In this document: positions 1 through 64,000 of the stretch, one piece after another | Numbering within the stretch: position 1 is the first letter of the stretch | Layout of the letters: every line of letters begins with the position of its first letter | Assembly (NCBI GenBank): GCA_014379905.1 | Contig: JACMKX010000165.1 | Span: 1 to 64,000, forward strand | Direction of reading: 5' to 3' | From: Ferruginibacter sp. | Lineage (GTDB): Bacteria > Bacteroidota > Bacteroidia > Chitinophagales > Chitinophagaceae | Length of the DNA: 64,000 nt | Made by a program: the position numbers and the translations under genes | Notes under the pieces: generated by a model | Seen by the model: the letters and a program-made list of their open reading frames with translations, nothing else | The model's database searches: none | Told to the model about the DNA's origin: nothing

Positions 1-437
1 CGGCTGATCTCGGATATGGCAAACTGCGATCGTTCCATTTCCAACACAATGATGCCACCAATTTCATTGGCTCCCGCAAAATTGCCCATAGTTTTTAATA
101 AATCGCTTGTGCTGATCACGCCCGAAAGTTCGCCTTCCTCATTTAATACCGGAACAATATTGGTATCAGCCTGTATGCTTGCGTTTACTGCATTTAAAAA
201 ATGAACATTGTCTTTTACAGATGCAGGGATGAAATATTTTTGTAATACCTCTATAGTGAGTTTGTCATCTTCTGCATCCAACAAATCTTCTTCACTCAAA
301 AGACCGAGGTAAGTATCTTCGGATACAACAGGTAAGTGGGTTACCTTAAAATCTGCCAGCAGCTGAATAGCTTTGGCAACAGTATCCTGCAGTTGCAGCC
401 TGGGTATATTGTTGTTGATGAGATCTATAGTTAACAT
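1..437 (-). CDS. CBS domain-containing protein (C-terminus cut by window edge)
   Basis: Open minus-strand frame from ATG at 437 running off the left edge; reads MLTIDLINNNIPRLQLQDTVAKAIQLLADFKVTHLPVVSEDTYLGLLSEEDLL..., CBS-pair-like. Confidence 0.75.
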   Translation of the reverse strand, partial: MLTIDLINNNIPRLQLQDTVAKAIQLLADFKVTHLPVVSEDTYLGLLSEEDLLDAEDDKLTIEVLQKYFIPASVKDNVHFLNAVNASIQADTNIVPVLNEEGELSGVISTSDLLKTMGNFAGANEIGGIIVLEMERSQFAISEIS

Positions 438-516
438 GTACCTGATTTACGATATTAAAATTAGCGCGGATGTTTATTGATTGTATCCACGATATAAGTA
501 ATGACCAGATTAATCA

Positions 517-1293
517 TTAAACCGTTGCAGCAGGAGATTTTAATTTTGCCAGGAATCCACCTAAAATTCTATTGAACTCTTCCGGTACTTCCATCATGGG
601 CGCATGACCGCATTTATCAATAAAATGTAATTCGCTGTTTGGAATGAGCTTTTGAAACTCTTTGCCTACAAAAGGCGGGGTAATGGTATCATTATTTCCC
701 CATATAAGACAGGTAGGTTGTTTTATATTAGTAAGTTCTTCGCCAAGATTGTTACGTATAGCACTTTTTGCCAATGCAATAATCTTGATAACCTTCATCC
801 TGTTATTGGTAATTTCAAATACTTCGTTCACCAGTTCATCTGTGGCCATGGCAGGATCATAAAAAGTAAGGGCCGTTTTATTGCGGATATATTCTTTATC
901 CCCTCTTTTTGGATAAGTATCGCCCATACCATTCTCAAATAAACCGGAACTTCCTGTAAGAATGAGGGACTTTATTTTTTCGGGGTGTTTTAAAATATGT
1001 ACCAGGCCTACATGTCCTCCAAGTGAATTTCCCATCAGGTGAATACGGTCATATTTGCGCTGTTCAATAAATCGGTTCACATATTTCTGCAGGCCTCCTA
1101 CAGAAGTATGAAGCAGGTCCAGTTCCAACAAAGGAAGTAACGGCACCACCACTTTATTGGTATGCCTGAAATGTTCAATTAAGTATTGAAAATTACTCAA
1201 TGCGCCAAACAGCCCATGTAGCAACATAAGAGGCTCGCCTTGCCCTTCTTCTATGTATTTGAATTTACCGTCTTGTTTAATCTCGTAGGTCAT
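517..1293 (-). CDS. alpha/beta fold hydrolase
   Basis: LLHGLFG, GNSLGGH nucleophile elbow, C-terminal DKCGHAPMMEVPEEF. Confidence 0.88.
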   Translation of the reverse strand: MTYEIKQDGKFKYIEEGQGEPLMLLHGLFGALSNFQYLIEHFRHTNKVVVPLLPLLELDLLHTSVGGLQKYVNRFIEQRKYDRIHLMGNSLGGHVGLVHILKHPEKIKSLILTGSSGLFENGMGDTYPKRGDKEYIRNKTALTFYDPAMATDELVNEVFEITNNRMKVIKIIALAKSAIRNNLGEELTNIKQPTCLIWGNNDTITPPFVGKEFQKLIPNSELHFIDKCGHAPMMEVPEEFNRILGGFLAKLKSPAATV

Positions 1294-1551
1294 CTATGTT
1301 AGTATGGCATGCTTGTTAAGTCGTGCTAAAATACCTCATTTCTATTAAAGATCGGTTATTGCCTCAAAGATACCAAACCTGAGTTAAAAACTTAGTGTTT
1401 CAGTTTGAAAAAGCTGTCAGCCTTGGCCTGCCTGCCGGCTTGTGGAAAGCAAAGTTAAAAGAGGTACAGACCGTTTTATTCCGATAGCTATCGGGACAAC
1501 CTGACAACTATTTGTGATATTCATTTTAAAGTGAAATACTACTCTTATAAA

Positions 1552-2772
1552 TCAGCCATTTACCTGTTGGTAAAGCAACCGTTTATACTGCCTTTCCATT
1601 GGACGGAAATAATACAAAAGGATGGCAGCAACGCTGATGATGGAAACAGAGGTGACCAGGTGAGGAAAATGCACCCACACATAAAGCAGCACCAATGTTA
1701 TGCGGCTGAACTCTAAATAAAAAATCCATGATCGCTGTTCCAAAATGGCTCCTGTATTTATGAGGCTCAACAATATTAGAAAGCTGATAAAGATGCATTC
1801 TACCAAGGGCAAAAGATCGTAAAAAAATATAATGCAAAAGAGACATACCAAAGAGAAACTGGTTTGAAAAACAATATATCTTTTATGCATAAGCGTAGGT
1901 AAGTAACCGGTATTTCTTTTAAGAAAAAATCTTTCCAATATGTTTCTCAATTCAGGATTTACGCTATCCGGTCGTCCAAACAATATTTTCATCTTTGGAA
2001 TAAAACCAGTGGTCTTTTTCATTGCCAGTAATAATTCCAAAGGGTAGTGAAAATGCTGCCATAAAAAGCTATGACTATTCAATGGTTTGGTAAGTCCGTA
2101 AACAGGTTGCTCTTTTTCTTCTTTAAATGTGCCAAACATCTTATCCCATATAATCAATACATCGCCATAATTTTTATCTAAATATTGAGGGTTGCTGGAA
2201 TGGTGTACCCGGTGATGAGAAGGCGTTACAAAAATATATTCTATCCAGCCCAGTTTACCGATGGTTTGCGTATGAATAAAGAATGGATAAAGGCCATGAA
2301 TAAGGAGGAAAGTTGTAATCATTTCAGGTGAGAATCCTATTAATGGTAAAATTCCCCAAAAGAGGCTGCGGATGGTCGCCTGGAAAATAGTGATGCGGGC
2401 AGAGACAGTATAGTTAAAATCTTCGCTCTGGTGATGCACAATATGCGCTGCCCACAGGAGGTTTACTTCATGCGCAAGACGATGGTACCAATACCAGATT
2501 AAATCTGTAAACAGGAACAACAGCACCCATGCGATAACCCCCGATTTAAGATCGAAGATGGCATAGTTCGTATAGATATATTTAAAAAAATAATAAAAAG
2601 GAATCACAGTGATGATATCCGTAAGCCTTTCTGCAATACCGACATTTATATTGGCAATGGATTCAGCAAAATGGAAAAAATTCTTTCCTTTTTGTTTTGA
2701 ATAATAATATTCCAATCCTATAAAGAATAAAAAGAAGGGAATTGCCAATGCCAGGATCCAGGAATGAGACAT
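1552..2772 (-). CDS. sterol desaturase / fatty acid hydroxylase family membrane protein
   Basis: His clusters WYHRLAHE, HIVHHQSE, HHRVHHSSN with multiple hydrophobic segments. Confidence 0.88.
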   Translation of the reverse strand: MSHSWILALAIPFFLFFIGLEYYYSKQKGKNFFHFAESIANINVGIAERLTDIITVIPFYYFFKYIYTNYAIFDLKSGVIAWVLLFLFTDLIWYWYHRLAHEVNLLWAAHIVHHQSEDFNYTVSARITIFQATIRSLFWGILPLIGFSPEMITTFLLIHGLYPFFIHTQTIGKLGWIEYIFVTPSHHRVHHSSNPQYLDKNYGDVLIIWDKMFGTFKEEKEQPVYGLTKPLNSHSFLWQHFHYPLELLLAMKKTTGFIPKMKILFGRPDSVNPELRNILERFFLKRNTGYLPTLMHKRYIVFQTSFSLVCLFCIIFFYDLLPLVECIFISFLILLSLINTGAILEQRSWIFYLEFSRITLVLLYVWVHFPHLVTSVSIISVAAILLYYFRPMERQYKRLLYQQVNG

Positions 2773-2865
2773 ATGAGAAATTTAAAGTCTATTAAATTAG
2801 TGGACTATTACAAATGTACATATTTTGCCTAAACTCATAACGTTTTAACAATTGAAATAGTTACA

Positions 2866-3417
2866 CTAAGGTGCAGGTGTACTGCCTTTGGATGCAGCAA
2901 TGCCTTCAAAAAAATGTTCCAGCTGTGCAAACATATCTTTAAACCAGGGAACTACAGTGCCAAGGGAATCTATTACTTTGGGGCCCAAGGGTTGAATATA
3001 TGGGTAAACATTAGAAGCTGTTATAGTTTCTGCTGCAAATACATGCAGCTGTACGGCATAAAATAAAAATACGCTGAAAAGAATTGCATACAGTAAAGCG
3101 AATAGTAAAATGCCTGCGATACGGTTTACCCAGCCAAGCATCACCAGTTCCACACTACTTTGCAGTAACCTGGCACCAAGTCTGACCAATAATACCACCG
3201 CAATAAATACAAGTAAAAAGGATAAAACTGGCAACCACTTGCCCGATGCATTAAAAGTGCCTGATAATTTTTCTGCTGCAAATGCGGAGAGTTTTAGCGC
3301 TGCAGCCAAACCAACAATAAAACCTATAACGGAAAATAAAGCTACAATAAAACCTTTGCTGTATCCTTTAAAAACAGCAACCAGCATCATGATCAGGAAA
3401 ATGATATCAATAAGCAT
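2866..3417 (-). CDS. CvpA family membrane protein
   Basis: MLIDIIFLIMMLVAVFKGYSKGFIVALFSVIGFIVGLAAALKLS matches CvpA pattern; start moved from 3516 to the internal Met near 3417. Confidence 0.8.
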   Translation of the reverse strand: MLIDIIFLIMMLVAVFKGYSKGFIVALFSVIGFIVGLAAALKLSAFAAEKLSGTFNASGKWLPVLSFLLVFIAVVLLVRLGARLLQSSVELVMLGWVNRIAGILLFALLYAILFSVFLFYAVQLHVFAAETITASNVYPYIQPLGPKVIDSLGTVVPWFKDMFAQLEHFFEGIAASKGSTPAP

Positions 3418-3573
3418 AATAAGAAGTTCCCGCTGATCAACGCAGGTTTTTTTAGCTAACTTATGGTGGAATTTGTTTTCAGCATTTTTAAAAAATATTC
3501 CCGCAGATTTTCGCAAAAAAGATCAGCGGAGATCTGCATTGTTAAAAAGCTGCGCTAACCTGCGGGAATATCA

Positions 3574-4023
3574 TTATGCCAGTAATTCTTTTACAACGGC
3601 GCTGATGGTTTTCCCATCTGCCTTACCTGCCAGTTGTTTGGAAGCCACGCCCATTACTTTGCCCATATCGGCTGCTGATGCCGCCCCTGTTTCGGCGATA
3701 ATATTTTTTACAGCAGCTTTAATTTCTGCTTCATTTAATTGTTTTGGCAGAAATCTTTCGATCACATCCATTTCTTCCTTTTCTTTTATAGCAAGGTCAG
3801 CACGGCCCTGCTGAGTAAAGATCTCGAAAGAATCTTTGCGTTGTTTCATCATTTTTTGCAAAAATTTCTGTTCCGTGGCTTCATCAATTTCGCCATTGGC
3901 ACCGGGTTCAGTTTTTGCTTTAATGATCTCAGCTTTGATTGCTCTTAAACTTCTCAACACTGCCTCGTTCTTAGATTTCATGGCGTCTTTCATTTCAGCC
4001 ATAATGTTTTGTTCTAATGCCAT
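3574..4023 (-). CDS. GatB/YqeY domain-containing protein
   Basis: MALEQNIMAEMKDAMKSKNEAVLRSLRAIKAEI ... GKVMGVASKQLAGKADGKTISAVVKELL, YqeY-like throughout. Confidence 0.92.
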   Translation of the reverse strand: MALEQNIMAEMKDAMKSKNEAVLRSLRAIKAEIIKAKTEPGANGEIDEATEQKFLQKMMKQRKDSFEIFTQQGRADLAIKEKEEMDVIERFLPKQLNEAEIKAAVKNIIAETGAASAADMGKVMGVASKQLAGKADGKTISAVVKELLA

Positions 4024-4102
4024 AAAATTTATTTATGATGGTGATTTATGAATGCTGAATTATGAATTGGATTCGGACGAAATCACAATTCATAAATGAG
4101 TT

Positions 4103-4447
4103 CTATTTTTGTTCCTGTAGTTGGATGGCCCTGAATTTTTCAAAAAATACCTTTGCAAAATTTTTGAGGTCCTCACTTAATCCCTCCTGTTGCGTAGAGC
4201 GTTTTAAAGAATCCGACATGCCCATCAGCATCTGGTAATAAAAATCTGCCATTTCATCTACCATCATATCTTTTGTCCATAGATCAATACGCATGGCAGT
4301 TTTATCGATTCCATCCCAAAACGCTATGGACATCGCTTTTGCTTTTTGTACCATTTGGGCACTGCTGTCGCTGGCCTGCCAGTTTATTTGCTCCGGAATT
4401 TTGTTAGGGTCCAGTAAAACATCAATTGTTATCGTTGACTTCTGCAT
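4103..4447 (-). CDS. gldC: gliding motility protein GldC homologue
   Basis: KSTITIDVLLDPNKIPEQINWQASDS...AKAMSIAFWDGIDKTAMRIDLWTKDMMVDEMADFYYQ is GldC-like. Confidence 0.85.
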   Translation of the reverse strand: MQKSTITIDVLLDPNKIPEQINWQASDSSAQMVQKAKAMSIAFWDGIDKTAMRIDLWTKDMMVDEMADFYYQMLMGMSDSLKRSTQQEGLSEDLKNFAKVFFEKFRAIQLQEQK

Positions 4448-4566
4448 GTTTAATTTTTTGAATGGGCAAAGTTACAGGATTAGCTTTTAATGGAGAAAGG
4501 GATATAAATGCATCCTACCTAAGGAATTCGCCGGTATTCAACAACCGGACACTATTTTTAGGATAG

Positions 4567-5376
4567 ACCAGGAATTAAAACGAATATCCAAAACCCCAAT
4601 GGTTAACATTATCTATCAACCCTTCGGGGTTTCGGGAATTCGATAAATGGTTTATGCTATAATAGTACCATCCCTCCGGGATTAAACAGGCGAAGTATTT
4701 ATTTGAGATGAACAGATTCTATTCTGCAATCGATGTTTGCGCTCTGTAGATTTATTTGATTTTGAGGATGGAAGGCCGCTATTTATTATATACCAGGAAT
4801 TAGAATGAATATCCAAAATCCCTAATGGTTAACATTATCTTTCACCCCTTCGGAGTTTCGGGAATTCGATAAAATGGTTTATCCTATAATAATACCATCC
4901 CTCCGGGGATAAACAGGCGAAGTATTTATTTGAGATGAACAGATTCTATTCTGCAATCGATCTTTGCGCTCTGTTGAGTTATTTGATTTTAAGGATGGAA
5001 GGCTGATATTATTATAGCAGGAAGCTGCTTATATGTGGAAAACCCCGAAGGGGTGGTATGATTTACAATCCAATATCCCATCTTTAGGGTTTCAGCAATT
5101 GGTAAAAATTCTTTCATAATAAAAACATCCGTCCCGGATTAAACAGGCGAAGTATTATTTGAGCTGAACAGATTCTATTCTTAAAATCGATGTTTTTGCG
5201 CTCTATAGTTGATTTTAAGCCTGGAGGGCTGATATTATTATAACCGGAATCTGGCTGTATGTAGCAAACCCGAAGGGGTGGTATAATCTATAAGGCAGTA
5301 TAACCATCTTTAAGGTTTCACCAATTCTTAAAAAGTTATTCCATGATAATTAAGCCGTTCGGGATTAAAACCTGAC
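4567..5376. repeat. non-coding tandem degenerate repeat, ~225-230 bp period, about 3.5 copies
   Basis: Anchor aacaggcgaagtatt recurs with cgaag at 4691, 4918 and 5148; accaggaatta at 4567 and 4792; degenerate partial fourth copy to ~5376. Confidence 0.85.
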
Positions 5377-5377
5377 G

Positions 5378-6475
5378 TTAGCCAACCTTTATAGCCTGCC
5401 AAATTTTTGTTGCAGACGTAAGCCAGTTATATCCATAGCTAATATGTAACCCTTTTTCAATTAATTTTTTTCTTAATACCTCATCTTTATACAACAGCAT
5501 CATACTTTCTGCAATTAATTTTTCTGAAAAACCAGCATATAAGGCTGCATCGCCATAAATGCTTAAAGCGGCGGTATTTTCTAATGTGATCAATGGAATA
5601 CCACTTGCCAACGCATTTAAACCTGTGTTTTCTGTCACAACCTGGAGGGGTAAATAAACCGCGGCATATGAAGCACATAGCATGGTTGCATAACTGGTGT
5701 CATTGGTGTAGGAAATAATTTTTACATCTTCCCTGTATTTATACAAATGAAAATCTTTTACACAGTTTTCCAGTTCTATTTCTCTTACAAGCAAAACCAG
5801 TTGCATCGCTGATTTTTGTCTTTGTTTAAAAAGGGAAAATGCTTTTAGTAAAGAAAAAATATTTGCCTGTGTAACCGGCGAGCATTCGGCAATGAAATAT
5901 TCTGTTCCGGAAGAAAATGTTTCCAGGAATTTTTCCTTTTGTTCCCAATCTATTGGCTGAAAAACCTCGTTTAACCCATGACCTGTGTAAGTGATTTTTT
6001 CTTTTATTGCGGGATATTTACTCAACAGGCTTTCTCCTAAAAATTTTTCAGTAATCCATACGCCGGCGGCTTTTTGTAAAAACTTTGCAAAGTATCGTTT
6101 AAGGTATCGGGCATGCTCCTGCATAACAACCGGTTTACGCAGCAGGAAAGACATACTCCGGATTAGCAAAAACTGACGAATAGTTGTTCGTAAGCTTAGC
6201 ACATTGCTTTCGGAAATAAAATGCGTAACCTCATATTTTTTCAGGAGAGACGGTAATTTGAAATTGTACCAGTAATGCAAGGTCAATCCATTTTTTAGAG
6301 AAGGCTTTATATCAACCCTTTCAATGTTTACCGGTAAGTTGTCCGGCGTATAAAAATGCTTATCAACAAATAATAGGAAGTGATTGGCGGGTTGTTCTTT
6401 TGCCAGCGGTAAAAAACAATTGTATAAAAAAGATTCCTGGCAAGAAGCTGCAAAAATGTGAGCCGCAATGATCAT
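5378..6475 (-). CDS. glycosyltransferase (GT4/group 1-like)
   Basis: C-terminal LPLQVVTENTGLNALASGIPLITLENTAALSIYGDAALY resembles the GT-B C-terminal domain. Confidence 0.78.
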   Translation of the reverse strand: MIIAAHIFAASCQESFLYNCFLPLAKEQPANHFLLFVDKHFYTPDNLPVNIERVDIKPSLKNGLTLHYWYNFKLPSLLKKYEVTHFISESNVLSLRTTIRQFLLIRSMSFLLRKPVVMQEHARYLKRYFAKFLQKAAGVWITEKFLGESLLSKYPAIKEKITYTGHGLNEVFQPIDWEQKEKFLETFSSGTEYFIAECSPVTQANIFSLLKAFSLFKQRQKSAMQLVLLVREIELENCVKDFHLYKYREDVKIISYTNDTSYATMLCASYAAVYLPLQVVTENTGLNALASGIPLITLENTAALSIYGDAALYAGFSEKLIAESMMLLYKDEVLRKKLIEKGLHISYGYNWLTSATKIWQAIKVG

Positions 6476-6512
6476 GCTGCAAAAATAAATGAGAACAGCG
6501 GTAGTTAAGATT

Positions 6513-7832
6513 TTATTTAAGCAATTTTAGCTTTACTGTTTCAATGCGTGTACCGCTTACGCTTAAAATATCGAATTGATAATTGCCGGTAATAATACGG
6601 TCTTTTTGCAGCGGAATACTGCCTTCATTGTGTTCAATAATAAAACCTGAAAGTGTTTCTGCATTGTCGTTATCTGTAAATTCCAGTTGATACTTTTCTG
6701 TAATAAAATCCAGTTCAAGCCTGCCGCTAAAAAGGAATTCGGTGGTGGATAATTGTTTGTTCACCAATTCATCCACCTCATCATATTCATCCTTTATTTC
6801 TCCAAAAATTTCTTCCAGCAGGTCTTCCATAGTTACAATTCCCGCTGTGCCACCAAACTCGTCAATTACCCAGGCAATGGTTTTGCCATCCTTACTAAAT
6901 TTGTCGAGCAGGCCGGATACACTCATACTTTCAGGCACAGCTGCTATTGGTAACAGGATATCTTTGATAGATGACGGGTTTTTAAAAAGATCAAGCTGGT
7001 GAATATAACCTACAATATTGTCGATATCCTTATCATAAACCACCAATTTACTCAGCCTGGTTTCTATAAATTTTTCCTTAATGTTTTCCATGCTGCTGTT
7101 GGCAGGAACACTTATTATTTCTTTTCTTGGAACAAGACATTCCCGCAATTTTGTTTCACTGATAGAAAGGGCATTTTCAAATAATTCTTTATTCCTTTCC
7201 GAATTTTCGTCCTCTGTGGTGCCTTTGCTTTGTTGTAAAAAGTGTTCCAGGTCTATTTTGGTAAATACTTCTTTTTTGTCGGAAAGTTTTACATTAAAAA
7301 CATATTTCAACATCCATTCAGATGCGTTGATCATAAGCCCGGAGAGGCCGGCAAATAGGGAATAAAAAAATCTTGCAAAATAACTGATAATTCTATTTGA
7401 TACGAGGCTGTTGCTCCTGGCTTTAAAATAGGCGCGGGTTAAAACAACGAGTGATAAAATAATGGCGGTAGCCAAAACTGTTTCTACAAAAAGCTGGAAG
7501 TATATAATATAATTTTCGCTCACATTTACCTGTTGCTGGATCCATTTCCAGAACGGTTTTATCATTTCTCCCACCAGCAATCCATAAACTACCAATACTA
7601 TATTGATGGCTAATAAAATGGTTCCTATAAAACGGGTTGGATGTTCAGCAAAATTTCCCCAGGTCTTCCCGCTGTAAGTGCCTTGTTTTTTACTCAGTTC
7701 AATGTTGAGTTTATTGGCCGAGCCGAAAGCCACTTCTATCCCTGCAAAAAAACAGATGAGGAGAATGGAGACAAAGAAAATAATCAGTAGTAAAGGTATT
7801 TCCATACTTAAAAATAAGAAAAATAGATTCAA
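6513..7832 (-). CDS. hemolysin/CorC family protein (CNNM/DUF21, CBS pair, CorC_HlyC)
   Basis: N-terminal membrane domain, LVPRKEIISV, VDEFGGTAGIVTMEDLLEEIFGEIKDEYDE. Confidence 0.9.
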   Translation of the reverse strand: MNLFFLFLSMEIPLLLIIFFVSILLICFFAGIEVAFGSANKLNIELSKKQGTYSGKTWGNFAEHPTRFIGTILLAINIVLVVYGLLVGEMIKPFWKWIQQQVNVSENYIIYFQLFVETVLATAIILSLVVLTRAYFKARSNSLVSNRIISYFARFFYSLFAGLSGLMINASEWMLKYVFNVKLSDKKEVFTKIDLEHFLQQSKGTTEDENSERNKELFENALSISETKLRECLVPRKEIISVPANSSMENIKEKFIETRLSKLVVYDKDIDNIVGYIHQLDLFKNPSSIKDILLPIAAVPESMSVSGLLDKFSKDGKTIAWVIDEFGGTAGIVTMEDLLEEIFGEIKDEYDEVDELVNKQLSTTEFLFSGRLELDFITEKYQLEFTDNDNAETLSGFIIEHNEGSIPLQKDRIITGNYQFDILSVSGTRIETVKLKLLK

Positions 7833-8437
7833 TCGCCTTTTTCACCCTGTTGAAGGGGGGCATCCAGGAAATTGCCGACCAGTTTAATTGCTTCTGCATA
7901 GGCATTATCAAGGTGGTCATTTACAATTATCTCGTCAAAATGTATTTTAAAAGAGATTTCATAAGATGCTTTATTAACCCTGGCTGTAAGGGATTCAAGC
8001 GTTTCGGTACCCCGGCTTTCCAGTCTTTTTTTCAATTCATCTACCGACGGGGGCTCTATAAATACACTTAATGTATTGATGGGATATTGGTTCTGCACAT
8101 GAATAGCCCCTTTTACGTCTATATCCAATACCGGCACCTGGTTATTTTGCCAGATGCGTTCCAGTTCCGATTTTAAAGTGCCGTAATATTTTCCTTCGTA
8201 TACCATCTCCCATTCAGCAAATTCCTTTTGCTTGATCTTTTGCTGAAATATTGTTTCACTCATGAAATAATAATCTATGCCGTCTTTCTCATTGGGTCTT
8301 GCCTCTCTTGTAGCAGCGGAAATAGAAAAAGCCAGTTGTGGAAAATGCTGCATCAGGTAACGGGTAATAGAGGTTTTACCTGCGCCTGAAGGTGCTGTAA
8401 TGATCAGTATTTTTTGATAAGTGGGGCCCATGCGCAA
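7829..8437 (-). CDS. gmk: guanylate kinase
   Basis: ITAPSGAGKTSITRYLM, SAATREARPNEKDGIDYYF, GTLKSE. Confidence 0.95.
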   Translation of the reverse strand: MRMGPTYQKILIITAPSGAGKTSITRYLMQHFPQLAFSISAATREARPNEKDGIDYYFMSETIFQQKIKQKEFAEWEMVYEGKYYGTLKSELERIWQNNQVPVLDIDVKGAIHVQNQYPINTLSVFIEPPSVDELKKRLESRGTETLESLTARVNKASYEISFKIHFDEIIVNDHLDNAYAEAIKLVGNFLDAPLQQGEKGD

Positions 8438-8640
8438 AGAAAAGAAAGAAATAGGAAAAATAACGATTTGCTTATGTGCAAAATGCCAGACGAAATATTA
8501 GCTTCTTTATTTTTGGGCGACGGTTCGCCCGCTTTTATTTAAAACAAAAAGAAATAATACTTGCATTTAATAATTAATCTTGCCATCTTGTACACCCGTT
8601 CTGCGGAAAAAATATTCACTCACAAAAATCATGTTAACTT

Positions 8641-9963
8641 ATGTCATTTAATTTAATTGATGCAGCAAAAGGATTGTTTACCAATAATCTTGTTGGGAAA
8701 GCAAGTTCCTATCTTGGCGAAAGCGAAAACACCATAATCAAAGCTATCGGCGGAATTATTCCTTCTTTGCTGGGAGGTATCACAGAAAAGGCTACCGCCT
8801 CACCGGAAGGTGCTTTGGCTGTAACCAATCTTGCAAAGGAATCAGATAACTCCGATTTTTTAGGAAACCTAGGCGGCTTCGTTGATAATGATGGCAATGG
8901 CTTGCTCAACAAAGGAGCAGGTTTATTGAACGGCTTATTTGGAGAAGGGAAAACCAATATGCTGAGCAATGTTATTGCTCAGTACTCAGGAGCAAAATCA
9001 TCTTCTATTTCATCTTTATTAAGCATGGCTGCACCCGCCATTTTGGGAATGTTGGGTAAGCATGCCAACAGTAACAATTTAGGCTCCGACGGACTGGCAT
9101 CCATGGTCAGCAGCCAAAAAGCAAATATTGCCAATGCCATGCCCGCAGGTTTAGACCTCAGTAATATCTTTGGTGGCTTTAATACAAAAGCTGCTGAAAC
9201 AGCCAGCCATGCTACTACCACCACCACCCATGCAGCTACTCATCACTATGCAGCAGATGCAGAAGAAAATTCCGGTGGCGGAATGAAATTATTATTCCCG
9301 ATCATTTTACTGGCTTTGCTGGGCGCAGCCGCCTGGTATTTCTTTAAAGATGGCTGCAGAGGACCAAAAGATCCTGAACATACAGCAGCTCGGCATACAG
9401 ATACGCCAGCCGTTAACGGTACAACCGGTACAACAACTGTTGCTGCAATGGGCAAACTGGATACCCTATCAGGAGATTTTATTTATGATATGGGTGAAAC
9501 CGCCACCCTTAGTTTACCCAACAATGGAGGGTCATTAACGGTAGGTAAAAACAGCACGGAGTATAAACTCATCAGCTTCCTGAATGATAAAAATGCAACA
9601 CTCGACACAGTGAAGGGCAACTGGTATGAGTTTACCAATGTGCGTTTCAAGTCAGGAGGTTCAGAAATAACAGAAGAATCTTTAACACAATTGAGGAACC
9701 TGGTAACGATTGCAAAAGCCTTCCCCGCTGCGCAATTTAAAATTGGGGGCTATACCGATAATACCGGCGATGCTGCTAAAAATGTAACGCTTTCTCAAAA
9801 AAGGGCAGATGCGGTAGCGGCTAAATTAAAAGAGCTGGGTATGGCTGCAACAGGTTTGGAAAGTGCAAAAGGTTATGGCAACGAATGGCCCATTGCTGAT
9901 AATGCAACAATAGAAGGCCGTGCACAAAACAGGAGAGTTGCGGTAAATGTAAAAGCGAAATAA
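8641..9963 (+). CDS. DUF937-like N-terminus, transmembrane segment, OmpA-family C-terminus
   Basis: MSFNLIDAAKGLFTNNLVGKASSYLGESENTIIKAIGGIIPSLLGG; MKLLFPIILLALLGAAAWYFF; GGYTDNTGDAAKNVTLSQKRADAVAAKLKELG...EGRAQNRRVAV. Confidence 0.88.
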   Translation: MSFNLIDAAKGLFTNNLVGKASSYLGESENTIIKAIGGIIPSLLGGITEKATASPEGALAVTNLAKESDNSDFLGNLGGFVDNDGNGLLNKGAGLLNGLFGEGKTNMLSNVIAQYSGAKSSSISSLLSMAAPAILGMLGKHANSNNLGSDGLASMVSSQKANIANAMPAGLDLSNIFGGFNTKAAETASHATTTTTHAATHHYAADAEENSGGGMKLLFPIILLALLGAAAWYFFKDGCRGPKDPEHTAARHTDTPAVNGTTGTTTVAAMGKLDTLSGDFIYDMGETATLSLPNNGGSLTVGKNSTEYKLISFLNDKNATLDTVKGNWYEFTNVRFKSGGSEITEESLTQLRNLVTIAKAFPAAQFKIGGYTDNTGDAAKNVTLSQKRADAVAAKLKELGMAATGLESAKGYGNEWPIADNATIEGRAQNRRVAVNVKAK

Positions 9964-9984
9964 GATCAACCTTGATAAATAAGG

Positions 9985-10020
9985 TGATCCCTGCCGGTTT
10001 CTGGCAGGGATCATTTATTT
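9985..10020 (+). terminator. putative intrinsic terminator after the OmpA-family gene
   Basis: tgatccctgcc-ggtttct-ggcagggatca then tttattt. Confidence 0.75.
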
Positions 10021-10132
10021 CTGATCTCTTCTAATCTTGCAATATCAAGGAGGTTTTTTCCCGCATTGACCTTATCCCGGTTTCTTTGGCACAATGTAAA
10101 AGAGATAAAAATTCTTCATTCAGGATATCCAT
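10020..10132 (-). pseudogene. remnant resembling the ends of a nucleotidyltransferase-like gene
   Basis: Minus strand from ATG at 10132 reads MDILNEEFLSLLHCAKETGIR, then another frame gives DKVNAGKNLLDIARLEEIR; the intervening domain is absent. Confidence 0.4.
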
Positions 10133-10305
10133 TTTCCAATAGTAATTTTACGTGTTTTATCCTGGCATGGATGAAGTTTCTTAGAAAATTCCTGCATTTG
10201 TAATAACTGCCTGAAATGTTCTTTAACAGTAGATGTTTTTTGCAGGCCCGTATGAAAATCTTCCTGCTCTTTATGTGATTTGAATATATGAATAGATCGT
10301 TGCAT
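10120..10305 (-). CDS. small hypothetical protein; stop overlaps the ATG of the downstream remnant
   Basis: MQRSIHIFKSHKEQEDFHTGLQKTSTVKEHFRQLLQMQEFSKKLHPCQDK; overlap ATGGATATCCTGA. Confidence 0.5.
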   Translation of the reverse strand: MQRSIHIFKSHKEQEDFHTGLQKTSTVKEHFRQLLQMQEFSKKLHPCQDKTRKITIGKWIS

Positions 10306-10341
10306 GATGGTTTGAAGCTTTGTTCAAATTCAATTCATTTT

Positions 10342-11652
10342 TTATAAACTGATCCTTTTGATATCTGCCCCCAGCGCCTGCAGTCTCTCATCAATATTCT
10401 GGTAACCCCTGTCTATCTGTTCAATATTTTGAATGGTGCTTTTGCCACTGGCGCTCAAAGCCGCAATAAGCAAAGCCACGCCTGCCCTTATGTCGGGGCT
10501 GCTCATGGTAATGCCACGCAATTGCGTTTCTCTTTCCAAACCAACTACAACAGCACGGTGCGGATCGCATAAAATAACTTGAGCGCCCATTTCAATCAGT
10601 TTATCTACAAAAAACAAACGGCTTTCAAACATTTTCTGGTGAATGAGTACACTTCCTCGCGCCTGTATGGCGGTTACCAGCACGATACTTAAAAGATCCG
10701 GTGTAAAGCCGGGCCATGGGTTATCGTAAATAGTGAGCACCCCTCCATCCATAAATTTTTGTATCTCGTAAATTTCCTGGGAAGGTATATGAATATCATC
10801 GCCGGTAATATCCAGCTGAATGCCCAGCTGCCTGAATTTTTCAGGAATGATACCCAGGTCTTCAATGCCTGCATTTTTAATGGTGATATCGCCCTGTGTC
10901 ATGGCAGCCAGGCCAATAAAACTTCCTACTTCAATCATATCTGCCAGCATCGTATGTTCCGTGCCGCCTAATGAGGTAACACCTTCAATGATGAGCATAT
11001 TGCTGCCAACGCCTTTAATGTCGGCACCCATGCGGTTGAGCATTTTGCAAAGTTGCTGCAGGTAGGGTTCGCATGCTGCATTGTAAATAGTGGTGGTGCC
11101 TTTGGCCATTACTGCAGCCATTAAGATGTTGGCCGTACCTGTTACGCTTGGTTCATCCAGCAGCATAGTTGTACCCTGCAGTTCTTTTGCTTCCAACGTA
11201 AAAAAACTTCCTTCGCCGTCATAATTATAGCGGGCACCTAGTTTTTCAAAGCCTATTATATGAGTATCTAACCTACGGCGCCCTATTTTATCACCCCCCG
11301 GTTTTGGAATGTAGGCTTTTTTAAATCTTGCCAGTAAAGGTCCGGCAAACATGACAGAACCACGCAACCTGGAACTTTTTTTATGATAAGCATCACGCTG
11401 CAGGTAATCAATATTTACATTGTCTGCCTTAAAAGTACAGGTATGGCGGTCAATGCGGTTTACTGTTACATTCATGTCTCCCAATAATTCTATCAGGAGG
11501 TTCACGTCAATTATATCAGGAATGTTTTTGATGGTGATTTCTTCAGCGGTCAGCAATACTGCACTGATGATTTGCAATGCTTCATTTTTTGCTCCCTGGG
11601 GAGTAATGCTGCCGCTTAGTTTTTTACCACCTCTTACTTCGAATATGCTCAT
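10342..11652 (-). CDS. murA: UDP-N-acetylglucosamine 1-carboxyvinyltransferase
   Basis: Full-length EPSP-synthase-like protein: GGKKLSGSITPQGAKNEALQIISAVLLTAEE, LRGSVMFAGPLLARF, DIRAGVALLIAALSASGKSTI. Confidence 0.95.
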   Translation of the reverse strand: MSIFEVRGGKKLSGSITPQGAKNEALQIISAVLLTAEEITIKNIPDIIDVNLLIELLGDMNVTVNRIDRHTCTFKADNVNIDYLQRDAYHKKSSRLRGSVMFAGPLLARFKKAYIPKPGGDKIGRRRLDTHIIGFEKLGARYNYDGEGSFFTLEAKELQGTTMLLDEPSVTGTANILMAAVMAKGTTTIYNAACEPYLQQLCKMLNRMGADIKGVGSNMLIIEGVTSLGGTEHTMLADMIEVGSFIGLAAMTQGDITIKNAGIEDLGIIPEKFRQLGIQLDITGDDIHIPSQEIYEIQKFMDGGVLTIYDNPWPGFTPDLLSIVLVTAIQARGSVLIHQKMFESRLFFVDKLIEMGAQVILCDPHRAVVVGLERETQLRGITMSSPDIRAGVALLIAALSASGKSTIQNIEQIDRGYQNIDERLQALGADIKRISL

Positions 11653-11753
11653 TTACTACACGAATTTTTTTTAACACGAATTACACGAATTTCACGAATT
11701 GGTTGCATAAACACGCAAACTGCTGATAATATTTTTCATTCGATAGTAATGAA

Positions 11754-11781
11754 TAAAAAAACCCTGAAAATTATTTCAGGG
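11754..11781 (-). terminator. putative intrinsic terminator of the DUF4290 gene
   Basis: Minus strand ccctgaaa-taat-tttcaggg followed by TTTTTTT. Confidence 0.75.
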
Positions 11782-11823
11782 CCTCATTAGCACATTATCG
11801 AATCAGCATATTAGCTAATTGAA

Positions 11824-12645
11824 TTAAAATCTCTTTTTAAAACTCCTGTTATTATTATTATTCCTGTTATCTCTTCCCCCGCCCGCACCGCCACCCTGGT
11901 TGCGGTTGTTGTTGTTGTTTCGGTTATCTCTTCCGCCACCCTGGCCACCTTGTTGCTGGCTGCGGTTATCTCTTCCGCCACCAAAATTTTTGCGGTATTG
12001 ATTGCGACCGTTGTTGCTTGGATAATCTTCGCTGCTACGGTTATCGGTTCTGTGTTTTACAAAAGGCCGGTTATTGAATTCCAGTTCCCCTTTTGTCATG
12101 GTACTCAACTCCTGCTGAATGGTATCATCGTGCACCAGTTCTTTATGCCAATTGCTGTAAGTTAATTTCATGTAGTAGGCAATGGCATTGGCAAACCCTT
12201 GTTTTTTGTCAGGATTTTCTTCTTTCAATGCTTTGTCTATTACTACTTCAATATTTTTACCCAGGTGATTGAATTTCGGATATTTTTTTGGATAGGTAAG
12301 TCTTTCCGGCCTTGCCTTTAAAGTTTCCCTTGTAGGGATAGGATAGGGGCTATCGACATCCAGCTTAAAATCACTGATGAGAAAAAGATGATCCCATAAC
12401 TTATGACGGAAGTCTTCCACATTTTTTAAATGAGGATTTAAAAACCCCATCAGTTCTATAACGGCGTATGCATTTTTTTGGCGGTCTTCCCTGTTCTCCA
12501 TTTTGAGCAGCTGCTCTACCATTTTTTGAATATGGCGGCCATATTCTTTCATGGTCAGGTGGTTGCGTGTAGTATTGTATTCCATACTATCAGCATTAAT
12601 ATTAATCATATACGCAAATGTAAGGGGTAAATGCGGGTCAAACAA
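11824..12645 (-). CDS. DUF4290 domain-containing protein with Gly/Arg/Asn-rich C-terminal tail
   Basis: MEYNTTRNHLTMKEYGRHIQKMVEQLLKMENREDRQKNAYAVIELMGFLNP typical of DUF4290; tail GGGRDNRNNNNNRNQGGGAGGGRDNRNNNNNRSFKKRF. Confidence 0.85.
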   Translation of the reverse strand: MFDPHLPLTFAYMININADSMEYNTTRNHLTMKEYGRHIQKMVEQLLKMENREDRQKNAYAVIELMGFLNPHLKNVEDFRHKLWDHLFLISDFKLDVDSPYPIPTRETLKARPERLTYPKKYPKFNHLGKNIEVVIDKALKEENPDKKQGFANAIAYYMKLTYSNWHKELVHDDTIQQELSTMTKGELEFNNRPFVKHRTDNRSSEDYPSNNGRNQYRKNFGGGRDNRSQQQGGQGGGRDNRNNNNNRNQGGGAGGGRDNRNNNNNRSFKKRF

Positions 12646-12694
12646 GCCTTTTGCTGTTAAACAGGCCCACTTTTGATAAGTAAACGGTTATATA

Positions 12695-13078
12695 TTACAC
12701 TAACAGGTACTTTTTGCTGAAAAAGTAAGCCAGGGTACATCCGGTGGCATCTGCTACAACATCCCAAAGGTCAAAGTTGCGGCCCTGAACAAAGTTCCGC
12801 TGTATAAATTCTGTGGCCAGTCCCCAAATGGCAACGGAAACAGCAATGCGTAAATAATATTGAAGCTTTTGTTTTTTATCCATGTTGCTCATGGCAACAG
12901 GCCTGATAAACAAAATGACCATGAGGCCAAAGATGCTGGTGTGAGCAAATTTATCAAACTGCAATAATTCAAAAATGCTGTTACCGGGAATATCTTTCCC
13001 CGGCAGGCATATCAATACCAGTACAATAAAAAACCAGGCGATGCCTGGTAAAAATTTATGGAAAGGAATTTTATTCAT
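12695..13078 (-). CDS. VanZ family protein
   Basis: DKFAHTSIFGLMVILF ... GLATEFIQRNFVQGRNFDLWDVVADATGCTLAYFF; start placed at MNKIPFHKF rather than 13114. Confidence 0.82.
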   Translation of the reverse strand: MNKIPFHKFLPGIAWFFIVLVLICLPGKDIPGNSIFELLQFDKFAHTSIFGLMVILFIRPVAMSNMDKKQKLQYYLRIAVSVAIWGLATEFIQRNFVQGRNFDLWDVVADATGCTLAYFFSKKYLLV

Positions 13079-13082
13079 ATAA

Positions 13083-13460
13083 TTAACCCACCAGCTTTTC
13101 GTAAGCTGCAGCATCCATCAATGTATCTATATCAGCAGGATTATTAAGCGTTACTTTAACCATCCAGCCTTCACCATAAGGATCGCTGTTTACCAATTCC
13201 GGGTTTGCCTCCAAAGCAGGGTTTACTGCTGTAATAGTACCTGATGCCGGCAAAAAAAGGTCACTCACTGTTTTTACCGCTTCTACCGTACCAAACACTT
13301 CTTCTGCAGATAAAGCTTTTCCTGTACTGCTGATATCAATATAAACAATATCACCCAGTTCATGCTGTGCAAAATCTGTAATACCAATAGTCGCTACGTT
13401 ACCTTCAACGCTGATCCACTCATGGTCTTTTGTGTACTTTAAATTGGCAGGAAAACTCAT
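13083..13460 (-). CDS. gcvH: glycine cleavage system H protein
   Basis: [57 protein letters not shown] lipoyl site. Confidence 0.95.
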
Positions 13461-13572
13461 AGTTGTCGTTTTAAATGTGGGCGCAAGATAATATTTTATT
13501 TATGATTTATGAATGCAGATTTTTGATTTGAACGCTGCAAAAAATCATAATTCAGCAATCATAATTCAACAA

Positions 13573-14343
13573 TCATTTCATCACCTCCATCTTCATCCTC
13601 ACATCTCCTACGGGCCTGTCTGAAGGATCTTTTTGTACATTCGCTATTTTACCAATTACTTCCATACCACTGATGACTTCTCCAAAAACAGTGTATTGCG
13701 TATCCAGCATAGCTGTGCCGCCAACAGTTTTGTACAGGGCTCTTTGTGCTGCTGTGTATTTACGTCCCTGGCGGGCTTCCATCATGTCCAGTTCTGCGTC
13801 GGTTAAACTTTTTCCGTCTACAATATAAAACTGGCAGGCACTGCTGGCTCTTTCAGGATTGCCATCACGGGCTGCCGCCAATGCTCCTTTTTTATGAATA
13901 AGAGCTGAATTAAATTCTGCGGGAATGCGTTGCATATCGCTACCGCCACTGCCAAGCCTCATACCGGGCTGGGTATATTTACTTTGCGGATCGCCACCCT
14001 GTATCATAAAACCTGCTATTACCCTGTGAAAGAGGAGACTGTCGTAAAAACCCTCTTTTACCAGTTTTACAAAATTGTCCCTGTGCAAAGGAGTAGAGTC
14101 GTATAACTTTACAACAATGATTCCTGAATCGGTAGTAATTTTTACGCGGATACTTTTATCAGCTACGGGCTTTGCCTTTGCCAACGGTTTGGCAGTGGTC
14201 ACCGGTTTTTTTACAACGGGTTTACTAGTAGTCACCCGTTTTTTTACCACGGGCTTGGCTGCGGGTTTAGTTTGTGCAAAACTATTGTTCAACGCCAGGC
14301 TTGCTACGGCGATCAAAACACAAAGAAGTAATTTTTTCATCAT
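13573..14343 (-). CDS. peptidylprolyl isomerase, cyclophilin type, secreted, with Lys/Pro-rich linker
   Basis: Signal peptide; FHRVIAGFMIQGGDPQ; GALAAARDGNPERASSACQFYI; FGEVISGMEVI. Confidence 0.93.
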   Translation of the reverse strand: MMKKLLLCVLIAVASLALNNSFAQTKPAAKPVVKKRVTTSKPVVKKPVTTAKPLAKAKPVADKSIRVKITTDSGIIVVKLYDSTPLHRDNFVKLVKEGFYDSLLFHRVIAGFMIQGGDPQSKYTQPGMRLGSGGSDMQRIPAEFNSALIHKKGALAAARDGNPERASSACQFYIVDGKSLTDAELDMMEARQGRKYTAAQRALYKTVGGTAMLDTQYTVFGEVISGMEVIGKIANVQKDPSDRPVGDVRMKMEVMK

Positions 14344-14413
14344 TGTTGATATGCTGGTTTATAAAGCTGATCCGTAAATACTGTACGATCAGTGTAGTCA
14401 TTGAATCTGGGTT

Positions 14414-14809
14414 CTAAATAATACCCTGTTCTTTAAAATACATCAGGGCATGGTCTTTTAAATTATTTTCCTGCTCAAATGTATGGTGCTCCGGCAGTGC
14501 CTTCACCTGCGAAAAATGTGGCCAACCCTCCTCATCCATTCCATCAAATTTATAATATCCACTCGGCATCAAGATGGTGCACACCGCGATATGCATCAGA
14601 TCCTGTTTTTGTTCCTTGCTGAATTCCTGCGGCCCCTGGCCCAGTTCCTGGATGCCTATAAGCAACAGCACACCGTTCATATCGGGCTTAATACCAAACT
14701 TTTCCTTCAGTTTGATGCGCAATTTGAGCCAGCGCACCTGCAGATCTTCTTCCATGTGTTGCATAGTTTGCAAAAGTATAAAAAGATGTGATTCAACGGC
14801 CTGCCACAT
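14414..14809 (-). CDS. conserved hypothetical protein
   Basis: 131-aa ORF with no better competing frame; true start may be an internal Met (MQHMEEDLQ). Confidence 0.65.
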   Translation of the reverse strand: MWQAVESHLFILLQTMQHMEEDLQVRWLKLRIKLKEKFGIKPDMNGVLLLIGIQELGQGPQEFSKEQKQDLMHIAVCTILMPSGYYKFDGMDEEGWPHFSQVKALPEHHTFEQENNLKDHALMYFKEQGII

Positions 14810-14824
14810 CTCATAACAGTACGT

Positions 14825-14832
14825 TATCTTTG
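14825..14832 (+). promoter_or_regulatory. candidate Bacteroidota -7 box TATCTTTG upstream of serS
   Basis: Exact TAnnTTTG match 29 nt upstream of the ATG; no convincing -33 TTG seen. Confidence 0.4.
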
Positions 14833-14860
14833 CCGTCTTAAAAATTTATATCAATAACAA

Positions 14861-16135
14861 ATGTTACAGATCAATTATATAAGGCAGCAGACAGACCTGG
14901 TAAAGAAAAAATTAGGGGTAAAAAATTTTGGTAATATAGCACTGGTAGATGAATTATTAGCGTTGGACGAGGAACTGCGTAAGCAAAAAACAGCCACAGA
15001 AACTTTGCAGGCAACTATGAATGTGGCCAGCAAAGAAATAGGCATATTAATGGGCAAAGGAGAAAAAGATGCCGCCGAACAAAAAAAGAAGGAGGTGGCG
15101 CAATGGAAAGATGATATGGTTATCGCCAAAAACGAGCTTGATAAATTAGAAGCCGCTTTCAGCGAAAAAATTGTCCTGTTACCCAACCTGCCGCATGATT
15201 CTGTTCCCGCAGGCAACACTCCCGGGGAAAATGAAGTAGTGAATGAGGGCGGAACAAAACCAACATTGTATGATGGGGCCAAACCGCATTGGGACCTTAT
15301 AAAAGAATATGACATCATTGATTTTGAAATCGGTGCAAGAATAACAGGCAGCGGGTTTCCTTTATACAAAGGCCAGGGCGCTAAACTGCAGCGTGCCCTG
15401 GTACAATATTTTTTAGATTATAACACGTCAGCCGGCTACACAGAATACGCTCCCCCTTTAATGGTGAATGAAACCAGTGCCTACGGAACCGGCCAGTTAC
15501 CGGATAAAGAAGGACAGATGTACCACATGCCTGCGGATGGTTTTTATATGATACCAACATCTGAAGTGCCTTTGACCAATATATTCAACAATGAAATTGT
15601 AAAAGAAGAGTCTTTACCAATTAAGATGACCGCTTTTACACCTTGTTTTAGAAGAGAGGCAGGTAGTTTTGGCGCAGATGTTCGTGGTTTAAATCGCCTT
15701 CACCAGTTTGATAAAGTAGAAATAGTGCAACTGGTGCATCCTGCAGTAAGTTATGATATATTGCAGGAAATGGTTCATCATATTGAACGCTTATTGCAGT
15801 TTTTAGAACTTCCTTACCGCATACTGCGTTTATGCGGTGGCGATATGAGTTTTACCTCTGCGCTTACTTTCGACTTTGAAGTGTATAGTGCTGCGCAACA
15901 AAAATGGCTGGAAGTAAGTTCTGTCAGCAATTTTGAAACCTTCCAGACCAACCGTATGAAAATACGTTATAAAGATGGTGAGGGAAAAACACAACTGGTA
16001 CATTCACTCAACGGATCTTCTTTGGCATTGCCACGTATTGTTGCAGCTTTGCTGGAGAATAATCAAAAAGAAGATGGAATTCATTTACCAAAAGCATTGC
16101 ACAAATATTTTGGAGCTGCAAAAATTGAGAGATAG
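14861..16135 (+). CDS. serS: serine--tRNA ligase
   Basis: MLQINYIRQQTDLVKKKL; class II motifs TPCFRREAGSFGADVRGLNRLHQFDKVE; NGSSLALPRIVAALLENNQ. Confidence 0.97.
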   Translation: MLQINYIRQQTDLVKKKLGVKNFGNIALVDELLALDEELRKQKTATETLQATMNVASKEIGILMGKGEKDAAEQKKKEVAQWKDDMVIAKNELDKLEAAFSEKIVLLPNLPHDSVPAGNTPGENEVVNEGGTKPTLYDGAKPHWDLIKEYDIIDFEIGARITGSGFPLYKGQGAKLQRALVQYFLDYNTSAGYTEYAPPLMVNETSAYGTGQLPDKEGQMYHMPADGFYMIPTSEVPLTNIFNNEIVKEESLPIKMTAFTPCFRREAGSFGADVRGLNRLHQFDKVEIVQLVHPAVSYDILQEMVHHIERLLQFLELPYRILRLCGGDMSFTSALTFDFEVYSAAQQKWLEVSSVSNFETFQTNRMKIRYKDGEGKTQLVHSLNGSSLALPRIVAALLENNQKEDGIHLPKALHKYFGAAKIER

Positions 16136-16189
16136 ACCCAACAATAAAATAACCCAACCGGCACTTGAAAGCAGGCTGTTATTTTAATT

Positions 16190-17329
16190 TCAATAGTGAA
16201 TGATTGCCAGGCCAGGTCCGCCATAGTTGCTTGCGAACCCTGTGCCGTCGCCACCACCGCCGCCGCCAGGTTCAGTGCCATTGGTACCATAAATAGTCTT
16301 GATACCTGCCAGCGAGCTGGTATTAAAAGATCTGAAACCACCATTGGTATTTTCAATTGATGTATTTCCGGCCATACCTCCTTTGCCATGTGTGACAGCG
16401 GTGTAAAATACGGTGGATGAATAAGCGCCATATACCTCTTTTGAACTTTCGCCGGAAGAACCGCTTTGTCCATATGAAAGTATAGAAAGTGAATTAGCAC
16501 TAAAACGGCCGCCAAAACCACTAGCAGAAGCATATGCACCTCCGCCTCCATATGCTATGAAAATGAAAGAACCTATTGTTATTGTAGTATTGCCGCCATT
16601 GTTGCCATTGCCGGTAGATGTTGTTGCGCCGGTGCCTCCTTCTGCAATATTAATGTTAATGGTGGCTCCAGGAGTTACCGTCCACTCAGCAGCGATGTAT
16701 CCACCACCGCCACCACCTCCTCCCGCCGCACCACCACCTCCTCCTCCCCATGCCTCCAAAAATATCTTTGTAACACCTGCAGGAACTGTCCAGTTGTATA
16801 AAGCTGGAGATAATGCCGAAGATCCTGCTTTAAAACCAATTGTACGCGCATACTGCTGGCTGTTGATATTGCCCCATGTAAAACTTCCGCCTGTATTTTT
16901 CATTAATACCTGGCCGGCAATTCCATCCACGCCATTAGCTAAAATACTTCCGGCTACGTTAATATTACCTCTCACATCCAGGCGCTGGGAAGGATTTATG
17001 TTGTTGATGCCGATGCGGCCAGCCGGAGAAAAAGTTATGATCGAGTCATGAACGTTTGCAGGCAGATCTGAAGAGGAGCTGACTCTTAAGCCTGTTTCGC
17101 CATTGGAAGACAACTTAAAATCCGTGCCCGCCTGCGATGAATTGCGGTTGCTAAGGATAAGTTGGGTGGTGTCAGAAAATCCGCTGCCGCTCACTTTTAC
17201 AGCAGACCTGGTAGTACTTTTTACTTCCAGTTTTTCGGAGGCCGTATTGGTTCCTATACCAACATTTTGTGCGCAGGCTATTACAGGGCTAGCAAAAATA
17301 CCCAGGAAGGAGATAATTTTTATTATCAT
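16190..17329 (-). CDS. secreted glycine-rich protein
   Basis: Signal peptide; QNVGIGTNTASEKLEVKSTT N-terminal repeat common in Bacteroidota surface proteins; Gly-rich domain WGGGGGGAAGGGGGGGGYIAAEW. Confidence 0.78.
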   Translation of the reverse strand: MIIKIISFLGIFASPVIACAQNVGIGTNTASEKLEVKSTTRSAVKVSGSGFSDTTQLILSNRNSSQAGTDFKLSSNGETGLRVSSSSDLPANVHDSIITFSPAGRIGINNINPSQRLDVRGNINVAGSILANGVDGIAGQVLMKNTGGSFTWGNINSQQYARTIGFKAGSSALSPALYNWTVPAGVTKIFLEAWGGGGGGAAGGGGGGGGYIAAEWTVTPGATININIAEGGTGATTSTGNGNNGGNTTITIGSFIFIAYGGGGAYASASGFGGRFSANSLSILSYGQSGSSGESSKEVYGAYSSTVFYTAVTHGKGGMAGNTSIENTNGGFRSFNTSSLAGIKTIYGTNGTEPGGGGGGDGTGFASNYGGPGLAIIHY

Positions 17330-17428
17330 ATGAAAAAAATTGTACTGTAAAGATGTGTAGAAAGCGGCGGGAAATCAATTACCTATTTGTGGTAGAATAC
17401 AAGCTAAAAGATATATTTCATACCTAGC

Positions 17429-19333
17429 TCAATTTATTTTGGCCCTTTTCTTTAACTCCGCAATGGGCATATTGATGGGTTTGCCCACCTGGTATTTCCC
17501 CCGGTATGTAACTACTTTTAAATTGGCAGCATCTTTAGGAACAGATAAAGGTTTCAAGTAAGAAGGATAAAAGTTGTCTGGCGGAAATTCATCAAAACTA
17601 TAATGAATGCTCAGGCCTTCTATTTGAGTGGTCATCTCTATTTGTAATTCACCTGCTCCATCTTTTTTTGCAATAAATGCCGGGTCGTACATGCTGCGGG
17701 AATAATTGGTTTCACTGATATCAAACCTATCAAACTGGAGCTCGACTCTCTTTATAAAGTCGGGCCAATTTTTTTTTGATGCAGGCGACCATACAGATTC
17801 TGCTATAGCCAGTGCCCTTGGCCACAACATGTATTGCATATGACGAACGGTAGTCAATCTTTCGCTCCACAAATTGCATTGTCCACCTAAAATATAATTT
17901 GAATCCACACCAGGTGGCAGGGGATTAAACTCGTAAGATTTTTTTAATAATACTTTTGAATAGGTGGGTGGTTCTGCAATTGGATCGCCCTGGTAAAGAT
18001 CAACATAAGCAAAATCGTTGGGGCTCATTACTACAGGGTGCCTGGCTTTAGCTGCTGCTGTTCCGCCTTTCATACCCTGCCAGCTCATTACACTCGCGCC
18101 GCTCGCCAGGCCACCTTCCATGATCTCATCCCAGCCCATCATTTTTTTTCCCTTAGAGTTAATGATCTGCTGTACTCTTTTTACAAAATAACTTTGTACT
18201 TCATGCATGTCTTTTAAGCCTTCTTTTTGCATGAGTTGTTTTACTGCATCGCTTTTTTCCCAATAACCTTTATAACATTCATCGCCACCCATGTGTATAT
18301 ATTCATATGGAAAAATGGCTGCAATTTCTGTAAATACCTTATCTAAAAATGTATACACTTTTTCATTGGCAGGGCAAAGGGTATTGTCCAGTATGCCATA
18401 AAAAGTACCGTTGCCGGGCCATATCATAAAACGTTCGCCGGCATTTACCTGGTAAGTACTGTCGGTTGTACAGGTTAGTTCCGGGTAGGCGGCTACAGCT
18501 GCAAGGCTATGTCCCGGTATATCGATCTCCGGCATAATGGTTACATATCGATCCTTTGCGTACTGAATAAGTTCTTTCATATCTTCCTGCGTATAAAAAC
18601 CGCCGTAGGTTTTTGGCTCATCAGGCGTAGGTTTTGTAAAATCGCCCCAGCGTCCGGTACGGGGTGCACGCCAGGCGCCCACTTCGGTTAGTTTTGGCAG
18701 GCTTTTAATTTCTATGCGCCAGCCCTGGTCATCGGATAAATGCAGGTGGAGCATATTAAATTTAAAACGCACCATATCATCAATAAAATCTTTTACCTGT
18801 TCTTTGGTAAACCAATGGCGCACCACATCCAGCATCACGCCCCTCCATCCAAAACGAGGCTGATCTTCTATGGTTACAAAAGGAATTTTCCAGCTGGTTG
18901 CAATAGCAGTTTTACTTTCTATTTCTTTTGGCAATAGTTGTAACAAAGTTTGTAAGCCATAAAAAATTCCGGCAGCGCTTGTTGCCTTTAATGAAATACC
19001 TGAAGCTGACACCTGTAAACGATAACCTTCCTTAGGAATGTTTTTATCAGCAACAATAGCCAAGGCTATGCTATTGGCCCGGGTATTTTTTTGTATCATC
19101 ACCAATTGCACTTTTTTCCCTGTGGCTGCTGCAAGCTGGTTACTGAGCATGGATTGAATTTTTATTAAATCCCTATCCTTTGTAACCGCAATGGTAATAA
19201 TACCCGGAAGCACAAAATTTCCATTGCCTTTTGTTATTGATACAGGTTGCGGGATCAATGATATATTATTGTGCTGGCTGAAAGCAGCAAGACAACTAAT
19301 CAATTGAAAACAAAACAGCGCTAAAATTTTCAT
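17429..19333 (-). CDS. beta-N-acetylhexosaminidase (GH20)
   Basis: RFGWRGVMLDVVRHWF, MLHLHLSDDQGWRIEIKSLPKL, EIDIPGHS, HMGGDECYKGYW catalytic motif. Confidence 0.95.
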   Translation of the reverse strand: MKILALFCFQLISCLAAFSQHNNISLIPQPVSITKGNGNFVLPGIITIAVTKDRDLIKIQSMLSNQLAAATGKKVQLVMIQKNTRANSIALAIVADKNIPKEGYRLQVSASGISLKATSAAGIFYGLQTLLQLLPKEIESKTAIATSWKIPFVTIEDQPRFGWRGVMLDVVRHWFTKEQVKDFIDDMVRFKFNMLHLHLSDDQGWRIEIKSLPKLTEVGAWRAPRTGRWGDFTKPTPDEPKTYGGFYTQEDMKELIQYAKDRYVTIMPEIDIPGHSLAAVAAYPELTCTTDSTYQVNAGERFMIWPGNGTFYGILDNTLCPANEKVYTFLDKVFTEIAAIFPYEYIHMGGDECYKGYWEKSDAVKQLMQKEGLKDMHEVQSYFVKRVQQIINSKGKKMMGWDEIMEGGLASGASVMSWQGMKGGTAAAKARHPVVMSPNDFAYVDLYQGDPIAEPPTYSKVLLKKSYEFNPLPPGVDSNYILGGQCNLWSERLTTVRHMQYMLWPRALAIAESVWSPASKKNWPDFIKRVELQFDRFDISETNYSRSMYDPAFIAKKDGAGELQIEMTTQIEGLSIHYSFDEFPPDNFYPSYLKPLSVPKDAANLKVVTYRGKYQVGKPINMPIAELKKRAKIN

Positions 19334-19492
19334 ACATTAAATTATGGCCTACAAATTACCGTTTTGTTTCTATCCAACTTCAAAATCAACAATTTGCGGT
19401 TTTTTGCAGGTGCCTTCCTGTATTTTTTTATGAACCGTTAAACGTTCTTTACAATAACGGGTCTTACAAGCGTTCTTGCTTAAATTTATACT

Positions 19493-20950
19493 ATGCAAAT
19501 CACCAATCGTCTCAAAAATCAACACCTTCTCTGGCGGGCCGGCTTTGGCCCAATGGCAGAAAATGCCGCATCGCTGGATGATATTTCTCAAAAAAAACTT
19601 TGGGAGTTACTTATAAAAACATCTGCTAAAAAGCCCCCAAAAATTGCTGTTGCCAATAACCTGGTGGATGGTTTGGTGGAAGGCGTAAAAGATCTTTCCA
19701 TGCAAAGCCAGCTATCCAAAGAACAAAAAGGCCGCGTGCGCCGGCAGCAATACAGGGATGAAATTAAAAATATGAACCTGATGTGGTTCAGTGAAATGGT
19801 GAACAGCGAAGCGCAACTGAGGGAAAAAATGAGCCTGTTCTGGCACAATCATTTTAGCTGCAGGGTGATCAATAGTTTTTTTCAGCAGGAATTATTACAT
19901 GTTATCAGGACAAATGCGCTGGGCAATTTTGGCACACTGTTAAAAGAAGTGAGCAAATGCCCTTCTATGTTGCAGTTTTTGAATAATCAACAGAATAAAA
20001 AAGGAAGGCCCAATGAAAACTTTGCCCGTGAGGTGATGGAGTTGTTTACGATGGGACGTGGAAATTACACGGAGAAAGATATTAAGGAAGCGGCACGTGC
20101 TTTTACAGGTTGGGGGTTTAATGCGCAGGGCGAATTTGTTTTTAGAGAAAATCAACATGATACCGGTAATAAAACGGTGCTGGGAAAAACAGGGAATTTT
20201 AATGGAGATGATGTGTTGAATATTTTGCTGGAGCAACCTCAAACGGCAGTTTTTATCACCCGGAAAATATACAAGGCATTCGTAAATGAAGAAGTGAGTG
20301 ATGCAAACCTGCAATGGCTTAGCCAGCGCTTTTATGATAACAATTATGACATAAATAAACTGCTCCAGGATATATATACCAGCGATTGGTTTTACACCGA
20401 AAAAAATATTGGTAATAAAATAAAATCGCCCATCGAATTAATTGCGGGTATTCGCCGCTTTTTGCCAATGGAATTAGAGAAAGATGAAAGCCAGTTGTTA
20501 TTTCAAAAAATATTAGGGCAAATATTGTTCTACCCACCCAATGTGGCGGGCTGGCCGGGAGGCAAAACCTGGATCGACAGCAGTACACTCATGGTTAGGC
20601 TTCAATTGCCACAGGTGCTGGCAGCCAAAGAATCTATTAATGTTACTGCAAAAAATGATGATGATGTAAACATGGGTATGGTAAAAGAAGAGCAGTTACG
20701 CCTGAACAGGAATAAAGCTTATGTGAGCAAGGGCGCTTCTGCCACTATTGACTGGATACCGGTTAACAAAGTATTTGAAAAAACAAAAAGAGAAAATCTT
20801 TCAGAAAAAATTGCCGATACTTTATTACAAACAGGCAGCAGGGTAGGTGGCACATTGCTTAATAATTATATTGCCCAGGATAGCCGGGAAAATTTTATTA
20901 AATCAGCGGTAATACAATTGATGGCAACACCGGAATACCAGCTGTGTTAG
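19493..20950 (+). CDS. DUF1800 family protein
   Basis: FWHNHFSC, GRPNENFAREVMELFTMGRGNYTEKDIKEAARAFTGW, PPNVAGWPGGKTWID. Confidence 0.93.
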   Translation: MQITNRLKNQHLLWRAGFGPMAENAASLDDISQKKLWELLIKTSAKKPPKIAVANNLVDGLVEGVKDLSMQSQLSKEQKGRVRRQQYRDEIKNMNLMWFSEMVNSEAQLREKMSLFWHNHFSCRVINSFFQQELLHVIRTNALGNFGTLLKEVSKCPSMLQFLNNQQNKKGRPNENFAREVMELFTMGRGNYTEKDIKEAARAFTGWGFNAQGEFVFRENQHDTGNKTVLGKTGNFNGDDVLNILLEQPQTAVFITRKIYKAFVNEEVSDANLQWLSQRFYDNNYDINKLLQDIYTSDWFYTEKNIGNKIKSPIELIAGIRRFLPMELEKDESQLLFQKILGQILFYPPNVAGWPGGKTWIDSSTLMVRLQLPQVLAAKESINVTAKNDDDVNMGMVKEEQLRLNRNKAYVSKGASATIDWIPVNKVFEKTKRENLSEKIADTLLQTGSRVGGTLLNNYIAQDSRENFIKSAVIQLMATPEYQLC

Positions 20951-21072
20951 GAGCTATGAGCTGTTAGCCTTTAGCTATTAGCTTGTATGAAGGAATATTT
21001 GAACATTATTTCATTAATAATTATGTCAGGCTAACGGCTAATGGCTAATAGCTTGCAGCTAAAATAAAAGCT

Positions 21073-22266
21073 ATGTATTTTAAACGTCGTGAATTTTTAC
21101 AGGTAGGCTCGCTGGCAACAGCCACCCTTATGCTTCCGAAATTTTTGAAAGCATTTGAAAAACAAAACATGGTGCCCCCCGGTAATAAAGTGGTGGTGGT
21201 AATACAATTTAGTGGTGGTAATGACGGCTTAAATACCGTGATTCCTGTTACGAATGACATCTATTACCGCGAACGTCCAAAATTATCAATCGCAAAAACA
21301 GCAGCGCTGAATTTAAATGGCGATGTAGGGTTAAATCCCTCACTGGAAGTTTTTAAAGGTTTGTATGATGATGGAAGCTTATCTATTTTAAACAATGTAG
21401 GCTACCCCAATCCCGACCGTTCACATTTCCGTAGTATGGATATCTGGCACAGCGCCAGCAAAAGTGAAGACTATGTATATACAGGCTGGCTGGGTCGTTA
21501 CCTCGATCATCAATGTTCGGGTTGTGATAAACCCACGCAGGTACTGGAAATAGATGATATGCTAAGCCTGGCTTTAAAAGGCAACGAAAAAAATGGCCTC
21601 GCTTTTACCGATCCACGCAGGTTATACAGCAGCAGTAATGAAAAGTTTTATAAAGATATTACGAAAGGACATCATTCCTCTGAAGAAACAGTCGATTACC
21701 TGTATAAAACCATGAGCGAAACATTGAGCAGTGCTGATTATATTTTTAAGCAAAGCAAATTGAGTCCCACATCAACAATATACCCGGGAACAGAATTGGG
21801 AAAAAATTTGAAAACTATTTCTTCCCTCATCATGAGTGATATCAATACTAAAGTATATTATGTTTCGCTTGGAAGTTTTGATACACATGTAAACCAGGAG
21901 GCACAGCAAAAGCGTTTGTTTACAGAATTGAATGATGCGGTAAAAGCATTTACAACAGACCTGAAAAAGAATGGCCGTTTTGAAGATGTGCTGATGATGA
22001 CCTTCAGTGAATTTGGCAGAAGGGTTTCGCAGAATGCCAGTAACGGTACCGACCATGGTACGGCTAACAATATGTTTTTCATCAGCGGCGGATTAAAAGA
22101 AAAAGGTATTTTAAATGATATGCCCGACCTGGCGGACCTGAATGAGGGAGATTTAAAACACAAGGTTGATTTTAAGAGTGTGTATGCTACTGTGCTAAAT
22201 AAGTGGCTGGGAAGTGATGATAAGAAGATTTTAGGCAAGCAATATGATCATCTAAAATTTATATAG
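21073..22266 (+). CDS. DUF1501 family protein with twin-arginine-like N-terminus
   Basis: KRREFLQVGSLATATLMLPKFL; QFSGGNDGLNTVIP; GSFDTHVNQ; FSEFGRRVSQNASNGTDHGTANNMF. Confidence 0.93.
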   Translation: MYFKRREFLQVGSLATATLMLPKFLKAFEKQNMVPPGNKVVVVIQFSGGNDGLNTVIPVTNDIYYRERPKLSIAKTAALNLNGDVGLNPSLEVFKGLYDDGSLSILNNVGYPNPDRSHFRSMDIWHSASKSEDYVYTGWLGRYLDHQCSGCDKPTQVLEIDDMLSLALKGNEKNGLAFTDPRRLYSSSNEKFYKDITKGHHSSEETVDYLYKTMSETLSSADYIFKQSKLSPTSTIYPGTELGKNLKTISSLIMSDINTKVYYVSLGSFDTHVNQEAQQKRLFTELNDAVKAFTTDLKKNGRFEDVLMMTFSEFGRRVSQNASNGTDHGTANNMFFISGGLKEKGILNDMPDLADLNEGDLKHKVDFKSVYATVLNKWLGSDDKKILGKQYDHLKFI

Positions 22267-22382
22267 TTAATGGATTAACAGGAATTGATAATTGAATAGA
22301 TAATAATGGATAATTTTTCAGGGCCGTAGCAGTACTACAAATCTGGAAAATTACCCATTTTTTTAATTATCAGTTATCGATT

Positions 22383-24050
22383 CTATTTCACTCCCTTCTC
22401 TTTCATTATCTTATTCAGCCAACGGAGCATGCCGAAAATAATAAGTGTAGCAAACAATAGCAAGGCAAAGTTCAGCCAAAAGAAATTGGCTTTATTTTCA
22501 TAACCATCCCACATGGTGGCCAGTATGCCCGATAGTTTATTGCCAATAGAAGTAGCCAGGAACCAGCCTCCCATCATTAAGGAAGTGATCCTAACAGGGC
22601 TTAGTTTTGAAACCAACGAAAGTCCCATCGGGCTTAACAGTAATTCACCAACGGTAATAACGCCATAACTTATAATGAGCCACCATACACTAGCTTTTTC
22701 TTCGCCACTGTTGGTTATATTTGCAGCGCCGATCATTACGAAAACGGATAAGGCTGTAATGAGTAAACCAAAAGCGATCTTGGTGGCCGTACTCGGCTCT
22801 TTGTTTTTTCTTCTCAGGAAAGAAAAGAAAGCAACCACCAGTGGCGTTAATAGAATTACCCAGCCGGGATTAAAAGATTGGGTCAGCGGAGTACCCCATA
22901 AAGTAATTTTATCTCCGTCTGCAGGCAATTTTTCCGGTGGCAGGTTTTTAAAATATACAGGGTAGTTCACTTCTTTGATTACATTTCCCTGGCTGTCTTT
23001 TTGTATGCGAAACTGGTGATCGTATTTGCTCACCGATAGTTTGGCATAAGGCGTATCCTGTGCTTGTTTTACTGCTTTGAATATATCTGCAGTGGTACCG
23101 CTTATCTGCCGGTCGGTATAATTATCTGCCCATATTGTAAGCGCAGTGCCATTTTGTTTAAAGACTGCCCAAAACATAATGGTTGCTGCAAATATAGCGA
23201 GCAATGCGGCAATGGGTCTTTTCTCACTTTTTTCAGCCCTGAAATATAGCGTTGCAAAAAAGTAAATAACAGGGATGCATGCAAAGATGAAAGCGTCATT
23301 TGAATCTGAGCCAAAAAAGGAACTGTCCGGGTTCCCGGCGCTATAGGTACCTTTGATGAACCAGCCAACGATACCTGCCACCACAGCAGGTATAAGCACA
23401 AGTAAAACAATCCTGCTGAACGGCATGTCCTCTTTGGTCATTGGTTTCATTACATCTGCAGCCTTGTAATGTTTGGTACCTATTATAAAGATGATCACAC
23501 CTAAAAACATTCCGATACCCGCAGCGACAAAAGCATATTTCCAGCCCCATATCATAATGATTGCCGTGCTGAAAAAGTTGCATATAAATGCACCTACATT
23601 GATACCCATGTAAAAGATATTGTATCCATCATCTTTCCTCGCTACGTATTCAGGAGTAGAGTATATATTTCCAAGCAGTGTGCTGATATTGGGTTTAAAA
23701 AATCCATTTCCAATGATCACCAGCGACATGCTCAGGTATAGCATCGGCAGGCTGTGTACCGACATAAGGCAATAACCCAGGCCCATCATTAAGCCACCCG
23801 CAATGATCGATTTCCTGTAACCAAAATACCTGTCTGCCAAAAGGCCGCCTAAAAAAGGCGTTAAAAAGACAAGGGCTATGAATGTTCCGTACAGGTCAGA
23901 TGCTTCAGAATTCGTCATAGCAAAACCATGCTCCACATTTTTGAGGTACAACAAAAAAATACCGATCATTAAATAATATCCAAAACGTTCCCACATCTCA
24001 CTAAAGAAAAGATAAGGAAGGGCTTTGGGGTGTTTGGATGTTTTGCTCAT
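22383..24050 (-). CDS. peptide MFS transporter (POT/PTR2 family)
   Basis: FFSEMWERFGYYLMIGIFLLYL; GNGFFKPNISTLLG; GELLLSPMGLSLVSKLSP. Confidence 0.93.
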   Translation of the reverse strand: MSKTSKHPKALPYLFFSEMWERFGYYLMIGIFLLYLKNVEHGFAMTNSEASDLYGTFIALVFLTPFLGGLLADRYFGYRKSIIAGGLMMGLGYCLMSVHSLPMLYLSMSLVIIGNGFFKPNISTLLGNIYSTPEYVARKDDGYNIFYMGINVGAFICNFFSTAIIMIWGWKYAFVAAGIGMFLGVIIFIIGTKHYKAADVMKPMTKEDMPFSRIVLLVLIPAVVAGIVGWFIKGTYSAGNPDSSFFGSDSNDAFIFACIPVIYFFATLYFRAEKSEKRPIAALLAIFAATIMFWAVFKQNGTALTIWADNYTDRQISGTTADIFKAVKQAQDTPYAKLSVSKYDHQFRIQKDSQGNVIKEVNYPVYFKNLPPEKLPADGDKITLWGTPLTQSFNPGWVILLTPLVVAFFSFLRRKNKEPSTATKIAFGLLITALSVFVMIGAANITNSGEEKASVWWLIISYGVITVGELLLSPMGLSLVSKLSPVRITSLMMGGWFLATSIGNKLSGILATMWDGYENKANFFWLNFALLLFATLIIFGMLRWLNKIMKEKGVK

Positions 24051-24081
24051 ATTTAAAACTTTTAAAAGGAAAACCTAAATA

Positions 24082-24111
24082 AAAAGGCAGCCTTAAACCA
24101 GGCTGCCTTTT
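24082..24111 (-). terminator. intrinsic terminator downstream of the second POT gene
   Basis: aaaaggcagcct-taaacc-aggctgcctttt; minus-strand U run. Confidence 0.78.
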
Positions 24112-24127
24112 ATAGTATTATTATTTC

Positions 24128-26011
24128 TTAGCGAACACCATGCATCATTTTCTTCATCATAGGTGTAAGTGCATATAGTACAATTCCTGCTAATCCGCAG
24201 AGTACAACAAACAACATAAAGAAGTCGTACACATCTTTTAATTTTACTCCCATAAATTGAGGGTAAGCCGGTTTTACCAGTGCCTGCGTTTTAATGATCT
24301 CAAACTGGTCCCTGGTTAAAACAGAATCGAGTGTTTGTCTAAGGGTGTATGCGGTGTCTTTGCGGTCTTTAGCTTTTTTTAGTAAAGCCGCTGATTTTGC
24401 AAAAGCTTTATCCAGGTCAATATTATTTTCTTTTCCTTTTCTTACATCAACTTCCACCCCAATTTTTCCTGTTCCCAAAATATAAAGGTCTCTTCCGCTG
24501 GCTTCTTTTTGGCCTTCCAGAATACCTCTCAGATCTACACCCTCTTTATTCATCGAAATGTATTTATCAGGCGAGGGGGGCAACAAAGCGCCCAGTACGC
24601 CGGTAAGTACATATCCACCCGCATTTCCAAGGAACCAAACACCCATCAGCAGTGACGCAAATCTTTTAGGAGCCAGCTTAGCCACCAATGATAAACCGAT
24701 AGGCGATAAACACAATTCGCCCCAGGTATGTAGCAGGTACAAAACAATAAACCAGATGATACCGATCTTGGCCCCGTCTCCCAAACCTTTTACCTGCGTT
24801 GCAATGATGAGATAACCCAATGCAATCAGCAATAAGCCCCAGGCCTGTTTAACAGGAGAAATAGGCTCAATTTTTCTCTTACTCATCCAAACCCAAAGTA
24901 TACTGAAAGGGATGGCAAATGCCATTACAAATATTCCATTGAAACTTTGCACCATACTGGGCTGCATGGTCCAGCCAAATATCCGGGTATCAGTTTGATT
25001 ATTGGCAATGAAAGTTAATGATGAACCTGCCTGTTCAAAAGCACCCCAGAAGAACATTACGAAAAAGCATACAATATATAATACCCAAATGCGGTCACGT
25101 TCAACTTTAGTAATGGTTTTATCAGACAATATCAGGTAACCAAGGCTGATGCCCGACGCAAAAATGAATGGATATAGCCATGCTTTGATAGGAGATGCAC
25201 CGGGTGAGTCAAATACAAGGTGAAGCCCATAAGTAGCGGCTACCATTATTGCAATGGAAATAATAATATTTATTTGAGTGAATTTGGCGCTTTCAGATTC
25301 ACCTTCCGGTATGTCAGATTTTTTTGGTCTGCCACCAATGGCCCGGCCGTCGGGAGTAACCACATACTTGTTTTTAAGGAATAAAAAAGTAATTGTACCA
25401 ATAAACATAGCTATAGCTGCAACAAGGAAGCCCCATTTGAATGCGCTCAGGTCCCTGATGCCATCCTGCTGTACATCACCCACAATCGGGCAGATGATCT
25501 GGCCCAAAGTAGCACCCACATTTATACCGAGGTAAAAAAGTGTGAAAGCCGAATCCAGTTTACTTTTTTGTTGATGTGGATATAAGCTTCCCACCATGGA
25601 AGAAATGTTGGGCTTAAAAAAACCGTTTCCAAAAATAACGGCGATCAGGGCTATCCACATTACAGTTTTCGCCAGCTCCAGGTTATCTGCATATAAAGTG
25701 CCGCTGAAAAAAAGTAACAGCTGCCCAATACCCATTACCGTACCGCCCAATAAAATACAATTCCTGTTTCCTAAATATTTATCAGAAATATATCCACCCA
25801 ACATCGGTGTCAGGTAACATAAGCCCAGGAAACCACCATATATAATAGAAGATTCTGTTTCTCCCATTAACAATGCTTCGGCCAGGAACAGGGAAAGCAA
25901 TGCCCTCATGCCATAAAAGTTAAACCGTTCCCACATCTCTGTTCCGAATAAAACCCAAAGACCTTTGGGGTGGCCTTTTTGTGGCACTTCCTGCGCAGGC
26001 TGATCAGTCAT
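24128..26011 (-). CDS. peptide MFS transporter (POT/PTR2 family), with long soluble insertion near the C-terminus
   Basis: GTEMWERFNFYGMRALLSLFLAEA; GNGFFKPNISSMVG; GELCLSPIGLSLVAKLAPKRFASLLMGVWF; start placed at MTDQPAQEV. Confidence 0.93.
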   Translation of the reverse strand: MTDQPAQEVPQKGHPKGLWVLFGTEMWERFNFYGMRALLSLFLAEALLMGETESSIIYGGFLGLCYLTPMLGGYISDKYLGNRNCILLGGTVMGIGQLLLFFSGTLYADNLELAKTVMWIALIAVIFGNGFFKPNISSMVGSLYPHQQKSKLDSAFTLFYLGINVGATLGQIICPIVGDVQQDGIRDLSAFKWGFLVAAIAMFIGTITFLFLKNKYVVTPDGRAIGGRPKKSDIPEGESESAKFTQINIIISIAIMVAATYGLHLVFDSPGASPIKAWLYPFIFASGISLGYLILSDKTITKVERDRIWVLYIVCFFVMFFWGAFEQAGSSLTFIANNQTDTRIFGWTMQPSMVQSFNGIFVMAFAIPFSILWVWMSKRKIEPISPVKQAWGLLLIALGYLIIATQVKGLGDGAKIGIIWFIVLYLLHTWGELCLSPIGLSLVAKLAPKRFASLLMGVWFLGNAGGYVLTGVLGALLPPSPDKYISMNKEGVDLRGILEGQKEASGRDLYILGTGKIGVEVDVRKGKENNIDLDKAFAKSAALLKKAKDRKDTAYTLRQTLDSVLTRDQFEIIKTQALVKPAYPQFMGVKLKDVYDFFMLFVVLCGLAGIVLYALTPMMKKMMHGVR

Positions 26012-26230
26012 AGTAAGATTTTTAAGTCTGGTTAATTTAGTAGCGTTATTTAGTAAGAGGCTCAAAATAGTGAAATTCTTTTGATGAGCGCTAAAAGTTT
26101 GGAGCCAATTTTGTAAAGGGTTACGTAAAATAAACAACGGGATTTAACCGTTTATAGAAAAAAATTTAAATTAATCAGACGAGTCAGGTTAATTTCGCAA
26201 CCGAGTTTAACCCCCATTCAAATTTTATAC

Positions 26231-27511
26231 ATGAACATTCTTTTGATCGGTTCCGGCGGACGGGAACATACGCTTGCCTGGAAACTGAAGCAAAGCCCTC
26301 TTTGCGATGATCTCTTCATAGCACCGGGAAATGCAGGAACCGCAAATTTTGGAACCAACCTTAACATCAAAACCACGGAATTCGAAAAACTGGGCCAGGC
26401 ATGTAAAAGCAATAATATTGATATGTTGATCGTTGGTCCTGAGGAACCTCTGGTAAAAGGAATTTACGATCACTTTAAAAATGGCGAAGGTTTAAAACAT
26501 ATTAAAGTTATTGGCCCTTCGGCCGAAGCTGCACAACTGGAAGGAAGTAAAGCTTATGCCAAGGCATTTATGCACAGGCATAAAATACCTACCGCTGCCT
26601 ATAAAGAGTTTACCGCAGAGAATTATGAAGATGGCCTTGAATATATAAGGCAACATTCTCTGCCTGTTGTTTTAAAAGCAGATGGTTTGGCTGCCGGAAA
26701 AGGCGTGCTTATCTGCCAAAGCCAGCTGGAAGCTGTAGCGGAATTTGAACTGATGATTCATCGCAGCAAGTTTGGTGAAGCGGGTAGTAAAGTAGTGATA
26801 GAGGAGTTCCTGTACGGAATGGAAATGAGTTTTTTTGTATTAACTGATGGAAAAAACTATGTATTACTTCCTGAGGCCAAAGATTATAAAAGAGTTGGAG
26901 AAGGGGATATCGGCTTAAATACCGGCGGAATGGGGGCTGTAAGTCCGCTGCCATTTTTTGACGAAGAACTGAAACAAAAAGTAGTGGAGCGCATCGTGAT
27001 ACCAACAGTGGCAGGTTTGGATAAAGACGGTCTGGATTACAAAGGTTTTGTATTTATAGGATTAATGATCGATAAAGGCGAACCCATGGTAATTGAATAC
27101 AACTGTCGCATGGGCGACCCTGAAACAGAAGTAGTAATGCCCAGGCTTAAAAATGACCTCGTGGAATTATTGCAGGCTACCGCTGCTCAACAACTGAACA
27201 ATATTACTATAGAAGTGGATCCGCAATCGGTGGCAACCATTGTTGCCGTAAGTGGCGGCTATCCCGGCGACTATGAAAAGGGGTTACTGATCCATGGATT
27301 GGCGGATGCAGAAGCTACCGACAGTATTGTGTTTCATTCCGGTACCAGGAGGCAAGATGATAAGATACTAACAAATGGCGGCAGGGTACTGGCGGTTACT
27401 TCTTTTGGCAGCGACATCAAAAATGCGGTAGAGGCATCAAAAGAAACCCTGATGAATATCTACTTTGAAGGCATTAATTACCGCCATGATATAGGCTTTG
27501 AGTTTCCCTGA
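26231..27511 (+). CDS. purD: phosphoribosylamine--glycine ligase
   Basis: MNILLIGSGGREHTLAWKLKQSPLCDDLFIAPGNAGT; LKADGLAAGKGVLI; EYNCRMGDPETEVVMPRLKND. Confidence 0.97.
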   Translation: MNILLIGSGGREHTLAWKLKQSPLCDDLFIAPGNAGTANFGTNLNIKTTEFEKLGQACKSNNIDMLIVGPEEPLVKGIYDHFKNGEGLKHIKVIGPSAEAAQLEGSKAYAKAFMHRHKIPTAAYKEFTAENYEDGLEYIRQHSLPVVLKADGLAAGKGVLICQSQLEAVAEFELMIHRSKFGEAGSKVVIEEFLYGMEMSFFVLTDGKNYVLLPEAKDYKRVGEGDIGLNTGGMGAVSPLPFFDEELKQKVVERIVIPTVAGLDKDGLDYKGFVFIGLMIDKGEPMVIEYNCRMGDPETEVVMPRLKNDLVELLQATAAQQLNNITIEVDPQSVATIVAVSGGYPGDYEKGLLIHGLADAEATDSIVFHSGTRRQDDKILTNGGRVLAVTSFGSDIKNAVEASKETLMNIYFEGINYRHDIGFEFP

Positions 27512-27604
27512 TCTTTTAAACAACTAACTATAACGCATAAACGAAGTTTTAAATCCAATTTAAGGGCAGTCAACAGGAAGGACTAAATTTGTTAGCAATG
27601 AGCA

Positions 27605-27613
27605 TTATCCACA
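27605..27613 (+). promoter_or_regulatory. perfect consensus DnaA box TTATCCACA
   Basis: Exact 9-mer, part of 13-bp direct repeat attatccacaagc. Confidence 0.5.
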
Positions 27614-27618
27614 AGCGC

Positions 27619-27665
27619 TGAGAGAAGAGATGACATCTTTTCAAAAGATGTCATCTCTTCTCTCA
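27619..27665. repeat. 47-bp near-perfect palindrome, 23-bp arms and 1-nt centre
   Basis: tgagagaagagatgacatctttt-c-aaaagatgtcatctcttctctca. Confidence 0.95.
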
Positions 27666-27671
27666 CGTGGA

Positions 27672-27680
27672 TTATCCACA
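27672..27680 (+). promoter_or_regulatory. perfect consensus DnaA box TTATCCACA, second copy
   Basis: Exact 9-mer, second copy of attatccacaagc, same orientation. Confidence 0.5.
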
Positions 27681-27802
27681 AGCACACATGTATTGTTAAT
27701 AAAGGTTATTAGTTTTGAAAATAAAAAGTTTGCCGTTGTTAAATCCAATATTTTCCTTCAACTTTGCTCCCATCACGCTCAAATACATTTCACACACTAA
27801 AA

Positions 27803-28828
27803 ATGGGAATTTTTAATTTTTTTACACAGGAAATCGCAATAGACCTGGGAACTGCCAATACCCTCATTATTCATAACGGCGAGGTAGTTGTGAATGAACC
27901 CTCCATTGTTGCACTCGACAGAAATAATCCAAAGAATTTGCTGGCCGTGGGCAAAAAAGCATTGATGATGCATGAGAAAACCCACGAAAGCATCCGAACC
28001 GTTCGACCATTGAGAGATGGCGTTATCGCTGACTTTAACGCGGCGGAGTTAATGATACGTGAACTGATTAAACAAGTGTATACTAAAAAACCCTTATTCG
28101 CTCCAAGTTGGCGCATGATGGTTTGCATACCCAGCAGCATTACCGAGGTAGAAAAGCGGGCCGTTCGGGATAGCTGCGAACAGGCAGGAGCCAAGGAAGT
28201 CTATTTAATTCATGAGCCTATGGCTGCAGCACTCGGTATTGGTATCGATGTGGAAGAGCCGGTAGGAAATATGATCATTGATATTGGTGGTGGTACAACA
28301 GGTATTACTGTTATTGCCCTGGCAGGTATCGTTTGCGATCAGAGCATTCGTATAGCCGGGGATGAATTTACTGCCGACATTATGGAAGCGCTTCGCCGTT
28401 ATCATAGTTTATTGATAGGGGAGCGTACTGCCGAACAAATAAAAATACAGGTTGGGGCTGCTATGAAAGAACTTGACAACCCTCCTGATGATATTCCTGT
28501 AAACGGCCGTGACCTGGTAACGGGTATTCCAAAACAGGTAATGGTGAGTTACCAGGAAATTGCAGAGGCTTTGGACAAAAGTATTTTCAAAATTGAAGAA
28601 GCTATTTTAAAAGCCCTGGAAACAACACCGCCGGAACTGGCAGCAGATATTTACCGTCGTGGTTTATACATTACCGGTGGCGGTGCCTTGCTGAGAGGCC
28701 TGGATAAAAGACTGGCAGCAAAGATCAAATTACCAGTACACGTGGCTGATGATCCGCTGAAGAGTGTTGTAAGAGGAACGGGTATTGCTTTAAAGAACTA
28801 CGATCGTTTCCCTTTTGTAATGAGATAA
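27803..28828 (+). CDS. mreB: rod shape-determining protein MreB
   Basis: MGIFNFFTQEIAIDLGTANTLIIHNGEVVVNEPSIVAL; IDIGGGTTGITVIALAGIV; ITGGGALLRGLDKRL. Confidence 0.97.
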   Translation: MGIFNFFTQEIAIDLGTANTLIIHNGEVVVNEPSIVALDRNNPKNLLAVGKKALMMHEKTHESIRTVRPLRDGVIADFNAAELMIRELIKQVYTKKPLFAPSWRMMVCIPSSITEVEKRAVRDSCEQAGAKEVYLIHEPMAAALGIGIDVEEPVGNMIIDIGGGTTGITVIALAGIVCDQSIRIAGDEFTADIMEALRRYHSLLIGERTAEQIKIQVGAAMKELDNPPDDIPVNGRDLVTGIPKQVMVSYQEIAEALDKSIFKIEEAILKALETTPPELAADIYRRGLYITGGGALLRGLDKRLAAKIKLPVHVADDPLKSVVRGTGIALKNYDRFPFVMR

Positions 28829-28850
28829 TTTTTTAAATTTTAATATTAAG

Positions 28851-28872
28851 ACCTGCCTGCCGGCAGGCAGGT
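28851..28872. repeat. 22-bp perfect palindrome
   Basis: acctgcctgccggcaggcaggt between mreB and mreC. Confidence 0.9.
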
Positions 28873-28941
28873 TCTAAATCCTGAAATTGAAACATTTTGT
28901 TTTAGGGTTTAGAATTTTTCACATTAAATATTCCAGCTTCG

Positions 28942-29799
28942 GTGCGTAATATTTTTCTATTCATCCGCCGCTATTTTAACTTCCTGGTATTTATAATACT
29001 CCAGGTAATTTGTATCAGTTTTATTGTGCAAAACAGTAAATACCATCACGCCATGTTTGGCAACAGCGCCAATAAGATCACCGGTAAGGTGAATTCACAA
29101 TACAATAAGATAGAATATTATTTCCGCCTCAAAAAAACAAACGATTCCCTTGTTATTGCCAATGAGCGTTTGTACAATAAGCTGGCGCAGAATTACGACA
29201 TCCCGGACAGTGTTGCTACAAAAGAAGTAATTGATTCTATAAGAGTAGATTCAATTCTCCAATATAGAAGGTTTATTTATATGCAGGCAAAAGTGGTAGC
29301 CAATTCTGTTACCTCCCAAAATAATTATGCAGTGCTGCATAGCGCCAATGCTTCAAAAATGCGGGTAGGAATGGGCGTGGTAGACCCTGTAAATGCAGTG
29401 GTGGGTGTAATCACAGAAGTGAGTGGTAATTATGCCGTGGTGATGAGTTTGTTACACAAGGATACAAAGATCAGTGGTAAATTATTTAAGACAGGTGAAA
29501 CAGGCACCATTAGCTGGGATGGAAAAAATCCTGATATCATTACTTTATCCGGTATTTCAAAAGGAGTGAAAATTGCCAAAGGCGATTCTGTTATTACCAG
29601 TGGCTTCAGTGCTATTTATCCAAAAGGGTTATTGCTGGGAAGGATAAGTGAAATATATATGGAACAGGGAACAAGCAATTACAGGGTATTGCTACGTACG
29701 GGAGCAAACTTTCATAATCTGGAATATGCGTATGCCATCGACAATTCACAACAACAGGAAATAAACAGGTTATTGGAAAACACGAAAAAAAATAAGTAA
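28942..29799 (+). CDS. mreC: rod shape-determining protein MreC (GTG start)
   Basis: N-terminal TM, coiled segment, ...GMGVVDPVNAVVGVITEVSGNYAVVMSLLHKDTKISGKL; position after mreB. Confidence 0.93.
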   Translation: MRNIFLFIRRYFNFLVFIILQVICISFIVQNSKYHHAMFGNSANKITGKVNSQYNKIEYYFRLKKTNDSLVIANERLYNKLAQNYDIPDSVATKEVIDSIRVDSILQYRRFIYMQAKVVANSVTSQNNYAVLHSANASKMRVGMGVVDPVNAVVGVITEVSGNYAVVMSLLHKDTKISGKLFKTGETGTISWDGKNPDIITLSGISKGVKIAKGDSVITSGFSAIYPKGLLLGRISEIYMEQGTSNYRVLLRTGANFHNLEYAYAIDNSQQQEINRLLENTKKNK

Positions 29800-29805
29800 T
29801 AATGC

Positions 29806-30339
29806 ATGAGTAGCCTGGTTAAAAATATTATTCGGTTTTTGCTCTTTATACTGGTACAGGTTTTTGTGCTAGATAAAATTGAGCTGCACCAGATGGTAAC
29901 ACCCTATATCTATTTTCTTTTTATTCTTTGGCTGCCTTTCCGGATACAACGTACCTGGTTAATGCTCATTGGTTTTTTGTTGGGATTCGCATTAGATAGC
30001 TTTCACCACCAACCCGGGTTTCATGCAGCGGCTTGTGTACTCATCGCCTATATCAGGCCTTTCGTTATTAATATTCTTATTCCGCAGGAAGGCTCCGATG
30101 CCAATTATGAAGAACCATCCATCACGAGCATGGGCGGCTTACTGCCTTATGCTATTTACGCTGGTTTCTTTTCCTTTCTTCACAACGCCTGGCTGTTTTT
30201 GCTTGAAGCCTGGCAGTTTGGCAACATCTGGTACTTTCTGGTAAAAACTTTACTGTCAACCGCTGTTTCTCTCTTGCTCATCATTATTACAGATCTGATA
30301 TTTAACCGCAAGCAGAAATTCAGAACCAATACTGTTTAA
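29806..30339 (+). CDS. mreD: rod shape-determining protein MreD
   Basis: Polytopic small membrane protein between mreC and mrdA. Confidence 0.85.
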   Translation: MSSLVKNIIRFLLFILVQVFVLDKIELHQMVTPYIYFLFILWLPFRIQRTWLMLIGFLLGFALDSFHHQPGFHAAACVLIAYIRPFVINILIPQEGSDANYEEPSITSMGGLLPYAIYAGFFSFLHNAWLFLLEAWQFGNIWYFLVKTLLSTAVSLLLIIITDLIFNRKQKFRTNTV

Positions 30340-30343
30340 AAAT

Positions 30344-30392
30344 TGCTTTACGGTCGACCACCTGAGGCGACAAGGTGGTCGACCGTAAAGCA
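30344..30392. repeat. inverted repeat, 20-bp perfect arms and 9-nt loop
   Basis: tgctttacggtcgaccacct-gaggcgaca-aggtggtcgaccgtaaagca. Confidence 0.95.
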
Positions 30393-30466
30393 CTGAAAAA
30401 AATAACTTTAAGCGTTATAAAGTTCCCAACTTTGTAATACAAAATTTAAACCCCCGCAGGGTAATT

Positions 30467-32590
30467 ATGTCTGTATTTAACCAGTCAAGAAAAAATGTAA
30501 TCCGGCTCATTTTTGTCGGCATGTTCCTTATTATTATCGTTCGCCTTTTTTCCCTGCAGGTAGTTTCCTCCAAGTATAAAATTATGGCAGAGGACCAGGG
30601 TATCTTCCGCAAAGTAGTATACCCCGATCGTGGATTGGTATTTGACCGTAACAAAAAAGCCATTCTTCAAAATGCTACTATTTATGACCTGATGATTACA
30701 CCGAATAAACTGAAAGGGGTTGATACGGCAGGCATCTGTAATATTTTAAATCTTACCAGGGAGCAGTTCAATAAAAAAGTGGTGGAAGTCATTATTAAAA
30801 ATGGCCGTACACGGGCATCTGTTTTTGAAGCATTGCTTAATGAAGACAAGATGGCGATGTTAAATGAATCCCTGTATAAATTTGCCCCGGGATTTTATTT
30901 GCAGGAGCGGTCGGTACGTGCCTATCCATTTGATGCCGCAGCCAATGTATTAGGATACACAGCAGAAGTAGACACCAATTTCTTAAAAAAATATCCTAAA
31001 GATGGATATGTTGCCGGCGATTATGCCGGGATGACAGGCATTGAACGCAGTTATGAAAAGGTACTGATGGGAGAAAGGGGTATTGAATACTGGAAAAGAG
31101 ATAATAAGAACAGGCTTACAGAAAAAATGGAAGGAGGCGAATTTGATACAGTAGCAGTGGCCGGGCAAAACCTTTTTACATCTATTGATATTGAGCTGCA
31201 GGCATTGGGCGAAAAATTAATGCAGAATAAACTGGGTTCTATTGTTGCCATCGATCCTTCAACAGGTGGTATCCTGGCAATGGTAAGTGCGCCTACTTAT
31301 CAACCCAAATATTTAGCGGGTAATGAACGAAGAAAACATTTCTCCGAATTATTTTTAAATCCCGCACGCCCGTTGCTGAACCGCACGGTAAGTGCAAGTT
31401 ATGCGCCGGGTTCTACTTTTAAAACATTGCAGGCCCTGGTTGGTTTGCACGAGGGTGTGATAGATACAAAATTCAGTGTTTCCTGTAGTGGCGCCTTTTA
31501 CGGTTGCGGAAGCGGCCGGCCAATGAAGTGTTTGGATTATGGCACTTTTGATATGCTGCATGCCATCACGCTTTCTGATAACACTTATTTTGCCACCGTT
31601 ATGCAGAAAGTAATCAACAACCCCAAATATCCAAATATTGACAGCAGCCTGGCTGTATGGAACAGGTACATGCATGCATTTGGATTAGGTAAAAAACTCG
31701 GGGTAGATGTACCTTCGGAAAAAACAGGCATGATACCAACCCCTGCTTTTTACAATAAAACCTATGGACAGGGAAAATGGAACTATTGTACTTTTCGTTC
31801 GGTAAGTATTGGCCAGGGCGAGGTTACTACAACGCCTATACAGGTGGCCAATGAAATGGCCTACATCGCTAACAAGGGTTGGTATGTAACGCCGCATGTA
31901 GTTGACTCTATTGAGGGAGGAGATAAGTTTGGTATATTGGCGCAGTATAGAAAAAGAAACAATGCCATTGATATCCCTGATAGTATTTTTGAAGTAGTAC
32001 ACGAAGGTATGCAGGCCGTAATTGACAGGGGAACGGGAGCAGGTGCACGTGTTCCGGGCATAGCTGTTTGTGGTAAAACCGGTACGGTAGAAAACTACTT
32101 TCGTGGAGTGAAACAACCCAACCATTCTTTCTTTTGTGCCTTTGCCCCAAGAGATAATCCTAAAATTGCTATCATGTGCGTGGTGGAAAACAGTGGTCGT
32201 TTCGGAGGTACTTATGCCGCGCCCATTATTGGATTAATGATAGAAAAATACCTGAAGGATTCCATTGTAGATAAAGGAAGGTTGGCAAATCTGGAACGAT
32301 TGTCAAACTTAAACCTGATACCCCCGCGTGTATATGCAGAAATGCGTACGCAGGATTCTATCCGTCATTCCAAAGACTCGGCTTACCTTATGTCAAAAGG
32401 TTATATAAAAATGATAAAAGATACATTGGGACTGGATGATGACGAAGTGAAGAAAGAAGACATAGACCAGATGAAAAAAGATAAGCAGGATAAGAAGAAT
32501 GATCCCAAAGACAGCATTGCAAAAGCCGAAGCAATACTTCCTGCGGAAAAGAAAAAGCCAACACTTCCTGATACAACAACCACCAACTAA
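30467..32590 (+). CDS. mrdA: penicillin-binding protein 2
   Basis: YAPGSTFKTLQAL active site, SDNTYF, GKTGTVEN; followed by rodA. Confidence 0.96.
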   Translation: MSVFNQSRKNVIRLIFVGMFLIIIVRLFSLQVVSSKYKIMAEDQGIFRKVVYPDRGLVFDRNKKAILQNATIYDLMITPNKLKGVDTAGICNILNLTREQFNKKVVEVIIKNGRTRASVFEALLNEDKMAMLNESLYKFAPGFYLQERSVRAYPFDAAANVLGYTAEVDTNFLKKYPKDGYVAGDYAGMTGIERSYEKVLMGERGIEYWKRDNKNRLTEKMEGGEFDTVAVAGQNLFTSIDIELQALGEKLMQNKLGSIVAIDPSTGGILAMVSAPTYQPKYLAGNERRKHFSELFLNPARPLLNRTVSASYAPGSTFKTLQALVGLHEGVIDTKFSVSCSGAFYGCGSGRPMKCLDYGTFDMLHAITLSDNTYFATVMQKVINNPKYPNIDSSLAVWNRYMHAFGLGKKLGVDVPSEKTGMIPTPAFYNKTYGQGKWNYCTFRSVSIGQGEVTTTPIQVANEMAYIANKGWYVTPHVVDSIEGGDKFGILAQYRKRNNAIDIPDSIFEVVHEGMQAVIDRGTGAGARVPGIAVCGKTGTVENYFRGVKQPNHSFFCAFAPRDNPKIAIMCVVENSGRFGGTYAAPIIGLMIEKYLKDSIVDKGRLANLERLSNLNLIPPRVYAEMRTQDSIRHSKDSAYLMSKGYIKMIKDTLGLDDDEVKKEDIDQMKKDKQDKKNDPKDSIAKAEAILPAEKKKPTLPDTTTTN

Positions 32591-32607
32591 TATTTAAGCA
32601 GTAACTT

Positions 32608-33960
32608 ATGTCGCAACACAAACCCATCATCACCAAAGGAGTAGATTGGGTAATTATATGGTTATACGCCATCATTTGTTGTATTGGCCTTGTTTGTATT
32701 TTTTCCGTAGAATTTAAAGGCAACGACCAGTTTTTTCAAAGCCTGTTTGCTTTCAAAAAAAATTACAGCAAACAAATGATGTTCTTCTGTTTCAGTATTG
32801 TTTTAGCCATTTTTATTTTATTAACGGATAGCAAATTTTTTACAGCCACTCCTAATATTCTATACATCATCGGCATTTTACTGATGTCGGCCACATTTGT
32901 GTTTGGTAAAAATGTAAGTGGTTCCCGAAGCTGGATACCGCTGGGTTTTATGAATCTTCAACCTGTGGAAACCTGTAAAATATTTACGGCACTGGCTTTG
33001 TCAAAATACCTCGCCCAACCGGGTACTGATTTTACCAAAACCCGTTCTCACGCCATTGCAGCAGGCATTTGTTTTTTACCCATTGTATTTTCCCTGCTTC
33101 AAAATGAAACGGGTTTGGCACTGGTTTATTTTGCTTTTTTATTGCCTATGTACCGGGAAGGGTTGCCTGCAGGTTACTTAATACTGGGGGCATCATTAGG
33201 GGTTTTACTGGTAGTAACATTATTGGTTCCTACCACGCAATTATTAATAGCTATTGCCATTATTGCAGCCGCATGCATATTTTTCCTGTGGCGAAAAATA
33301 AAACGCAATCGCAATCTCCTCGTTATCATTATTTCGGTATGGGGCATCAGCGCTTTGTTTGCCGGGGTAGCAGTTCCTTTTTTATTCAGGAGTGTTTTTC
33401 AAAAATACCAGGCAGACAGAATATTTAGCATGGTGGGCAGAGATAACCCGTTTATTGAAGCGGATCCGAATACTGTATCTATTGAAGATGCCGCAGCCAA
33501 CAAAAAGAAAAAAGACGACAAAGAAAACTACAATGTTAAGCAATCCAAAATCGCCATTGGTTCAGGTGGTTTTGCCGGCAAAGGATTTTTAAAAGGCACA
33601 CAAACCCAGGGCGATTTTGTACCAGAGCAACACACCGATTTTATCTTTACCTCATTAGGAGAAAATTTTGGCTTCATTGGCACCACCATATTAATGTTGC
33701 TTTATATGGCTTTTTTATTGCGGGTGATTGTGATTGCAGAACGACAGCGCAGTACCTTCAGCAGGGTATATGCCTATTCCGTAGCAGGACTCATGTTCTT
33801 TCATATTGCAGTAAATATTTGTATGACGATCGGCCTGGCCCCCGTAATTGGTATCACATTACCACTCATGAGTTATGGAGGCTCCTCCCTGCTTACATTT
33901 ACCATTCTTATTTTTATTTTGGTAAAACTAGATAGTGACAGGCAGATGGTGTTGCGGTAA
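32608..33960 (+). CDS. rodA: rod shape-determining protein RodA (FtsW/RodA/SpoVE)
   Basis: SGSRSWIPLGFMNLQPVETCKI; FVPEQHTDFIFTSLGENFGF; GLAPVIGITLPLMSYGGSSLLT. Confidence 0.96.
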   Translation: MSQHKPIITKGVDWVIIWLYAIICCIGLVCIFSVEFKGNDQFFQSLFAFKKNYSKQMMFFCFSIVLAIFILLTDSKFFTATPNILYIIGILLMSATFVFGKNVSGSRSWIPLGFMNLQPVETCKIFTALALSKYLAQPGTDFTKTRSHAIAAGICFLPIVFSLLQNETGLALVYFAFLLPMYREGLPAGYLILGASLGVLLVVTLLVPTTQLLIAIAIIAAACIFFLWRKIKRNRNLLVIIISVWGISALFAGVAVPFLFRSVFQKYQADRIFSMVGRDNPFIEADPNTVSIEDAAANKKKKDDKENYNVKQSKIAIGSGGFAGKGFLKGTQTQGDFVPEQHTDFIFTSLGENFGFIGTTILMLLYMAFLLRVIVIAERQRSTFSRVYAYSVAGLMFFHIAVNICMTIGLAPVIGITLPLMSYGGSSLLTFTILIFILVKLDSDRQMVLR

Positions 33961-34099
33961 CCCCCCAAATCCCCTAAAGGGGGCTTATGAAGTCTTTAAT
34001 GTTTTAAAGTTCTTTTCAATTATTTTTACTTTTCATTAATTTATAATCGCTCCGTAGAAAGAGGAGCGCTAAATCACCCCTTAAGGTGGCAGGAGGTAT

Positions 34100-34843
34100 A
34101 TGAAAATAATTCCACTAAGCGAAGGTGCTTTCAGCATAGACAAAACAAAAGTTTTTGTTCCTTTTAATAAAGACAAAGATGATCTGCAGGATCGAACGCA
34201 GGGTAGCCTGCTGGTAGAAGTGCAGCCTTTTGTTATTGTTACTTCAAAAGATTTTATTCTACTGGATGCAGGCCTGGGCTTTAGCAATCCCGATGGTGTT
34301 TTACAAATTCACCAAAATCTTATTGACAATGGTATCAACCCCACGGAAATAACAAAAGTGCTGATGAGCCATTTGCATAAAGATCATTCCGGCGGTGTGG
34401 CCCGGGAAGATAAAATACTCGGCGGCCAATTTATCAGCTTTCCCAACGCAACTTATTATGTAAACAGGCAGGAGCTGGATTATGCCATTGAAAAAGGAAA
34501 ACCATCTTATACACCCGATGAATTTTTAATACTTCAGTCTGCACCTAATGTACAATTTGTAGAAGGATATGGAAATATTGACGGCTATATCCGCTACGAA
34601 ACTACCGGTGCACATTGTCCGTACCACATGGCTTTTTGGATCGAAGAAGAAGGGCAGACCATATTTTTTGGCGCAGATGTAGCTCCCCAGTTACAACAAA
34701 TGAAAAGCAGGTTTATAGCCAAGTACGATTATGATGGAAAAAAATGCATGGAATTGCGAACGAAATGGTGGCAGCAGGCACAGGATGAAAAATGGACCAT
34801 ATTGTTTTATCATGACATAAAAACGCCTTTTATATCTTTCTAA
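34100..34843 (+). CDS. MBL fold metallo-hydrolase
   Basis: LLDAGLGF, MSHLHKDHSGG, TTGAHCPYHMAFWIEEEGQTIFFGADVAP. Confidence 0.92.
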   Translation: MKIIPLSEGAFSIDKTKVFVPFNKDKDDLQDRTQGSLLVEVQPFVIVTSKDFILLDAGLGFSNPDGVLQIHQNLIDNGINPTEITKVLMSHLHKDHSGGVAREDKILGGQFISFPNATYYVNRQELDYAIEKGKPSYTPDEFLILQSAPNVQFVEGYGNIDGYIRYETTGAHCPYHMAFWIEEEGQTIFFGADVAPQLQQMKSRFIAKYDYDGKKCMELRTKWWQQAQDEKWTILFYHDIKTPFISF

Positions 34844-35226
34844 TACTGCTACTTTTTTTACAGCCCCGGCTAATTCATTTTATACAACACGAATTCATAG
34901 CACGAATGTCACGAAATGAATTCACAACCAAAGTGGATTGAAAACTTTCAAATAATAATGGGGGAAAAAAATAACTGTGGTTACACCCAAGCTTCAAAAA
35001 AGGGACTAAGATTAGTAATATTAGTGTCCTTAATCTTATAATCCTCGAATCTAATAAATCCCGATTTTAAAGAGAGGCCTGCCCTAGACAGGGCTGGCCG
35101 TTGCTAACCTATGAAAAACACCTACTACAAATGTATAGGAAAAAATATGTAATCCAAGTATTCTTGCGTTTTTTTCCCACGTACTTATACTCCCAAAAGA
35201 GTATTTTCCCGTATAAAAGGGCTATA

Positions 35227-35263
35227 TAAAAAAATCCCTTCGCATAAAATTTATGGAAGGGAT
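35227..35263 (-). terminator. putative intrinsic terminator of the Spy-like gene
   Basis: Minus strand atcccttc...gaagggat followed by TTTTTTTAT. Confidence 0.72.
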
Positions 35264-35288
35264 CTATAAAGAATAAAAAAAATGCGGT

Positions 35289-35714
35289 TTAATACCCGGG
35301 ATTTTCCCCGTTTTTCTTCATAGGCCTGTTGTTCATTCCCTGCCTTTGCTGGCGGAGTTGCTTAAGTCTTTCGATCATCTTTTTTCTGAATTCCCCATCT
35401 TTGATAAAAAAATCGTTGGTGCGTTGCGGGCCAATGATCTTCGAAAAACGCTCCTGGTATCTTTTTTTGATGTTCAATGCTGCCTGCTGGCGATCCAGTT
35501 CAGAAGCATCTGTTTTTACTGCTTTTATTTCGCTATCGTACTGGGCATGTATCGGCCAGAATTTTTTAGCTTCATCTTCCGTCAGCTTTAACTGCTGGGT
35601 TATATAAGCTATATATAAAGCCTGTATCTTCTGTTCTTTATTAGGATTAGCAGCTGGTTGGGCAAATGCGCCAAAGCCGCATAATAAAAATAAGAGAGTA
35701 AACAATCGTTTCAT
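35289..35714 (-). CDS. secreted Spy/CpxP-like hypothetical protein
   Basis: Signal peptide MKRLFTLLFLLCGFGAFAQ then helical LKLTEDEAKKFWPIHAQYDSEI, charged C-terminus. Confidence 0.7.
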   Translation of the reverse strand: MKRLFTLLFLLCGFGAFAQPAANPNKEQKIQALYIAYITQQLKLTEDEAKKFWPIHAQYDSEIKAVKTDASELDRQQAALNIKKRYQERFSKIIGPQRTNDFFIKDGEFRKKMIERLKQLRQQRQGMNNRPMKKNGENPGY

Positions 35715-35723
35715 GGTTCTAAA

Positions 35724-36596
35724 TTAATTATTAAGGTCAAGATTCTTTAATACATCATCCAAAGTATTTTCATTGATCAGGTAATCTTCTGCTTCCGGCA
35801 ATATTTTATCATCTTCAGTTAAAGAAGCCACCAGCGCGGCATTTACATCCTGTCCTTTGCTTTGCAGGAAGTTTACAATATCTGCATCATTTAAACCGGC
35901 CATTTCTTTGTCAAAACTGTTTGTTTTAATAATAGCTTTAGCGCTATCCATTACAGCATTAGTTGATGCTGTAACTACCCCACCACTTTCGTTTTTATTA
36001 ATGATGAAAATAGTACTTATTGCGATAAGGCCTGTAACCGCGGCCGCCGCAGCATATTTAATGAATTTCCTGGTGCTGTTCATTTGAACAACTTTAGCAG
36101 TATTCCGCAATGTTGCGCTGATTTGGCCGGAAAGATCCTCAAAATATCCGGCAGGTACAGTAAATACATTTTTATTACCAATACCGGCTACCAGTTCAGA
36201 AATATTATTGGTTTCTGTAATTACATCGCTGCTTCCTTTTTCTTTAATCCGGTTCATAATGGTGGAGGAAAGCTCTTCAAAATAACCCGCTGGTACTGTG
36301 TAAACATTCTTATTTCCAATGCCATCTATCAATGCTGATGACTCATCCGTTTGCGCTGTATTTTCGGCCTTAATACGGGCCATAATATTGGAAGAAAGAC
36401 TGTCAAAGTATCCTTCCGGAACAGCTGCATTTTTTATTGTATCATTTTCAGAATTAGAGATATCAAGTAATAGTAAGGTAGCTAAACTGTCAAAGTATCC
36501 TTCCGGCACTTTAAATACATTTACCCTTGGAATAGCTGCTACGGCAGGACTTAATTCCCGGAGTTCATTTATCACGTTATTATCTGGCTGATTCAC
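35724..36596 (-). CDS. putative anti-sigma-like membrane protein with four VPxGYF repeats
   Basis: VPEGYFDSL x2, VPAGYFEEL, VPAGYFEDL in the N-terminal half; one TM (FIKYAAAAAVTGLIAISTIFII); directly downstream of an ECF sigma gene. Confidence 0.7.
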   Translation of the reverse strand: MNQPDNNVINELRELSPAVAAIPRVNVFKVPEGYFDSLATLLLLDISNSENDTIKNAAVPEGYFDSLSSNIMARIKAENTAQTDESSALIDGIGNKNVYTVPAGYFEELSSTIMNRIKEKGSSDVITETNNISELVAGIGNKNVFTVPAGYFEDLSGQISATLRNTAKVVQMNSTRKFIKYAAAAAVTGLIAISTIFIINKNESGGVVTASTNAVMDSAKAIIKTNSFDKEMAGLNDADIVNFLQSKGQDVNAALVASLTEDDKILPEAEDYLINENTLDDVLKNLDLNN

Positions 36597-36626
36597 GGCT
36601 TTTAGACGCTGATTTTATTAAAAAGT

Positions 36627-37178
36627 TTAATGATTGAGAATATAATCCTCTATTTTTTTTACGGCGTGGTGATAACTGGCTTTTAGTGCTCCCTCGCTGG
36701 TTTCCAACACTTTACTCATTTTTTCGTAAGGCATTTCTTCAAAATACCGAAGGTTAAATACGGCCTTCTGTTTTTCCGGCAACTGTTGAATGGCTTTCTG
36801 AAGTTTCCATTCCAGTTTCTTTTCATCAAAATCCTTATCTGCCACCAGTTTATTACTGATGTAGCTGGAATCATCACTAATAGAAACCGAACTTCTTTTT
36901 TTCTGCTGCTCCAAAAAAGTAAGGCTTTCATTGGTTGCTATCCGGTACAACCAGGTATACAACTGGCTGTCTTCCCTGAAATTGTCCAGATTTTTCCAGA
37001 CCTTAATAAACATATTCTGCAATACATCATTTGCATCTTCATGATCTAGCACCATACGACGAATATGCCAATAGAGTTTTTCCTGGTATTTTTTTATAAT
37101 CCTGGTATAGGCAGCTTCTTTAGTTGCTTCATTTTTAAACTGGTGCAGCAGTTCAATGTCATCCATATGTTCGGCCAT
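36627..37178 (-). CDS. RNA polymerase sigma factor, sigma-70 (ECF) family
   Basis: DANDVLQNMFIKVWKNLDNFREDSQLYTWLYRIATNESLTFL; LPEKQKAVFNLRYFEEMPYEKMSKVLETSEGALKASYHHAVKKIE. Confidence 0.95.
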   Translation of the reverse strand: MAEHMDDIELLHQFKNEATKEAAYTRIIKKYQEKLYWHIRRMVLDHEDANDVLQNMFIKVWKNLDNFREDSQLYTWLYRIATNESLTFLEQQKKRSSVSISDDSSYISNKLVADKDFDEKKLEWKLQKAIQQLPEKQKAVFNLRYFEEMPYEKMSKVLETSEGALKASYHHAVKKIEDYILNH

Positions 37179-37380
37179 AGAATAAATATGTATTTAGCAA
37201 AAATAGCTAAAGCATTTTTCATAGACCCTATTCTGATACATTAGTTTAACGGGTACTAATTAAAGCAACTAGTTAATACAATTACAAAATACTACCGGTA
37301 GAGTAAAAAGATATCCTGGGGTTATGAATATCTTTATAAATAGCCATCTTTCTTTTATAACCTGATAAAACTGCAGCCAA

Positions 37381-38135
37381 ATGGAATGGAAAAGACGTTT
37401 TAGTTTTAAAATTTTACCAGCTTTTTTAATTGGGCTGCTCTCCATTGCGCATGTTTGCGCACAGCCTCCTGCAACAAAGGGTTAGGTGGTTATAAAAAAG
37501 ATGATCCCAAATTAAAAGGAAATACTTATGCATTGATAGCAGGTATATCAAAATACCAGGCCAACGAGAGTTATAAAAATCTTCAGTATGCCGATGCAGA
37601 TGCAAAGGAATTTTACCGGTACCTCGTTTCTGAAAAAGGAGGAAAACTAACCGGCCGCAATGTTGATACTTTATTTAATGAAAATGCCTGCTTCATGGAA
37701 TTCTGGCGAAAGTTCAACAGGATAAAAGAGAAACTGCAAAAAAACGATGTATTCTATATTTATTTCTCAGGCCATGGCGATGCTTACCGTGCCGACGAAG
37801 CTTATTTATTGGCATATGATGCACCGGCGGGCAATGACCGCAATAATTATTCAATCGGTGTGGGGTTGATAGATACTGCTGCCCAGTATAACAAAGAGCC
37901 CCCTCTTGCGGAAACTTATTATAGGAAGTCATTGGAGAAAGACCCGAAAAATGCCGCTGCGTATTACCAGCTGGCAACTTTGTATGCTGCAACAAACCCT
38001 GGTGACGCAGTTAAAAACTTATTACTGGCTATAGAATACGGCGGGTATACAAAAGCTGATATTGAAGCAGATATTTTATTTGCTGCACTGAAGGAAGAGA
38101 AGGATTTTAAAGAGATATTGCAAAAATTAAAGTAA
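37381..38135 (+). pseudogene. degraded caspase-family/TPR protein gene
   Basis: ATG 37381 encodes MEWKRRFSFKILPAFLIGLLSIAHVCAQPPATKG then TAG; frame shifts to GGYKKDDPKLKGNTYALIAGISKY...IYFSGHGDAY...GVGLID, then jumps to TPR-like AETYYRKSLEKDPKNAAAYYQLA without the Cys segment. Confidence 0.75.
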
Positions 38136-38317
38136 CGGTAGGTTTATAATTACGAAAGGCACCAACTCAAAGAGTGGTGCATTTCAATTTATTGTTTCAT
38201 CAAATTACAACAAATCAGGCGGGTATGTTTTTAATATGTTGCGAACTTTAGAATTTAATTTTACACCGGCATGAACAAATGATGATCCCAATGTTAAATG
38301 TGGAGCAAATAAAATAC

Positions 38318-38614
38318 CTAACGTGTTACAATTAAATTTTCCCATTCCGGGTGGCGTTTAATGTAAGCCACAACAAATGGGCAAAGGGGGATGAGTTGCA
38401 TATTCCTGTCTTTGATCTCATTCAATACTTTTTCTACCATTGCGGTGCCGGCGCCCCGGCCCTCCAGTGCAGGATCCACTTCTGTATGTAACAATGAAAT
38501 GATGTCGCCATCAATTTCATATTCGACGAGGGAATCCCGGTGTTCAAATTTCATTTCAAAACGGTTTGCAGCTTTGTTGTCGTGCAATGCAATATTCTCA
38601 AATTCTGGTTTCAT
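38318..38614 (-). CDS. small GNAT-like N-acetyltransferase
   Basis: LVEYEIDGDIISLLHTEVDPALEGRGAGTAMVEKVLNEIKDRNMQLIPLCPFVVAYIKRHPEW. Confidence 0.9.
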   Translation of the reverse strand: MKPEFENIALHDNKAANRFEMKFEHRDSLVEYEIDGDIISLLHTEVDPALEGRGAGTAMVEKVLNEIKDRNMQLIPLCPFVVAYIKRHPEWENLIVTR

Positions 38615-38687
38615 ATTGTTTTATTTTTGATGCACAAATAACGCTGTTAAAACTACCCAGTGTTAGCTATGTTACCAGCGCATCCAT

Positions 38688-39542
38688 TTAATAATTTAAT
38701 GTACCAAATAATCCACTCTTATAATCTTCCATTGCCTGGTTTACTTCTTCCATTGTATTCATTACAAAGTTATCTTTGGCGGCTACGGGTTCATCAATAG
38801 GCTGTGCGGATAAAAATAATATTTGTGTATCGGCTTCCGCACAAACCATTATTTCATCGTTCTCTTTTTCAAATACAATTAAATGATGTTCTTCAACTGT
38901 TTCCTGGTTTACGCACAATTTTCCCTGGGAAATATATATTAATGTCCAGTAACCAGGCATTGCAGGGAATAATAAACGGGTTCCACCACTAATGCTGCCG
39001 GAAACAATGGTTACGGGTGTAAAAGATCTTAATGGGCCGGTTTTTCCGTCATATGTACCTGCAGATAATTTTAAATCAGCGCCATCCTGTTCCAGCACTT
39101 TTGGCTGGTCTTCTTTTTTTGCTGCCTGGTAAAAAGGTTCGTCGAGTTTATTCGCTTTGGGCACATTTATCCAGAGCTGGATAAATTCCTGCACCCCACC
39201 ATTCTTTAAAATCTTATCGCTTGGCCCTTCGCTGTGCAATAAACCTTTACCTGCAAACATCCATTGTACATCTCCCTCTACTACTGTTTCATCGTGCCCT
39301 GCATTGTCTTTGTGATAGCCTTCTCCCTGCAATACGATGGTAACCGGAGAAAAGCCACGATGCGGGTGTGGATGAATACGCCGCTCAGAACCTGCGGCGA
39401 TAGTTTCCGGTAGCTTATGATGTAATACAATAAATGGATTGGCAAAACGAAAATCCATATGTGGCAAAGGTTGAAGCACCGTTTCTTCTTTGGTGATCTG
39501 CTTTGCTTTTCCCTGGAGGATATATTCTATTTTCTTTTGCAT
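38688..39542 (-). CDS. pirin family protein
   Basis: HPHPHRGFSPVTIVLQGEGYHKDNAGHDETVVEGDVQWMFAGKGLLHSE. Confidence 0.9.
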   Translation of the reverse strand: MQKKIEYILQGKAKQITKEETVLQPLPHMDFRFANPFIVLHHKLPETIAAGSERRIHPHPHRGFSPVTIVLQGEGYHKDNAGHDETVVEGDVQWMFAGKGLLHSEGPSDKILKNGGVQEFIQLWINVPKANKLDEPFYQAAKKEDQPKVLEQDGADLKLSAGTYDGKTGPLRSFTPVTIVSGSISGGTRLLFPAMPGYWTLIYISQGKLCVNQETVEEHHLIVFEKENDEIMVCAEADTQILFLSAQPIDEPVAAKDNFVMNTMEEVNQAMEDYKSGLFGTLNY

Positions 39543-39632
39543 GATAATTCAAATTGAAGTTAAGGGTTAAGGGTTGAGTGTTAGGAGTTTGTTGCAAACC
39601 CGCCACCTTTACCACGTAACCCGCAACATTAT

Positions 39633-40163
39633 TTATGCCTGTTTTACCAACTGTATTTCTCCTTCGTATTTTATTTCTTCTCCCAGCATTACTCCGCCGG
39701 TTTCCAATGCGGCATTAAAGTTAATGCCCCAATCCTTACGGTTCAGCTTTCCCGCAAAAGAAAAACCTGCTTTTATATTACCATAGGGATCTGTGGTAAT
39801 GCCGGCAAATTCTACTTTTAGAGTAATACTTTTCGTTACGTCTTTCATGGTAAGATCTCCGGTAACTTCCAGCTCATCGCCCGCTGCTTTTACCGCTGTG
39901 GAGTTGAAGGTAATGTTGGGGTATTTTTCTATTTCAAAAAAATCGCTGTTGCGCAAGTGACCATCTCTTTGTTCATTATTGGTAAAGACAGAGGATACAT
40001 CAATTGTTGCACTGATGCCTGCCTCGCCAAAATTGTCATTGCCTGTTTCGGCTGTTACATCAAAACTATTGAACCTGCCTGATACATTGCTGATCATAAG
40101 GTGCTTGATCTTAAATCCTAATTCACTGTGTGTGGCATCAAGTGCCCATTTTGTTGTTGACAT
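39633..40163 (-). CDS. YceI family protein
   Basis: KWALDATHSELGFKIKHLMISNVSGRFNSFDVTAE...LRNSDFFEIEKYPNITFNST. Confidence 0.95.
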   Translation of the reverse strand: MSTTKWALDATHSELGFKIKHLMISNVSGRFNSFDVTAETGNDNFGEAGISATIDVSSVFTNNEQRDGHLRNSDFFEIEKYPNITFNSTAVKAAGDELEVTGDLTMKDVTKSITLKVEFAGITTDPYGNIKAGFSFAGKLNRKDWGINFNAALETGGVMLGEEIKYEGEIQLVKQA

Positions 40164-40293
40164 GATTGATTATTTATTATTAATGATTAATTATTTTTAG
40201 ATGCTGATCCTCGATCCTAGTGAACAGTCTTAACATTTAGAGAATTTTCAAAGTTTCGGACTTCTGCCAGGATCTTGTATCCAGCATCCCTTC

Positions 40294-41163
40294 TTAAACC
40301 AACTCCCCGTATTTTCCATTCTGAAATTCTTCTATTGCTTCATATATTTCTGCCTGGGTATTCATTACAAAGGGGCCGTAGCTGGCAATGGGCTCATTTA
40401 TAGGTTCACCGCTTAACAATAAGATTACCGCATCTTCAGGGGCAGTTATGTTTATTTCTTCGCCATCATTAGCAAACAAAACAAAACTGTGTTCGTTTAC
40501 TTTCTTACCATTCACTTCCGCACTACCATTTATTATCAACAGAGCTGTGTTATGGGTTGCATCTACCTTGGTAGTAAAGCTACCGCCTTTGTTCAGTTTA
40601 ATATCCAACATATTAACGGGAGTATAAGTTTTAGCAGGTCCTTTTATGTCATTCACCTGGCCTGCTATTACGTTTACCACACCGGCATCGTTGGGTAATG
40701 TGATTTTACCCATATCTGCTGCTGTAATGGGTTGATAATGTGCTGCTGTTGATTTATCTTTTTTAGGAAGATTAACCCATAGTTGTACCATTTCAAACAA
40801 GCCGCCCTTTTTTGAGAATTCGGTTTCATGAAATTCTTTGTGCAGGATGCCAGCACCGGCTGTCATCCACTGTACATCACCCGGATTTATAATTCCCCTG
40901 TTACCTGTGCTGTCATTGTGTTCTACACTTCCTTTGTAGGCAATAGTTACTGTTTCAAAACCTTTGTGCGGATGCACATCCACACCTCTTGGTTCATTGG
41001 AAGGGCCAAACTCAAAGGCAGCAGCAAAGTCAAGCATTAAAAAAGGGCTCATTCTGCGCTGCGAAATATTGGCACCCGGTATAAAGTTGTATACTCTGAA
41101 ACCATCACCCACCATACCTGGTTTTGCAGGTTTTTCTATTATTCTTTCTATATTTTTTTGCAT
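40294..41163 (-). CDS. pirin family protein
   Basis: DVHPHKGFETVTIAYKGSVEHNDSTGNRGIINPGDVQWMTAGAGILHKEFHE. Confidence 0.95.
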   Translation of the reverse strand: MQKNIERIIEKPAKPGMVGDGFRVYNFIPGANISQRRMSPFLMLDFAAAFEFGPSNEPRGVDVHPHKGFETVTIAYKGSVEHNDSTGNRGIINPGDVQWMTAGAGILHKEFHETEFSKKGGLFEMVQLWVNLPKKDKSTAAHYQPITAADMGKITLPNDAGVVNVIAGQVNDIKGPAKTYTPVNMLDIKLNKGGSFTTKVDATHNTALLIINGSAEVNGKKVNEHSFVLFANDGEEINITAPEDAVILLLSGEPINEPIASYGPFVMNTQAEIYEAIEEFQNGKYGELV

Positions 41164-41181
41164 GGTATATTTTTTTAAATG

Positions 41182-41550
41182 TTATTGTATTTTTATGTTC
41201 AATCCTGCATTTTTTAATGCATCATCCTTAAAACTAAAAGATGGTTTATTTCGTTTTCTTTTTTCAGCAATGGCATTGCTAATCATCGGTGCAACCTGGT
41301 TGGAATCATCATCTGTTATAAAAACAGTCTTATCATCCTGCAGGCTGAATATTTTTTCCAGTTTGGTTCGTTCTTCTGCCATTACGGCGTCACTAAAAAC
41401 TACTGAATCAAAATTTGATTGCTGAAATTTTTCGATGGCTTGTTCATCCGATGTTACTATTACGGTTTGAAAGCTGTTCTGTAATTGTTCAACCAGTGCA
41501 GCATTGCGGTGTTCGTTTTTGCCAAAAATGAGAGTGGTTGTTTTGTTCAT
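41182..41550 (-). CDS. hypothetical protein, possible degenerate receiver-like fold
   Basis: MNKTTTLIFGKNEHRNAALVEQLQNSFQTVIVTSDEQAIEKFQQSNFDSVVFSDAV...KTVFITDDD. Confidence 0.65.
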   Translation of the reverse strand: MNKTTTLIFGKNEHRNAALVEQLQNSFQTVIVTSDEQAIEKFQQSNFDSVVFSDAVMAEERTKLEKIFSLQDDKTVFITDDDSNQVAPMISNAIAEKRKRNKPSFSFKDDALKNAGLNIKIQ

Positions 41551-41822
41551 TGTATGTCCTTTTTTTTATAAAGCAAAAGTACAACCCTGAGGGTGCGGTT
41601 GCCAATAATGTAGGTTAAGGAAAAAACTTAATGCACATTAAGCATTATTGAAGGCAGGCTGCCGGTGAACGGGTTTTGTGAGAAACTGGAAAATACTGCA
41701 AAGTAGCTTTAAAGTCACTGATTCTTTACCACCTTAACTTGTTTAGGATCCGCTGAAGGTTTCAACAAAACAAAAAACGGAAGTGCGAACCACCTGTCTT
41801 TTGAAGAGTGCTGCCCGGCTCC

Positions 41823-42416
41823 TTACTTTTTTGAAGCAGGCTGGTTGAGCATTTTGCTTAAAAACTCAGGCGTAACCCCGATATAGGAAGCAATATACTT
41901 TTGAGGCAGGCTGAGGAAAAGCGAAGGGTAGAGCTCTACAAAGTAACCGTAACGGTCTTTGGCGGGTAAGTTTAAGTTGCTCGACAATCTTTGCTGGTAG
42001 GCGGCCAAAGCATTTTCTGCCAGGATGCGGAAGAAGCGTTCAAATTTGGGAATCTTCTCAAATAATATGTCAATTGAATTCCTGGAAATTTCTACTATTT
42101 CCGTGTCTTCGATGGCATCTATAAAAAGATTGCCTGGTTGTTGTTTATGATAGCTGTAAAGGTCACCGATCCACCAGCCGGCCGGGGCAAACTGGATAAT
42201 GTGTTCAAAACCGTTTTTATCTACTGAATACATACGAAGTAAGCCAGACAGTACAAATTTTGCAGATTGATTGATATCCCCCTCCTGCGTGAGCAATTGT
42301 TTTTTGCGGATTTTTTTAGGTTGAAGGAGGGATAAGAAAAAATTTTCTTCTTCAGTTGTGAGCTGAATGTATTTTGAAATAGACTGAAGCAGCAGTAGAG
42401 GTGATTGCATTAGCAA
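41823..42416 (-). CDS. Crp/Fnr family transcriptional regulator
   Basis: cNMP-binding-like N-terminus KQLLTQEGDINQSAKFVLSGLLRMY; C-terminal LPQKYIASYIGVTPEFLSKMLNQ. Confidence 0.88.
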   Translation of the reverse strand: MLMQSPLLLLQSISKYIQLTTEEENFFLSLLQPKKIRKKQLLTQEGDINQSAKFVLSGLLRMYSVDKNGFEHIIQFAPAGWWIGDLYSYHKQQPGNLFIDAIEDTEIVEISRNSIDILFEKIPKFERFFRILAENALAAYQQRLSSNLNLPAKDRYGYFVELYPSLFLSLPQKYIASYIGVTPEFLSKMLNQPASKK

Positions 42417-42500
42417 TATTTGCGTTCACTGCAAAATACGACAGGTTTTGGCTACGGCAAAATATAGATAGGAAGGCTGATTTTTCTTTTGCTCCCGTCC

Positions 42501-43520
42501 TCACGCCTTATTCAGGTCTTCTATCAACTGCGCTAATTTTATTTCTTCCAGCACCTTTCTTTTTGTAAGCGGGCCATCATCGCACCATTTTACCAGCCGG
42601 ATGGAGCCGTCAACAATTTCAATACCGGTGATATCACCATCATCAAAACAACAACAACCCGAATTAAAATAACAAGGTTTCAATGTTTCTCTTTGCTGGC
42701 TGGTGTCAATTTTATTGCTGGGATGACCGTAGTAACGGCCGGATGCAAATACCGGGCTATGTGTATGCCCGGTAATGAGTAGCATGTCTTTTTCCTGGCT
42801 GCTCCAGCCATACATCATTTTATTGTGGCCGTTTCTCAGCGAAAAATCTTTACTGGCAGAATTGATATTAACCCGCAGGTATCGTTGTATAGGCATCCAT
42901 ATATGCGCCACGAGCCAGGTACTGACAGCATTGTTATCACTCATCAGGTCGCCCTGGTGGCCATGCGTTAAAAAAATATTGAAAGGAATTTTTAACCCTT
43001 TTACTTTTAAAACAATGCCTTCATAAATTTTTAAAGGAGAACCAAAATATTTTTTCAGGTAAAAGCTAACGGCAAAAATATCTTTCCAGATGATATCGTG
43101 GTTGCCAAAGGTTTTGTAAAAGCGGTTGGGGAAAAAAGCTGATTCTGCTGCAAAAGCTTTTTCATTTTTTGGCAACAGGTCTGCGGGTTGAAATTTCCAT
43201 AACTCCTCACTGTCTCCCAGGCTTATGAAGGTGAAGCCCTCCTTGTAATAATGTCCCAGTGCTTTAATATAATTTGTTTCACTGGCATTAAAGTCATCCG
43301 CCCAGCTTTTATTCCCTTTATGCTGATCGCTAAAAATGATGAATTTATCTTTGGCAAGATCAATATCCAGCAACTTTACATTATTGTCTTTTTCTTCCAG
43401 CCCTTTTTTATATAATGCAGAAAGAGAACTATACACTGTTGACTGCTTTGGGGAAGCAGCCAGTTTATTCCCCATCCAGGTAAGGGGCTTTTTAAGGAAA
43501 TATTGTAAAATTTTTCTCAT
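42501..43520 (-). CDS. metallophosphoesterase
   Basis: IIFSDQHKGN, SLGDSEELW, FGNHDIIW, THGHQGD, ITGHTHSPVF. Confidence 0.9.
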   Translation of the reverse strand: MRKILQYFLKKPLTWMGNKLAASPKQSTVYSSLSALYKKGLEEKDNNVKLLDIDLAKDKFIIFSDQHKGNKSWADDFNASETNYIKALGHYYKEGFTFISLGDSEELWKFQPADLLPKNEKAFAAESAFFPNRFYKTFGNHDIIWKDIFAVSFYLKKYFGSPLKIYEGIVLKVKGLKIPFNIFLTHGHQGDLMSDNNAVSTWLVAHIWMPIQRYLRVNINSASKDFSLRNGHNKMMYGWSSQEKDMLLITGHTHSPVFASGRYYGHPSNKIDTSQQRETLKPCYFNSGCCCFDDGDITGIEIVDGSIRLVKWCDDGPLTKRKVLEEIKLAQLIEDLNKA

Positions 43521-45031
43521 CGGGTAAAATACTTTCCAATAACCGGCATTCTTGCCAATTCCTTTGCTTCAATTTTGCCAACAAACCATGTAAAAAAACC
43601 CATTAATAGCACACCTGATATAATGGAGAACCACAAGGCCGGGCTTATCCATTTTACCAGGGCAATATGCAAGCCATAGATAAGTACAACCAATACTATA
43701 TAAGAAACCAGTTTTTTTACAGCATATGGTACAGGATAATATTTCTGCCCGAGTTTATAACTCATGATCATCATAATTAGGTAGCAGGCAAAAGTTGCAA
43801 GTGCAGCTCCGGTGTAGTGCCATACCGGAATAAGCAATACATTCAACACGATGGTAACAACTGCACCCGCAATGGTAATGTAAGCGCCATACCTGTTTTT
43901 ATTGGTGAGCTTGTACCACACACTAAGGTTATAATAAATACCAAGAAAAACATTTCCCAAAGCCAGCAGGGGTACCACATCCAGGCCTTCGGCCCATCGC
44001 TTATTGGCAAACTCAATAAATATCCAGCGAAAAATATCAAGAAATAAACCAATGAATAAAAACATAAAGCAACAGGCGATCACAAAAAATTTCATCACCC
44101 TGGCATAAGTGCGCTGGGCATTTTCATTTTTACTTTGGTTAAAAAAGAAAGGTTCTGCTGCCATGCGGAATGCCTGTATCATAATAGTGATGAGCAAAGC
44201 GATGCGGAAAATATTGGCAAAAATACCCAACTCATGATCAGCCTGTTGCTGGGGCAGGTCTACTACATGACGATAGATCATGCGGCTTAACACATCGTTC
44301 ACCATGCCTCCCAACCCAACAATGATAAGAGGCATGCTGTATTTCATTACTTCTTTCCACAATACTTTATCGAAGCTGAAAGAGATCTGCCTTATTTCTT
44401 TTGATAAGATGACCAGCGTAAACAAACTGCCACATAAATTTCCTAACAGGTAATATCCCAAACCCACCTCGGGTTTATAAACAAGGCTCAACCATCCGTC
44501 GGGATTTTTTGCAACAATGCCCGGAGCAAAACCCAGGAAAAATATTACTACTGAAAGATTGATGACGATACCGGCAATTCTTGCGAGTGCGTATCTTTTG
44601 GGCCTGTTCTCCTGGCGCAATTTCGCAAAAGGAAGTGTGTTGAGATTGTCAACTGCAATGATGGCAATCATCCAGTATAAATATTCAGGATGCCGCTCCA
44701 GGTCGGCAGCATCACTCAGCCATCCTTTGCTAAATAATAAAAGCAGGCTAAATAAAATAGTACTAAAAAAGAGTGAGATGGATAATGTGCTGTATAATTT
44801 CTGCCGGTCATGCGTTTGGGAAAACCGGAAATAGGCTGTTTCCATTCCATATGAATACAGTACGTTAAAAAAAGGGATCAAAGTATATACCTGTACGAGA
44901 TCAGCTGTTTTTTCGGGCATGGCTACAAAAAACGGCAATGCCATATTCATGATATATCCTAAAAACCTGCTTGCAATGGTTGGTACCCCATACCACAATG
45001 TTTGCCCCGCTAATTGTTTGATACCTGCCAA
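43517..45031 (-). CDS. oligosaccharide flippase / polysaccharide biosynthesis family membrane protein
   Basis: ~14 hydrophobic segments; MAGIKQLAGQTLWYGVPTIASRFLGYIMNMAL...ETAYFRF. Confidence 0.88.
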   Translation of the reverse strand: MAGIKQLAGQTLWYGVPTIASRFLGYIMNMALPFFVAMPEKTADLVQVYTLIPFFNVLYSYGMETAYFRFSQTHDRQKLYSTLSISLFFSTILFSLLLLFSKGWLSDAADLERHPEYLYWMIAIIAVDNLNTLPFAKLRQENRPKRYALARIAGIVINLSVVIFFLGFAPGIVAKNPDGWLSLVYKPEVGLGYYLLGNLCGSLFTLVILSKEIRQISFSFDKVLWKEVMKYSMPLIIVGLGGMVNDVLSRMIYRHVVDLPQQQADHELGIFANIFRIALLITIMIQAFRMAAEPFFFNQSKNENAQRTYARVMKFFVIACCFMFLFIGLFLDIFRWIFIEFANKRWAEGLDVVPLLALGNVFLGIYYNLSVWYKLTNKNRYGAYITIAGAVVTIVLNVLLIPVWHYTGAALATFACYLIMMIMSYKLGQKYYPVPYAVKKLVSYIVLVVLIYGLHIALVKWISPALWFSIISGVLLMGFFTWFVGKIEAKELARMPVIGKYFTR

Positions 45032-45234
45032 TGGATTTTAAATTTATTCAAAATTACACGAATGAAATGAATTGCACGAATTGTTCATGGTTGATAGATC
45101 ATAGTTGATGGAAAGATGCCAACTTTCTATCTTCTTCATTTTCCACCACGAATTACATGATTTTTTTAGCGCCTGCCAGCTTTTAGCATAAGAGGTTAAC
45201 CTACTTTATTATTCCTTATTGGATGTTTCTTATT

Positions 45235-46299
45235 TCAGTGTTTAAAAAACACGGGGCCATCCGGGCCAAACCGTTTGCTCTTTGTAAAAGAAGTATCGGT
45301 TAACGTATACAAAAAATAACTGAGTTCATTTTTTTGCAGCGGGGTAAGTTTAATGGGCGAACCCAGGTTGCTATCCAATCCTTTGGGCTGGGCTGCTGTT
45401 ACTTTCATGTAATGATCCACTACCTGTGGTACAGAAAAAATGCTGCCATCATGCATATAGGGATAACTGTACTGCACATTGCGAAGGCTGGGAACTTTAA
45501 ATTTAAGGGAATCTCCGGCCAGCCCGGTTATCATCATTCGGCCATTGTCTTTAAACCGGTTTATGGGCCGGCCATTGTTTCTAAAACTATTATCTGTAAA
45601 CAATGGTTCTTTGTGGCAACTGGCGCAATGCACTTTAAAGTGTTTGTAACCATTTGCTTCAAACCTGCTAAAGCTATCCCTTCCGTTCATTACCCTGTCA
45701 TATTTACTGTTGGCAGTTATCAGGCTGCCGGTAAACTGCGCCAATGCTTTCAACATACGCTGACTGGTAATATTCGCATCGCCGAAAGCTTTTTTAAACA
45801 GCCGCTTATAAGAAGTGTCCGCTTTTAAAAATAATAGTACTGTATCCAATGCACTGCCCATTTCATTGGGTGCCGTTAATGGTGAAAGGGGTTGCACTTC
45901 TATATGATTGATGCCGCCATCCCAGTGATAAGCCGTCATCCAGGCAAGGTTCATCAATGCAGGGGCATTGCGGGTGGTAAAAGTATTGAGCACACCATGG
46001 CTAAGGTCGTGATCAAAAGTGGCAAATCCGGCGAAAGGCTGGTGACAGCTGGCGCAGCTTATTTCTTTATCACTGCTGAGGCGGGGGTCGTAAAATAATT
46101 TTTTACCCAGTTGGAAGCCTTCTTCTGTCAGTTTATTTTTTGCAAAAATATCTGTAGGAGGTTTTGGCCACCCGGTAGGAATAACGAATTTAAGTGGTGT
46201 TGGTGCGTAGGGACCATAGCCGTCATCATTTGTTGCGCTTATAAATACAAGGGCAGCGGCAATAAATAAAAAAAATGATATGAGGACTTTTATCTTCAA
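45235..46299 (-). CDS. di-haem cytochrome c peroxidase family protein, MbnH-like by context
   Basis: CASCHQPFAGF, CASCHKEPLFTD, VPSLRNVQYSYPYMHDGSIFSVPQVVDHYM; adjacent to MbnP-like gene. Confidence 0.85.
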   Translation of the reverse strand: MKIKVLISFFLFIAAALVFISATNDDGYGPYAPTPLKFVIPTGWPKPPTDIFAKNKLTEEGFQLGKKLFYDPRLSSDKEISCASCHQPFAGFATFDHDLSHGVLNTFTTRNAPALMNLAWMTAYHWDGGINHIEVQPLSPLTAPNEMGSALDTVLLFLKADTSYKRLFKKAFGDANITSQRMLKALAQFTGSLITANSKYDRVMNGRDSFSRFEANGYKHFKVHCASCHKEPLFTDNSFRNNGRPINRFKDNGRMMITGLAGDSLKFKVPSLRNVQYSYPYMHDGSIFSVPQVVDHYMKVTAAQPKGLDSNLGSPIKLTPLQKNELSYFLYTLTDTSFTKSKRFGPDGPVFFKH

Positions 46300-46302
46300 T
46301 GT

Positions 46303-47025
46303 TTATTCGATGCTTTTGATGGAAAACATACCCTGGAAATTATCTGCTGCTTTTATGGCAAGCCTTCCCGGTGTCATGAGTAATGCCTGGTCTGCAATTT
46401 TGATATCACTAATGCCTTTCCAATATTTATCAAGGTCGATGTTGACAATGATGGTGTGTTTACTACCTGCTTTTACTTCCAGTTTCCGTGGAAAGGGAAG
46501 CGTGATGCGTCTTGCCACATTATTAGGGAAGCGATAACCTCCTACATGATGTTCAATTCTGCCGAGATCGGCTTTCGATGCGGGCGAATACCCTTCCAGC
46601 TTAAAAAATATGTAGCCGGAGTTCCAGGTCCAGAACATGCCATTCAAAGGATCCAGCGCCTCATCCTGGGCACCGCTACAGTTTAAAGCGCTGTCTACAC
46701 CAATGGTAAAATCCAGGGAATGATAATTTCCATTTGATGATGGAAATACAATGCTGTCTGTATTGCCAGCATCCATCAGTAATACCCTTTCATTAAAAAG
46801 CATCACATCATCTCCTTTAAACAAAATATTGCTGATGTAATATTTTAACCTGGTCACCTGGTATGCTTCATTAAAGCCATTCGTATAGCTGCTGTCATTC
46901 AACAGCAGCGGTTTGCCGTTTGCAGTAATATTAAATTTAAACGAAACCTGGGCATAAGAAAACAGGTTGCATAGCAATACAAATGCAATACAACTACAAA
47001 TTTTTTTAAATAGAGATCTAATCAT
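46303..47025 (-). CDS. MbnP-like copper-associated protein
   Basis: LNDSSYTNGFNEAYQVTRLKYYISNI; FTIGVDSALNCSGAQDEALDPLNGMFWTWNSGYIFFKLEGYSP; HHVGGY. Confidence 0.78.
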   Translation of the reverse strand: MIRSLFKKICSCIAFVLLCNLFSYAQVSFKFNITANGKPLLLNDSSYTNGFNEAYQVTRLKYYISNILFKGDDVMLFNERVLLMDAGNTDSIVFPSSNGNYHSLDFTIGVDSALNCSGAQDEALDPLNGMFWTWNSGYIFFKLEGYSPASKADLGRIEHHVGGYRFPNNVARRITLPFPRKLEVKAGSKHTIIVNIDLDKYWKGISDIKIADQALLMTPGRLAIKAADNFQGMFSIKSIE

Positions 47026-47419
47026 TCAATCCCGGTTTTTTTCTTGCCTGTTTTATGCCTGAGTTTATCTTCTTGCTCTCCAGTCTTTTTAATTTACTGG
47101 CCAGACTTGGTTTGCTTGCTTTTCTTTTTTTGGGAATGATAAGCGCCTTTTCAACCAGTGCATTCATTTTTTTTACTACAATTTCCTTATTGGCCAGCTG
47201 GCTCCTGGCCTCCTGGCTTTTTACGAGCAGCATGCCTTCGGCATTAATCCTATTGGAAAGTTTCTCAACCATCCTTATTTTTTCTTCTTCCGAAAAAAGC
47301 GCAGAGCTATCTATATGCCAATAACCCTCCACCATGGTTTCCACTTTGTTCACATTCTGACCACCTTTGCCTCCGCTGCGGGCTGTTTTAAATTTTATTT
47401 CCGTATATATGTCAGGCAT
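47018..47419 (-). CDS. arfB: alternative ribosome-rescue factor ArfB / peptidyl-tRNA hydrolase
   Basis: FKTARSGGKGGQNVNKVETMVEGYW GGQ motif and basic C-terminal tail; no long RF domain. Confidence 0.92.
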   Translation of the reverse strand: MPDIYTEIKFKTARSGGKGGQNVNKVETMVEGYWHIDSSALFSEEEKIRMVEKLSNRINAEGMLLVKSQEARSQLANKEIVVKKMNALVEKALIIPKKRKASKPSLASKLKRLESKKINSGIKQARKKPGLND

Positions 47420-47536
47420 GGCACCAAATTTACCTACAAATACAGCAATTTGCAGTAAATGAGGGTTTTAATACCGTTAATATTTCGGTAAGTAGGAAAA
47501 AAAACACATTTTTGCATCAAACCAAACGGTGGAATT

Positions 47537-48316
47537 TTGAAAGGCATCATCTATCACTCATTAACGGAAAAAAAGAAGCAGGGCAAAAAAAGCTTTGCAG
47601 TACTCATTGATCCCGATAAGGTGAATGACAGCAATATGGAGCAACTCATTGAGCTGGCAGTAGAGGCTAAAGTGGATTATTTTTTTGTAGGCGGAAGCCT
47701 GGTTATTTCTGACAACCTGGATAATTGTATCCAGCTCATTAAAAGTCGTTGTGCTATTCCGGTAATATTGTTTCCCGGCAGCCCCAGCCAGCTAAGTAAA
47801 TATGCTGATTCATTATTATACCTTTCCCTTATCAGTGGGCGTAATCCTGAGTTACTGATTGGGCAGCACGTTGTAAGTGCACCTGTTGTTAGAAAAAGCG
47901 GGCTGGAAATTATGCCTACAGGCTATATGGTAATTGATGGAGGTGCCCCTACTACGGTTTCCTATATCAGCAATGCCGCTCCTTTACCGGCCGATAAAAA
48001 CGAAATTGCTATGTGTACGGCCATGGCCGGAGAAATGCTGGGTATGAAACTGATTTATATGGATGCAGGCAGCGGTGCCAAAAAAGCCATCCACGAACAA
48101 ATGATCGCAAAAGTAGCCGGCTGTATAGATGTTCCGCTTATCATTGGTGGTGGTATAACCACCCCTGAAAAAGCTTACCTCAATTGCAAGGCAGGTGCCG
48201 ATGTAATTGTGGTGGGCAATGCTATTGAAAAAGATGCTTCGCTCATCAAAGAAATTGCAGCAGCGGTGCACAGGGTTAATAAGGTCGAGACTGAAGGTCA
48301 GACGAGTGTGGTCTAG
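47537..48316 (+). CDS. geranylgeranylglyceryl/heptaprenylglyceryl phosphate synthase family
   Basis: FAVLIDPDKV, DYFFVGGSLV, LFPGSPSQLS, YMDAGSGA, LIIGGGITTPEKA, GADVIVVGNAIEKD; TTG start in the ORF track. Confidence 0.92.
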   Translation: MKGIIYHSLTEKKKQGKKSFAVLIDPDKVNDSNMEQLIELAVEAKVDYFFVGGSLVISDNLDNCIQLIKSRCAIPVILFPGSPSQLSKYADSLLYLSLISGRNPELLIGQHVVSAPVVRKSGLEIMPTGYMVIDGGAPTTVSYISNAAPLPADKNEIAMCTAMAGEMLGMKLIYMDAGSGAKKAIHEQMIAKVAGCIDVPLIIGGGITTPEKAYLNCKAGADVIVVGNAIEKDASLIKEIAAAVHRVNKVETEGQTSVV

Positions 48317-48340
48317 GGTCGGGACTGAAGGTCAGACCTG
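48283..48340. repeat. 34-bp-spaced direct duplication ggtcg(a/g)gactgaaggtcagac
   Basis: Copies at 48283-48306 and 48317-48340; inverted diverged copy at 49046-49070. Confidence 0.85.
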
Positions 48341-48373
48341 TTTCTATAACGGTTATTTATTTAAACAGATTCT

Positions 48374-48894
48374 ATGAAAACACTTGCATCCCTGGCATTG
48401 ATTATTATCACTTTTTCTGCGTGCTCGCAATCCTATAAATCATCAGATTTTAAAACATACTCCACTGAAGCGTACACCGTGCAATACCCGGCCAATTGGA
48501 GAATTGACACTTCTAAACAGAATAAAGCTGAATTTTCGATCTTTTCTCCTAAAGAAACCCTTGTAGATAAGTTCAGTGAAAATATAAACCTCATCATACA
48601 GGACTTTAAGGGGCAAAATATTGATCTGAAGAAATATGCACAGATCTCTGAGGAACAAATAAAAGCAAATGCGAAAGATCTGGAAAAATTTTCTATGAAG
48701 AAGATCCGTGTGCCGGTTCAAAGGAGTATTATAAACTGACTTATGAAATGACCTACGGTAATTTCAAATTATTTACTGAGCAATATTATTTCATGAAAAA
48801 TGAAAAAGCATTCGTTATTACTTTTAGTTCAGAAACAGGAAAATCAAAAATTACAGGCGAAAAAATATCAGCTTCTTTCAATTTGGCAAAATAA
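48374..48894 (+). pseudogene. frameshifted small lipoprotein gene
   Basis: Frame 1 MKTLASLALIIITFSACSQSYK...EKFSMKKIR, then frame change near 48690-48715 and AGSKEYYKLTYEMTYGNFKLFTEQYYFMKNEKAFVITFSSETG...FNLAK to stop at 48894. Confidence 0.72.
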
Positions 48895-48942
48895 ACTATA
48901 ACGGGAGTTTTGTAAGTCAGACAAGTTGCTGAGCCCAAAGAA

Positions 48943-48980
48943 AAAAGGAGAACAAAGATTTTTACCCTGTTCTCCTTTTA
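48943..48980 (+). terminator. putative bidirectional terminator between convergent genes
   Basis: aaaaggagaaca ... tgttctcctttt. Confidence 0.72.
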
Positions 48981-49066
48981 TTACCTCGGTTTATTATCAA
49001 ATCTTTTCCGCTTTAGCTCCTTATTCTCTTTGCAATAAATACCGCGTCTGACCTGCGGTGACGACC

Positions 49067-50356
49067 CTAGCGATTTAATTTCTCCACCCTCGACGGTGTT
49101 TCTTTTCCACTCACAATTCCTTTGCTGCTGATGGCTATGGCTTTTATGACTTCTGTCATATTAGCCATATCCAGCGTTTCTATTTCATCGTCTGCTGTAT
49201 GATAAAATTTTTCTGTATCCATTTTACTGGTGCTGATGGTGTGTGCCGGTACGCCCAATGCAGCGAGGGTTGCATTATCTGACCGGTAAAATAAATTTTG
49301 TTTTGGATAAGGGTCCGGTTCAAAATGAAATTGACTGCCTGATAAATTTCCCTGTAATATTTTTCCGAAATCAGATTTTTCATAACCGGTGATGTAAGCA
49401 CTGTTTTTTCCCCACTGGCTTTCGGTACCTATCATTTCTATGTTGAACATGGCAACTGTTTTATCTGCATTGATCTGTCTGGAAAAATATTGCGAACCAA
49501 AACCTCCAATTTCTTCTGCGGTAAATGCAATAAATACCAATGTGCGCTCATTGTTTTTTTCTTTGGTAAAATAGTTGGCCAGCATCATTACAGCGGTAGT
49601 ACCTGCCGCATCATCGTTGGCGCCATTGTATACAGAATCCCCGTCTGCCGTTGCTTTACCTATGCCAATATGATCGTAGTGACCCGAGAAAACAACGAGC
49701 TCCTCTTTTTTCGATTTGCCAGGTAATATCCCTATTACATTTGCGAGGGAAGACTGACTGATCTCGTGTAGCACATCAAAACTGTAAGTAGCCGCATCTT
49801 TATCACTTAATACAAAAACCACGGATGCTTTTTCTTCAAAACTATCTCTCTTAAAACGTTTTAGCCGGCTAAAATTTTTTGCCTGCCCGGTGTTTACCAG
49901 TACCAATGTTTTTTCATTGGCAGAGATTATCTTATTGGCTTCTGCCATCAGGTTGGCTCCTGTATCAATCACTATTTTCTTATAGCCGCTTTTTTCATCC
50001 AGCTTTAACGCGGCCTGTGTGGTTACCGCAATAATATCATTGGTTAAAACAGCCTCCCCGTTAATTGTGCCGGTAGCAGAAATAAATTTTGCCTTGGTCA
50101 TCTTAAAAGACTGTTTATAAGTAGTGAGCCCGTTAAAAAATTGCAGGCCTGCCTTTTTAAATTCAGCGGCAATAAAATCTGCGGCCTTATCTATTTCCGG
50201 GCTAAAGGTTTTGCGGCCTTTCATTTCATCTGCTGCCAGTACTCGTTCAATCCGCTCTACTTCAGCAACATTAATGATCTTATCAAGATTGTTTTGCGCC
50301 GAAGCAAGAAAACCGGAAAGGATCAATCCGCCGGTTATTAAAAGTTTATTCATCAT
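49067..50356 (-). CDS. M28 family metallopeptidase
   Basis: VVFSGHYDHIGIG, GANDDAAGTTAVMMLA, FIAFTAEEIGGFGSQYF, MIGTES, HTADDEIETLDM. Confidence 0.93.
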   Translation of the reverse strand: MMNKLLITGGLILSGFLASAQNNLDKIINVAEVERIERVLAADEMKGRKTFSPEIDKAADFIAAEFKKAGLQFFNGLTTYKQSFKMTKAKFISATGTINGEAVLTNDIIAVTTQAALKLDEKSGYKKIVIDTGANLMAEANKIISANEKTLVLVNTGQAKNFSRLKRFKRDSFEEKASVVFVLSDKDAATYSFDVLHEISQSSLANVIGILPGKSKKEELVVFSGHYDHIGIGKATADGDSVYNGANDDAAGTTAVMMLANYFTKEKNNERTLVFIAFTAEEIGGFGSQYFSRQINADKTVAMFNIEMIGTESQWGKNSAYITGYEKSDFGKILQGNLSGSQFHFEPDPYPKQNLFYRSDNATLAALGVPAHTISTSKMDTEKFYHTADDEIETLDMANMTEVIKAIAISSKGIVSGKETPSRVEKLNR

Positions 50357-50409
50357 GTTATAGGTTGATATATTATTGATTACACGAATTTAATTAGCAC
50401 ATTAGCTAA

Positions 50410-51141
50410 TTAGAGACTCATCATCTCCTTAAACTTAACCGCCTGCCTCCGGCTTACTTCAATTTTTTCACCAGCTTTCAGATCAAGCAGTAAACCACCA
50501 TTGAAATAGGGTTCTACTTTTTCTATCATGCGCATGTTAACGATGTGTTTGCGGTTGGCCCGGAAAAACACCTTGTCATCAAGCCGGTCTTCCAGCGCAT
50601 TCAACGATTTTAAGATGAGTGGCTTATTCGGACCAAAATATACTTTGGCATAGTTACCCACGCTTTCAAACAAACGCACTTCGCTCAGTTTTACGAACCA
50701 GCAACGTTCGCCGTCTTTTACAAATACCTGGTCATTTTCGCTTAACATACCACGGTTGCTACCTGCCATAGCTGCTGCCAGTTCTTTTTCTTCTGCCAGC
50801 TGTAGTTTATGTAAGGCATCTGCCAGGCGCTTGGGCTCTACCGGTTTCATGAGATAATCCAGGGCATTTACTTCAAATGCTTTTAATGCAAATTCATCGT
50901 AAGCAGTGGTGAAAATTACATGCGGTGCCTTTTCCAGTTCCATCAACATATCGAAACCCGTTTTACCAGGCATTTGTATGTCCAGGAAAATAAGGTCCGG
51001 CATAAGGCTCTCTATCTTTTCAATACCTTCTGCAGCATTGGCCGCTTCCCCTATTACTTCCACTTCGGGAAAGTCGCTCAATAATTTTTTTAATTCATTC
51101 CTCGCTAATCTTTCGTCGTCAATAATGATTGCTTTGTGCAT
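50410..51141 (-). CDS. LytTR family DNA-binding response regulator
   Basis: REC domain KAIIIDDERLARNELKKLL...DLIFLDIQMPGKTG; LytTR domain RANRKHIVNMRMIEKVEPYFNGGLLL. Confidence 0.95.
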   Translation of the reverse strand: MHKAIIIDDERLARNELKKLLSDFPEVEVIGEAANAAEGIEKIESLMPDLIFLDIQMPGKTGFDMLMELEKAPHVIFTTAYDEFALKAFEVNALDYLMKPVEPKRLADALHKLQLAEEKELAAAMAGSNRGMLSENDQVFVKDGERCWFVKLSEVRLFESVGNYAKVYFGPNKPLILKSLNALEDRLDDKVFFRANRKHIVNMRMIEKVEPYFNGGLLLDLKAGEKIEVSRRQAVKFKEMMSL

Positions 51142-51168
51142 CTTAAATAGAAATTTTAATTCTGTAAG

Positions 51169-52224
51169 TTATAAAAAACTGGCCACGGGCATAATCACTT
51201 TTGATTCTACCATATTGCCATTGATCTCTCTTATCTGGAATTGCGCCTTACCCTGGTATAAAAGGTTCAGCCTGTCCTGTGTACTTTTAATACCAAAACC
51301 TTCTTTTGTTTCGTGGGCATGGCCATTTAATGTACCCGAATTTTGCACAATGAGTTCATGATGGTGATCATTGAATTCGGAAATTACTTTTATCAACCCG
51401 CCATTTATTTGCCGGCTGATGCCATGCTTGATAGCATTCTCCACCAGTGTTTGCAACATCATAGGCGGTACGGGCTGATTGAGGGTATCTTCATCAATAT
51501 CCATTTCAATACTCAGTCTTTCTTCAAAGCGCATATGTTCCAGGGCCAGGTAATCTTTAACGATATCCAGTTCCTGTTGCAACGGCACAGTTTCCATTTT
51601 TTCGGCCTGCATACTGCTGCGCAAAATATTACTCAACTCAGTAATGGCTCTCCTTGCTCTTTCAGGATTTTCATCCACCAGTGCACGGATACTGTTTAAA
51701 GCATTAAAAATAAAGTGAGGATTGATATGTGCCTTAATGGTTTTCAATTCCAATTCCTTTACCACGGCTTCCAGTCGGAAAGTATCCAATTCCTGCGAAC
51801 GGGTGCGTTCTACATAGTGGTAAATATAATAGATCATATTCCACACCAGCAATAACCAAAGTGCATTGAAGCTGCTAAAAAACAGGCGCTGCATTTTAGT
51901 GTATTTCTGCAATCTTTCCGGGTTAAATTTAAGCAGGTAATCCATAGCTTCCATAGCTACTCCATATAAAATTGCAAAAAGCAGCGTGAGTATAAGCAGG
52001 TAGGCAATCTGAGTTTTTAAGGGCTTTTCCAGCACTTTGAGGCTATGAATATTCAGCCGCATTACATGACTTATCAATACACCAAGGGCACAACTTGTTA
52101 GCAGGCTCAGCATGTACAGTTGTGTCGCTTCACCAAAAGTGGTTACGAAAAAAATGCTGATGGCAACATTCGTCGACCAGCCAATGATCTGGCACCACCA
52201 ATACCTGGAAATTTTATTGAGCAT
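51169..52224 (-). CDS. LytS-like sensor histidine kinase
   Basis: LKAHINPHFIFNALNSIRALV; VPPMMLQTLVENAIKHGIS; adjacent to LytTR regulator. Confidence 0.94.
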   Translation of the reverse strand: MLNKISRYWWCQIIGWSTNVAISIFFVTTFGEATQLYMLSLLTSCALGVLISHVMRLNIHSLKVLEKPLKTQIAYLLILTLLFAILYGVAMEAMDYLLKFNPERLQKYTKMQRLFFSSFNALWLLLVWNMIYYIYHYVERTRSQELDTFRLEAVVKELELKTIKAHINPHFIFNALNSIRALVDENPERARRAITELSNILRSSMQAEKMETVPLQQELDIVKDYLALEHMRFEERLSIEMDIDEDTLNQPVPPMMLQTLVENAIKHGISRQINGGLIKVISEFNDHHHELIVQNSGTLNGHAHETKEGFGIKSTQDRLNLLYQGKAQFQIREINGNMVESKVIMPVASFL

Positions 52225-52533
52225 ATTTTACAAATCTATACTGCTTGTTCAATTATAAATTTACGCATTTGATTAATGGCTAAATGCTGTTGTAAGAGGC
52301 AGCAGCAGCTGCTGTAACAAGCTATTATCAACAATGTAGCAAAAAATCAGCAGGAACATTCATTGGGATGAAATCATATGTAATAAAGTGACATGTATGT
52401 TTGTAGAGCGTACAGTTTATCAGGAATAGGGAACCAGGATTTAGGATGCGCATTGGAGGCAGCTAATCCTCCTTACAAATTCCTTTCAACTAATTACCAG
52501 ATAAGTTAGTTTTACAGCATAATAACATCATAA

Positions 52534-53577
52534 ATGGCCAATTCTAATTTAAATAGTGACGCAGGAGGAATGAATCCTGCAGACAAAGAGTTTGAAAACA
52601 ATATCAGGCCAGGGGTGATTGACGATTTCAGCGGGCAATTGCAAACCATTGAAAACCTTCGGGTATTTATTAAAGCCGCCAAACAAAGGGGTGAAGCACT
52701 GGATCATATTTTATTTCATGGTCCCCCAGGGCTGGGCAAGACTACGCTGAGTCGCATTGTAGCCAACGAACTGGGGGTAAGCATAAAGGAAACCAGTGGA
52801 CCGGTTATTGAAAAGCCTGCCGACCTTGCCGGCCTGCTTACCAACCTGGAGCCAAATGATGTATTGTTTATAGATGAGATTCACCGCTTAAGCACCGTTG
52901 TAGAAGAATACCTGTATGCTGCCATGGAAGATTTTCGCATTGACATCATGATCGATAGCGGACCCAGTGCCCGCAGCGTGCAGATCAACCTTAATCCGTT
53001 TACATTGGTAGGCGCCACTACCCGGAGCGGTTTATTAACAGCACCTTTGTTATCAAGATTTGGTATTAAATCACGACTGGAATATTATGATGCCAAAACA
53101 CTAAAAAATATATTGCTTCGCAGTGCCGGTATTTTAAATACTAAAATAACCAGCGATGCTGCCGCAGAAATTGCCGGCCGAAGTCGTGGTACTCCCCGTA
53201 TTTCCAATGGTTTACTAAGACGGGTGCGTGACTTTGCACAGGTACTGGGCAATGGCGTGATAGACATGAATATTACAGAACATGCTTTGAAGGCCTTGAA
53301 TGTAGATGCCTACGGTCTGGACGATATGGATAACCGTATCCTGACTACCATCATAGATAAATTTAAAGGTGGGCCTGTAGGTATTACCACCATTGCTACG
53401 GCAGTGGGTGAAGAACCTGGCACGCTGGAAGAAGTGTATGAACCATTTTTGATACAGGAAGGATTTTTGCAACGCACATCACGCGGAAGGGAAGTAACCG
53501 CAAAAGCTTATGCGCACCTGGGACGAAACCAACAGATGGGAAATGGGCAGCCGAATTTGTTTGGGAGAGGGATTTAG
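52534..53577 (+). CDS. ruvB: Holliday junction branch migration DNA helicase RuvB
   Basis: [59 protein letters not shown]. Confidence 0.97.
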
Positions 53578-53747
53578 AAAGTCCATGGGGCCAAAGTCGA
53601 TAGACCGGCTTTAGAATTTGAATAACGAAATGAATGTGTGAAAGAATAATTTTTAACCACGGGGAAAGCGGAATAAGGCACAGGGAACTCGGAGCGACGC
53701 TGTATATGCTGTAGTGTATTTTTCTCTGATCCTATGTAGTTATTAAA

Positions 53748-53784
53748 ATAAAAAAAGAGGCTGCATTTTTTTATGCAGCCTCTT
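53748..53784 (-). terminator. intrinsic terminator of the OmpR-family regulator
   Basis: agaggctgcat-tttttt-atgcagcctct; minus-strand U run. Confidence 0.8.
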
Positions 53785-53802
53785 CCACTATATAAGTTTC
53801 AT

Positions 53803-54501
53803 CTATTCACTTTCTACCAATCTGAAACCATTACCGTGAATATTCACGATCTCCAGCTTGGAATCTTCTTTTAAATACTTACGCAATTTGGCAATGTATA
53901 CATCCATGCTGCGGCCATTAAAATAGGTATCGCTTCCCCATATTTTTTTAAGGGCTGCTTCCCTTGGCAACAGGTCATTTTTGTATTCTGACAGCATTTT
54001 AAGCAATTCATTTTCTTTTGGAGAAAGCGTTTGTGTTTTACCATTTACGGTTAACTCACGCAGGCGTGGATTAAAATGATAAGAACCCAGGTCAAATTCT
54101 GCATTCACTTCTTCCTTATGCATTTCTTCATTACGTTTTAAGATCGCTTTGATTTTGTGCAGTAATACCTCACTGTCAAAAGGTTTGGTGATATAATCAT
54201 CTGCACCCAATTTGTATCCCTGTATGATATCATCTTTCATTGTTTTTGCACTCAGGAAAAACAGGGGTACATCAGGATTTATATCTCTTATTTCTTCTGC
54301 TACAGTAAATCCGTCCATATTGGGCATCATTACATCCAGCAGGCAGATATCAAATTTTTCTCTTTGAAAAGCTGCCAGGCCCAGGCGGCCGTCTCTTTCA
54401 AGGGTAACGTCGTAGTCATTCAATTCTAAATAGTTCTTTAATACCATGCCCAGATTTGTGTCATCTTCGCACAATAAAATTTTTGGTTTAGCTGCATCCA
54501 T
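53803..54501 (-). CDS. OmpR/PhoB family response regulator
   Basis: ILLCEDDTNLGMVLKNYLELN...CLLDVMMPNMDGFTV; KLGADDYITKPF; winged-helix C-terminus GRSMDVYIAKLRKYLKED. Confidence 0.96.
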   Translation of the reverse strand: MDAAKPKILLCEDDTNLGMVLKNYLELNDYDVTLERDGRLGLAAFQREKFDICLLDVMMPNMDGFTVAEEIRDINPDVPLFFLSAKTMKDDIIQGYKLGADDYITKPFDSEVLLHKIKAILKRNEEMHKEEVNAEFDLGSYHFNPRLRELTVNGKTQTLSPKENELLKMLSEYKNDLLPREAALKKIWGSDTYFNGRSMDVYIAKLRKYLKEDSKLEIVNIHGNGFRLVESE

Positions 54502-54732
54502 GTCTTTTCGTTTTTTACAAATAAAATTATTCTGTTATTTATACCACTAATATAATGCCTAAATTTTTGTTAACCCTTTAGAAATTTATGATTTCATTCA
54601 GTCGCGAAGGCGCAAAGACGCTAAGTGGAGATTTTATTCCTATATGATCTTGCGAATTGTTATTTATTAAACCAGCGCTTTTGAAAATACTTTCAAAATA
54701 ATTTTACCGGTCTATAGGCCATGGACTATGGA

Positions 54733-55695
54733 CTATTGATCCTTTCTCCCAACAAACTGCTTGTCCGTCAACGTTTTTAAAAAGGCCACCAAATCGGCAT
54801 TGTCCTGGTTACTAAGCTGCAGTGGCTGCAGGAGCAGGGTATCCATGTTAAGCGGATCTTCTACAAACATGTACGGATTGTTGTAATACTGCACTACCTG
54901 CTCCAGTGTTTTAAATCTTCCGTCGTGCATATAAGGGCCGGTTACTGCCACGTTCCTTAAGCCCGGTGTTTTAAATCGTCCCAGGTCTTTTTGTTCTTTG
55001 GTTATTAAAAAACGGCCTTCATCTTTTTGAGAAATGCCATTATAAAGACCGATATTTTTAAATTCGTCATTGGTAAAATCTTCGGTAGAATGGCAATCAA
55101 AACATTTTGCCCTGTTACTAATGAACAGCTGGCGGCCGTTTTCTTCCTGTTGCGATAATTCCCCTTTACCATTGGCCCAATCATCAAATTTGCTCTTGTC
55201 TGTTTCCAGGGTTTTTTCAAAAGCGGCAAAGGCAGCACCCAGGTTTTGGGCATTGGGTAACTGGCCAAAAACCTTTTTAAACAGTTTCCGGTATCTTTCC
55301 GAACGGTTGAGCCTTTCCACGGCTACTGTAATTGCTAGTCCCATTTCATCCGGGTTTGCAATAGGTATGAGCGCCTGTTCTTCCAAAGTTTTTGCTCTTC
55401 CATCCCAGAAAAAGTAAGGGCGGTTCTTCATGTTTAAAACGGAAGGCGTATTTCTTGAAGTGAGTTTACCGTAGATGCCGGTGCTGAAAGCCACTGTATC
55501 TGCGAATGCAAAATCAGGTTTGTGGCAACTTGCGCAGCTAACGCTTGAATCTTTGGAAAGCATTTTTTCTGAAAATAGTTGTTTGCCAAGATCTGCGCGG
55601 GTTTTTATTTTCCTGCCGGGCTCGTCAAAAGATATAGTCAACGCAGCTATGAGCACAATTGTAAAAAATATTATGACAGGCATCCTCTTCATCAT
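54733..55695 (-). CDS. di-haem cytochrome c peroxidase
   Basis: VSCASCHKPDFAFAD, FDCHSTEDFTNDEFKNIG, TPGLRNVAVTGPYMHDGRFKTLEQVVQYY. Confidence 0.93.
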   Translation of the reverse strand: MMKRMPVIIFFTIVLIAALTISFDEPGRKIKTRADLGKQLFSEKMLSKDSSVSCASCHKPDFAFADTVAFSTGIYGKLTSRNTPSVLNMKNRPYFFWDGRAKTLEEQALIPIANPDEMGLAITVAVERLNRSERYRKLFKKVFGQLPNAQNLGAAFAAFEKTLETDKSKFDDWANGKGELSQQEENGRQLFISNRAKCFDCHSTEDFTNDEFKNIGLYNGISQKDEGRFLITKEQKDLGRFKTPGLRNVAVTGPYMHDGRFKTLEQVVQYYNNPYMFVEDPLNMDTLLLQPLQLSNQDNADLVAFLKTLTDKQFVGRKDQ

Positions 55696-55925
55696 TTCAA
55701 AATTACGCAGATTTATTTTTTAGAAACAGAACAAAAGGAAAGTAGAACACAGAATTATATTAAACTTGTAAAACGTCTCCACGACTAAACGTCAGATAAA
55801 TACCGTGTAGACGGTAAGGCGTGATTGCCTCCGGCAATCGGCATTCATCTGTTCAATCAGTATCATCTGCGTTCTATTTCTTTCTTTTTATTGGAGTAAT
55901 CTGTAACTTTCAAAAAAAATATTCC

Positions 55926-57467
55926 ATGTCGGATAAAAATAAATTTATAGAAGATATTAAGAACGGGTACAGCTTCAAAGGTGAATCTGTAAAAATTGGG
56001 GCTGCCATACTTGATGGAGAAGTAGTGCCCGAAGCCGGCATCTACCTTCCCCTAAAAACCTTGAACCGCCACGGATTGATTGCAGGTGCCACCGGAACCG
56101 GTAAAACAAAAACATTGCAGACCATCAGTGAATTTTTAAGTGACGCCAGTGTGCCTGTGATGTTAATGGATATCAAGGGCGATTTAAGTGGTATTGCTGC
56201 AGCAGGATCGGTGAATGATAAACTTACAGAACGATACCAAAAATTGCAACTGGATTATAAACCCGAAGCATTCCCTTCCGAATTATTGTCACTTACCGGT
56301 AAAGATGGTGTGCGTTTAAGAGCTACCGTTAGCGAATTCGGCCCGGTATTGCTTAATAAAATACTAGGACTCAATGATACCCAGGGTGGCATAGTAGCCC
56401 TTATCTTTAAATACTGCGATGATCAGAAGCTGCCCCTGCTGAACCTGAAAGATTTTATAAAAGTACTGCAGTATGTTGGCAATGAAGGCAAGGCCGAAAT
56501 TGAAAGGGAATATGGTAAAATATCTACCACCAGTACGGGAACCATCTTAAGAAAGGTGATAGAATTGCAACAACAGGGTGCTGATATTTTTTTTGGTGAA
56601 AGAAGTTTTGAAGTGGCCGACCTTATGCGCATCAGCGAGGATGGCCGTGGTATGATCAATATTTTAAGGGTTACCGACCTCCAGGACAGGCCCAAACTCT
56701 TTTCCACTTTTATGTTGCAGCTCCTGGCAGAACTATATGCAAGCAGCCCGGAAGAAGGGGACCTGGATAAACCCAAACTGGTGATGTTCATAGATGAAGC
56801 CCATCTTATTTTCCAGGAAGCAAGCAGCGATTTGCTGGAACAAATAGAAACAATCATTAAACTGATCCGCTCCAAAGGCATCGGCATTTTCTTTTGTACC
56901 CAAAATCCCATGGATGTGCCGGCCGCGGTATTGGGACAACTTGGCTTAAAAGTGCAACATGCTTTAAGGGCATTTACAGCGGCCGACAGGAAAGTGATTA
57001 AACAAACGGCAGAGAACTACCCCGAAACTGATTATTACAAAACGGAGGACCTTATTACCCAGCTGGGCATTGGGGAGGCGCTGGTTACCATGCTAAATGA
57101 AAAAGGAATACCTACCCCGCTGGCCCATACAATGCTGTGCTCACCAAGAAGCCGGATGGATGTATTGACAGCAGGTGAAATCAGTAATATTTTGAACCAA
57201 AGCAAGCTGGTTGAAAAATATAATAAGGAGGTGGACAGCAAAAGTGCTTATGAAATATTGACTGAAAAACTAAATGAAGCTGCAGAAAATCCTCCACCGG
57301 AAACCCGCAAAAACACGAAGGAAGAATTAACCACTTTTGAGAAAATAACCAGCAATACAGTGGTAAAAAGTATGGCCAGAACAGCTGGAAAAAGCATCGT
57401 CAGGTCGCTTTTAGGGGCACTTGGGCTGGGGGGTAAGACGAGTAGAAAAAAGACTAGCTGGTTTTGA
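55926..57467 (+). CDS. HerA-like ATPase, DUF853-type helicase
   Basis: GLIAGATGTGKTKTLQTISEFL, DIKGDLSGI, VMFIDEAHLIF, FFCTQNPMDVPAAVLGQLG; start placed at MSDKNKF. Confidence 0.92.
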   Translation: MSDKNKFIEDIKNGYSFKGESVKIGAAILDGEVVPEAGIYLPLKTLNRHGLIAGATGTGKTKTLQTISEFLSDASVPVMLMDIKGDLSGIAAAGSVNDKLTERYQKLQLDYKPEAFPSELLSLTGKDGVRLRATVSEFGPVLLNKILGLNDTQGGIVALIFKYCDDQKLPLLNLKDFIKVLQYVGNEGKAEIEREYGKISTTSTGTILRKVIELQQQGADIFFGERSFEVADLMRISEDGRGMINILRVTDLQDRPKLFSTFMLQLLAELYASSPEEGDLDKPKLVMFIDEAHLIFQEASSDLLEQIETIIKLIRSKGIGIFFCTQNPMDVPAAVLGQLGLKVQHALRAFTAADRKVIKQTAENYPETDYYKTEDLITQLGIGEALVTMLNEKGIPTPLAHTMLCSPRSRMDVLTAGEISNILNQSKLVEKYNKEVDSKSAYEILTEKLNEAAENPPPETRKNTKEELTTFEKITSNTVVKSMARTAGKSIVRSLLGALGLGGKTSRKKTSWF

Positions 57468-57648
57468 CTTTGAATTAAGTTATACACATTTATAATAATC
57501 AATTGAGGTTTAAAATCTTTTTATAAATAATTATAAACCAATTATTTGGAGATGTAATCTAAGACCGATTCGTTAAATTTCTAAGGCCTTTGTAGTAATA
57601 TTTCTACAAATACTTTATAAAATACTTGGATAATATAAAAGTGCGCAT

Positions 57649-57725
57649 TATCTTCGTTTCGGTTTTTCATAGGATATTGGATTTTAAAGCGGGACTAGAT
57701 TTCTATCTTGGTCCCTTTTTTATTT
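57649..57725 (+). ncRNA. candidate small RNA with own promoter and terminator
   Basis: TTG at 57626-57628, 20-nt spacer, TATCTTCG at 57649-57656, then ~60 nt to gggac...gtccctttttt; no gene downstream on this strand. Confidence 0.35.
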
Positions 57726-59647
57726 TACCCCTGCCCGTTTTTGCGTTTTTCAACCAGGCCCTCTGCGGTTTGATGCAGTTTTTCTTCCGCTTGTAAAAAC
57801 AGGATTACCTGCCAGCTGTCTTTTTGTTTTGTGCCATATAAACTTTTTACCAGCATATTGATATCCATTGCCCCCGCTTCCAATAAATTATAAATGGTGG
57901 TTTCTATCTGTGTAAACTCCGCTTCCGATAAACTGGTGAGGTGATTATTGATGCAATTATCGCAGATGCCACAATTTTTTTGTGTTGGCGCTGCAAAGTA
58001 AGCGGCCAGTATTGCCTCGCGGCAGGTGCTGGTATTACCTATGTAGCCAGTCATAGCTTGTACTCTTTGTTCATACAGCCGGCGGCGTTCTTTTACCTGC
58101 CGGTCATCTATCTTAAAATCATCGGAGTACATACGGTTCTTTTGCAGGAATAATTGTGGTTTGTCAGACGGAGGCTGGTAACTGATGATACCATAACGAT
58201 GCAGCTCCTTTAAAGCAGCAATGGTTTTACCTGTATCCATCTTTAAAAACCTGGCCAGTGTGCTTTCGTAGATGCTCACGACAAAATCGTAAATGCCTTC
58301 ATAACTACGGAGCAATGCTTTGATAACGGGCTCCAGCTGCGGTTTGGTTTTCTCCAGCTCGGCCATATCTGTTTTGGATGCAATGAACATAACGGTAGAC
58401 GGTTTAAAGAAGATCTCGTTATAGCTCAATATATCTTCCCTGGCCAGGGCCTGTATTCCATAGGTTACTTTAAAAATATCAAGGTTAAAGTTTTTGCCGA
58501 AGGTTGCAATATCAAAATCAAAACTTTCTCCTTCCCCTCCACCGGCTGCCACCTGCAGGTGGTTCATCAAAGCTGTATATATTATTTTTATGTCATCTGG
58601 CAGCGGGTAGCGAATGGCTGCCTGGTTTAACAGTTCAGTTGTTTCTTTTGGTTGGTACAGCAACACAGCATAGGCCCTTTTGCCATCCCGCCCGGCACGC
58701 CCTGCTTCCTGGTAATAATTTTCCAGGCAATCGGGCACATTGTAGTGAATAACGGTACGCACATCAGGCTTGTCGATCCCCATGCCAAATGCATTGGTAC
58801 ATACCATTACCCTTGTTTCATTTTTTACCCATGATTCCTGTTTCTGAGTGCGTTCATCATTGTGCAAACCTGCATGGTAGTAATCGGCATTAATACCGCG
58901 AAGTTTCAACAGTTCAGCTACCTGCTGGGTTTGCTTCCTGCTTTTGCAGTATACAATAGAACTACCTGGCACATTGGCTAATATCTCCTGAAGTTTGGTT
59001 TCTTTTGATTCAGGCGAAAAAATGCTATAGGATAAATTGGGCCGCTCAAAGGATTGTTTAAACTGCAGGCCTTCTTTACCAAAAGCAAGTTTTTGCATGA
59101 TGTCTTCCTGTACCTCTTTGGTGGCCGAGGCTGTAAGGGCTATTACCGGTACTCCTGGCAACTCCTCCCGCAGGTTGGCTATGCGGAGGTAGGGCGGACG
59201 AAAATCGTAACCCCATTGGGAGATACAATGGGCTTCATCTACAGCAATAAGGCAAGGTTTAATAGCCGGGAGAAATTCTTTAAATAATTCCGTTTCTAAT
59301 CTTTCCGGGGAAACGTAGAGGAATTTATAGTTACCAAAAGCTGCATTTTGCAGTGTGTTTTTTACTTCCATAAAATGCATGCCACTGTATACCGCCAGTG
59401 CAGGGATGCCTTTGTTGGTTAAGTTTTCAACCTGGTCTTTTATTAAGGCAATGAGCGGACTTACAACAATACAGATTCCTTCCATGGCCATTACCGGTAC
59501 CTGGAAGCAAACGGATTTGCCGCCACCGGTAGGAAGGAGGGCCAGGACATCTTTTTTTGCCAGTACCGCTTCTATGATGTCCTGCTGCAGGGGCCGGAAG
59601 TTATTGTAACCCCAATATTTTTTTAATATGCTATGGATATCTGCCAA
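57725..59647 (-). CDS. recQ: ATP-dependent DNA helicase RecQ
   Basis: FRPLQQDIIEAVLAKKDVLALLPTGGGKSVCFQVP, AVDEAHCISQWGYDFRP, QEAGRAGRDGKRA, zinc-binding Cys cluster. Confidence 0.95.
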   Translation of the reverse strand: MADIHSILKKYWGYNNFRPLQQDIIEAVLAKKDVLALLPTGGGKSVCFQVPVMAMEGICIVVSPLIALIKDQVENLTNKGIPALAVYSGMHFMEVKNTLQNAAFGNYKFLYVSPERLETELFKEFLPAIKPCLIAVDEAHCISQWGYDFRPPYLRIANLREELPGVPVIALTASATKEVQEDIMQKLAFGKEGLQFKQSFERPNLSYSIFSPESKETKLQEILANVPGSSIVYCKSRKQTQQVAELLKLRGINADYYHAGLHNDERTQKQESWVKNETRVMVCTNAFGMGIDKPDVRTVIHYNVPDCLENYYQEAGRAGRDGKRAYAVLLYQPKETTELLNQAAIRYPLPDDIKIIYTALMNHLQVAAGGGEGESFDFDIATFGKNFNLDIFKVTYGIQALAREDILSYNEIFFKPSTVMFIASKTDMAELEKTKPQLEPVIKALLRSYEGIYDFVVSIYESTLARFLKMDTGKTIAALKELHRYGIISYQPPSDKPQLFLQKNRMYSDDFKIDDRQVKERRRLYEQRVQAMTGYIGNTSTCREAILAAYFAAPTQKNCGICDNCINNHLTSLSEAEFTQIETTIYNLLEAGAMDINMLVKSLYGTKQKDSWQVILFLQAEEKLHQTAEGLVEKRKNGQG

Positions 59648-59716
59648 CGGTTGGAAAGGTATTAAAAAGAATTAACCGCTAAGGCGCAAAGACGCTAAAT
59701 TTCTTTGCGTTTTTTC

Positions 59717-59764
59717 GCAAAGAAGAGGTGACATCTTTCCCAAAAGATGTCACCTCTTCTTTGC
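59717..59764. repeat. inverted repeat, 22-bp perfect arms and 4-nt loop
   Basis: gcaaagaagaggtgacatcttt-ccca-aaagatgtcacctcttctttgc; shares core with 27619-27665. Confidence 0.95.
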
Positions 59765-59780
59765 AGTTGCGTTCTTTTTT

Positions 59781-59818
59781 CAACAGTTGACACCTTTTTG
59801 AAAAGATGTCATGTGTTG
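59781..59818. repeat. imperfect inverted repeat with the same tgacatcttt core
   Basis: caacagttgacacctttt...aaaagatgtcatgtgttg. Confidence 0.85.
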
Positions 59819-59824
59819 AAAAAA

Positions 59825-61957
59825 TCAATAAACCTTTTTCACAAACAACCTCACAGAATTCAACGCCAGCACAATATCACTAAAGCCCATCGCCAGCGCA
59901 GCAACCGTAGGCGTTAAAAAACCAAAAGCTGCTATAGGTATGGCAACAATATTATAGGCAAATGCCCAAAAGAGGTTTTCTTTTATGGTGATGTTGGTAT
60001 GCTTACCCAGGCCCAGTGCATAGGGCAGGTTTTTAAGGCCGTGGTTCATAAGGATCACATCGCTGCTTTGCATGGCAATTTGCGAAGCATCACTCAGCGA
60101 AATGCCCAGGCTGGCTTTGGCCAATGCAGGCGCATCATTAATGCCATCTCCCACCATAGCGGTGGGCACTTGCGCATTGAGGACAGCTATCTTTTCCAGT
60201 TTTTGTTGAGGAGTTTGTTCTGCTATTACTTCGTCAATGCCTAACTGCCCGGCCAGCGCTTCGCATTTTTCTTTGCGGTCACCGCTAAGCAAAACTGTTT
60301 TAATTTTTTTGTCATGCAACCAATCAATCACTTCTTTTGCTTCGGGGCGAATTTCATCGGCTACATCTATCCAGCCGATAAGTTCTCCTTTTTTGGTGAT
60401 GAATATATTATGATTGGGATCTACAAAATCTGCAGGTAATATTTTAAAGGAACCGGCTATATATTCATTGCCGTCATTGTCGGAGGCTTTAATACCCATG
60501 CCTTTTATTTCTTCAATATTTTTCCAGCGAATCACTTCGCTGGTTATCCATGCGGCAGCAACAGATCTTCCCAAAGGATGATTGGAAAATTTTTCGAGAG
60601 AATACACAATTTGTTTGAATACGCTTTCATCTATGGTTGTTTTAAAACCCGCAATAACAAAACTTCCTGTTGTAAGCGTACCTGTTTTATCAAATACGAT
60701 CTGTTGAATAGTTTTAAAAGTTTCCAAGGCCGAAGCATTGCGAAATAAAATACCATTTTTTGCGGCCCGGCCCATTCCTACTGCAATGGCTGCGGGTGTT
60801 GCCAGGCCCATGGCGCAGGGACAGGAGATCACCAATACGGCAATGGATCGCATCATGGCAATGCCTACGCTTTTATCTGCCAAAAAATAATTTCCTAAAA
60901 AAGTAAGCACAGCGATACCGATCACCAGTGGAACAAATACAGCACTGATCCTATCGGCAAGTTTTTGCATGGGAGGTTTTTCTCCCTGCGCATCCTGCAC
61001 CATTTTTAATATGCCGGAGAGCACGGTATCTTTTCCTGTAGCGGTTACCTGTGCTTTTACCAGGCCGCTTTCGAGCACACTGCCGCCAATTAAAAAATCT
61101 TTTTTTGTTTTGCTCACGGGAATGCTTTCGCCGGTGATAATGGCTTCATTCACCATGGCGTCTCCCCACAATACTTTGCAATCGATGGGTACCTGCTCGC
61201 CGTTTTTTACTAATACTAAATCACCTTCTTTTAATACAGTATTCTCCACCGGGAAAATTTGTTCCTGGTGTTTGTCATCAAAGGCAATCATGTTGGCCAT
61301 TACCTTCTGGCTTTTTGCCAGTTTTCTTATTTCTTTTTGGGTGGACTCAATGGAGGCTTCTTCCAGGTAATTACCCAATAATACCAGCGTGATGATGGAA
61401 GCGGTTGTTTCAAAAAATAAATAATCATGTCCCCAGCCCAAAATGGCGCCGGTAAGGCTGTAGGCAAAGGATGCTACTGCCCCCAGTGTAACCAGTACAT
61501 TCATATTGGGCATGCCGTTAAGGAGGCTTTTCCAGGCGCTACGGCCAAAATACCAGAGGCCCACCAAAAATACGGGCATGCATAAAGCCATTTGTATCCA
61601 GGGGTTCAGGAGCCAGTGAATGTGTATCCATTTATCCACCATATGCAGCATGAGCACCAGTGTAAAGGGCAGGCAGAATAAAAGGCGTTTCTTATTAGTG
61701 CTTAAAAAGGAGCCATCACTGCCCTGATCGTGGCCATGGTGCCCATCATGATCATTTGGCTCCAATACTTTATAGCCTAAAGAACCAATGCCTTTTTTTA
61801 TATTTTCCAGTGGTTTTTCCAGGGTATTGGTAAAACTCACGGCACCATCAATGGGATTTACTTTTACATCCTGCGCTCCTTCCTTCTGCAAATATTTATT
61901 TACACTCAGTGCACAATTGCTGCAGGTCATTCCTTCTACTTTCCAGTCTATGATCAC
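59825..61957 (-). CDS. copper-type P1B heavy-metal-translocating ATPase
   Basis: HMA GMTCSNCALSV; CPC in VISCPCAMGLATPAAIAVG; DKTGTLTTG; MVGDGINDAPALAKA; His-rich linker DHDGHHGHDQG. Confidence 0.95.
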   Translation of the reverse strand: MIIDWKVEGMTCSNCALSVNKYLQKEGAQDVKVNPIDGAVSFTNTLEKPLENIKKGIGSLGYKVLEPNDHDGHHGHDQGSDGSFLSTNKKRLLFCLPFTLVLMLHMVDKWIHIHWLLNPWIQMALCMPVFLVGLWYFGRSAWKSLLNGMPNMNVLVTLGAVASFAYSLTGAILGWGHDYLFFETTASIITLVLLGNYLEEASIESTQKEIRKLAKSQKVMANMIAFDDKHQEQIFPVENTVLKEGDLVLVKNGEQVPIDCKVLWGDAMVNEAIITGESIPVSKTKKDFLIGGSVLESGLVKAQVTATGKDTVLSGILKMVQDAQGEKPPMQKLADRISAVFVPLVIGIAVLTFLGNYFLADKSVGIAMMRSIAVLVISCPCAMGLATPAAIAVGMGRAAKNGILFRNASALETFKTIQQIVFDKTGTLTTGSFVIAGFKTTIDESVFKQIVYSLEKFSNHPLGRSVAAAWITSEVIRWKNIEEIKGMGIKASDNDGNEYIAGSFKILPADFVDPNHNIFITKKGELIGWIDVADEIRPEAKEVIDWLHDKKIKTVLLSGDRKEKCEALAGQLGIDEVIAEQTPQQKLEKIAVLNAQVPTAMVGDGINDAPALAKASLGISLSDASQIAMQSSDVILMNHGLKNLPYALGLGKHTNITIKENLFWAFAYNIVAIPIAAFGFLTPTVAALAMGFSDIVLALNSVRLFVKKVY

Positions 61958-62113
61958 AATTATCAGATTAATAGATTATTTAGATGGTTGATGCTGGCTC
62001 AAGACCATTATTGGTTCACCCGGGTTATACTTTAATCCAGGCCATCCGATGACCCTCCATGCCGATCCAAAATTACCCTATCCACAGCCCCTCTATTTAC
62101 TAAATATGAAATT

Positions 62114-62121
62114 TATCTTTG
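62114..62121 (+). promoter_or_regulatory. candidate -7 box TATCTTTG only 4 nt before the tsaE ATG
   Basis: Exact TAnnTTTG; ATG at 62126. Confidence 0.4.
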
Positions 62122-62125
62122 CATT

Positions 62126-62539
62126 ATGGATGCATATTTTAAATTGGATGAGATAGAAACGGCTGCCCGGCAATTCCTTGAGCAAACCAAAGGAAAAAAG
62201 GTATTCGCTTTTCATGGGGAGATGGGTGCCGGCAAAACAACCTTTATAACTACCGTTTGTAAGTTGCTGGGGGTAACAGCCGTGGTAAGCAGCCCTACTT
62301 TTTCCGTCATTAATGAGTATAAAACCGCAGCGGGTTTAATCATTTACCACCTGGACCTTTACCGCATAAAAGATGAACCCGAAGCCATCATGGCCGGCGT
62401 GGAAGACTGCTTTTATAGTGGCCATTACTGCTTTACCGAATGGCCGGAAAAAACTCCCGGCCTTTTTCCTGATGATACGTTGCAATGTTTTTTAAGCCTT
62501 ACCGGCAACGGCGATAGAAAGCTGCAAATAAAATTGTAA
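62126..62539 (+). CDS. tsaE: tRNA threonylcarbamoyladenosine biosynthesis ATPase TsaE
   Basis: FAFHGEMGAGKTTFITTVCKLLGV, VSSPTFSVINEY, HLDLYRI, FTEWPEK. Confidence 0.95.
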   Translation: MDAYFKLDEIETAARQFLEQTKGKKVFAFHGEMGAGKTTFITTVCKLLGVTAVVSSPTFSVINEYKTAAGLIIYHLDLYRIKDEPEAIMAGVEDCFYSGHYCFTEWPEKTPGLFPDDTLQCFLSLTGNGDRKLQIKL

Positions 62540-62557
62540 TTTGTACACCCCAGAGAG

Positions 62558-62634
62558 AACGCTGATAAAACGGATCGGGCGGGTCAAAACGGATTTTTTA
62601 AACCGTATGGGCTTTCATCCGCGCCATCAGCGTT
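62558..62634. repeat. long-range inverted repeat AACGCTGAT/ATCAGCGTT
   Basis: 9-bp perfect ends around repeated aaaacggat motifs between tsaE and ald. Confidence 0.6.
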
Positions 62635-62664
62635 GTCCGTGTTCTAAAAAAATTTTATAATACC

Positions 62665-63879
62665 ATGGCAACTGCTAAACCATTTGTATCTCCTTCACTG
62701 ACCTATGAAACCATGGAGGAAACGCTGGACATTAAACCCAAACACGAAAGCCTCTCCATTGGTATTCCCAAAGAAACTTCTTTTAACGAGAACAGGATTG
62801 CGCTTACGCCCGACGGTGTGGCAGTAATAGTAGCCAATGGCCACCGGGTACATATTGAAAGCAATGCCGGGGAAGGCGCCAACTACACCGACAAGGATTA
62901 CAGCGAGGCCGGTGCCAAAATTGTGTACGATAAAAAGCAGGTTTTTGAAAGCGAGATCATCGTAAAAAGTGCGCCGGTGAGCGAGGAAGAATGCGAATTT
63001 TTGCGTCCCAATCAATACATTATTTCTCCCGTTAACCAGGCCGTTATGAAGCGGGAGATCCTGGAGAAAATGATGCATAAAAGAATTACGGCCCTCAGTT
63101 TTGAGAACCTTAAAGATGCCAGCGGCCATAATCCCATTGTACGCAGCATGAGCGAAATTGCCGGCAGTGCCGTTATGTTGATTGCAGGGCAACACCTGAG
63201 TAATGCCAACAATGGTAAAGGTGTTTTAGTGGGCGGCATCAGCGGTATACCACCTACAAAAGTGGTGATTATTGGTGCAGGTATCGTGGGCGAATATGCT
63301 GCCCGTACTGCACTGGCCATGGGTGCCAGCGTTAAGGTTTTTGATAACAGCATTTACCGCCTCAAGCGCATGCAGAACAATATTGGGGTGCGTATGTGGA
63401 CGAGTGTGATAGAACCAAAAATTTTGGCCAAACAGCTTAAAACCTGCGATGTGGCCGTGGGTGCCCTCAGTGGGTCCGGTGGCCGCACCCCCTTGGTGGT
63501 TACCGAAGAAATGGTGAGCGCCATGCGCCCCGGCACGGTAATAGTAGATGTGAGCATTGATCATGGCGGCGTGTTTGAAACCAGCATGGTAACCACGCAT
63601 AAAAAACCAACTTTTACAAAATACGACGTTATCCATTATTGCGTGCCAAACATCCCCAGCGGTTTTGCCCGCACAGCCAGCCAGGCCATCAGCAATGTAC
63701 TAATGCCCCTGTTGCTCGAAACCGCCGAAGATGGCGGCATTGATAAAACCATCTGGCATAAGATCAATATCCGCACGGGTATTTATATGTTTAAGGGGAG
63801 CCTTACCAATTTTTATTTAAGTGAAAGATTTGACCTGAAGTTTACGGATTTAAATTTGTTGATTGCGAGCAGGAGGTAG
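62665..63879 (+). CDS. ald: alanine dehydrogenase
   Basis: IGIPKETSFNENRIALTPDGVAVIVANGHRVHIESNAGEGANYTDKDYSEAGAKIV; VVIIGAGIVGEYAARTALAMGASVKVFD; DVSIDHGGVFETS. Confidence 0.9.
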   Translation: MATAKPFVSPSLTYETMEETLDIKPKHESLSIGIPKETSFNENRIALTPDGVAVIVANGHRVHIESNAGEGANYTDKDYSEAGAKIVYDKKQVFESEIIVKSAPVSEEECEFLRPNQYIISPVNQAVMKREILEKMMHKRITALSFENLKDASGHNPIVRSMSEIAGSAVMLIAGQHLSNANNGKGVLVGGISGIPPTKVVIIGAGIVGEYAARTALAMGASVKVFDNSIYRLKRMQNNIGVRMWTSVIEPKILAKQLKTCDVAVGALSGSGGRTPLVVTEEMVSAMRPGTVIVDVSIDHGGVFETSMVTTHKKPTFTKYDVIHYCVPNIPSGFARTASQAISNVLMPLLLETAEDGGIDKTIWHKINIRTGIYMFKGSLTNFYLSERFDLKFTDLNLLIASRR

Positions 63880-64000
63880 GGTGGCTAAACAAAATATCCT
63901 ATCAGGCCTTGCGTAATAAAGCCTGGTTTATTGTTTAATTCCCCGGCTTTAAAAAAGAAATCTCCCTTTTTAATTTCCTATGCTATAAAAGCAGTTTTTA

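Follow-up and report, generated by a model that had tools for sequence, protein, structure and literature searches.

The purD–mreB intergenic region

In the window, by which we mean the whole 64,000-nucleotide stretch of Ferruginibacter DNA analysed here, purD ends at 27511 and mreB starts at 27803, and the space between the two genes holds a perfect palindrome flanked by two copies of a 13-mer; among named organisms, Ferruginibacter and other Chitinophagaceae come nearest. The original prediction had described identical 13-mers, each with a DnaA-type 9-mer, on either side of a palindrome with 23-bp arms, and coordinates and arms were all reproduced. The features, including two further copies of the palindrome family in the window, are as follows:

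27582..27596: palindromic operator-like site RCTAA-N5-TTAGY (ACTAAATTTGTTAGC)
27604..27616, + strand: left copy of the 13-mer ATTATCCACAAGC, containing TTATCCACA
27607..27612, + strand: imperfect locus-specific outer arm ATCCAC, which pairs in the DNA fold with its inverted partner GTGGAT at 27667-27672
27619..27665: perfect palindrome with central C at 27642 and 23-bp arms (27619-27641 and 27643-27665), 100% complementary
27619..27624: left locus-specific outer arm TGAGAG, pairing with CTCTCA at 27660-27665
27625..27659: family core AAGAGATGACATCTTTT-C-AAAAGATGTCATCTCTT within the palindrome, with about 30 dispersed copies in the genome
27671..27683, + strand: right copy of the 13-mer ATTATCCACAAGC
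27736..27766, + strand: conserved mreB promoter-like element TTG-N20-CAACTTTG
27803..28828, + strand: mreB, the gene downstream of the palindrome (Pfam MreB_Mbl)
59717..59764: second copy of the palindrome family, core GGTGACATC...GATGTCACC
59775..59824: third copy of the family, decayed

Folded as RNA, the palindrome upstream of mreB gives a hairpin of -41 kcal/mol (z -8.6); the T-run of an intrinsic terminator is absent 3' of it, with CGTGGATT there instead, and T-rich flanks are present at some other copies of the family. As the palindrome is situated upstream of the conserved promoter, it is probably outside the main mreB transcript.

The two perfect consensus boxes, in the same orientation and 67 bp apart, had been considered notable, and a DnaA-responsive control or titration site, or a minor origin feature, coupling the mre genes to replication had been put forward to explain them. 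The number of boxes is unremarkable, with 0.61 occurrences of TTATCCACA expected per 64-kb window and two or more found in 13 of 100 shuffles; what goes beyond chance at this site is the direct repeat of the 13-mer and the palindrome, and to that extent the observation stands. Across the 5.1-Mb genome the box occurs 38 times, against 37 for the reversed control, and is thus not enriched. Of the mreB loci from 80 relatives, 78 were scanned over 350 bp (L115 was covered over 100 bp and L140 over 22 bp), and a perfect box upstream of mreB was absent from 77 of the 78 scanned at full length. The one exception, L067 (UBA2793), carries its box at -136 from mreB, inside a different hairpin. Neither conservation of boxes at the locus nor enrichment over chance, which would mark a DnaA box cluster, was found, and among the papers searched none dealt with mreB and DnaA boxes in Bacteroidetes.

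An origin feature fares no better: dnaA lies on a different contig from the window, with two one-mismatch boxes and no perfect box in the 9.5 kb around it, and the GC skew over the window is weak and wandering: it climbs gradually from about -0.04 at 12 kb to +0.05 at 36 kb and makes no abrupt switch where the 13-mers and palindrome lie. Enrichment of DnaA boxes near other copies of the palindrome was also considered, but a box beside the copy at C150 is the sole further example, too few to use. The perfect pair itself, the box of L067 and that at C150 speak for a DnaA site; they are set against the even genome-wide count, the lack of a perfect box near dnaA and the near-complete absence from relatives, and the pair is accounted for by the 13-bp direct repeat. 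A DnaA function for these boxes is not supported and we regard it as very improbable; their repetition is probably a side effect of the arrival of the palindrome rather than a replication switch, and for the mreB locus the tempting link of DnaA to cell-shape genes is removed.

A dispersed palindrome family and the spacing upstream of mreB

A BLAST search of the intergenic region against its own genome matched about 30 other places, in each case through the palindrome alone, and the copies, collected by BLAST and pattern searches, have a 35-bp core in common, AAGAGATGACATCTTTT-N-AAAAGATGTCATCTCTT. Exact GATGACATCTTT was found 41 times in the genome and not once as the reversed control. By simple ORF calls, 13 copies lie between convergent genes, 15 between codirectional genes and two between divergent genes, and stop codons adjoin most of them; the second copy in the window, with GGTGACATC and GATGTCACC, is a compensated variant of the core. 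The exact double core was found between zero and two times in each of 98 relatives, the family having expanded in one species; a few copies are present in the sister genomes G132, G118, G040, G036, G105, G053 and G029, and viral contigs contained no exact double core. Contigs C98 and C122 both break at what appears to be one and the same copy of the palindrome (L058:2068-2088; L041:3379-3427). Matches to Rfam comprised sub-threshold microRNA and other hairpin hits only, which were dismissed as hairpin artefacts.

As in REP and REPIN sequences, the repeat is short, palindromic and extragenic, with about 30 copies that are intergenic or at the 3' ends of genes, and its half AAGAGATGACATCTTTT is itself near-palindromic and paired with its own inverse to give one hairpin. 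No GTAG/CGTC foot is present at the core ends of the copies examined, and for this reason membership of the classical REPs is not claimed. The mreB-site palindrome does share its architecture with palindromes on the flanks of genes for REP-associated tyrosine transposases in this genome, and the best reading of it is therefore a REPIN/TIR-like element.

The neighbourhood of mreB suggests that this copy was inserted in this lineage. RCTAA-N5-TTAGY is found at a similar distance from mreB in 29 of 78 Chitinophagaceae loci, whilst a looser form of the pattern gave two matches in the 436 kb that make up the remaining parts of the relatives' loci, and it is likely to be an operator of the mre operon. 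The promoter-like element, as TTG-N18..22-YAnnTTTG within 90 bp of mreB, occurs in 68 of 79 relatives versus 0.2% of background windows. Operator and promoter are 139 bp apart in the window as opposed to 44-93 bp (median 79) in the relatives, and in G035, the best blastn match, the operator is 35 nt from the shared AATAAAGGTTATT instead of 101, a difference of 66 nt which is close to the 67-bp period of the repeat. From these spacings we infer a lineage-specific net insertion of about 67 bp between the operator and the mreB promoter, which, if it has any effect, probably acts by widening the gap between these two elements.

An inserted palindrome bounded by a 13-bp target duplication had been one of the suggestions, and whilst the insertion is largely upheld by the dispersed repeat and the longer spacing, the target duplication is not. 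No other copy of the family is flanked by a direct repeat of more than 7 nt, which makes the 13-mer peculiar to the mreB site and rules it out as the target-site duplication of the family. Among the relatives we found no empty site carrying precisely one 13-mer: the box is missing from G035, and the single box of L067 lies at an equivalent distance but within its different hairpin. The relatives are only about 82% identical, and the pre-insertion sequence is therefore not directly readable from them.

Locus-specific outer arms

Beyond the shared core, 16 of 22 copies in the genome continue with at least five complementary bases (5-12 bp) that are particular to each locus. The mean over the copies is 5.7 bases, compared with 0.55 when left and right flanks of different copies are paired, of which 1.3% reach five. 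The arms are flush with the core, leave no loop bases over and form perfect stems, whereas the copies of sister genomes end at the core (mean 0.12). Flush outer arms were also found in four of seven copies of a second family, ACCTATAAGG. After mreD, at 30344-30392 of the window, there is a perfect palindrome with 20-bp arms and the core GGTCGACCACCT, a member of yet another dispersed family, other copies of which, with different outer arms, lie at G000:C33 (L259:2427) and near dnaA (L264:4379).

The origin of the arms was followed at a single locus, aroC (C21:15324), where the last codons for chorismate synthase (Pfam) lie in the left arm, CTTTTATTGCAA. This arm corresponds to the conserved C-terminus ADLLLL..QK, for which relatives read ADLLLLEQK or similar, and the inverted right arm is absent from them; the arm outside the gene is thus most likely host sequence copied in inverted orientation, and this points to hairpin-primed template switching. 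The aroC product ends QKR*, in which KR* is encoded by the inserted element (L213:4813-4871), and ORFs at L041 and L214 also appear to end in an element-encoded KR*.

It could be argued that terminator hairpins were there first, that the cores entered at their apex and that the outer arms are old terminator stems, which would suit the position of the copies behind genes, in many cases convergent ones, as well as the perfect stems. However, the arms meet the core flush, one aroC arm is conserved coding sequence, a separate terminator-like hairpin, AGAGCCATCAgtaaaTGATGGCTCT, is intact downstream of the aroC copy, and sister species carry the core without outer arms; we consider this origin unlikely. 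As far as the literature was searched, outer arms of this kind are undescribed.

Transposase relatives, proposed origin and known systems

In the sister genome G118, an array of CTTCCGAAGTTTT-N-AAAACTTCGGAAG palindromes surrounds a relative of the REP-associated tyrosine transposases (RAYTs). When this relative was used as query, three RAYT relatives were found in the Ferruginibacter genome. All three have an H-x-H and a tyrosine motif in frame, and their matches to NCBIfam REP_Tyr_transpos are weak but consistent, lying below the curated cut-off in every case. One of them (G000:C194:128770-129327) has a palindrome on each side with the core ACCTATAAGGTTTT-N-AAAACCTTATAGGT and locus-specific outer arms, and the genome has about six further copies of this core at scattered places; another (G000:C33:31476-32060) is flanked by palindromes of a different family. 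Palindromes of the GGTGGGCCACC type flank a RAYT relative and also occur elsewhere (L250:1281-1324 and 2149-2215; L047:1787-1835), and the third relative, close to the end of its contig, has GGACCGCAGGTCAGACCCGTA repeats on its flanks (L246:1409-1441 and 2048-2111). No RAYT flanked by GATGACATC, the core of the mreB-site family, was found, so the cognate transposase would appear to be missing or unrecognised, and the family is accordingly likened to RAYT-type repeats by architecture only. The Y1_Tnp genes (PF01797) of the Ferruginibacter genome were rejected as partners, the matched loci having no core copies, and two such genes on contig C21, about 2.7 kb from palindrome copies, were taken as chance.

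The palindromes might instead be selected, non-mobile elements such as intrinsic terminators, protein-binding sites or uptake sequences. Their location after stop codons, the strength of the hairpin and the compensated variants, e.g., GGTGACATC/GATGTCACC, are what such elements would lead one to expect, but the expansion in one species, the copy upstream of mreB that has no T-run and the RAYT genes flanked by palindromes of matching architecture make this, too, an unlikely explanation.

We consider it probable that a RAYT-type palindromic repeat was inserted upstream of mreB, gained its arms by template switching and duplicated a DnaA box by accident. The palindrome would be a dispersed repeat such as accompanies REP-associated tyrosine (HUH/Y1) transposases in Bacteroidota, and presumably mobilised by one: an inverted doublet, resembling a REPIN or TIR repeat, a copy of which would have come to lie between operator and promoter upstream of mreB and added a net length of about 67 bp. 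The outer arms would most simply arise if the newly made strand folded at the hairpin, used its own flank as template for a short distance and then went back to the original template. At mreB the return point may have been 13 nt too far upstream, which would leave the partial inverted pair ATCCAC/GTGGAT and the direct repeat of ATTATCCACAAGC; TTATCCACA would have been duplicated with it, making the pair an accident and not a DnaA control site.

The way in which REP-like repeats are copied is an unsettled question, and the flush inverted copies of host flank, variable in length, preserve a trace of that step which can be read and could separate hairpin synthesis driven by a transposase from later template switching during replication. 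A bolder proposal, offered tentatively and rather unlikely to hold, is that these RAYT-type repeats of Bacteroidota spread by hairpin-primed copying, in which one half is joined to the target whilst the second half and a little of the host flank are made by self-templated extension; the inverted duplication of host flank would then be the signature of a single-strand transposition step new for REP-like elements.

The mreB-site repeat is a new variant of the RAYT-type palindromic repeats with informative outer arms. With REPs and REPINs and their RAYTs it shares short palindromic extragenic repeats in tens of copies, arranged as paired inverted units and mostly downstream of genes (PMC3116915, PMC3733652), REPs having been reported mostly at gene ends, as here (PMC3733652). 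Such repeats sometimes supply stop codons (PMC3116915, PMC3733652), and here the TGA in AAGAGATGA ends aroC and other ORFs. The family differs from them in lacking a GTAG/CGTC foot, in having its inverted halves almost directly adjacent and in its complementary outer arms specific to each locus. Within the same phylum, the TnpAREP proteins of subclass 2.6 are reported to have ‘atypical secondary structures’ on their flanks, of which further copies occur at other places in the genome (PMC6006769), a description that resembles the HUH proteins flanked by unusual hairpins seen here; the ACCTATAAGG family has hairpins that flank an HUH gene and copies elsewhere, whereas none of the transposases found is flanked by the GATGACATC core. 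TIRtrons, or TIRYT, are likewise moderately abundant families in which RAYT relatives are flanked by terminal repeats, some of them self-complementary, although the section devoted to them (PMC3733652, section 16) does not describe a locus-specific flush extension. Template switching is known to make reverse-complement copies (PMC8794818), and by analogy may have produced the outer arms, which resemble quasipalindrome template-switch mutations in being reverse-complement copies next to a hairpin (PMC8794818, PMC7202029). Unlike those mutations, however, the copies described here recur at members of repeat families dispersed within one genome.
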